Shown here in pieces: positions 1-37,794 of a DNA stretch of 37,794 bases (its first letter is position 1; every line of letters begins with the position of its first letter). The DNA comes from Methanomassiliicoccales archaeon (GTDB taxonomy: Archaea; Thermoplasmatota; Thermoplasmata; Methanomassiliicoccales; JAUVWO01). Below the pieces are notes generated by a model. That model ran no database searches. It saw only the letters and a list, made by a program, of their open reading frames with translations, and had not been told where the DNA came from. Location of the stretch: positions 1-37,794 of the forward strand of contig JAUVWO010000003.1 in NCBI GenBank assembly GCA_030604065.1, given 5' to 3'. Both the position numbers and the translations under genes were made by a program.

Positions 1-1307
1 ATAGCACTGTTGATCACTCCGGCCACGGCAAGCCAGGCCACCCAATCAGAGACCCCATAATCAAGGGCCGCATTTATGGGGGTCGCGAACAGGAAGAACT
101 TGGACGCGAAACCGGCCAACGGCGGTATACCTGCCAGTGAGAGCAGGAATAGGGTCATACACAGGGCGATAGCAGGATTTCTCTGGCCAAGCCCCTTGTA
201 GTCCGCTATCTTCTCCCCCAGACCTGCATAGGCCAGGGCGGCGACCGCTATGAACGCGCCACCCTTCATGAAGGCATGGGTTATCATGTGGAATATACCA
301 GCGCCCACAGCCCACTGGGCCAGATTCATGCCATCGGGGGTGACGATGCCATAGGCCTCGGCCGCCACCGGAAGCATGATCAGGATGTATCCCGCTTGAG
401 CGATTGATGAGTACGCCAGCATCCTTTTGATGCTCGTTTGGGATATGGCCACCACGTTGCCCCATGTCATGGTCACCACCGCAAGCACGGCGATGATCAG
501 GGTCCAATCGGACTTGATGGCAATGAGACTGATCAAGAACAGCTTCATCAAGGCCACCAGGCCCATCTTCTTGGAGCCTGCCGCCAGGAAGGCGGTGATG
601 GGAGTGGGAGCACCCTCGTAGACATCGGGGGCCCACATGTGGAAGGGCACCATAGCGATCTTGAAACCGAACCCGGCCATCAACATCACCATGGCGATCA
701 TCATCATAGGGGCCATCCCGCTGATATCGGCCACGGCAATGCCGATGGCCTCAAAGTTGGTCTCACCGGTGAGACCGTATAGCAACGAGATGCCGAATAG
801 AGCGATCGCCGAGCTCAGCGCACCTATGATGAAGTACTTCATCGATGCCTCCGCCGACTTGGGATCGGATTTCCTGAATCCCACCAATGCGAAGGAGGAT
901 ATGCTGGTCAGCTCGATGCCTATGAACAGCGCGATCAGGTCCAGAGAGGTTGCCACGAACAACATACCACAGGTAGCCAGCAGTATGAGCGCGTAGTATT
1001 CACCACCATGTGGATCGCTCTCTATGTATCGGTACGAGGCGGCGACCACATAGGACGCCACTGCTATGAACAGCAGCATGAAGAGCGCCGAGAAGCTGTC
1101 CAGCTGGAACATGCCCTCGAACGGCTGATACACTGCGGTTCCAAGCAGGAACTGGATGACCAGGGATCCTGAGATCCCCAGGCCTACGAGAGTGGCGAGC
1201 GCGGTCACCTTGTTCGACTTGCCTATCATGCCGATCGCGGGTACGATGAGCGCGAAGATCAGCAGCACTATTATCGGTGCTAGGGATGAGAAATCAGGTA
1301 ATGCCAT
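1..1307 (-). CDS. nuoN/fpoN: Fpo/NADH-quinone oxidoreductase-like subunit N (partial, runs off left edge)
   Basis: Manual translation of the minus strand from 1307: MALPDFSSLAPIIVLLIFALIVPAIG...; antiporter-like motifs (FKIAMVPFHMWAPDVYEGAPTPITAFLA), no stop to the window edge; TGATG overlap with upstream nuoM. Absent from the supplied ORF list because it has no stop in the window. Confidence 0.93.
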   Translation of the reverse strand, partial: MALPDFSSLAPIIVLLIFALIVPAIGMIGKSNKVTALATLVGLGISGSLVIQFLLGTAVYQPFEGMFQLDSFSALFMLLFIAVASYVVAASYRYIESDPHGGEYYALILLATCGMLFVATSLDLIALFIGIELTSISSFALVGFRKSDPKSAEASMKYFIIGALSSAIALFGISLLYGLTGETNFEAIGIAVADISGMAPMMMIAMVMLMAGFGFKIAMVPFHMWAPDVYEGAPTPITAFLAAGSKKMGLVALMKLFLISLIAIKSDWTLIIAVLAVVTMTWGNVVAISQTSIKRMLAYSSIAQAGYILIMLPVAAEAYGIVTPDGMNLAQWAVGAGIFHMITHAFMKGGAFIAVAALAYAGLGEKIADYKGLGQRNPAIALCMTLFLLSLAGIPPLAGFASKFFLFATPINAALDYGVSDWVAWLAVAGVINSA

Positions 1308-2818
1308 CAGATCACCCCCATGCAACTGGCGAAGCTGGAGATCAGGTCGGCTAGCTCATTGGCGTACGGGCTGAAATAGTCCCAGATCAGACCGGGGAAG
1401 ACACCGAAGACCAGCAGCAACAGGCACATGGTGCCCAGAGCGGCGGCCTCGTACCAGTGCACATCGTACAGGTGCGAGGTGTCGATCTTGTCAGTCAGCG
1501 GTCCGAAGATGGAGCGCTGCATCGCCCATAGATGGTAGGCCGCGGTCAGCGGGACGCTGATCAGGACCACCCACACCAACATACCAAACGCTTGATAGGT
1601 GGCTAGGAAGGTTGCGAACTCCGAAACGAAGCCCACGAGACTCGGCAGGCCAAGCGAGGCCATGAAGCCGATCATCATGAACGCCGAAAGATTGGGCATC
1701 TTCTGTGCCAGGCCACCGAGCAGAGGTATCTCCCTCGTACCAGCGGAGTGTTGGATCACACCACAGGCCATGAAGAGCACCGCAGTGATTAGGCCGTGGG
1801 CGAACATCTGGAACGATGCCGCTGTCAGACCCAATGGAGTCAACGTAGCGATGCCCAACATCACGAATCCCATGTGACCCACCGACGAGAACGCCACCAT
1901 CTTCTTTAGGTCCGTCTGGGCCAAGCATGCGAAGGTGGCGTACACGATGGATATCGCCGCTATGGCGAACATGAACATCTGGAACTCCAGGGCGGCGACC
2001 GGTAGATTGGGCAATGCGATACGGATCAGACCGTAGGCGCCCATCTTAAGCATCACCGCGGCCAGCAGCACCGATCCAGCGGTAGGCGCCTCGACGTGCG
2101 CGTCAGGCAACCAAGTATGGAACGGCACCACCGGCATCTTGACCGCGAACCCGATGAAGAGACCGGCGAATATCATCAACTGCAGGTCCTTGGCGATGTT
2201 AGGCGCCACCTGAGCGATGTCCTTCATCAGGAAGTTGCCCGTCGACGCCTCGAAGAACAAAGCGAAGATCGACAACAACATGGCCAGCGAGGCCACGTGG
2301 GTATAGATGAAGAACTTGATGGACGAATACGCCTTCCTGGGTCCCCCCCATATCGCTATGAGGAAGAACATGGGGATCAGCGTGAACTCCCAGAAGATAT
2401 AGAACAGGAAGTAGTCCATGGACATGAACACACCCATGACACCAGCGTTCATTGCCAGGAGCAAAGCGAAGTACTGGCTACCTCTCTTGCTGACATCCCA
2501 GGAGAACACAACGGCGATGAAGGTGACCAAAGTGGTCAGCAACACCATGGGCAGGCTGAGCCCGTCCACTCCCAGGGACCAGTATATTGTGAAGGCTTTG
2601 TCTCCGAGGGCGGTGGATATCCACACATACTGCTCCTCGAACTGCATACCCCCACCCATGTTGAACTGGGTGAAGAGGAACAAGGTAATGACCAGGGGTA
2701 TGGCGGAGAATGCCACCGCGATGGCCCTGGCCCAGTTGGTCCTAGACCCCATCATGAAGGCCAGGATGGCCCCCAGCATGGGGAAGAGTATCAACATTGT
2801 GAGCCAATAGTCAAACAT
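1307..2818 (-). CDS. nuoM/fpoM: Complex I-like subunit M
   Basis: 503 aa; PVVPFHTWLPDAHVEAPTAGSVLLAAVMLKMGAYGLIR antiporter-like signature; operon position. Confidence 0.96.
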   Translation of the reverse strand: MFDYWLTMLILFPMLGAILAFMMGSRTNWARAIAVAFSAIPLVITLFLFTQFNMGGGMQFEEQYVWISTALGDKAFTIYWSLGVDGLSLPMVLLTTLVTFIAVVFSWDVSKRGSQYFALLLAMNAGVMGVFMSMDYFLFYIFWEFTLIPMFFLIAIWGGPRKAYSSIKFFIYTHVASLAMLLSIFALFFEASTGNFLMKDIAQVAPNIAKDLQLMIFAGLFIGFAVKMPVVPFHTWLPDAHVEAPTAGSVLLAAVMLKMGAYGLIRIALPNLPVAALEFQMFMFAIAAISIVYATFACLAQTDLKKMVAFSSVGHMGFVMLGIATLTPLGLTAASFQMFAHGLITAVLFMACGVIQHSAGTREIPLLGGLAQKMPNLSAFMMIGFMASLGLPSLVGFVSEFATFLATYQAFGMLVWVVLISVPLTAAYHLWAMQRSIFGPLTDKIDTSHLYDVHWYEAAALGTMCLLLLVFGVFPGLIWDYFSPYANELADLISSFASCMGVI

Positions 2819-4792
2819 TCACAGACCTCCTACAAGGTACGCGAGTATCAGTATCACTGACAGTCCCGCAATGACGACAGCGGCGTAGTTGTGCACGTTC
2901 CCGGTCTGCGCCTTCGAGAGGCGACGACCGAATCCCGTGATGCTACCGCTGACACCGTTGACGATACCGTCGATCCCGTTCTTGTCAAAGTAATCGACCA
3001 CCTTGGCCACCGGATAGATGACCTTGAGGCCGATCCCATCGAAAGCCTGGGGGAAGTAGTAGCGCTGCTGCAGCGTCTTGTAGACCTTGGCCCCTCCGGG
3101 GGAGGTTATCACATTGTCCACGTTGACAGAGCGCTTGACGTACATGTAATAGGCCAGAACTATGCCTGCGACGGCCAGACCTACGGACAGGTATGTCTTC
3201 CAATCGGTGAATATCTCCCCAAGCAGTTCCATTGATGTGATGTCATGGGCGTGACCGAAGAAGATACGGGACAAGAACCCGTCACCGATGAACAAGGCGA
3301 AGCCGGAGCTGAACGCGAAGACCGCCAGCACGACCAAGGGACCGGCCATGGAGGCCGGCGACTCGTGGGCGTGCTTGCATGCCTCCCCTTCCTCTCCAGC
3401 GAAGGTCATGAACCACAGCCTGAACATATAGAAAGCGGTCATGAAGGCGGTGATGGCGCCAAGGGCCCACAGGAGATAGAACATACTGTTGGCCTCTGCG
3501 GCATTCCAGACCGATGCCAGCACCTCATCCTTACTCCAGAATCCGCTGAACGGCGGAATCCCAGAGATGGATAGCGCGGCCACTAGCATCGCTATGCTGG
3601 TCACCTTCATCTTGCGTGATAGACCGCCCATCTTTCGCATGTCCTCCGTGCCCACGGCATGTATCACCGATCCGGCGCACAGGAAGAGCAGTGCCTTGAA
3701 GAAGGCGTGGTTGAACATATGGAACGTGCTGGCGGAGTATCCGTCAGCATATCCCAGATAGTAGAACGCATACCCGCCCGCTCCAAGGGCCAGCATCATA
3801 TAGGCTAGCTGGCTGATGGTAGAGTATGCGAGCACACGTTTTATGTTCATATTATTGAGCGCCATCGATGCGGCGAAGATCGCGGTGACCCCACCGATAA
3901 TGGCGATGACCAGCAGCACGTCCGGAACTTGGACGTACAGAGGGAAGGACCTGGCGACTAGGTAGACGCCGCCCTTGACCATGGTGGCTGCGTGAATGAG
4001 GGCGGACACAGTGGTCGGACCCTCCATCGCATCGGGAAGCCAATCATGTAGCGGAAACTGGGCGCTCTTGCCTATTGCACCGCCGAATATCAGCAGCATG
4101 GCGATCTGCAGGTTGTCCCAAGGCAGAGTGCCCATGGACGGGTCCACGATCGCTCGGTCGAACAGGTGAGTGTAGTTGAGGTCACCGAACTCGATGAACA
4201 GGATGATGATACCGGTCATCAGCATCACATCGCCCACTCTGGTGACCAGGAACGCCTTCTTGGCCGCGGAGGCGGCCGAGGGCCTGTGATTCCAGAACCC
4301 TATGAGCAGGTAGGAACATAGACCCATGATCTCCCAAAAGATGAACATCTCCAGGTAGTTGGAAGCGACCACCAGTCCGAACATGCCGGTTGCGAACAGA
4401 CATACCTCGGCATAGTAGCGTCTCTTCCTCGCACCCTCCTCGTGCATGTAGCCGATGGAGTAGACGAAAATAAGGAAGATCAGTATGCTGACGAATATCA
4501 GCATCATTGCGGTCAGGTTGTCCAGATAGATACCGAACTCAATGGTCAGGTCGTCGGTCAGCTGCAGCCAAGTGGTCTGCATGACGAAGGCCTCATCCGG
4601 CGTGGCCAGATCCCTTAAGAGGATCTCGATACCAACCCATATGGACAAGACACAGGCAGAAGCGGCGGCGATTATGGCCACCGGGGCTCCGCCCTCCTTC
4701 ATCCTGCCCCCAAAGAAGCCGATGATGATGAAACCGAGCACGGGTAGCAGCGGGATCAACCATGCGTATTGCAGTATGTCCATGTCTACCAC
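2819..4792 (-). CDS. nuoL/fpoL: Complex I-like subunit L
   Basis: 657 aa; SAQFPLHDWLPDAMEGPTTVSALIHAATMVKGGVYLVAR signature; C-terminal extension. Confidence 0.96.
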   Translation of the reverse strand: MVDMDILQYAWLIPLLPVLGFIIIGFFGGRMKEGGAPVAIIAAASACVLSIWVGIEILLRDLATPDEAFVMQTTWLQLTDDLTIEFGIYLDNLTAMMLIFVSILIFLIFVYSIGYMHEEGARKRRYYAEVCLFATGMFGLVVASNYLEMFIFWEIMGLCSYLLIGFWNHRPSAASAAKKAFLVTRVGDVMLMTGIIILFIEFGDLNYTHLFDRAIVDPSMGTLPWDNLQIAMLLIFGGAIGKSAQFPLHDWLPDAMEGPTTVSALIHAATMVKGGVYLVARSFPLYVQVPDVLLVIAIIGGVTAIFAASMALNNMNIKRVLAYSTISQLAYMMLALGAGGYAFYYLGYADGYSASTFHMFNHAFFKALLFLCAGSVIHAVGTEDMRKMGGLSRKMKVTSIAMLVAALSISGIPPFSGFWSKDEVLASVWNAAEANSMFYLLWALGAITAFMTAFYMFRLWFMTFAGEEGEACKHAHESPASMAGPLVVLAVFAFSSGFALFIGDGFLSRIFFGHAHDITSMELLGEIFTDWKTYLSVGLAVAGIVLAYYMYVKRSVNVDNVITSPGGAKVYKTLQQRYYFPQAFDGIGLKVIYPVAKVVDYFDKNGIDGIVNGVSGSITGFGRRLSKAQTGNVHNYAAVVIAGLSVILILAYLVGGL

Positions 4793-5088
4793 CTCATGAT
4801 GTTGACTTCATCGATGTCGGTCGTTCCACGGGACTTGTACAGATTGAGCAGTATGGCCAGTCCCACGGCCACCTCGGCAGCGGCGATCGCCATCGATATC
4901 AGAGCGAACGCCTGCCCCCTTGAATCGTTGAAGAACGATGAGAACGTTATGAAGTTCATGTTCGCAGCGTTGAGCATTATCTCAACTGACATCAGCACCA
5001 CGATGCCGTTCTTGGCGGTCATCACACCATAGGCGCCGATGACAAAGAGTATGGCTGCGAATCCCAGGAAATACTCGATCGGTATCAT
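4786..5088 (-). CDS. nuoK/fpoK: Complex I-like subunit K
   Basis: 100 aa; GVMTAKNGIVVLMSVEIMLNAANMNFI typical NuoK. Confidence 0.95.
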   Translation of the reverse strand: MIPIEYFLGFAAILFVIGAYGVMTAKNGIVVLMSVEIMLNAANMNFITFSSFFNDSRGQAFALISMAIAAAEVAVGLAILLNLYKSRGTTDIDEVNIMRW

Positions 5089-5321
5089 TCTTCACCCTCC
5101 TCCTTCGACAGGAAGGTCCCGCCGAGTAACGACGAGAACATGACGAATGCAAGCACCAGCAAGGCGGCGCCGAACAGCTCGAACAGTACCAGGGCCACAT
5201 CCCCGAAGGCGATGGACGACATGGTCTCCGAGCCCCACTCGACACTCACGATGGAACCAAGCATGATCACTAATAGCACCATACTGGCCAATCCAGCCGT
5301 GACCTTGTTGTTCACTTGCAC
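5085..5321 (-). CDS. nuoJ/fpoJ: Complex I-like subunit J, C-terminal part (split J)
   Basis: 78 aa membrane protein between J(N) and K; size and position match the split FpoJ arrangement. Confidence 0.8.
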   Translation of the reverse strand: MQVNNKVTAGLASMVLLVIMLGSIVSVEWGSETMSSIAFGDVALVLFELFGAALLVLAFVMFSSLLGGTFLSKEEGEE

Positions 5322-5695
5322 TCCTCCTCGTCAGTGAATACCGGACAGGTGCCGGTATCTCCAGGCAGCTTCTTCTTGGTCACCATGATGCCGAACACGA
5401 ACAGGATGCTGATGGCACCGAGGTACACCAGTATCTGCAGTATTCCTAGCAGGGTCGCCTCTAAAAAGAAGAAGGTGAAACCCACGCCAGCAAAGGTCAG
5501 GGCCATATAGAGGGCCGAGTGCACGACCTCCTTGGAGGTGACGCAGTACACGGCCCCCATTATGGTAGTGACCGCGATCATGAGGAAGAAGAAGGTGTCC
5601 CAGCCGAAGTCCTCGATAGCGTAGATCCAAGAGACCATAGCCAGTATCACAATGACCAGCATAGCGGCCCAAAATGTCTTCCAGCCAGATTTCAT
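5312..5695 (-). CDS. nuoJ/fpoJ: Complex I-like subunit J, N-terminal part
   Basis: 127 aa; VVHSALYMALTFAGVGFTFFFLEATLLGILQILVYLGAISILFVFGIMV typical NuoJ. Confidence 0.93.
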   Translation of the reverse strand: MKSGWKTFWAAMLVIVILAMVSWIYAIEDFGWDTFFFLMIAVTTIMGAVYCVTSKEVVHSALYMALTFAGVGFTFFFLEATLLGILQILVYLGAISILFVFGIMVTKKKLPGDTGTCPVFTDEEECK

Positions 5696-6441
5696 CAGAG
5701 CACCTCCTCAATATACATACAATCCTTAGGGCAGCCATCGATGCAGGTCTCGCAGACCACGCAATCCTCAGCCACGATCTTGGGCCTCTTGATAGGCTTG
5801 CCCTTAGCGTTGGTACCCACCTCCACCATCTCTATACAGTTGGTGGGGCAGTTCTTGGCGCACTTGCCACAACCGATACAGACATCGTTGTCGTACGCCA
5901 CGTAGTCACGGTCCCAAGGCGACTTGGCCTCTGGATCCGCAATGCCCTTCTCCAAGTCGGAAATGAGCACCTCATCGAGATGCACCTCATTGCCGGGCTC
6001 GTAGTCGGGCCAGGCCAGCTCATAGGGGTCGAACATCAATCCTTCCCTGGTGAACGAGCTCAACTCGAACTCCCGAGTGACGATCATAGCGTCAGTGGGA
6101 CAATACTCAGCGCAGTAACCGCACATCATACAGCGCCCGAGGAATATCTGCGGACGCTTGACCTTGCCCAGCTCTGGATCGTCCACCTCCACCATCTCGA
6201 TACAGGTGGTAGGGCATATGCGGGAGCATTTGCCACAGCCGATGCACTTGTCGAAGCGCAGGCCTGGACGTCCGCGGTAATTGGCGGGCAGGTTCTCGAT
6301 CTCATCAGGGTACTGGATGGTGTGTGGTCGGTTGATCGTGGTGCGGAGCATGGTCTTGAACGTGGTCCACATAGGTTTGAGGATCCACAGGTGCTTCGCG
6401 GTGTTGGGTGCATTGGCCGGACGCTCTACCATCCGAACCAC
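5695..6441 (-). CDS. nuoI/fpoI: Complex I-like subunit I with duplicated ferredoxin domain (four 4Fe-4S motifs)
   Basis: 248 aa; CIGCGKCSRICP, CMMCGYCAEYCP, CIGCGKCAKNCP, CVVCETCIDGCP. Confidence 0.93.
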   Translation of the reverse strand: MVRMVERPANAPNTAKHLWILKPMWTTFKTMLRTTINRPHTIQYPDEIENLPANYRGRPGLRFDKCIGCGKCSRICPTTCIEMVEVDDPELGKVKRPQIFLGRCMMCGYCAEYCPTDAMIVTREFELSSFTREGLMFDPYELAWPDYEPGNEVHLDEVLISDLEKGIADPEAKSPWDRDYVAYDNDVCIGCGKCAKNCPTNCIEMVEVGTNAKGKPIKRPKIVAEDCVVCETCIDGCPKDCMYIEEVL

Positions 6442-7511
6442 CCCCAGTACTTAGCTGCTATCACAAATATCAGGTTGATTATCGACAACGGGAACAGCCT
6501 CCTCCATCCCAGGTTGATAATGATGTCAGTGGTGACACGGACCAAAGAGGCGCGAATCCAGATGTAGATGAACCAGATGATAAACACCTTGGCCAGATAC
6601 CAAACGAAACCGGGCAGGATGTCCGGACCAGCGAAGCCGCCCAGGAACAGATAGACCATCATTGCTATGGTCACGTAGCCACGGAAGTAGTCGCCCAGCA
6701 TTACCAGGCCCCATCGCATGCCACCGATCTCTGTCTGCCATCCCTCTACCAGCTCCGCCTCTGCCTCAGGCAGGTCAAATGGGGTCCTCTCCGATTCCGC
6801 GATGGCGGCGACGAAGAAAGTGATGAAACCGATGAACATGGGCAGTATGAACCAGCCGTGCTCCGCCTGGAACTCAGTGAGCCCAACGAACGTCCATGTA
6901 CCAGCAGCGAGGACCACGGCCACGATGCAGAGCAGCATGGGGATCTCGTAGCTGATCATCTGGGTGGCGGCCCTGAGGCCGCCCATAACGGAATACTTGC
7001 AGTTACCGGCCCATCCGGCTATGAGTATCATCAGCGGGGGCAGGCAGAACAATCCGAAGATGAACAGCACACCCACGTCGTAGTTCAGAAGGAATATCTG
7101 GTCACTTATGGGCACCGCGCCAGCGCACAGGACACTGATGCCTATGAGCAGGGCGGTGGACCATGTGTAGACCATGTCGTCAACGCCCTGGGGGATGATT
7201 ATCTGCTTGCCGAATGTCTTGAGTCCATCAGCGAAGTTGCACAGGTAACCCAGGGGACCGACCTGTGTCGCTCTCCGGTCCATCATCCTGCCTAGCACCT
7301 TCCGTTCCATCCATATCATGGTTAGGCACAGCATGAAGGAGACGGCGAATATCACTATGGTCTGGATCAGCAATGAGAGTATGTGCATGGTGTTGAAACT
7401 GGCCCACCAGTCTGCCCAACCATGCCATCCTAATCCATTGTTGACCCAGTTGATTATCGCCACCAGGATTTCGGCTATGTCGTGTGAGAAGTCGTATACC
7501 GTGTATACCAT
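6426..7511 (-). CDS. nuoH/fpoH: Complex I-like subunit H
   Basis: 361 aa; ERKVLGRMMDRRATQVGPLG and ESERTPFDLPEAEAELVEGW signatures. Confidence 0.97.
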   Translation of the reverse strand: MVYTVYDFSHDIAEILVAIINWVNNGLGWHGWADWWASFNTMHILSLLIQTIVIFAVSFMLCLTMIWMERKVLGRMMDRRATQVGPLGYLCNFADGLKTFGKQIIIPQGVDDMVYTWSTALLIGISVLCAGAVPISDQIFLLNYDVGVLFIFGLFCLPPLMILIAGWAGNCKYSVMGGLRAATQMISYEIPMLLCIVAVVLAAGTWTFVGLTEFQAEHGWFILPMFIGFITFFVAAIAESERTPFDLPEAEAELVEGWQTEIGGMRWGLVMLGDYFRGYVTIAMMVYLFLGGFAGPDILPGFVWYLAKVFIIWFIYIWIRASLVRVTTDIIINLGWRRLFPLSIINLIFVIAAKYWGWFGW

Positions 7512-7515
7512 GTGA

Positions 7516-8601
7516 TCACCGGTCCGTTTCTCCGATACAGATGTCTATCGTTCCCATGATGGCAGGGATGTCGGCTATCTTGTACCCCATGCATAGGCGC
7601 TTCGCCAACGAAGTGTTGACGAAGTTGGGCGAACGGATGCTGACCCGGTAGGGTCTCTCGGTCCCATCGCCCACCACATAGGCCATCGACTCTCCGCGCG
7701 GATCCTCGATCCGGGCCATCCCAGTGCCGACCGGCGCCTTACGAGGCACCTTTACCCTGATGGGGCCGGACTTGGGCATCCTCTCCACGCACTGGCGGAT
7801 GAGGTCGCAGCTGGTCTTGATCTCCTCCAGCCTGACCATCCATCGAGACCATGCATCGCCACCGTTATCGACGGCGGCCTCGAAGTCGAGCTCCTCGTAG
7901 ATCTCATACGGGTCCTTCTTCCGGATGTCCCACGGAATTCCACAAGCCCTCAGATTGGGACCAGAAAAGCCCATATTGATCGCTTCCTCGGCGGATATCT
8001 TACCCACACCGATGGTCCTCTCCTGAAATATCTTGGACTGCACCGACAGCGACTCGTGCTCCTTCATACGGAAATCGACATGATCCGCGAAACGCACACA
8101 GGCGTCGAGGAAGTTCGGGGGCAGCTCGTTGCGCACCCCGCCGATCCTCGGGTAGTTGGTGGTAAGCCTCTGCCCGCACAGCTGCACGAACAGGTCCATG
8201 GCGATCTCCCTCTCTCTGAGTCCGTACAGGAATATGGTGAAATTGCCCAGATCGGTGCCCACCGCAGCCAGCCACATGAAATGCGACGAGATCCTGTTGA
8301 TCTCGTCAGTGATCGTCCGTATCCACATGGCCCGCTCGGGCACTTCAATACCGTACAGGTCCTCGACACCCATCACGTACAAGTGGCTCCACGACATCGA
8401 AGAGCAGTAGCACAGACGGTCGGCCATAGGTATTATCTGGGGGTACAAGCGTGCTTCGCACTCCTTCTCCCAGCCTCGGTGCAGGTACCCGATGATGGGG
8501 TCTGCATCGGTGACGACCTCGCCGTCCAGCTTGACCTTCAGGGTCCACAGCCCATGGTTGAATGGATGCTGCGGCCCCATGTTGACCCACATCTCTGCCA
8601 T
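7516..8601 (-). CDS. nuoD/fpoD: Complex I-like subunit D (49 kDa type)
   Basis: 361 aa; MGPQHPFNHGLWTLKVKLDGE, HRGWEKECEARLYPQ, C-terminal DIPAIMGTIDICIGETDR. Confidence 0.96.
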   Translation of the reverse strand: MAEMWVNMGPQHPFNHGLWTLKVKLDGEVVTDADPIIGYLHRGWEKECEARLYPQIIPMADRLCYCSSMSWSHLYVMGVEDLYGIEVPERAMWIRTITDEINRISSHFMWLAAVGTDLGNFTIFLYGLREREIAMDLFVQLCGQRLTTNYPRIGGVRNELPPNFLDACVRFADHVDFRMKEHESLSVQSKIFQERTIGVGKISAEEAINMGFSGPNLRACGIPWDIRKKDPYEIYEELDFEAAVDNGGDAWSRWMVRLEEIKTSCDLIRQCVERMPKSGPIRVKVPRKAPVGTGMARIEDPRGESMAYVVGDGTERPYRVSIRSPNFVNTSLAKRLCMGYKIADIPAIMGTIDICIGETDR

Positions 8602-9077
8602 TATATCTGCCTCCCTACCTTGAAGCTCTTCCGGAACGGGAAGAACTTATAATCATCAGCTAGCAACAGCTGCTCCATGCGGGGGTGTCCCTTGAAATCG
8701 ATACCGAACAGTTCGAAGGTCTCCCGCTCATGCCAGTTGGCCCCTTCCCATAGAGGCGTGACGGAATCCACGACGAGGTCATCGTTAGGAATGTCCACCA
8801 GGATCTCGACCAGCACCCCGGTCTCGTAGTTGGATATATGATGGACGGTCTGCATGTGCTCGACCCAATCGATACCGGAGACCATGGAACAGTGAGCGAA
8901 GTTGAGCTCGTCCTTGAGCATGGTGCACAGCTCGAAGAGCCGTTCACGCTTGGCCTTGAAGCTTATCCTCCTCGCCTTCTGCGATTGCAGGTCTACATCA
9001 CCAGCAAAGTGCGACTGCACCGCCTGGATGACCGCCTCCTCACTGGGGGCAAGGATCTTATTAGCGTTTCCTTCCAT
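8601..9077 (-). CDS. nuoC/fpoC: Complex I-like subunit C (30 kDa type)
   Basis: 158 aa; WHERETFELFGIDFKGHPRMEQLLL signature. Confidence 0.95.
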   Translation of the reverse strand: MEGNANKILAPSEEAVIQAVQSHFAGDVDLQSQKARRISFKAKRERLFELCTMLKDELNFAHCSMVSGIDWVEHMQTVHHISNYETGVLVEILVDIPNDDLVVDSVTPLWEGANWHERETFELFGIDFKGHPRMEQLLLADDYKFFPFRKSFKVGRQI

Positions 9078-9091
9078 GTGATCACCTCGGA

Positions 9092-9673
9092 CTACTCCCG
9101 ACCTCTTGCGTTCAGGAACAGGCCCTTCTCGCCGATCTCGGCGGATATCTTCTGCTGCAGCAGCATGAAGCCGTCGATCAAGGCGTCCGGACGCGCCGGG
9201 CAGCCTGGTACATACACATCGACCGGGATGAACGAGTCCACGCCCTGAATGATATTGAACGAATCATACCAAGGACCTCCGGATATGGCGCACTCCCCCA
9301 TCGCCACCACCCACTTAGGGTCCGGCATCTGTTCGTATAGACGCCTCAGGGCTGGCCTGACCTTCTTGGTGACCCAGCCATTGACAAGCAATACATCGGT
9401 CTGTCTCGGGGACGAACGATATATGGTTCCCAATCGCTCCAGATCGAACTTGGAGTCCGATGCCGCCGCCATCTCCAGGGCGCAACATGCGAGCCCGAAA
9501 TGCAGCGGATGTATGGAATTCTTGAAGGCCCATGCCTCCACAGGCCCCAATATCTTGTTCAACCCTTTCTGGACGCCAGTGGCCTTCATGAGCTCCTCGA
9601 TCTTCTCCGTAGACCAGTTCATGAACTCCCCTGCTGACATCCCTACCGCATACGGATAGATGCTCATATCCAT
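9092..9673 (-). CDS. nuoB/fpoB: Complex I-like subunit B (20 kDa type)
   Basis: Start trimmed to MDMSIYPYAVG; N2 cluster Cys in ACCALEM, GECAISGG, VPGCPARPDALIDG. The longer ORF start (9742) would overlap nuoA. Confidence 0.94.
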   Translation of the reverse strand: MDMSIYPYAVGMSAGEFMNWSTEKIEELMKATGVQKGLNKILGPVEAWAFKNSIHPLHFGLACCALEMAAASDSKFDLERLGTIYRSSPRQTDVLLVNGWVTKKVRPALRRLYEQMPDPKWVVAMGECAISGGPWYDSFNIIQGVDSFIPVDVYVPGCPARPDALIDGFMLLQQKISAEIGEKGLFLNARGRE

Positions 9674-10107
9674 AGCTTCTCCTCCTTCCTTAGCGCGTAA
9701 CCCACGCCTATGAGCACTATTGTCAAGAAGATCAACATCCACATGATAGCTGTATCAGAAAGTTCAGAGAAATAATAGGCCCATACCAGAAGGAACACAC
9801 TTATCAAGTCAAAAACAACGAAGACTATTGCGTATATGTAATATTGATACCTGAATTCAATGTGTGCCTCGCCCATGGCGGGAGTTCCACACTCATAGGT
9901 GGACCTCTGCAGGGTGGAGCTGGTGTGGGGTCGGATGAATCTCGACAGCCACCATGCCAGTGGTGCAAATCCTAATGCCAATAACGCAAAGAATGCGACC
10001 GGCAGATAATCCTCCACAAGCATTGCCATCAGGAAACTCATGTAATTATTTAAAGGTTGCATCTGGCTATGAAATACCATAAGTCGACCCAGCATGCTGG
10101 CGGTCAA
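9664..10107 (-). CDS. nuoA/fpoA: Complex I-like subunit A (exact start uncertain)
   Basis: STYECGTPAMGEAHIEFRYQYYIYAIVFVVFDLISVFLLVWA typical NuoA; start may be an internal Met (MVFHSQM, MQPLNNY or MSFLMAM). Confidence 0.93.
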   Translation of the reverse strand: MTASMLGRLMVFHSQMQPLNNYMSFLMAMLVEDYLPVAFFALLALGFAPLAWWLSRFIRPHTSSTLQRSTYECGTPAMGEAHIEFRYQYYIYAIVFVVFDLISVFLLVWAYYFSELSDTAIMWMLIFLTIVLIGVGYALRKEEKLWI

Positions 10108-10241
10108 TATTAATTAACGATAGATGATATATTTTGAGAGCGATCCTGTCGCCCATTCAGCTATGATCGTCCGAACGACCCCGAACGCCACGTTAAATTA
10201 GTTGTACTCGGATGCGGATGCATCGGAAAGTGGTGTTCGAA

Positions 10242-11051
10242 ATGGTCGCAGACATAGGATTCATCGGGGCCGGCAACATGGCCGAGGCCCTCATGCGTGG
10301 TATCATTGGGGCGGGCATATCTTCCAAGGAGGGAGTGATCGCCAGCGAGATCTTCGATCCCCGTCGCGAGTATATGGGCAAGGAGCTGGGGGTCAGGGTG
10401 ACCAGTGATAATGCTAAGGTCGCACGCGAGGCTCGCACCCTGGTCCTCGCAGTGAAGCCGCAACACATGGGTTCCGTTCTAAAAGGCATGAAAGATAGTC
10501 TCACACCTGATCATCTAGTGATCTCCATCGCCGCTGGCGTCACCATTGACGCGCTGGAATCGTCCATGCCCAAGGGAGTGAGGGTCGTGCGGGTCATGCC
10601 CAACCAGCCCTGCATGGTTGGAGCTGCGGCATCTGGGTTCGCCCTTGGTAGCCGGGCCACCGCTGACGATTCGGCCACGGTACAACGCATCCTGGACTCG
10701 GTAGGTGTGGCGTTCCCCGTACCCGAGATGCTGCTAGACGCGGTCACTGGACTAAGTGGCAGCGGCCCCGCATTCATGTACATCATAATAGAGGCAATGG
10801 CCGATGGTGGCGTGGCCGAGGGATTGTCCCGGGACGTGGCCATTCGGCTTGCAGCGCAGACCATGCTGGGGGCGGCCAAGACCATACTCGACACTGGCAC
10901 CCATCCAGCGCAGATGAAGGACATGGTATCCTCGCCCGCTGGCACCACTATGGCCGGCATCGAGGCCATGGAGGGCTACGCGGTCAGAGCGGGCATGATC
11001 GCCGCGGTCAGAAGCACCGCAAAGAGATCGCGGGAGCTTGGTCAGGACTAG
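10242..11051 (+). CDS. proC: Pyrroline-5-carboxylate reductase
   Basis: MVADIGFIGAGNMAEALMRGII Rossmann start; DAVTGLSGSGPAFMYIIIEAMADGGV signature; start set about 45 nt downstream of the AT-rich gttaaatta element. Confidence 0.94.
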   Translation: MVADIGFIGAGNMAEALMRGIIGAGISSKEGVIASEIFDPRREYMGKELGVRVTSDNAKVAREARTLVLAVKPQHMGSVLKGMKDSLTPDHLVISIAAGVTIDALESSMPKGVRVVRVMPNQPCMVGAAASGFALGSRATADDSATVQRILDSVGVAFPVPEMLLDAVTGLSGSGPAFMYIIIEAMADGGVAEGLSRDVAIRLAAQTMLGAAKTILDTGTHPAQMKDMVSSPAGTTMAGIEAMEGYAVRAGMIAAVRSTAKRSRELGQD

Positions 11052-12787
11052 CGGTCCAGCCGGCGTCTGACCCTCTTGGAAGTAAGGATCCCCCTCATCA
11101 CCCTGGGCCCGTTGGCCCATATACCTGAGGTCATCCAATCCAGATCCCTCTTCTCGCAGATGGTAGAGGTCATGATGGCCTGGGCCTCATCCTTGAGGGC
11201 GAACAACGCCCTTTCCCTTTCCTCGCCTTCGAACCGGGCAAGTATGTCGTCGATGTCATGAACCATCTTCTTGGCCACCTCGGTCCGGCGGCTACGGCCC
11301 TCGAACTCGTCCCTGGTCACCTGACCACGGTCCAGCAGCACCTGGTTCAAGATGAGCGCCGCATCGTAGGATGTGTCAGCGATCTCCTCCCTAGACATCC
11401 AGCGGGTCTCGTAAGATAGCACATTCTTCCATGACGGTGAGTCCAACAGCCGACGGTGCTCCTCCAAGGTCCGGGCGAAGAAGCGGTAACCCCATCGATC
11501 TGGATCCTCGAAGGCCCGACTTCCAGGGTCCACGAACGGGGCGAACGGTGCTATGAATGGAAACATCCTCAGGTCGTCGTCACAGGCATCGTACAACTGA
11601 TCAACGAACCGGGCGGTGTCCAGGGCCGAGTCCCTGGTCTGACCAGGCAGACCGGTCATGAAGAACATGTCCAACCTCTGGCACTGGTGGGCCATGGCCC
11701 TCTCCACCGTGGACACGATGGAACGATTGTCGAACCTTTTCCCGGTCATCCGCCGCACCTCTGGGTCATGAGACTCGGGGGAGAACTCCAGCGACCACTC
11801 GCCCAGGCAGTGATCCATGAGTTCGAAGAGCTCATCACCAGCGGGCTTGAATATCTCGAATGCCAGGTGATTGTCGCAGCCCAGTTCACGGTAGTGACGC
11901 AGGAACCGCTCGGCATACTGGTCGCCGGCCTGGCGGATGTCGCCGATGACGAACACCGGCGATTTGAGATACTGCGAGAAGACGTAGACGTCCTCAGCCA
12001 GCATCTCTGGGGTGCGGAACGCCGCCCTCTGACGCCCCAGGAAGTTCCTTCCCGCAGAACAGGAGCCCCCGCACTCTGTGCAATTGAGCGTACAGCCCTT
12101 GACGCTGAACACCGAACCTAGAGGCAAGCGGTCCCATCCCTTCCACGGTAAGGCTGACCTGATGTCCAGGTGCCTGATCGTGGAGCGGATCATCTGCCCA
12201 TAGTCGATGTCCATGTAGTCCATGGAGTCGGGCACAAAGGTGATGGGGTTGTGATGGTGCCTACCATCACTGTCCTTCCAGGACAGGTTCTGCACGTCGA
12301 CCACATCGCCGCCACTCGACAACCGGTCCATCAGGTCGACCATGAGGGGCTCGGTGGAATCACCTTTCATGACCATGTCGACGCAGTCATAGCCCAGCAG
12401 CTCCCGGTGGAAATAGGTGCTGGAGAATCCTCCGAACACCACCTTGCTCTCGGGGTGCAGCCGCTTGACCATCCTGGCCACCTCGATCGCCCCATGGGCA
12501 TGGGGTAGCCAGTGCAGATCGATGCCGAACACTTCTGCGTCCAATCGGGCAATGGTCCGCTCGACATCGAATCTATTGGAATATAGCATTCGCACTGCCA
12601 GGTTCATTATCCGGGTGCGGTACCCTGCCCGCTCTAGGTGAGCGGACATGGTCATGAACCCCAGCGGGTACATCTCGAATATCGGTGAAGAGGGAACGAC
12701 ATCACTCACCGGCCCATACAGAATGGGCTTCTTACGGAAGTCGTAAACGCTGGGCGCATGGAGGAATATTATATCTTCATGGGCCAT
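11048..12787 (-). CDS. B12-binding domain / radical SAM protein (resembles the Ta0216-type family)
   Basis: 579 aa; FSVKGCTLNCTECGGSC (CxxxCxxC); N-terminal B12-binding-like region (EVFGIDLHWLPHAHGAIEVARMVKRLHPESKVVFGG). Confidence 0.82.
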   Translation of the reverse strand: MAHEDIIFLHAPSVYDFRKKPILYGPVSDVVPSSPIFEMYPLGFMTMSAHLERAGYRTRIMNLAVRMLYSNRFDVERTIARLDAEVFGIDLHWLPHAHGAIEVARMVKRLHPESKVVFGGFSSTYFHRELLGYDCVDMVMKGDSTEPLMVDLMDRLSSGGDVVDVQNLSWKDSDGRHHHNPITFVPDSMDYMDIDYGQMIRSTIRHLDIRSALPWKGWDRLPLGSVFSVKGCTLNCTECGGSCSAGRNFLGRQRAAFRTPEMLAEDVYVFSQYLKSPVFVIGDIRQAGDQYAERFLRHYRELGCDNHLAFEIFKPAGDELFELMDHCLGEWSLEFSPESHDPEVRRMTGKRFDNRSIVSTVERAMAHQCQRLDMFFMTGLPGQTRDSALDTARFVDQLYDACDDDLRMFPFIAPFAPFVDPGSRAFEDPDRWGYRFFARTLEEHRRLLDSPSWKNVLSYETRWMSREEIADTSYDAALILNQVLLDRGQVTRDEFEGRSRRTEVAKKMVHDIDDILARFEGEERERALFALKDEAQAIMTSTICEKRDLDWMTSGIWANGPRVMRGILTSKRVRRRLDR

Positions 12788-12835
12788 GAGCTGACCTTAG
12801 CTGGCCTAGGTGGATGCTCTATTTAATTGTGCGCA

Positions 12836-13621
12836 TCACATTCCATATCGTCGCCGACGCTGCTGACAGGAACGAATGGCTCTGAGAAAGTCGATACGGC
12901 GGAATCCGGGCCAGAACACGTCGGCAAAGTACAGCTCCGAATATGCCATCTGCCATAACAGGAAGTTCGAGACGCGTACCTCGCCCGAAGTGCGCAGCAC
13001 CAGGTCGGGGTCGGGCATGTTGGCGGTGTACATGTGGGCGGATATCAACTGCTCATCGATGTCATCGATCTTGATGCCCCCCTCCTCCACCTTCTTCGCT
13101 ATCTGCCGAACCGCATTGACGATCTCCTCCCTACCGCCATAGGCCACGGCGATATTGTAGCAATATTCATCATAGTCCTTGGTGCGCTCCTCGGCGTACT
13201 CGATGGCCTCCACCACTTCAGGCGACATCAGATCCCTACGGCCCATGACCTTCACCTTGATCCTATTGCGGTGCACACGCTCGTCATCACCCAGGGCTCG
13301 AAAGTTCTCGTCGAAGAGATGCATGAGATGCTCCACCTCATCCTCATCGCGGTTGAAGTTCTCGGTGGAGAACGCGAACACGGTCAGGATGCGGATCCCT
13401 AGATCCATACACCACTGCATCACCTCCTCTAGCTTTTCCTTGCCCCGCGTATGGCCCTCGCCTACACTCCAGCCAAAGCTGCGGGCGTAGCGACGGTTGC
13501 CATCCATGATGATGGCGACATGGTGTGGTACCTCCTCGGACATCACCGATCTCTCCAGCTTGCGCTCATAGGCCTGGTATGCAGTGTTGGATATGACCCT
13601 GGAGATCTCGTCCCTGACCAT
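12836..13621 (-). CDS. uppS: Undecaprenyl/polyprenyl diphosphate synthase (cis-prenyltransferase)
   Basis: VPHHVAIIMDGNRRYARSFG..., LTVFAFSTENFNR, DPDLVLRTSGEVRVSNFLLWQMAYSELYF. Confidence 0.96.
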   Translation of the reverse strand: MVRDEISRVISNTAYQAYERKLERSVMSEEVPHHVAIIMDGNRRYARSFGWSVGEGHTRGKEKLEEVMQWCMDLGIRILTVFAFSTENFNRDEDEVEHLMHLFDENFRALGDDERVHRNRIKVKVMGRRDLMSPEVVEAIEYAEERTKDYDEYCYNIAVAYGGREEIVNAVRQIAKKVEEGGIKIDDIDEQLISAHMYTANMPDPDLVLRTSGEVRVSNFLLWQMAYSELYFADVFWPGFRRIDFLRAIRSCQQRRRRYGM

Positions 13622-13623
13622 GC

Positions 13624-14577
13624 TCAACCCTCAAAGTCCTCTCTCAGGCCTGCGGCCCTGAGGCCCAGGTCGAAACAGCCTACCGCAGCCACGGCGCCGA
13701 TGGCGCCCTCGATCCCGGTGATCTTGATCAGCTCCAGCCCATGATCGGACGCCATCTGCTTGGCCTCATCGATGCAGTAGAGCACGGACTTGGCATCCCA
13801 ACTCCAGTCGACCAGAGCTTGGGGCATGCGCAGCCCGGTATACACGACCATGGTGGTCTCATCCGATAGCGTCTCGCGACTTAGGCCCTCCACCATCCAC
13901 TCCTTGAGCGCTTCCGCCTCCGATGGCAGCACCGCAAAAGACACTCCTGTTGAGCAGCAGTTGGTGGTCTTGTTAGGCGCCTTAGGGTTCAGCTGGATGA
14001 TCTTATGGTCCAAGAAGTGACCTATGGGGCACTCTCGGGCCAGCTTGAGGACCATGGCCCATGAGGCCCCCGACTCCTTGGTGTCAGTGTCGTCCACTCC
14101 TATCACCATACGTACAAGCTTGGGGGTGGTGATCTTGACCTCGAGCCTATGGGCCCCACCGATCTTGAACCCATCAGGATACTCGGCCTTCAGCACTCCA
14201 CATCCCTGAGGGATACAGGCGCCAATGCCCACAGTGGCACCGGCTAGGCCGACCCAGGTGGTCTTCACGGTCTCACCGTGGACCTGGAGGGCCTTGAGAC
14301 CTTGTCCCCCGACGTCCTTGGAGACTGGGCCGAAGCTGACCTCGCGCTCCCCGATTATGGTATCCATGATCAGCGAGTGCCCCTCGATGCGGATGTCCTC
14401 TATTATGCCCCCGGCTCGCCGCCGATTGACGGCATCCCATTCCATCGGCCCCTTGGCAATGCAGTGCTCGATGACCTGGGCCACCCCTCGGACCTCGTCT
14501 ACGATGGTGAATATGCCCTGGCAGAACAATGTGCCGAACCGCTTTCTGACCTCGTCAGGCGTTAATATCTCAGTCAT
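13624..14577 (-). CDS. Methanogenesis marker protein 11-like
   Basis: VRMVIGVDDTDTKESGASWAM, NPKAPNKTTNCCSTGVSFAV, GATVGIGACIPQGCGVL; start set at MTEILTPDEV (ORF opens at 14613). Confidence 0.8.
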   Translation of the reverse strand: MTEILTPDEVRKRFGTLFCQGIFTIVDEVRGVAQVIEHCIAKGPMEWDAVNRRRAGGIIEDIRIEGHSLIMDTIIGEREVSFGPVSKDVGGQGLKALQVHGETVKTTWVGLAGATVGIGACIPQGCGVLKAEYPDGFKIGGAHRLEVKITTPKLVRMVIGVDDTDTKESGASWAMVLKLARECPIGHFLDHKIIQLNPKAPNKTTNCCSTGVSFAVLPSEAEALKEWMVEGLSRETLSDETTMVVYTGLRMPQALVDWSWDAKSVLYCIDEAKQMASDHGLELIKITGIEGAIGAVAAVGCFDLGLRAAGLREDFEG

Positions 14578-14994
14578 TTGCGCCACCGTATCAAAGTGTT
14601 CAGCTGCAACCACAGGACTACCACCATATTATCTCTTTGGGGTATCCTGTTCAGTTATAGAGAATACTTCGGGGAAGGTCGGTCAGGACGGATCGTCAAT
14701 GCTTCTCGTTCAGACTCGGCCACCATCGCCCCGCAGGCCGACGACCCGATGTGCTGCGATAAGCCGTGTTCACACGACAGGCGCACTTCCCACCTTGAGT
14801 GCTGGAGACGTTTGCGTATCGCCTCCGGACACATGCGGTTCTTGGAAACGAACAGTACGGTCGATCCAAGGATGGATCGAATGTTTCCATACACCTGAGA
14901 TCATGGACTATGAGCTGCGACATGGACCCGCCCCATCGGAGGAGAGCGCATTACAGGTTGGCCTTGGCCCCGGACGCGCTATGGATGGGGCATA

Positions 14995-15672
14995 TCATTG
15001 AAGCTCTTCTTCCTCGAGCTCCGCCAGCGAGATGTACTGTGACGGCACCTCATCGGTCAGATAGACGGTGTGGCCAGCCTTGCCGATCACTATGCCATCC
15101 TCGATCGCCCTGGCTGCATCTATCACCAGGATTATTGGGTCATCGGTCCGCACCGAGCCTGCGGAATGGGCGTTACCATAAGTGCGAGACAGATGCACCA
15201 TGCGCCGGTCGGACGGCCTGAGGCCCGTTTCCAGAAGTATGTCCGTCTCCTCTTCAGTGGACGGATAGAACAGCTCATCAGGAATGTCATCGGTGGGCAG
15301 CCTTAGGTCCAGATCGATCGTGTGCCCGTAGGTGGCCCTCACCTGATCGCCGCTGACCTGGTACCGACCCTTGGCATCGGTCTCGGCGATGGCGATGATG
15401 TGATGCGGCCTGATCCAATGGAACCGACTGTTCCGCTCCTTGAGGGCGGCGATCAGCAAACGAATGGACACGAAGCCTTGTTCGTCCATATCCAGATCCA
15501 TTCGCTCAGGGAAATGGCGCAATCCCCCGGCCATGGTACGACCTATCCTCTCCAATTCCTGGTCGTTCATCAGGAACTTATCCTCCTCACCGCATATGGG
15601 ACACGTATCCCCGCGGAAGTATCCGTGGACCTGACATTCCCTCAACATGTGCTCATGTGCAATCGCATCCAA
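14995..15672 (-). CDS. kptA: RNA 2'-phosphotransferase (Tpt1/KptA) with N-terminal Zn-ribbon-like extension
   Basis: FHWIRPHHIIAIAETDAKGRYQVSGDQVRATYGHT, FYPSTEEETDILLETGLRPSDRRMVHLS; N-term CQVHGYFRGDTCPICGE. Confidence 0.88.
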   Translation of the reverse strand: MDAIAHEHMLRECQVHGYFRGDTCPICGEEDKFLMNDQELERIGRTMAGGLRHFPERMDLDMDEQGFVSIRLLIAALKERNSRFHWIRPHHIIAIAETDAKGRYQVSGDQVRATYGHTIDLDLRLPTDDIPDELFYPSTEEETDILLETGLRPSDRRMVHLSRTYGNAHSAGSVRTDDPIILVIDAARAIEDGIVIGKAGHTVYLTDEVPSQYISLAELEEEELQ

Positions 15673-15696
15673 CGTAAATAAATGATGGTTTCCCGG

Positions 15697-16578
15697 TCAC
15701 TTCGAACGGGCACGCTCCGCGGCCAGCACAGTATTGCTCATCAGCATGATGATGGTCATCGGCCCCACACCCCCTGGCGAGGGGGTGATCGCCTTGCATC
15801 GGCCCTTGACCGCATCGAAGTCCACGTCCCCTGTAAGACGGTAGCCGCGCTTGGCGGTGGGATCGTCGACCCGGTTGGTGCCTACGTCGATGACCACGGC
15901 ACCCTCCTTGACCATATCAGCAGTGATGAAGTGGGGGCGGCCGATCGCGGCGATGAGAATGTCCGCCTGCCGGGTGAAGGACGGCAGATCGCGGGTGCGA
16001 GAGTGGCATATGGTGACGGTGGCATTGGCCCCGGATGCCTTCTGGACCAGCATGGCCGCTATAGGTTTGCCCACGATATTGCTACGTCCCACCACAACCA
16101 CATGTTTTCCACTGGTCTCGATCCCGCTTCGCACCAGTAGCTCCTGGATCCCAGCCGGGGTGGCCGGTCGGAAGCCCGGATCGCCGATGAGGATGCGCCC
16201 CATGCTCACCGGATGGAAACCGTCCACATCCTTCTCGGGATCGATGGCTGATATGACCTTGTTCTCATCGATGTGATCTGGAACCGGCAACTGGCACAGG
16301 ATACCATGTACCGCCGGGTCGCGGTTGAGGCGATCGATCATGTCCAGCAGATCCTCCTCCGATATAGAGGCGGGAAGCTCATGTGTCCATGAGTTCAGAC
16401 CCAGATCGGCGCACATCCTTCCTTTCATGCGTACGTAGGACCGCGATGCCGGGTTCTCGCCTACGATGATGACCGCGAGACCAGGAACGACGCCACCCTG
16501 CTTGAGGGCTGCGATCCTGTCCACCAACTCATCCTTGACCTCCGCCGCGATCCTCTTGCCGTCGATGATGAGGGTCAT
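15697..16578 (-). CDS. folD: Bifunctional methylene-THF dehydrogenase / methenyl-THF cyclohydrolase
   Basis: SRSYVRMKGRMCADLGL, GILCQLPVPDHIDENKVISAIDPEKDVDGFHPVSMGRI, VVVGRSNIVGKPIAAML, TPSPGGVGPMTI; start at MTLIIDGKRIAAEV. Confidence 0.97.
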   Translation of the reverse strand: MTLIIDGKRIAAEVKDELVDRIAALKQGGVVPGLAVIIVGENPASRSYVRMKGRMCADLGLNSWTHELPASISEEDLLDMIDRLNRDPAVHGILCQLPVPDHIDENKVISAIDPEKDVDGFHPVSMGRILIGDPGFRPATPAGIQELLVRSGIETSGKHVVVVGRSNIVGKPIAAMLVQKASGANATVTICHSRTRDLPSFTRQADILIAAIGRPHFITADMVKEGAVVIDVGTNRVDDPTAKRGYRLTGDVDFDAVKGRCKAITPSPGGVGPMTIIMLMSNTVLAAERARSK

Positions 16579-16692
16579 GCCATCACTGGTTAAGCGGGGC
16601 GGTCTATTCAAGCTTTGCCCGGGATGGACTATGCGCACCCACCGTTCCCTAGGTCGACCATGGTCAGGCCCACGATCGCATGGGGCGGCACC

Positions 16693-16699
16693 TTTTATA
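16693..16699 (+). promoter_or_regulatory. Candidate TATA box for fhs
   Basis: tttataa about 45 nt upstream of fhs ATG (16742); GGAGG at about 16729-16733. Confidence 0.5.
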
Positions 16700-16741
16700 A
16701 TCGATGACCCAGTTCCCCGACATGGCAGCGGAGGAACTTGT

Positions 16742-18415
16742 ATGAAGAATGAGCTGGAGATCGCCATGGCATACGATGCTATGCCCATCGCCGATGTGGC
16801 GGCATCCATCGGACTTTCCCCCAACGAGATAGAGCCCTACGGCAAGCATGTGGCCAAGGTGCCCCTGGATGTGCTGAGGCCCTATATGAACAAGCCAAAG
16901 GGGAAACTTGTACTGACCACCGCCATCACCGCCACCCCAGCAGGCGAGGGGAAGACCGTTACCACCATCGGCCTCGCGCAGGGCCTGGGGCGACTGGGGG
17001 TCAACGTCATCGGCTGTCTGCGAGAGCCATCACTAGGTCCCACCTTCGGGATCAAGGGTGGTGCCACCGGCGGCGGCCGATCGCAGGTGTACCCCATGTG
17101 GGACATCGACCTGCACTTCACCGGTGACATACATGCTGTGGGCGCAGCCCACAACCTTCTCTCAGCCATGACCGAGAACCATCTGGCCAAGGGCAACGAG
17201 CTGGATCTGGACCCGACCAAGATCGTATTGCGCAAAGCTTTGGATATGAACTGCCGGGAGTTGCGCCAGATAGTGGTCGGACTGGGAGGACGCAGCGCTG
17301 GTGGGGTGTGCCACGAAAGTGGGTTCCTCATCACCTCAGCCTCCGAGATCTCTGCCATAATCGCCCTGGCCACCAGCTTCGCCGAGCTGCGCTCCATGCT
17401 CAACCGGATCATAGTCGGGTACAATATGAGCGGACAGCCTGTACGGGCGGAGCAGATGGGGTGCGTCGGCGCCATGATGGTGTTACTCAAGGACACACTT
17501 AAACCCAACCTGGTCCAGACCCTGGAAGGACAGCCTATGTTCATACACGGGTTCCCGTTCGCCAACATCGCCCATGGCAGCAGCTCCCTGATCGCCACCA
17601 AGACAGCGCTGGGCATGGCCGACGTGGTGCTGACCGAGGCGGGGTTCGCAGCAGATCTGGGGGCGGAGAAATTCTTCAACATCGTGTGTCGCAAGGGCGG
17701 TATCGCCCCCGACTGCGCAGTACTAGTGGCATCGGTGCGGGCACTCAAGATGCATGGCGGCACTGATCTGAGAGAAGTGAATGACGAGAACGTCGACGCC
17801 CTGTGCCGCGGGTTCGTCAACCTGGACCGCCATGTGATGAATGTTCGCCGCTTCGGGGTGCCGGTGGTGGTGGCCATAAACCATTTCGCCAGTGACACCG
17901 ATGTGGAGTTGGAGATGATCCAAGCCCACTGCGAGGAGCTGGGGGTGCGCTACGCAATATCCGAAGTCTATGCCAAGGGCGGTGAAGGCGGCCTAGAGCT
18001 GGCCCGAGAGGTGATGGATGTTCTGGAGAATGAGCCCGCAGATTTCCAGATGCTGTACGAGGAGGAGATGTTCATCAAGGCCAAGATCGAGCACATCGCC
18101 AATGATGTCTATGGTGCCAAGGACGTCAAGTACCTGCCATTAGCGGAGAGACAGATGGCCCAGATAGTCCAGAATGGCGATGATCGCGTGCCGGTATGCA
18201 TGGCCAAGACCCAAGCATCCATCACCGACAATCCGGCCATGAAAGGTGCGCCCACCGGATGGACGCTTACGGTGCGTGAGGTCCTATGCTCCGCGGGAGC
18301 GGGGTTCGTGGTGCCGGTCTGCGGCACCATCATGCTGATACCAGGGCTGCCTTCGAATCCGGCGGCCAACCGTATAGATCTGACCGATGATGGCAGGATC
18401 GTCGGGCTCAGATGA
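16742..18415 (+). CDS. fhs: Formate--tetrahydrofolate ligase
   Basis: 557 aa; LVLTTAITATPAGEGKTVTTIGLAQGL, REPSLGPTFGIKGGATGGGRSQVYPM, FHFTGD-like LHFTGDIHAVGAAHNLLSA; start trimmed to MKNELEIAM. Confidence 0.97.
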   Translation: MKNELEIAMAYDAMPIADVAASIGLSPNEIEPYGKHVAKVPLDVLRPYMNKPKGKLVLTTAITATPAGEGKTVTTIGLAQGLGRLGVNVIGCLREPSLGPTFGIKGGATGGGRSQVYPMWDIDLHFTGDIHAVGAAHNLLSAMTENHLAKGNELDLDPTKIVLRKALDMNCRELRQIVVGLGGRSAGGVCHESGFLITSASEISAIIALATSFAELRSMLNRIIVGYNMSGQPVRAEQMGCVGAMMVLLKDTLKPNLVQTLEGQPMFIHGFPFANIAHGSSSLIATKTALGMADVVLTEAGFAADLGAEKFFNIVCRKGGIAPDCAVLVASVRALKMHGGTDLREVNDENVDALCRGFVNLDRHVMNVRRFGVPVVVAINHFASDTDVELEMIQAHCEELGVRYAISEVYAKGGEGGLELAREVMDVLENEPADFQMLYEEEMFIKAKIEHIANDVYGAKDVKYLPLAERQMAQIVQNGDDRVPVCMAKTQASITDNPAMKGAPTGWTLTVREVLCSAGAGFVVPVCGTIMLIPGLPSNPAANRIDLTDDGRIVGLR

Positions 18416-19229
18416 GGTCGACGAGCCGCCCCAGGGTCTCGAACCCGATCTCATCGTCCAATTCGATCAACGTGCGCCTGAGGCATTCGATGCCATTGGC
18501 GACATCCTCCTGGCTTAGGGCGCCTCGGGACACGGTCTCCATCAGGTGCCAGCTGTGGGTAGCTATAACCAGAACGCCTTCCTCCAGACCCTTGCCCAGG
18601 CAGACGTAGTCCTCGACCGTGCGCTCACCCTCATGAAAGGGCCACAGATAGCTGACGATCACCTTGCCATTGCGGTCCCTGGACCGGGCCACTGGAAACT
18701 CAGCCAACCCATTGGGCATCAAGGATGGCAGCAGCCGTCCGCCAACGATATCCCGCTTCAACGATGAATCGTACCTGAAACCAGAGGCAGCCACCGCGTC
18801 CAGCACGATGTCGTTGCACTCCAGGTAAGGAGCGCGGAAACCCTCCACCGCGGTGCCGAAGATGTCTTTCAACGCCGATCGTGAGTGGCGCAGGATGTCC
18901 CGTACCTCAATGTCATCCATACCAATGCCAGTGAGCCTGCCGGTCAGGTCCTCATGCGCCCAACCATGGCAGGCGACCTCGTGCCCCGAAAGCATGGAAG
19001 GCAGATCATAGGACTCAGACAGCTTGGCGGCAGTCTCCGCCTCCATGAAGAACGTGCCCTTGATGCCGATCTCGTCGAGAAGCTTCACTATCGCCTCCAA
19101 GCCCGCAGCGGTGGAGCGGAATCTTGGCGACGGGTCCCCATCAACAGGACATGAGCCAGCATCCATTTGGCCGGGAATAGGCGTGTTCACATCCCGATCG
19201 ACGTCTATGGTGAATGAAGCGACCCGCAT
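18408..19229 (-). CDS. Polysaccharide deacetylase family protein
   Basis: FTIDVDRD, GIKGTFFMEAE, SGHEVACHGWAHEDLT, FRAPYL motifs. Confidence 0.88.
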   Translation of the reverse strand: MRVASFTIDVDRDVNTPIPGQMDAGSCPVDGDPSPRFRSTAAGLEAIVKLLDEIGIKGTFFMEAETAAKLSESYDLPSMLSGHEVACHGWAHEDLTGRLTGIGMDDIEVRDILRHSRSALKDIFGTAVEGFRAPYLECNDIVLDAVAASGFRYDSSLKRDIVGGRLLPSLMPNGLAEFPVARSRDRNGKVIVSYLWPFHEGERTVEDYVCLGKGLEEGVLVIATHSWHLMETVSRGALSQEDVANGIECLRRTLIELDDEIGFETLGRLVDLI

Positions 19230-19285
19230 CTCAAACCTCCAAAGATACCCCTTCCTCGGACCCGTAAGGGTCGGGGAGGGGTCGT

Positions 19286-19295
19286 TGACATGTCA
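19286..19295. promoter_or_regulatory. Perfect palindrome TGACATGTCA in the divergent intergenic region upstream of metF
   Basis: Direct reading of tgacatgtca. Confidence 0.35.
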
Positions 19296-19414
19296 TCAAA
19301 ACATCGCATGGGATATCAATATGACGGCACCTGACATCTTGAGGGTCGGGTTGGGGCAAAACGTATTAATCGGGTCATGCGTCATGGGTGCCATCCAAGG
19401 CAGGTGAGCGGGAT

Positions 19415-20344
19415 ATGACGATGTTTTCAGGCAGTAGGCTAGAACGGCTGCTGCGACAGGGCGATTTTGTGGTCACGGCAGAACTGGGGCCCCCACGCTC
19501 GGCGGAACCGGGATCGGTGCTGCGCAAGGCCCGCATGCTCAAGGGATACGCGGATGCCCTCAACCTTACCGACAACCAGACGGCGATGGTGCGTATGTCC
19601 AGCGTGGCCTGTAGCGTCCTTGTCATGCAGGAGGGGCTGGAGCCGATATTGCAGATGACCTGCCGAGACCGCAACCGCATCGCCATGCAGTCCGAGTTGC
19701 TGGGCGCCTCGGCGCTGGGCATAAGGAACCTGCTGTGCATAACCGGCGACCCCCATACGTGTGGCACCGAAAAGGATGCCATGGACGTGTTCGACGTCAA
19801 CTCGAACAGGCAGCTGAGCATGTTCCGACGCCTGCGGGACGAATCCATCATGGACTCCGGCTTCGAGGTCAAGGCCCCGCCCAAGGTGTTCCTGGGAGCG
19901 GCGGCCGACCCCATGGGCGGACCGCCTGAGATAGGGGTGACAATACTGGAGGCCAAGGTGGTCGCAGGGGCGGACTTCATCCAGACCCAGGCCATATTCG
20001 ACGTGGACGGATTCGACGCCTGGATGGATGAGGTCAGACGTAGAGGCGTGCACCAGAAGATATTCATCCTGCCGGGCGTGATACCTCTCAAATCGGTCAA
20101 GGCCGCGAGATACATGCACGAGAACGTCCCAGGCATCGAGATACCTGATCACATCATGGAAAGGATGAAGGCGGCCGATGACCCTCCAGCAGAGGGCGTG
20201 AACATCTGCCTCGAGCTGATCGATCACCTGCGCTCCGTGGAAGGAGTGCACGGCATACATATCATGGCCGTGGCCTGGGAGTCCGTGGTGCCAGAGATAG
20301 TGAAGAGGGCCGGGCTGTACCCGCGACCCGATGTCAGGCCCTAA
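19415..20344 (+). CDS. metF: Methylenetetrahydrofolate reductase family protein
   Basis: FVVTAELGPPRSAEPGSVLRKARMLKGYADALNLTDNQ, NLLCITGDPH, AGADFIQTQAIFDVDGFDAWM; start trimmed to MTMFSGSRLE. Confidence 0.88.
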   Translation: MTMFSGSRLERLLRQGDFVVTAELGPPRSAEPGSVLRKARMLKGYADALNLTDNQTAMVRMSSVACSVLVMQEGLEPILQMTCRDRNRIAMQSELLGASALGIRNLLCITGDPHTCGTEKDAMDVFDVNSNRQLSMFRRLRDESIMDSGFEVKAPPKVFLGAAADPMGGPPEIGVTILEAKVVAGADFIQTQAIFDVDGFDAWMDEVRRRGVHQKIFILPGVIPLKSVKAARYMHENVPGIEIPDHIMERMKAADDPPAEGVNICLELIDHLRSVEGVHGIHIMAVAWESVVPEIVKRAGLYPRPDVRP

Positions 20345-21242
20345 GGAAGTCGTCGGCGTAGAGCCTCTCGTTCCGCAACACTTGTCCTGCCTTGAGGACG
20401 TCCATCAGCTCTTGGTCCTCGGGATCGCAGATGGCAGCACTGAGGCCGGCCCCCATGAGCATAGCCAGATAGGTACGGTTCAGAACCCCCCTCATCTTGG
20501 CCCCATTGGACACGTTGCTGAGCCCTACCACAGTGCGGAGCGGAGGGTCGTCGAGCATACGTAACATGCGCACCGCATCCACAACTTTCATGCTCTGATC
20601 CTGGGCCGCCCTAACTGGCAACACCAGCGGATCGATCAGAAGACGATCGGGCATGATGCCGTGCTCCATGGCGGTGGTGACCATGACCATGGCCATCCCG
20701 GTACGGGACTCGGCATCATTGGGGATGCCTCGCTCGTCCATGGCCAAGCATATGATCTCTGCGTCATGTTCCTGACATAGAGGGAACAGTTGCGCCATCC
20801 TTTCGGCCTCGGCGGTGGTGGAGTTGATTATTGGGGAACGGTCGCAGACCTCCATGCCCCCAACCACGGTCATCACATCTGGCGAGTCGATACAGAGCTG
20901 AACGTCAGTGACCTCCTGGACCGTATGGACCAACCACCTCATGGCCTCGACGGCGTCGTCCCTTCCTGGTCCGGTGTTCACGTCCAATACGGTGGCGCCT
21001 GCTTCCACTTGTCGCAGCGCAAGCGCCTGCACGAAGTTCTCGTCCCTATCGTCTATGGCCCTGCCCACCGATCGAAACAGGCCGTTTATCCTCTCGCTGA
21101 TGACGATCATCTGCTCAACAGGTCGAGCATGAGCAGCCCGATTAAAAACATTGTGGCCCCTTGATATGGAAGGTTCAGGGTCGATGCCTAGATCTGACGG
21201 ATCGATGATGGGTTCGACCTTGCCCCGCCACTTGCGCAACAT
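20334..21242 (-). CDS. acsE: Methyltetrahydrofolate:corrinoid methyltransferase, AcsE-like
   Basis: ISERINGLFRSVGRAIDDRD, RQVEAGATVLDVNTGPGRDDAVEAMRWLVHTVQEV, PIINSTTAE, LLIDPLVLPVRAAQDQ, TVVGLSNVSNG, NRTYLAMLMGAGLSAAICDPED closely resemble acetogen AcsE. Confidence 0.85.
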   Translation of the reverse strand: MLRKWRGKVEPIIDPSDLGIDPEPSISRGHNVFNRAAHARPVEQMIVISERINGLFRSVGRAIDDRDENFVQALALRQVEAGATVLDVNTGPGRDDAVEAMRWLVHTVQEVTDVQLCIDSPDVMTVVGGMEVCDRSPIINSTTAEAERMAQLFPLCQEHDAEIICLAMDERGIPNDAESRTGMAMVMVTTAMEHGIMPDRLLIDPLVLPVRAAQDQSMKVVDAVRMLRMLDDPPLRTVVGLSNVSNGAKMRGVLNRTYLAMLMGAGLSAAICDPEDQELMDVLKAGQVLRNERLYADDFLRA

Positions 21243-21415
21243 ACCACGGGCCTGGTGAACGATCGGACGAAGCTGGGCCCTGTGCCTGACCGGTCGTGCC
21301 CTGATAATAGGGGATCGACCTCCGAACCTTCGCGGATACCCTTAAATGCTATCGTACAATATACTCCTGGCATACTGTTCTGTGTGCCAGGATCGCTCGA
21401 ATCGGAGGTATTATA

Positions 21416-22966
21416 CTGGCTACCATCAGACGCGCTATCATCAGCGTCTCCGACAAGGATGGCGTGGTGGAGTTCGCCCAGGGCCTGGCCGATCTCGGCG
21501 TGGACATCGTGTCCACCGGGGGAACGGCCTCGCTCCTGCAGGGAAATGGAATACGAGTGACCGAGGTCTCCGACCTTACTGGGTTCCCGGAGATGCTGGA
21601 CGGCAGGGTCAAGACCCTGCACCCCAAGGTGCACGCCGGCATCCTGGCCCGCAGGGACGTGCCCGAGCATATGGCCACCCTGAAGGAGCATTCGATCCCA
21701 ACCATCGACATGGTCGTGATCGATCTGTATCCATTCAAGCGCACCGTGCAGGAACGCGGGGATTCGCTGGAGGATGTGATCGAGAACATAGACATAGGTG
21801 GGCCGAGCATGATCCGGGCCGCTGCCAAGAACTATCGCTCCGTGGCCGTGGTCACCGATCCATCGCAGTACCAGGTGGTGCTGGATGAGCTCCGTCGGCA
21901 GGGTTCTCTGGAGGAAGCTACACTCCAGAGGCTGATGGTGGAATCGTTCCGGGTCACCGCATTCTACGATGCTATGATCGCATCCCACCTCAGCGACCGG
22001 TTTCCAGGAGCCCGTTTCCCGGAGACGCTGCCGTTGGCGTTGCAGAAGGAATACGACCTTCGATACGGGGAGAATCCTAACCAGGAGGCGGCATTCTATG
22101 CCGATCCGTTCGCAAAGGGCAACACCGTGGCCAAGACCGAACAGCTTCACGGCAAGCAGCTGAGCTACAACAACATCCTGGATCTGGACAAGGCCATGGA
22201 CATCGTCATGGACTTCGAGCGGCCGACGGCGGTCATCATGAAGCACACCAATCCCTGTGGTCTGGCTTCAGAGGACACCATCGCCAAGGCCTTCGAGGTC
22301 GCCTATGCTGTGGACCCCATGTCAGCCTTCGGTTGCGTGATAGCACTCAACCGCGTCTGTGACCTGGCCACCGCCGAGGGCATCTCCACCCACTTCGTGG
22401 AGGCGGTCATCGCATCGGAATTCGTCCCCGATGCCCTAGAGCTGCTTTCCCGGAAGAAGAACATCCGCCTGCTGAGAACCATAGCCCCCATGGTCAAGGA
22501 GCCAGAGACCGAGTTGAAGATGAAGAAGGTGAGAGGGGGCATGCTGGTGCAGACCTGGGGCGACATTTCTCTGGATCCTGCCGACCTCAAGTTGGTGACC
22601 AAGCGGACACCAACCGATGAGGAGATCAAGGGCATGCTGTTCGCATTCAAATTGGTCAAGCATGTGATATCCAACTCGGTGGTCTACACCAAGGGCGAGC
22701 GAGCGGTGGGCATAGGCGCTGGCCAGATGTCACGCGTGGACTCGGCCATGATCGCCAGGGTCAAAGGCGGCGATGAGACACGCGGATGCGTGATGGCCTC
22801 GGACGCATTCTTCCCGTTCCGGGACGGTGTTGACGAGGCGGCCAAGGCTGGCATCACCGCCATCATCCAACCCGGCGGATCGATCCGTGATCAAGAGGTC
22901 ATCGATGCCGCCAACGAGCACGGCATGGCCATGGTGTTCACCGGGATCCGTGTGTTCCGACACTGA
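21416..22966 (+). CDS. purH: Bifunctional AICAR transformylase / IMP cyclohydrolase; non-canonical start inferred
   Basis: RRAIISVSDKDGVVEFAQGLADLGVDIVSTGGTASLL, DGRVKTLHPKVHAGILARRD, MKHTNPCGLASEDTIAKAF; conserved N-terminus lies upstream of the first GTG (21464). Confidence 0.93.
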   Translation: MATIRRAIISVSDKDGVVEFAQGLADLGVDIVSTGGTASLLQGNGIRVTEVSDLTGFPEMLDGRVKTLHPKVHAGILARRDVPEHMATLKEHSIPTIDMVVIDLYPFKRTVQERGDSLEDVIENIDIGGPSMIRAAAKNYRSVAVVTDPSQYQVVLDELRRQGSLEEATLQRLMVESFRVTAFYDAMIASHLSDRFPGARFPETLPLALQKEYDLRYGENPNQEAAFYADPFAKGNTVAKTEQLHGKQLSYNNILDLDKAMDIVMDFERPTAVIMKHTNPCGLASEDTIAKAFEVAYAVDPMSAFGCVIALNRVCDLATAEGISTHFVEAVIASEFVPDALELLSRKKNIRLLRTIAPMVKEPETELKMKKVRGGMLVQTWGDISLDPADLKLVTKRTPTDEEIKGMLFAFKLVKHVISNSVVYTKGERAVGIGAGQMSRVDSAMIARVKGGDETRGCVMASDAFFPFRDGVDEAAKAGITAIIQPGGSIRDQEVIDAANEHGMAMVFTGIRVFRH

Positions 22967-22973
22967 ACCTGAC

Positions 22974-24203
22974 TCAGAAAAAGGCCAGCAGCGCCCCGAT
23001 AAGGGCGGTGATGAGCCCCACCACCGTCAGCGGCAGAGTATAGCCGCGCAACACCCCTCCGACATCATCGTTCAGATAGCGGGATATCACCCAGAAGTAC
23101 GGATCGCTCACGATGGAGAGCGTCATTGCACCGCCTCCGATGAGCAGCACCAGACCCCATGGATTGATGGCAGCCAGCTCCGGTACCGACGCCTCGATCG
23201 TTGACGCCACTGTGACCGATACCAGCCTAGATCCCTGGGCAGCCTGCACCAACGCCGTGAGTATGAACGGGACCAACACCACCGGCAACATGTTACCGGA
23301 CTGAAGCAGGTCGCTTATCTCGGCTGGAAAACCGCTGGCGGCGATGACCGCGCCGAATGCCCCAGCACCACACAGATCGAATATTATCACTCCGGCACTG
23401 CGGGTGCCTGCCATGACCGCCCTCTGCCTCTCCGCCTGGCCGATCATGGCGAAGGCCACCAGCATGGATAGGAACAATGCGACGCTAAGATCCGCCAGAG
23501 GTTCCAGGCCAGGGATCACGGTGCCTATGCCGATGAGCACGAACGGCGCCATGATCGACCCCCATGCCTTGGATCTAGGGCCGCCGGGGGAGGGTTCGGA
23601 GGCAGGCTCCACACCTCTGCGCCTGAACCAGATGTAGATGACCGATAGCAACGCCAGCGACAGAGGTATGGTGATCATATCGATGCCCCATGGATCCGTC
23701 ACCGAGAGATTCTCAAGCATGATCACCACCGCTGGCGAGGGGTAGACGAGCACGTACGAGACCACCGAGGCCACCGCTATGGCGTAACCCACGGTCCGCT
23801 GCGATCTGGCACCCTCCGCAAGCCGGGTCACTATAGGAGATGATACGATGAAGTTGGTAATGCAGCACATGAGCGGCACCGACAGGATGTACCCGCCCAC
23901 GGCGCCGGTCGCCACCGGGTCCCTCGCAACCCGGCGGATGTCGTTCACCAGGGTGTCTATCAGCCTCCCTTCGGCCAGGCATCGTGAGATCAGAACTCCT
24001 GAGAACACCACCACACCTAGTATGGAGAACAGGCGTCCAGCTCCGCCAAGAGAAATGTCAACGACATTCTCCGCACCCATCCCGGCCAACAATCCGAACA
24101 GCAGGCTGGCCCCGAACAGGCTCACGAACGGAGGAGCCTTGAATCGAACCGTCGCCACCACTACGATGACGAGGCAGATAAGGAAGGACAGGAGGGCCTG
24201 CAT
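22974..24203 (-). CDS. GntP-family permease
   Basis: Polytopic; VVVFSGVLISRCLAEGRLIDTLVNDI, VPLMCCITNFIVSSPI, GYAIAVASVVSYVLVYPSPAVV. Confidence 0.75.
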   Translation of the reverse strand: MQALLSFLICLVIVVVATVRFKAPPFVSLFGASLLFGLLAGMGAENVVDISLGGAGRLFSILGVVVFSGVLISRCLAEGRLIDTLVNDIRRVARDPVATGAVGGYILSVPLMCCITNFIVSSPIVTRLAEGARSQRTVGYAIAVASVVSYVLVYPSPAVVIMLENLSVTDPWGIDMITIPLSLALLSVIYIWFRRRGVEPASEPSPGGPRSKAWGSIMAPFVLIGIGTVIPGLEPLADLSVALFLSMLVAFAMIGQAERQRAVMAGTRSAGVIIFDLCGAGAFGAVIAASGFPAEISDLLQSGNMLPVVLVPFILTALVQAAQGSRLVSVTVASTIEASVPELAAINPWGLVLLIGGGAMTLSIVSDPYFWVISRYLNDDVGGVLRGYTLPLTVVGLITALIGALLAFF

Positions 24204-24219
24204 GGCGGGGGCCTCCTTC

Positions 24220-24423
24220 TCAGTCGTCCTTGAACTCGGGCACGATGGGCTCACCGGCCGCCTTGCGCTTCAGGTGTCCGCCGGGCCCCCCGCGCTCTTC
24301 CCTGGCCTTATCAATACATTCCTCATCATCGCATACGTAGGCCGCGAACAGGAAGTGCTTTGCCTGCCGTCCACAGAAATGGCACCGGTTCTGCTCGATG
24401 TCGCTCATCGCCACCACATCCAT
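24220..24423 (-). CDS. Small zinc-binding-motif protein
   Basis: 67 aa; CHFCGRQAKHFLFAAYVCDDEECIDKA four-Cys knuckle. Confidence 0.6.
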   Translation of the reverse strand: MDVVAMSDIEQNRCHFCGRQAKHFLFAAYVCDDEECIDKAREERGGPGGHLKRKAAGEPIVPEFKDD

Positions 24424-24498
24424 TTTGGCCTATTTGCGCCTTTCTGGGGAAGATAGATATGGAATGTGTCCATAATAAACAGCGTGCCATATCGGATC

Positions 24499-24975
24499 AT
24501 GGAGCTCAACCGCCCCCTAGAGGTGGATGAGATAGCCCGTGCCTCAAACCTGGACAGATGTACTGGTTGCCATCGCTGCACCAGAGTGTGCCCGGCCTCG
24601 GAACATGGCGGAGTGGTGCCCCATCAGGTGGTGGCCGAGACTCAAGAGGGCACTGTGGACCTGTCCCAGGACTCGATGATCTGGAAATGCCTGATGTGCA
24701 ACATATGCAGCCATGTATGCCCGGTACGGATCAATCCGTCCTACTTGATCACCCTGCTGCGCAATGCCTCGGCCGAGCGTGGCCATGCCCCCAAACGGTA
24801 CATGGAGGCGCGGTCGATGGTTCGTTCCAGCGGGCGATCCTTTCCCAACACCCGGCTGACCTCCAAGATGAGGGGCGAGCTGGGCCTGCCCCCGCTCAAC
24901 GATGACCAGGAAGCGGTGGACGAGCTGTTGATGCTGTGGTCCACCACCCCAATGGGGGATGACGGCGATGAATGA
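24499..24975 (+). CDS. hdrC: Heterodisulfide reductase subunit C-like
   Basis: CTGCHRCTRVCP and CLMCNICSHVCPVRINP two 4Fe-4S motifs; followed by overlapping hdrB-like gene. Confidence 0.88.
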   Translation: MELNRPLEVDEIARASNLDRCTGCHRCTRVCPASEHGGVVPHQVVAETQEGTVDLSQDSMIWKCLMCNICSHVCPVRINPSYLITLLRNASAERGHAPKRYMEARSMVRSSGRSFPNTRLTSKMRGELGLPPLNDDQEAVDELLMLWSTTPMGDDGDE

Positions 24976-25768
24976 GATCTACCTCTACACTGGCTGCCTG
25001 ATCCCCACCCGTCTGCCACATTTGGAGAGAGCGAGCACATTCGTGCTCGACGCCCTTGGTGTCGACTACGAACGCATGCCGGGTCAGACCTGCTGCGTCG
25101 AACCCATCGGCCTGAGGTCACTGGGAGTGGAGGCTTGGATGGTGGGTGCGGCCCGCATCCTGGCCATGGCCGAACGCGATGGCCGCGACCTGCTGACCCT
25201 GTGCAACGGATGCTACATGAGTCTGAGCCAGGCACGAATGCTGCTGATGGACCTGGATGAACGCGCCCGGGTGAACCGGGTCCTGGAACCCATAGACCTG
25301 GAGTATGGCGGCGATGTGAATGTCTGGAACGTGGCCGAATTTGTCCATGCCATGGGCAAGAGGAAGTTCAAGGACACGGTCCGTTCCCCGCAACGAAGGC
25401 AGGTGGCGTTGCATCCAGGCTGCCACATGACTGAAGCCCCGATAATGGACGGTTTCGATGCCCTCTCCATCCTGGAGGACATCCTGACGTGGTGCGGGGC
25501 CGAAGTCGTGTGCTGGGGCGAAGGCATGTGCTGTGGTGGCGGCCTCTCGGGGGTGGACGACCGCATATCCAAAGCGGTCATGGACGCCACACTCACCACA
25601 TACCGCGATAGCGGAGCTGGAACAGTTATCACTCCATGTCCATTCTGCTTCATCCAGTTCGACGTGCGGGGCAGATCGCTCCCCGCACTGTTCCTGACCC
25701 AGCTGATGGCGCTGGCGCTCGGAGCGGATGAAGAGGCCATCGGCCTTCGCTATCACCGCACCCGATGA
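24959..25768 (+). CDS. hdrB: Heterodisulfide reductase subunit B-like
   Basis: Two CCG-type motifs: YTGC...QTCCVEP...CNGC and HPGC...MCCGGG...CPFC. Confidence 0.9.
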   Translation: MTAMNEIYLYTGCLIPTRLPHLERASTFVLDALGVDYERMPGQTCCVEPIGLRSLGVEAWMVGAARILAMAERDGRDLLTLCNGCYMSLSQARMLLMDLDERARVNRVLEPIDLEYGGDVNVWNVAEFVHAMGKRKFKDTVRSPQRRQVALHPGCHMTEAPIMDGFDALSILEDILTWCGAEVVCWGEGMCCGGGLSGVDDRISKAVMDATLTTYRDSGAGTVITPCPFCFIQFDVRGRSLPALFLTQLMALALGADEEAIGLRYHRTR

Positions 25769-26587
25769 TCACAGCACCTTCTCTATATGCAACGAGAAAT
25801 GCAAGGCCTTGATGCTGTGGGTCAGATGACCCATGGAGATCACGTCCGCGTACATCGCGTAACCGGCGGCGTTATCTGGCAACATGCCCCCCGAGACCTC
25901 GACGATTATCCGGGGGTCGACCCCTTTGATGAATCCATGAGCCTCTTGCGCCTGATCGATCGTCATGTTGTCCAACATGATGATATCGGCACCGGCCTCC
26001 ACAGCATCGCGCACCTGTGACATGTTCTCCACCTCCACCTCGATCCGCTTGGTGAATGATGCCCTCCGGGCCATGCGAACCGCCTGGCCAACGCTGCCGA
26101 CCACGATGATATGGTTGTCCTTGATCAGTATTCCGTCATCCAGGCGGTACCTGTGGGGGTCGCCGCCACCGATGATGACCGCCCGCTTCTCGAACCGTCG
26201 AAAACCGGGGGTGGTCTTCCTGGTCGCCGCCACCCTGATATTCGGGTTCACCTGGCGCAACGTCGCCAATATATCGGCGGTCTCGGTGGCTATCCCGGAC
26301 ATGCGCATGATGAAGTTCAGCGCCAGCCGCTCCCCTATCAGCATGCTCCTGAGCCGCCCCCTGAGCATGATGATGCGCTGCCCCTCGTGCACCCGGTCCC
26401 CGTCATGGGCAAGGCACTTGCACTCCAGATCCAGCTCCTCGAATATCTCCTGGGCCTCCTGCAATCCGGCGAGCACCCCTGCCTCGTTGACCACGATACT
26501 GGCCTGGCCGAATTCCTCGCCAATGAGTATCTCGGAGGTTATATCACCATAGCCGATGTCCTCCTCCAGGAAATCTATGACCCTCAT
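25769..26587 (-). CDS. nadC: Nicotinate-nucleotide pyrophosphorylase (quinolinate phosphoribosyltransferase)
   Basis: EDIGYGDITSE, LNFIMRMSGIAT, ATRKTTPGFRRFEKRAVIIGGGDPHRYRLDDGILIKDNH, MLDNMT, VEVSGG. Confidence 0.97.
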   Translation of the reverse strand: MRVIDFLEEDIGYGDITSEILIGEEFGQASIVVNEAGVLAGLQEAQEIFEELDLECKCLAHDGDRVHEGQRIIMLRGRLRSMLIGERLALNFIMRMSGIATETADILATLRQVNPNIRVAATRKTTPGFRRFEKRAVIIGGGDPHRYRLDDGILIKDNHIIVVGSVGQAVRMARRASFTKRIEVEVENMSQVRDAVEAGADIIMLDNMTIDQAQEAHGFIKGVDPRIIVEVSGGMLPDNAAGYAMYADVISMGHLTHSIKALHFSLHIEKVL

Positions 26588-26591
26588 ACCA

Positions 26592-27818
26592 TCACTCCAG
26601 ATTGAAAGATTCATCCCATTTAGGCAGTATCACGTTCATCCCGTCCAGATCCTGAGCCAAGAGCTCGGGTTGATCGGAATGGAACAGCACCACATTCTCA
26701 GGGTCACAGGCACGTATGAATGAGAGAAGCTCATCGTGATCCGCATGGGCCGAGAAGTCGTACTTTATGACCTCGCAGTTGATGCGCTCTGGGCCATCGC
26801 CCAGGTTCATCATCCCCTGCTCTATGAGGATACGGCCATTAGTTTCTTCGGCCTGGTAACCGGTGAGCAGGATGGCACTCTTGGGATCCTTCTTGATATC
26901 GCGGATGTAGGTCAGGGCAGGACCGCCGTCCAGCATGCCTCCGGTTGTAACGATGATGTCCGCCTTCCGCGCCTTGTCCCTATTTGATGGGGAACGCACC
27001 TCCCTGAAGTTGCGCCTGGCTTTGGCCAACTTCTTGTGGGATCTGAGGTACTCCGGATGGTCCAGATAGAAACGGGTGACGCTCTTGCCCATGCCGTCCA
27101 CCCACTTCTCATAATCCATGTCCATCAGCATCAGCATCATCTCCTGGGTACGGCCAACTGCGAAAGAGGGCACAACCACGCGCCCACCGCGTTCGATGAC
27201 CTCGTGTACCTTCTGGATGAGCGCTTGTTCGGTCTGCATCCGGTCGGTATGCAGCTTACCAGCATAGGTAGCCTCCACTATCAGGTTATCACACTTCACT
27301 GGATGAGCGCCCCATACCAGTTTGGTGTTGTAGGTATGGATGTCGCCAGTGAAGACTGTGGTCCTCTCACCCTTTAGCTCGAACATCCCCGCGCCCGGTA
27401 CGTGACCGGCGGAATGCATGGTGATCTCGAACCCGGCCACGTCCACCGATTCCCCGAAGGTCATGGGCACATGGTTCCTGAGCGTCGTCTCTATATCCGC
27501 CTTGGAATAGGGTTTGCTGTAGCCCTCGTACCCGGCGATCTTGAGCGAGTCGTACCACAATATCTCGGATACGTCGACGGTAAGCGGAGTGGAAACCACT
27601 CCAGTGTCGAAGCGGCCACACAATGATGGCACCATGCCGCTATGGTCAAGATGACAATGCGTCAGGAAGATGTAGTCCATCGGTGGTGCTTGCAACGGGA
27701 ACTCCGGCGGCTTGGCCACCTTCATCCCGTACTCGAAGCCCAGCGTCGCGCCTTTATGGTGCAATATCAGGGACTCTGCCCCCACCTCCGCTGGGTTGCC
27801 TAAGAATCTCAGTTTCAT
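26592..27818 (-). CDS. Beta-CASP metallo-beta-lactamase (aCPSF2-like nuclease)
   Basis: THCHLDHSGMVPSL, GHVPGAGMFEL, FTGDIHTYNTKLV, VPSFAVGRTQEMML, FSAHADHDEL. Confidence 0.9.
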   Translation of the reverse strand: MKLRFLGNPAEVGAESLILHHKGATLGFEYGMKVAKPPEFPLQAPPMDYIFLTHCHLDHSGMVPSLCGRFDTGVVSTPLTVDVSEILWYDSLKIAGYEGYSKPYSKADIETTLRNHVPMTFGESVDVAGFEITMHSAGHVPGAGMFELKGERTTVFTGDIHTYNTKLVWGAHPVKCDNLIVEATYAGKLHTDRMQTEQALIQKVHEVIERGGRVVVPSFAVGRTQEMMLMLMDMDYEKWVDGMGKSVTRFYLDHPEYLRSHKKLAKARRNFREVRSPSNRDKARKADIIVTTGGMLDGGPALTYIRDIKKDPKSAILLTGYQAEETNGRILIEQGMMNLGDGPERINCEVIKYDFSAHADHDELLSFIRACDPENVVLFHSDQPELLAQDLDGMNVILPKWDESFNLE

Positions 27819-27848
27819 GATTTTTCCTCTATTAGTGAATGTGATCGT

Positions 27849-28262
27849 TCATTCGCCCACCAATTGTATGATCAGCCGACGCCGCCGTCCCTGGTCCAGC
27901 TCCAACATGACCAGCTGCTGCCAGGTGCCGAATTCGGGCTTCCTGTCAGTGAACGGCACGGTCTGCGTGGCACCCAGGAACGTGGCCCTCACGTGAGAGT
28001 GACCATTGTCATCATTCCAGGCGAGTTGATGGGCGTACTCGATGTCCCGGGGCGACAGTCGCTCCAAGGCATCATGGAGGTCACTCTCCAGTCCTGGCTC
28101 GTACTCGACCAGGACCAGGGCAGCGGTGCTGTGGGGGAGGAAGGCGCATGCCAACCCTTCCCTCAGGCCCGAACGGGCAACGGCCTCGCCGACCAGAGCG
28201 GTGACGTCCTTGGTCTCCCCGGCCGCCAGGTCTATCTCGTGGACCTCCCTGTATGTTACCAT
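27849..28262 (-). CDS. UPF0047 / YjbQ-family protein
   Basis: FLPHSTAALVLVEYEPGLESDLHDALERL, DDNGHSHVRATFLG. Confidence 0.9.
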   Translation of the reverse strand: MVTYREVHEIDLAAGETKDVTALVGEAVARSGLREGLACAFLPHSTAALVLVEYEPGLESDLHDALERLSPRDIEYAHQLAWNDDNGHSHVRATFLGATQTVPFTDRKPEFGTWQQLVMLELDQGRRRRLIIQLVGE

Positions 28263-28767
28263 CCGACTACCGCTTGATTACTTCGTATATAAACATTTGT
28301 CCAATATGGGGTCTGTCCTGGATTACAGCAACATCAGGAGTGAAAAGCAACCCTCATCCATCCAGAACTTGGCTTGAGAGCGCTTACGAGATGGGGTTAA
28401 GAGATATCGATGATCGAAAAACACCTATCATTCACCGCCATAGCGCCCGCTCATCTCCGATCCCATATTTCATTTCCAAGACACGATCTTCTTTCCCCTA
28501 TGCCGATAACGCAGCATCGAAGCCGTGAGTGACGACGGCATCCACAGACGGTTGGCGGCATAGTGTCCGAATCTTCAGACAGGGGATTGTATCACGTGCA
28601 TCTTAGACTCCGATCATTCAAATATCAAACTATTGTAAAGAGGTTTTCATTCGCATTGTCACCGCCCTTGGCGAGGGTATGGTCATCGCCCCCTCGAATT
28701 GAAAATGGCCGACAACTGCGATCCATGCTGCTGACGAATATTGCCAACGATGCATCTGACACGGCAA

Positions 28768-28781
28768 ACGATTTATATCGT
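28768..28781. promoter_or_regulatory. Candidate TATA region (acgatttatatcgt) upstream of the membrane protein gene
   Basis: TTATAT about 50 nt before ATG 28825, flanked by ACGAT/ATCGT inverted half-sites. Confidence 0.5.
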
Positions 28782-28824
28782 ATCACGCATAGGTAAATTG
28801 TCGGACAATCGTCCGACTGAAGGG

Positions 28825-29835
28825 ATGCACGTGCGATGGGATCTAGGCAACCGTAGGGGCAGGTCCCCGGATAGGGTGACCAATGCCCTGGTCAACAGAG
28901 GGGTGTACAGGGTTCCCGAGATCCATGAAGATAGGGAAAAGGACAGGATCGTCGGATCCACCGTTGCCTACAGCTTCTGGAGCGCGGTCAAGTATACGTT
29001 CATCCTCTCCCTGTTTCTATGGTGGCTGCCGATCTTCGGGCAGATGATCGCTGGATATGTGGGCGGACGGCGGGCCGGGAGCCCCAACAAGGCCATGTTG
29101 GCGGCGTTGATACCAGTGCTGGCGATCTTTGCTTTCATGGGTCTGGTCAATGCGGGAGTGATACCTACCACCATTGGCGGTTACGACCTGGCCAATGGTG
29201 GATTCCTTGATTACATTGCAGCGAACATGCCCATGTTGGCCCCATTCCTCACCTTTACAATGGACTATATGGGTTCTTTCTTTGGAGCGATACAGACCAC
29301 CACCTCACTGGCCCTGGACAGCTATGTGCTCACTATAGCCTTCGCCTACGTGGGCGGCATCATGGCCGATCAGGCCAGGAGGGAACTCCAGTACGTGTCC
29401 GAGCATGGCGCCCCCCGAACCACCGTGATAGTGGAGCCGTGCACCTCCCCTCCCCATCAGGGGCAGCCCGGGTCCCGGGCCCACCCCCAGGGCATGAGCT
29501 TCGAGTCGATGACCCCAATAGGAGGCGACCCGTACATCGAAGAGAGGGCTGCCTCGGTCCAAATCCCGGTGACGAATGTCCCAGAGCGCGAATTCATGCC
29601 GGTGAGACAGGAACGCCGGCAACATGATCCGAACGAACTGCAGGGCATTGACCCCCATCTATTGAGAGAGAACGCCAAGCGCATGACCCAGGAGCAGCGC
29701 TCCATGGAGAAGGATATGCGCCGCGGTAACCGCGGTGGGCGCCTATCGGGACTTGTATCTCGCTCCCAAAGGCACCACGCCGAGGAGCCCCAGACAGGAC
29801 AGTCACAGGGCGGTAACGAGTGGGAGTTCATCTGA
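28825..29835 (+). CDS. Membrane protein with long charged/disordered C-terminal tail, unknown function
   Basis: Several hydrophobic helices (YTFILSLFLWWLPIFGQMIAGYVGGRRAGS; AALIPVLAIFAFMGLVNAGVIP) then a low-complexity Q/R/E-rich tail; start at MHVRWDLG. Confidence 0.75.
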   Translation: MHVRWDLGNRRGRSPDRVTNALVNRGVYRVPEIHEDREKDRIVGSTVAYSFWSAVKYTFILSLFLWWLPIFGQMIAGYVGGRRAGSPNKAMLAALIPVLAIFAFMGLVNAGVIPTTIGGYDLANGGFLDYIAANMPMLAPFLTFTMDYMGSFFGAIQTTTSLALDSYVLTIAFAYVGGIMADQARRELQYVSEHGAPRTTVIVEPCTSPPHQGQPGSRAHPQGMSFESMTPIGGDPYIEERAASVQIPVTNVPEREFMPVRQERRQHDPNELQGIDPHLLRENAKRMTQEQRSMEKDMRRGNRGGRLSGLVSRSQRHHAEEPQTGQSQGGNEWEFI

Positions 29836-29847
29836 GACCCGAATGCA

Positions 29848-29863
29848 AGGGTATATATACCCT
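29848..29863. promoter_or_regulatory. Perfect 16-nt palindrome containing a TATA box upstream of TFS
   Basis: AGGGTATATATACCCT equals its own reverse complement. Confidence 0.6.
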
Positions 29864-29896
29864 GATATTTTCCCCGTTTTCCAGGGTGAATTATAG

Positions 29897-30199
29897 ATGT
29901 TCTGTTCCAATTGCAAGTCGCTTATGTTCCCTTCCCCTGACGGGCTCCTCCACTGCCGCAAATGCGGCCTTGAGCAGTCCAAGGACGGAGAGAAGCAATC
30001 TTTCGTCATGAAGACCAGGGACAAGGAGATAGCCGTCGTCGATGAGAAAGCGGCCATACTGCCCAAGACCAAGGCCGAGTGCCCCAAGTGCGGCCACAAC
30101 GAGGCGTTCTTCGTTCTCAGGCAGACCCGGGCCGCCGATGAACCCGAGACCCGCATCTATCGCTGCACCAAGTGCGAGCATTCCTGGCGCGAATACTGA
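29897..30199 (+). CDS. tfs: Transcription factor S (TFIIS/RPB9-like)
   Basis: MFCSNCKSLMFPSPDGLLHCRKCG and ECPKCGHNEAFFVLRQTRAADEPETRIYRCTKCEHSWREY two Zn ribbons. Confidence 0.95.
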   Translation: MFCSNCKSLMFPSPDGLLHCRKCGLEQSKDGEKQSFVMKTRDKEIAVVDEKAAILPKTKAECPKCGHNEAFFVLRQTRAADEPETRIYRCTKCEHSWREY

Positions 30200-30275
30200 T
30201 CCATATTTCACCCTGTGAAACCAATTTTTTAATATCCCCTTACCCCTTTACCTGAAAGGAACGAGGAGCGAGAAC

Positions 30276-31013
30276 ATGTTCAATGCCAAGATCCGGTCAG
30301 ACACCCTCAAGGAGATCGTGAGCATCGTATCTACCCTGGTGGACGAGGCTAAGTTCAATATCACACCCGACGGTTTCAACCTGAAAGCGGTCGATCCAGC
30401 CCATGTAGCCATGATTGATCTCGATGTTGAGAAGGCGGCCTTTGAGGAGTTCGTGGCCGATGAGACCGAACTCGGCATAGATCTCGATAAGATGAAAGAG
30501 GTCCTGAGGCTCGCTGGATCCGGCGACATTCTTGAGATCGTGCAGGATGAGGACCGCAACCGGCTGGTCATGACTGTGGGCAACATCACCCGCCGCATGA
30601 ACCTGGTCGACACCACTGGCATGTCAGATCCCCGAGTGCCTAACCTCAGCCTCCCCGCATCCATCAGCGTCAACATCAACGAGATGCAGAGGGGGATCAA
30701 GGCGGCGGAGAGCGTGTCCGACCACATTGCCTTGACCGCGTCAAAGGATGGCTTCGAGATGTACTCCGAGGGCGATACCGACTCGGTGAGCTTGAAGCTC
30801 CCCAAAGACCTGCTGGCAACGTTGGAGATCGAAGAGTCTGTGAAGAGTCTCTATCCTCTGGACTACTTCTCCAACATGATGAAGGCCATACCTTCGGGCA
30901 CGATCGTCTCCATCAACCTGGGCTCCGACTACCCAGTGAAGATCGGTTTCGAACTCGCCGATGGCAAGGGCGTGGTCAATTATCTCCTGGCCCCCAGGAT
31001 CGAGAGTGACTAG
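30276..31013 (+). CDS. pcn: DNA polymerase sliding clamp (PCNA)
   Basis: FNITPDGFNLKAVDPAHVAMIDL, LDYFSNMMKAIPSGTIVSINLGSDYPVKIGFEL. Confidence 0.97.
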   Translation: MFNAKIRSDTLKEIVSIVSTLVDEAKFNITPDGFNLKAVDPAHVAMIDLDVEKAAFEEFVADETELGIDLDKMKEVLRLAGSGDILEIVQDEDRNRLVMTVGNITRRMNLVDTTGMSDPRVPNLSLPASISVNINEMQRGIKAAESVSDHIALTASKDGFEMYSEGDTDSVSLKLPKDLLATLEIEESVKSLYPLDYFSNMMKAIPSGTIVSINLGSDYPVKIGFELADGKGVVNYLLAPRIESD

Positions 31014-31098
31014 GCTCTTGATCCAAACCACTAACCTACCAAAGTTTTTTAACACATATTAGGCTTGTTGAGAACACCTGTCCTCAGAGGTGCATCCA

Positions 31099-31935
31099 TT
31101 GGGCGATTACGACGTTGATATCATTAAGGAGTTGGAACAGAAGGCCGATCTCATCCGCCACCACGTCATCGACATGACCTGTGAGGCGGGCTCGGGACAT
31201 CCTGGTGGTTCCCTATCCTCGGCCGACATCTTCACGGCCCTGTTCTTCCAAGTGATGAGGCATGACCCCTCCTACCCGCAGTGGGACGGCCGCGACCGGT
31301 TCGTCCTGTCCAAAGGACATTGCGCTCCAGCGTACTATGCGGTTCTGGCCGAGTCGGGCTACATGCCCGTGGACGAGCTGTGGTCGCTGCGCAAGCTGGG
31401 ATCGCGGCTCCAGGGCCACCCATCCCGCACCATGCTACCATACGTGGAAATGTCGACCGGATCGCTGGGCCAAGGCCTCAGTGTCAGCAACGGTCTGGCA
31501 CTGGCGTTCAAGCTCGACGGCAGCGATAGCCGAGTATACTGCATCTGCGGCGATGGCGAGATGCAAAGCGGTCAGAACTGGGAAGCGGGCATGTTCGCCG
31601 CTCACTACGGTCTGGACAACATCACCGCCTTCGTGGACCGCAACCGGCTGCAGATAGACGGGTGCACCGAGGATGTCATGGCCATAGACCCCATAGCCGA
31701 CAAATGGAAAGCGTTCGGCTGGCATGTGATCGAGATCGACGGGCACGATATGATCCAGATCCTGGATGCCTGTCAGGAGGCTATCGCCACCGAAGGGAGA
31801 CCTACCATGGTCATCGCGCACACCACAAAGGGCAAGGGCGTGTCATTCATGGAGGACAATGCCGGATTCCATGGCAAGTGCTGCACCCCGGAGGAGCGGG
31901 TGCAGGCCTGCAAGGAGCTGGAGGGGTGCCAATGA
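31099..31935 (+). CDS. Transketolase N-terminal subunit (ORF opens at GTG 31090; TTG 31099 preferred)
   Basis: SGHPGGSLSSADIFTALFFQVMRHDP, DRFVLSKGHCAPAYYAVLAE, CGDGEMQSGQNWEAGMFAAHYGLDNITAFVDRN; GAGGTG SD-like element 5' of TTG. Confidence 0.93.
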   Translation: MGDYDVDIIKELEQKADLIRHHVIDMTCEAGSGHPGGSLSSADIFTALFFQVMRHDPSYPQWDGRDRFVLSKGHCAPAYYAVLAESGYMPVDELWSLRKLGSRLQGHPSRTMLPYVEMSTGSLGQGLSVSNGLALAFKLDGSDSRVYCICGDGEMQSGQNWEAGMFAAHYGLDNITAFVDRNRLQIDGCTEDVMAIDPIADKWKAFGWHVIEIDGHDMIQILDACQEAIATEGRPTMVIAHTTKGKGVSFMEDNAGFHGKCCTPEERVQACKELEGCQ

Positions 31936-32867
31936 AGTACATGGCGCAGAGGGACGCATACGGAGATACGCTGGTACGCCTTGGTCAGCACCGAAAGGAT
32001 CTGGTGGTACTGGATGCCGATCTGTCCGGGTCGACCAAGACCGGCAAGTTCGCCAAGGCCTGTCCAGACCGGTTCTTCAACTGCGGCATCGCGGAGCAGA
32101 ACATGATGTCCACCGCTGCCGGCTTGGCAGCTGGAGGGAAGCTTGTGTTCGCATCCACCTTCGCCGTGTTCGCCACCGGCCGCTGCTGGGACCAGATCCG
32201 TCAGTCCATAACCTATCCGGACATGAACGTCAAGATAGTCGCCACCCATGCCGGCATCACCGTGGGCGGCGACGGAGCGTCTCACCAGTGCCTTGAGGAC
32301 CTGGCACTGATGAGTTCGCTTCCACGCATGACTGTGGTCGTGCCAACCGATGCAGTGGAGACGGTAAAAGCCATAGAGGCCATAGCTGAGCACCGCGGCC
32401 CCTGCTACGTACGCATGGGCCGTTCCAAGGTACCGGTGCTTACCGATGAGGACGATCCTTTCGAGATCGGACGGGCCACGCTGCTGCGCGAGGGTCATGA
32501 CATCTCCCTCATAGGTACCGGGCAGATGGTGGCCGCCTGCATGGAGGCCGCTGAGTCCCTTGCCGCCAATGGCATCAGCGCCGAGGTCATCAATATGAGC
32601 ACGATAAAACCTCTGGACACAGCCACCATCGCCAGCTCGGTGGCCTCCACTGGCTGCGTCGTCACCGCCGAGGAGCATAATATCATCGGCGGACTGGGAA
32701 GCCATGTGGCCTCATTCTTGGTAGAAAGCTGTCCTGTACCAATGGAGCGCATCGGTGTCAGGGACCGCTTCGGGGAGAGCGGGGAGCCAGAAGAGCTCCT
32801 GGAGAAGTACGGACTCACGGGCCACCATGTTGCTGAGGCCGCGGTACGGGTCATCGGGAGGAAATGA
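31932..32867 (+). CDS. Transketolase C-terminal subunit
   Basis: [47 protein letters not shown] overlap with the N-terminal subunit. Confidence 0.93.
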
Positions 32868-32868
32868 T

Positions 32869-33516
32869 ATGAAGATCTTCATAGACACTGCCAACATAGA
32901 GCTGATAAAGGAGGTCCACAGCTGGGGCGTCCTCGACGGGGTCACCACGAACCCATCCCTGGTCGCCAAGGAGAGAATGGACTTCGAGACCTGCGTCAAC
33001 GACATATGCAAGATAGTGGACGGCCCCATATCCGCAGAGGCAGTGAGTCTGGTGGCCAAGGACATCGTCGAGGAAGGTCGCCGTCTGGCAGCCATGCACC
33101 CCAACATCAACGTGAAGGTGCCCATGACCGAGGAAGGTGTCAAGGCCACCAAGATCCTCTCGGACGAGGGCATCCCCGTGAACATGACCCTCATATTCTC
33201 CCCGTCCCAGGCGCTGCTAGCGGCCAAAGCGGGGGCACGTTACGTGTCCCCCTTCGTCGGCCGTCTAGACGACATATCCCATGATGGTATGGAGGTCGTG
33301 GACCAGACGGTGCGCATCTTCGAGAACTACGGTATCGAGACCGAGGTCATCGTCGCATCCATCCGGCATCCGTTGCACGTCGTCGAGGCGGCCCTGATCG
33401 GGGCGCATATCGCCACAATACCCTACGATGTGCTGAAGAAGATGTTCAAGCACCCGCTCACGGACAGTGGCATCGAGCGGTTCCTACAGGACTGGGAGAA
33501 GGTCAAGGACCTCTGA
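32869..33516 (+). CDS. Transaldolase / fructose-6-phosphate aldolase (TalC/FSA type)
   Basis: [60 protein letters not shown]. Confidence 0.96.
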
Positions 33517-33534
33517 TCCCAGCGAGGTGCTTGA

Positions 33535-34692
33535 ATGAACGACCACGATGTCGTGGTCATCGGAGCTGGCCCCAGTGGATCCCGGGCCGCCTGGGGGCTG
33601 GCAAAAGAGCATGACGTCATTGTTCTAGAAGAGCACGAGCTAGTTGGCCATCCGGTGCAGTGCACAGGATTGTTCTCGCCTCGGGTCCTGGAACTCGCTG
33701 GGGTCGACGTTCCTGTGCTGAGCCGCATCAGCGGCGCCATGATCCATTTTCCCGGAGGCGGGACTCTGCCCATTGCCGGAAAGAGCGTCAAGGGATTGGT
33801 GGTCGACCGGGGCGAGTTCGATCGGCGCATGGCAGAGCGGGCCGTGGCCGCTGGTGCAGAGCTGCGGACCAATTGCAAGGCACTATCCCTGCATGTCGCT
33901 CGGGATGAGGTCCGGGTCGCCACCACCGACGGGGATGTTCAGGCAAGGTTGGTGGTAGGGGCCGATGGCCATCGCTCCCTGGCCGCAACGAAGGTTGGAG
34001 GCAGGGATCCCCACCTGGTACGAGGCATACAGGTGGACCTGGACCATGTGCTCGACGATCAGTCTTGCATGCACGTGATCATGGGTAACGATATCGCACC
34101 AGGATTCTTCGCTTGGATGCTCCCCTGCGGAGATTTCACCCGGGTGGGACTTGGCACGGACTGGCGATACGGCCCCCCCAGTGGACGTCTGGAACCGTTG
34201 CTTAAAAGGCTCGGCCTTGATGGGACCCCGAAGCTGAGGATGCACTCGGGCATCATACCGATCGGCCCTCGGGACCGTACCTACGCCGACAGGATATTAC
34301 TGGTCGGCGATGCCGCCGGACAGGTAAAGCCAGTATCAGGCGGAGGGGTGTGGCCGGGGTTGAACGCGGCTGACTGTCTAGTGCACACCGCTTCCGCGGC
34401 GCTGGATGAGGATGACCTATCCTCAAGGCGACTGGCGCCCTACCAGGACTGCTGGAAGAGGATGGTGGGACATGACCTGGATCGGGCCATGAGGTTAAGG
34501 CGAGCGTACACCCGGCTGTCGGACGAACAGATGGACCGCATCGGCAACATGCTGGATCGGGAGGACGTTCTGGACATCCTCAACGGAGGGGATATAGACG
34601 ATCCTGCGGCTGCGGCGGTGACCGTCCTTCGACGGGTGCCGGGACTGCTGCGCTTCTCCCCCCTGATACTTGGCTCGTTGCTGAGGCGATGA
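33535..34692 (+). CDS. Geranylgeranyl reductase family FAD-dependent oxidoreductase
   Basis: DVVVIGAGPSGSRAAWGLAKEHDVIVLEEHELVGHPVQCTGLFS; ILLVGDAAGQVKPVSGGGVWPGL. Confidence 0.92.
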   Translation: MNDHDVVVIGAGPSGSRAAWGLAKEHDVIVLEEHELVGHPVQCTGLFSPRVLELAGVDVPVLSRISGAMIHFPGGGTLPIAGKSVKGLVVDRGEFDRRMAERAVAAGAELRTNCKALSLHVARDEVRVATTDGDVQARLVVGADGHRSLAATKVGGRDPHLVRGIQVDLDHVLDDQSCMHVIMGNDIAPGFFAWMLPCGDFTRVGLGTDWRYGPPSGRLEPLLKRLGLDGTPKLRMHSGIIPIGPRDRTYADRILLVGDAAGQVKPVSGGGVWPGLNAADCLVHTASAALDEDDLSSRRLAPYQDCWKRMVGHDLDRAMRLRRAYTRLSDEQMDRIGNMLDREDVLDILNGGDIDDPAAAAVTVLRRVPGLLRFSPLILGSLLRR

Positions 34693-34693
34693 C

Positions 34694-35707
34694 ATGCGGA
34701 CCGCCAGGGTGCTGTTGGCAAAGGTCCCCAAGGCCCAGGCCACCGAGGTCATCGCTAGATTGCATCGGGAAGGACGCATGGACCGTAGCGGACGGATCAT
34801 CAGGGACGATCGCTGGGTGATGGTGCCGGTCATAGCACCAGTGCCCGGTTTCGAGACCGAGGAGGGGATCGTTCCAATGAAAGAGCTGCGCGACCCGCAC
34901 CAGGTGATCGATGCACTGACAGAAGTGCCCGATGAGCTTCGCCATCTGCTTCCTCGACGGTGGGAGTTCATTGGGAATATCGCCCTCATACGGCTGCCCA
35001 CAGCGCTCGATCCATATCGGGAGCATATCGGACAGGTCTACTCATCCGCCCTCGGAGCTTCCACGGTCGTGAGGGACGTCAGCGGTATCAGCGGGGAGTT
35101 GCGCACCCCTGATATGGAGGTGCTGTTCGGCCATGATACCATTGGGGAGAAGTTAGAGAATGGCATCCGATACCGTTTGGATGTGACCAAGGTCATGTTC
35201 TCGTCCGGTAACATAGACGAGCGCGAACGCATGGGGCATCTGGACTGCACCGGGGAGACGGTGGTGGACATGTTCGCAGGCATCGGCTATTTCTCCCTGC
35301 CACTGGCGGTACATGGTCATGCTCGACGGGTCATCGCCTGCGAGAAGAACCCAGACTCATATCACCATTTGATGGAGAATATCGCCCTCACCGACGTCAC
35401 CGACATTGTGGAACCTGTGCTGGGCGACAACCGGGACCTGATGCTCGATGCTCCCGCGGACCGGGTGGTCATGGGATATGTTTGCGGCACTGCCAGGTTC
35501 TTGGAGAAGGGGGTTTCACTGGTACGTCCTGGTGGCATGATCCACTTCCACGACACCTTTCATTCCCTAGGAGCAAGAGAGGAAGCGGAAGAGGCCATCG
35601 CCCAGGCCTGCGGAGTCAGAGGGCATCATGCCATAGGGTCCAGGGTCGTCAAGTCCTACGCCCCAGGCGTCGACCATGTGGTGGTCGACTTCATCGTACC
35701 AGGATGA
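34694..35707 (+). CDS. Trm5/Taw2-type class I tRNA methyltransferase family protein
   Basis: VTKVMFSSGNIDERERMG, VVDMFAGIGYFSLPLAVHG, VIACEKNPDSYHHLMENIALT. Confidence 0.87.
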   Translation: MRTARVLLAKVPKAQATEVIARLHREGRMDRSGRIIRDDRWVMVPVIAPVPGFETEEGIVPMKELRDPHQVIDALTEVPDELRHLLPRRWEFIGNIALIRLPTALDPYREHIGQVYSSALGASTVVRDVSGISGELRTPDMEVLFGHDTIGEKLENGIRYRLDVTKVMFSSGNIDERERMGHLDCTGETVVDMFAGIGYFSLPLAVHGHARRVIACEKNPDSYHHLMENIALTDVTDIVEPVLGDNRDLMLDAPADRVVMGYVCGTARFLEKGVSLVRPGGMIHFHDTFHSLGAREEAEEAIAQACGVRGHHAIGSRVVKSYAPGVDHVVVDFIVPG

Positions 35708-35713
35708 GTTGAC

Positions 35714-35905
35714 TCAGAGCTTGGACATCGCGGCCTGGAACGCCTCGCCCATACCGCGCACCACTGCACAGTCCTTATTGCACTGCACACTGCAGGTGCA
35801 GTACTTGGGGCTCATCTCCTGCAACCACTGGGCCATGAAGGCGAACGCCTTGGCCTCGGACGCGTCCGCGCCCTCCACGTAATTTTTTAGATCAACGAGT
35901 TCCAT
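35714..35905 (-). CDS. Small Cys-containing protein, unknown
   Basis: 63 aa; YCTCSVQCNKDC; own AT-rich upstream region divergent from the wHTH gene. Confidence 0.6.
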   Translation of the reverse strand: MELVDLKNYVEGADASEAKAFAFMAQWLQEMSPKYCTCSVQCNKDCAVVRGMGEAFQAAMSKL

Positions 35906-35983
35906 GTTGTAGACCTCGTCCGATGAATCGATGCTTTAATATCTCTTTATTAGTTTTTAACATTTGAATATTAAGGTGATGAC

Positions 35984-36724
35984 ATGGAAGGGGGCTTGGT
36001 GGCCAAAAGGCTAGAGCGGCTGGAGGATGATCTCGATGCTTTGAGGGATACCATCTTCAGCGTACGTAGCGAGGAGTTCAAGCGCCTTGTGTTAAAGGAA
36101 GTTCAAGGGGTGTTCGAGGAGTACGGGCAGGAGTATGTGAGGGGCAGGGTCGACTGCATGGATGACCACCTCGCCTGCTCCAAGCGACGGTTCTGCGAGA
36201 ACGCCATAAACAGCACGGTGGAGGCCGCTAGCCTAGCCTACCTGCGGGGCGACTGCGATCGCACCATGGAACTGTTAGATGGACTGGAGTCGAACGTCAG
36301 CAAGCTGGAGGATGCCTGCGAGGCCGGTGATTGCCGCTCATTCGTGGTATCGCTGGTGTCGGAGATCAAGACCGTGTTCATGCTGGCCCGGCGAATAGCC
36401 GACAGGATAGATTGTCTTCCCTCAAGCCCTTCAATGTCCCTGTCGGACCTGGATCCGGAGTCGGTGGCGGAGCAGCTGGCCCCACTGTCCCACCCGTTGC
36501 GGGTGGGGATCCTCACCCGGCTTAGCGAGCGGGAGAGGTCCTTCTCGGAGCTCAGCCGTGATCTGGACCTGCGCACAGGGCATCTTCAATTCCACCTCAA
36601 AGCGTTAGATGAAGGAGGTTATGTTCACAAGGGACGTAAGAGAGGTAGCTACCGCATCACGGTCAAGGGCATGACCGCCCTGGACGGCCTGCGCGGCTTC
36701 ATGACCGGACTAGTGTGCATCTAG
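35984..36724 (+). CDS. Winged-helix (ArsR-like) transcriptional regulator with Cys-rich N-terminal domain
   Basis: LSHPLRVGILTRLSERERSFSELSRDLDLRTGHLQFHLKALDEGGYVHKGRKRGSYRIT wHTH; N-terminal VDCMDDHLACSKRRFC ... EDACEAGDC. Confidence 0.85.
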   Translation: MEGGLVAKRLERLEDDLDALRDTIFSVRSEEFKRLVLKEVQGVFEEYGQEYVRGRVDCMDDHLACSKRRFCENAINSTVEAASLAYLRGDCDRTMELLDGLESNVSKLEDACEAGDCRSFVVSLVSEIKTVFMLARRIADRIDCLPSSPSMSLSDLDPESVAEQLAPLSHPLRVGILTRLSERERSFSELSRDLDLRTGHLQFHLKALDEGGYVHKGRKRGSYRITVKGMTALDGLRGFMTGLVCI

Positions 36725-37788
36725 TCGCGGACGACTTCCTCCAGCGAACCGCTGGCCATCACTAGGTCACGCAGGGCGGCGTCATAGGGGTCGCCATCGC
36801 CCTCGAGCATCCTCCCAGCGGCACTGGAAAGGTAGTTGCCGAACTCCTCTTCCTCCTTGGTGAACTGCCATGACAGTGACGCCTCCTGGCCAGAGGCCTT
36901 GAGGAACGCAAAGGCCACCGCCCGCAGATGATGACTGCGCAACGTCGTCCTGCCAATGTCACGACCCGTGGCCTCCGGTCCCTCGGTCTTGTGGATACGA
37001 GCCCACATGTCGGCCAATGAACCAACCTCACCTAGACGGGAATAGGTAGGCAAGGTGGCCAACACCGTGCGCGAGGCCTCAAGTCGGCTGGCCTCCATAA
37101 GCATCTGCCCCGGCGACAGGTCACGCTCAAGGTTGCGCACCTCGGCGATGACCTCCGGAGACGCCACCGCCGCCAGTAGATCTCCCTCATAGCGACCCCA
37201 TAGGGCCGCCACCGCATCACCGGCGCGGGCCTCCTCCAGCACCACCGGGGAATCGCTGTCGGCCAGCACACTCCGAAGCGCCCTGGTCTCTGCATCCCCA
37301 CCCCTCATCACGGAGAGGAACCCATCCACATCGGTGCCATAGCTGCGATCCCCAATCACAAAGATACGATAGCCAGAGCGCAACGATTCGCGTTCCTCCT
37401 CCAGATAGGCATCGATGAGGGCGCGATCATCGATCTCGCCCCGAAGGTACCGCTGACGCAGGTCCTTGCTCATTTCCACCGCCGCAGGGGGGTCCCCAAA
37501 TGCCACCTTGAAGCTATGGGAAACCGATACCTCGAAATCATCCAGGTGATCCCTAGCGGCTATTCGACGAGCTAGATGGTCCACCAGATTGGTATGGACG
37601 GCGCAGTCCCGGCACACCCGCATCCGGCGATCGGCCGACAGCCAGCCCACTGTCATGCAGGCGCCCTCATGGCCGCAGACGTCGTCCCGATAGACGTAGC
37701 CGCAGGACGCGATGCGCTCCTCCACATAAGCTGCAGGAGCCTGGGGGGCCTTGCCGGTGACGGTCAGGCCATCGGGCAGTGAGTACAC
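36721..37788 (-). CDS. Hypothetical protein with N-terminal Zn-binding motifs (may extend beyond the window)
   Basis: 355 aa; CGYVYRDDVCGHEGACMTVGWLSADRRMRVCRDCAVH. Confidence 0.65.
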   Translation of the reverse strand: MYSLPDGLTVTGKAPQAPAAYVEERIASCGYVYRDDVCGHEGACMTVGWLSADRRMRVCRDCAVHTNLVDHLARRIAARDHLDDFEVSVSHSFKVAFGDPPAAVEMSKDLRQRYLRGEIDDRALIDAYLEEERESLRSGYRIFVIGDRSYGTDVDGFLSVMRGGDAETRALRSVLADSDSPVVLEEARAGDAVAALWGRYEGDLLAAVASPEVIAEVRNLERDLSPGQMLMEASRLEASRTVLATLPTYSRLGEVGSLADMWARIHKTEGPEATGRDIGRTTLRSHHLRAVAFAFLKASGQEASLSWQFTKEEEEFGNYLSSAAGRMLEGDGDPYDAALRDLVMASGSLEEVVRD

Positions 37789-37794
37789 GTGCAG

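Follow-up and report, generated by a model that had tools for sequence, protein, structure and literature searches.

How does the proton-pumping complex I receive electrons when it lacks its input module, the head that ordinarily oxidizes NADH or F420? The N6a and N6b clusters of NuoI lie between the input module and cluster N2. A search for one conserved donor protein to headless complex I failed (PMC11238625). Methanomassiliicoccales, methanogens of gut and sediment, are thought to depend for energy conservation on an Fpo-like complex, and the question arises anew from a 37,794-nucleotide stretch of one of their genomes (contig JAUVWO010000003.1; hereafter, the window), in which subunit I of this complex carries a second ferredoxin-like module. 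A fused input module in subunit I would offer a concrete and testable answer to the problem of electron entry for one branch, and mechanistic work would have a defined target in the extra module.

A headless complex I operon

The complex I operon of the window lies on the minus strand in the order A-B-C-D-H-I-J-J-K-L-M-N. It comprises fpoA/nuoA (9664–10107; NuoA family matches), fpoB/nuoB (9092–9742; NF005012 and TIGR01957 over cut-off), fpoC/nuoC (8601–9077; TIGR01961), fpoD/nuoD (7516–8601; NF004739 at 430.5 bits, cut-off 360) and fpoH/nuoH (6426–7511; NuoH family matches), the end of which overlaps the start of fpoI. On the other side of fpoI, fpoJ (5086–5695) is divided between two overlapping ORFs, an N-terminal half (5312–5695; Oxidored_q3) and a short C-terminal half (5086–5315; read by eye); a J-N/J-C split of this kind is given for Methanomassiliicoccales in Table 6 of PMC4153887. 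The operon continues with fpoK/nuoK (4786–5088; Oxidored_q2), fpoL/nuoL (2819–4792) and fpoM/nuoM (1307–2818), the latter two with family matches, and ends with the 5′ part of fpoN/nuoN (1–1306), an open frame of antiporter-like sequence and no family score that runs off the contig start.

The genome to which the window belongs (G000; 1.43 Mb) contains mcrA and HdrB-, HdrC- and HdrD-like genes. Neither NuoF (PF01512) nor FpoF/FrhB (PF04432) had a match in this genome, which is around 90% complete. The complex is therefore a headless, 11-subunit complex I, and the absence of NuoEFG/FpoF input that the original prediction had assumed is borne out.

Subunit I contains two ferredoxin modules

The fpoI gene (5695–6441, minus strand) is a single ORF for 248 amino acids that starts with GTG (an ATG three codons inward would give 245) and stays open from start to stop without a frameshift. 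Its identity as NuoI/FpoI, first read by eye from the sequence, is confirmed by a score of 141.1 bits against the NuoI model TIGR01971 (cut-off 113.05; HMMER match to residues 29–141) and by its place between nuoH and nuoJ in nuoABCDHIJKLMN, an order shared by its relatives. Standard NuoI has exactly two 4Fe–4S motifs; the window protein has four CX2CX2CX3C motifs, starting at Cys66, Cys104, Cys188 and Cys227, just as predicted, and is therefore a variant of the NuoI family and not a standard member. The dicluster ferredoxin families Fer4_7 and Fer4_21 each match it twice (HMMER). Other assignments were rejected. The FpoI of Methanosarcina-type F420H2 dehydrogenase has a homologous module 1 (residues 29–143 of the window protein), but its 135-position model, NF040612, gave 101.8 bits (cut-off 180), and the genome has no FpoF partner (PF04432). 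Scores against the polyferredoxin families were far below cut-off (NF045874, 51.6 against 600; NF042909, 69 against 375).

The interval 5719–6246, on which the original prediction centred, corresponds to codons 66–241 and covers both ferredoxin modules. Module 1 (codons 62–120; 6082–6258, minus strand) is the canonical NuoI dicluster, presumed to be that of N6a/N6b: the NuoI model matches it (108.3 bits for the module alone in a six-frame search), in a tree it falls among the module 1 sequences of two-cluster NuoI, and its eight ligands (Cys66, 69, 72 and 76, and Cys104, 107, 110 and 114) are all invariant in 61 sequences. A linker of around 67 residues (codons 121–187; 5881–6081, minus strand), which is acidic across Methanomassiliicoccales (mean net charge −5.8), joins it to module 2 (codons 188–248; 5698–5880, minus strand), an extra, ferredoxin-like dicluster with the ligands Cys188, 191, 194 and 198, and Cys227, 230, 233 and 237.

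Aligned with each other, the two window modules are 49% identical over 63 columns, with one 1-residue gap and a score of 165. In 2,000 shuffles of module 2 that kept the Cys/CP frame, scores averaged 45.7 (SD 12.7) and reached at most 97, so the repeat is real beyond the common cysteine frame. The match in the CIEMVEV and KRP segments, also pointed out beforehand, is striking, and similarity is unusually strong in this genome, as the identity between modules is the highest among 66 genomes (mean 36%). Among solved sequences, module 1 was best matched by NdhI/NuoI, and module 2 by polyferredoxin modules of MvhB (9sw6_G) and 9sfi_T.

An AlphaFold2 monomer model (62-sequence alignment, no cofactors) had a mean pLDDT of 86 and a pTM of 0.72, with both module cores above about 92 and the linker moderately modelled (mostly 74–96). 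Its top folds in the PDB were NuoI chains of complex I, at partial coverage, with FwdF polyferredoxin lower down; none of the complex I chains listed covered the whole protein.

Conservation and spread of the extended subunit

The four-cluster form is order-wide among the genomes sampled. In a protein scan, the long FpoI was present in all 47 named Methanomassiliicoccales loci, 46 of them with four motifs, the remaining one (L049) being cut by a contig end after the third motif. In a phylum scan, all 57 listed Methanomassiliicoccales genomes had a match, at full length in 55 and as partial or split frames in two (G304 and G337). We therefore rejected a frameshift or an assembly fusion, a possibility that had been raised beforehand. 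Across 61 full-length sequences from the order, conservation is at least 98% at every one of the 16 cluster cysteines (98–100% in module 2), but does not extend to the additional cysteines 202 and 241. Over 117 pairs, module 1 had a dN/dS of 0.074, the linker 0.103 and module 2 0.110, ratios that are rough because synonymous sites are fairly saturated (pS around 0.6), and module 2 is, judged by its value of about 0.11, under purifying selection.

We then considered the distribution across Thermoplasmatota. Homologue searches, envisaged from the outset as a check, found the four-cluster architecture also in at least six further families: f7, f13, f18 and f20 of the same class, and f24 and f40 of the same phylum. 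Another family of the class, f11, has an even longer NuoI of 302 amino acids with six 4Fe–4S motifs in three modules (L109, 6962–7867, plus strand), in an 11-subunit complex I operon. Loci with extended NuoI keep the complex I gene order within the stretches examined; in f13 and f20, A and B lie separately from the other genes. Two-cluster NuoI occurs in families f9, f22, f33 and f25, and one such complex I, in f9 (L117), is headless, with no match to PF01512 or PF04432. The two-cluster NuoI of f25 (L116, 6665–7273, plus strand) has a long C-terminal tail rich in Lys, Glu, Pro and Ala (KKEPAKEAAKEPAKEP...), perhaps another route to subunit extension. No viral contigs were found.

In a tree of NuoB, NuoD and NuoH (895 columns), a single branch separates every extended form from the two-cluster ones, and one change would explain them, with weak support (64/64); the window adjoins Methanomethylophilaceae-like sequences. 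A link between the module and methanogenesis or anaerobic life was rejected: none of the examined genomes outside Methanomassiliicoccales contained mcrA, and four-cluster carriers in f7, f18, f24 and f40 have a haem–copper oxidase. The genomes of some module-bearing relatives (G347, G300 and G026) do encode members of the NuoF or FrhB families.

The second module is ancient

The doubled structure might have come about by a recent, lineage-specific internal tandem duplication or gene conversion and have no functional meaning. Over their first 21 codons, the window modules share 81% DNA identity, the highest value among 66 genomes (next 70%, mean 55%), which may mark a local gene-conversion patch in the window lineage. 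However, module 1 and module 2 are as similar within a genome (120.2 ± 15.9) as across genomes (118.8 ± 14.5), so neither has recently been copied from the other, and the architecture extends throughout the order and beyond. The CIEMV segment looks like a retained state, because it is shared by module 2 of other lineages (L119/L083 and L114). In the module tree, every NuoI module 1, whether of a two-cluster or a four-cluster form, falls into one group (96/85), and most module 2 sequences fall into another (98/88); because modules at the same position in different families group together, the split between the two is older than Methanomassiliicoccales. A recent origin is thus very improbable, and the internal tandem duplication of the original prediction does not survive as a recent event. 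Module 2 may instead have arisen long ago, by duplication of module 1 or by fusion with a captured ferredoxin. Both routes are compatible with approximately unbiased (AU) tests, in which, on 64 columns with several long branches, neither grouping module 1 with module 2 (P = 0.126) nor placing module 2 alone (P = 0.234) was rejected.

A tethered ferredoxin as the probable electron entry

We propose, with a probability of roughly 60%, that module 2 is a tethered 2[4Fe–4S] ferredoxin that feeds headless complex I from soluble ferredoxin. Module 1 would hold N6a and N6b, as in ordinary NuoI, and the covalently attached C-terminal 2[4Fe–4S] module would serve as a built-in ferredoxin. Soluble reduced ferredoxin, supplied in the methanogen by HdrABC–MvhADG and 2-oxoacid oxidoreductases, would meet module 2 at the place that NuoEFG or FpoF would occupy elsewhere. 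Electrons would then run from module 2 through N6a and N6b to N2 in FpoB, and on to one of the final acceptors considered in the literature, a quinone-like carrier or HdrD. The data establish the four-cluster architecture, how well it is conserved, its setting in a headless operon, its distribution and its age; from these we infer that the clusters are occupied, where module 2 sits, which way electrons flow and what the partner is.

The intact ORF at the I position, the conserved ligands, the purifying selection on module 2, the confident modelling of both modules and the absence of NuoF and FpoF all favour a ferredoxin-type extension, as originally suggested, as the likeliest function. Module 2 resembles MvhB/FwdF-type polyferredoxin modules, which are electron relays, and we count this in favour of an input wire. 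Because the module occurs in headless operons with and without a haem–copper oxidase, a shared input function is suggested and not one tied to methanogenesis. The literature also points to ferredoxin: the Fpo-like complex of M. luminyensis carries out membrane-bound ferredoxin oxidation (PMC7374477), the Methanomassiliicoccales complex is described as oxidizing ferredoxin, with electrons thought to reach HdrD (PMC7374477 and PMC6019823), and ferredoxin is the likely donor to the headless complex I of aerobic Thermoplasmata (PMC9038741). Against the wire, we count the linker, which at around 67 residues could place module 2 past tunnelling range; against a ferredoxin dock, for which a strongly positive surface is expected, we count the weak mean net charge of module 2 (+1.4). 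The NuoF or FrhB family genes of some module-bearing relatives also weigh against the proposal. Because headless complex I with an ordinary two-cluster NuoI exists elsewhere in the phylum, electrons can evidently enter without the module, which more probably alters affinity, reach or partner choice.

Could module 2 work at the other end of the pathway, as an output or docking arm that hands electrons to HdrD, or holds it, for heterodisulfide reduction? Such an arm would fit the proposed Fpo–HdrD ferredoxin:heterodisulfide oxidoreductase. Methanomassiliicoccales have HdrD without HdrE, and direct contact between Fpo and HdrD has been proposed (PMC7374477 and PMC10804542); in the window genome, HdrD-like ORFs on contigs C110 and C125 join Fer4 and CCG domains. 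We nevertheless regard it as unlikely. Thermoplasmatota families that lack mcrA, several of them equipped with a haem–copper oxidase, have the module too, and heterodisulfide is not expected in them; its presence in non-methanogens disfavours a dedicated HdrD arm. In known complex I, moreover, NuoI sits towards the electron-input side of the chain of clusters. A role as a mainly structural element, capping the open N-module site and stabilizing the arm with its clusters off the productive path, would accord with the long linker and with the two-cluster headless complex I of the phylum, which implies input without the module. Yet all eight cluster ligands of module 2 are kept at 98–100%, and the module is constrained nearly as much as module 1, beyond the needs of a cap. 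Such strict ligand conservation disfavours a mere cap, which we likewise hold to be improbable.

Extending the tethered-ferredoxin reading beyond the window is more tentative, and we would put it somewhat short of even odds. In a large clade of headless complex I from archaea, which includes methanogens as well as Thermoplasmatota with an oxidase, serial NuoI ferredoxin modules (two, and once three) may have replaced the N-module. Complex I would then bring its own ferredoxin, and the number of modules would set the reach of the wire and the donor accepted.

Relation to known complexes

The window FpoI shares with NuoI/Nqo9/TYKY the operon position, the N-terminal helix, the YP-E segment, the two CX2CX2CX3CP motifs of module 1 and the NuoI profile. 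It differs in having an additional dicluster module: by sequence, NuoI chains of known structure match it only to around residue 173, and no four-cluster complex I chain was among the solved-structure matches listed. NdhI of photosynthetic complex I (NDH-1) belongs to a similarly headless, ferredoxin-fed complex and is homologous to module 1. NdhI has two clusters, and ferredoxin docking is helped by extra subunits, whereas the extra piece of the window complex sits inside subunit I. Such extra subunits are mentioned in PMC11238625. The polyferredoxins MvhB and FwdF have the dicluster repeats most similar to module 2, but are separate subunits of other complexes, whereas the window repeat is fused to NuoI. 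The Fpo-like complex of Methanosaeta/Methanothrix is also ferredoxin-driven and without FpoF; the accessible portion of its description (PMC12918732) does not mention a four-cluster FpoI. Within the openly available literature, the accessible portions of the Fpo papers PMC4153887, PMC5011839, PMC6147122, PMC7374477, PMC7824343 and PMC10804542, of an overview of fusion proteins in archaea (PMC11237513) and of a complex I survey (PMC12361115) contain no mention of a four-cluster FpoI/NuoI.

Other genes of the window

Elsewhere in the window, an HdrC–HdrB-like pair (24466–25768) scored 63.6 bits (HdrC; cut-off 160) and 173.6 bits (HdrB; cut-off 345), and looks like a divergent paralogue because contig C5 carries a stronger match to HdrC. 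A gene resembling GntP-family (gluconate-type) transporters, below the cut-offs of named models (22974–24254), is flanked by PurH-like and HdrC-like genes. At 15697–21242, ORFs that read as FolD-, Fhs- and MetF-like genes of tetrahydrofolate C1 metabolism lie beside a methyltransferase that exceeds the cut-off of NF005719 (methyltetrahydrofolate:corrinoid protein), and this C1 set recalls the Lake Pavin Methanomassiliicoccales genome (PMC6147122).
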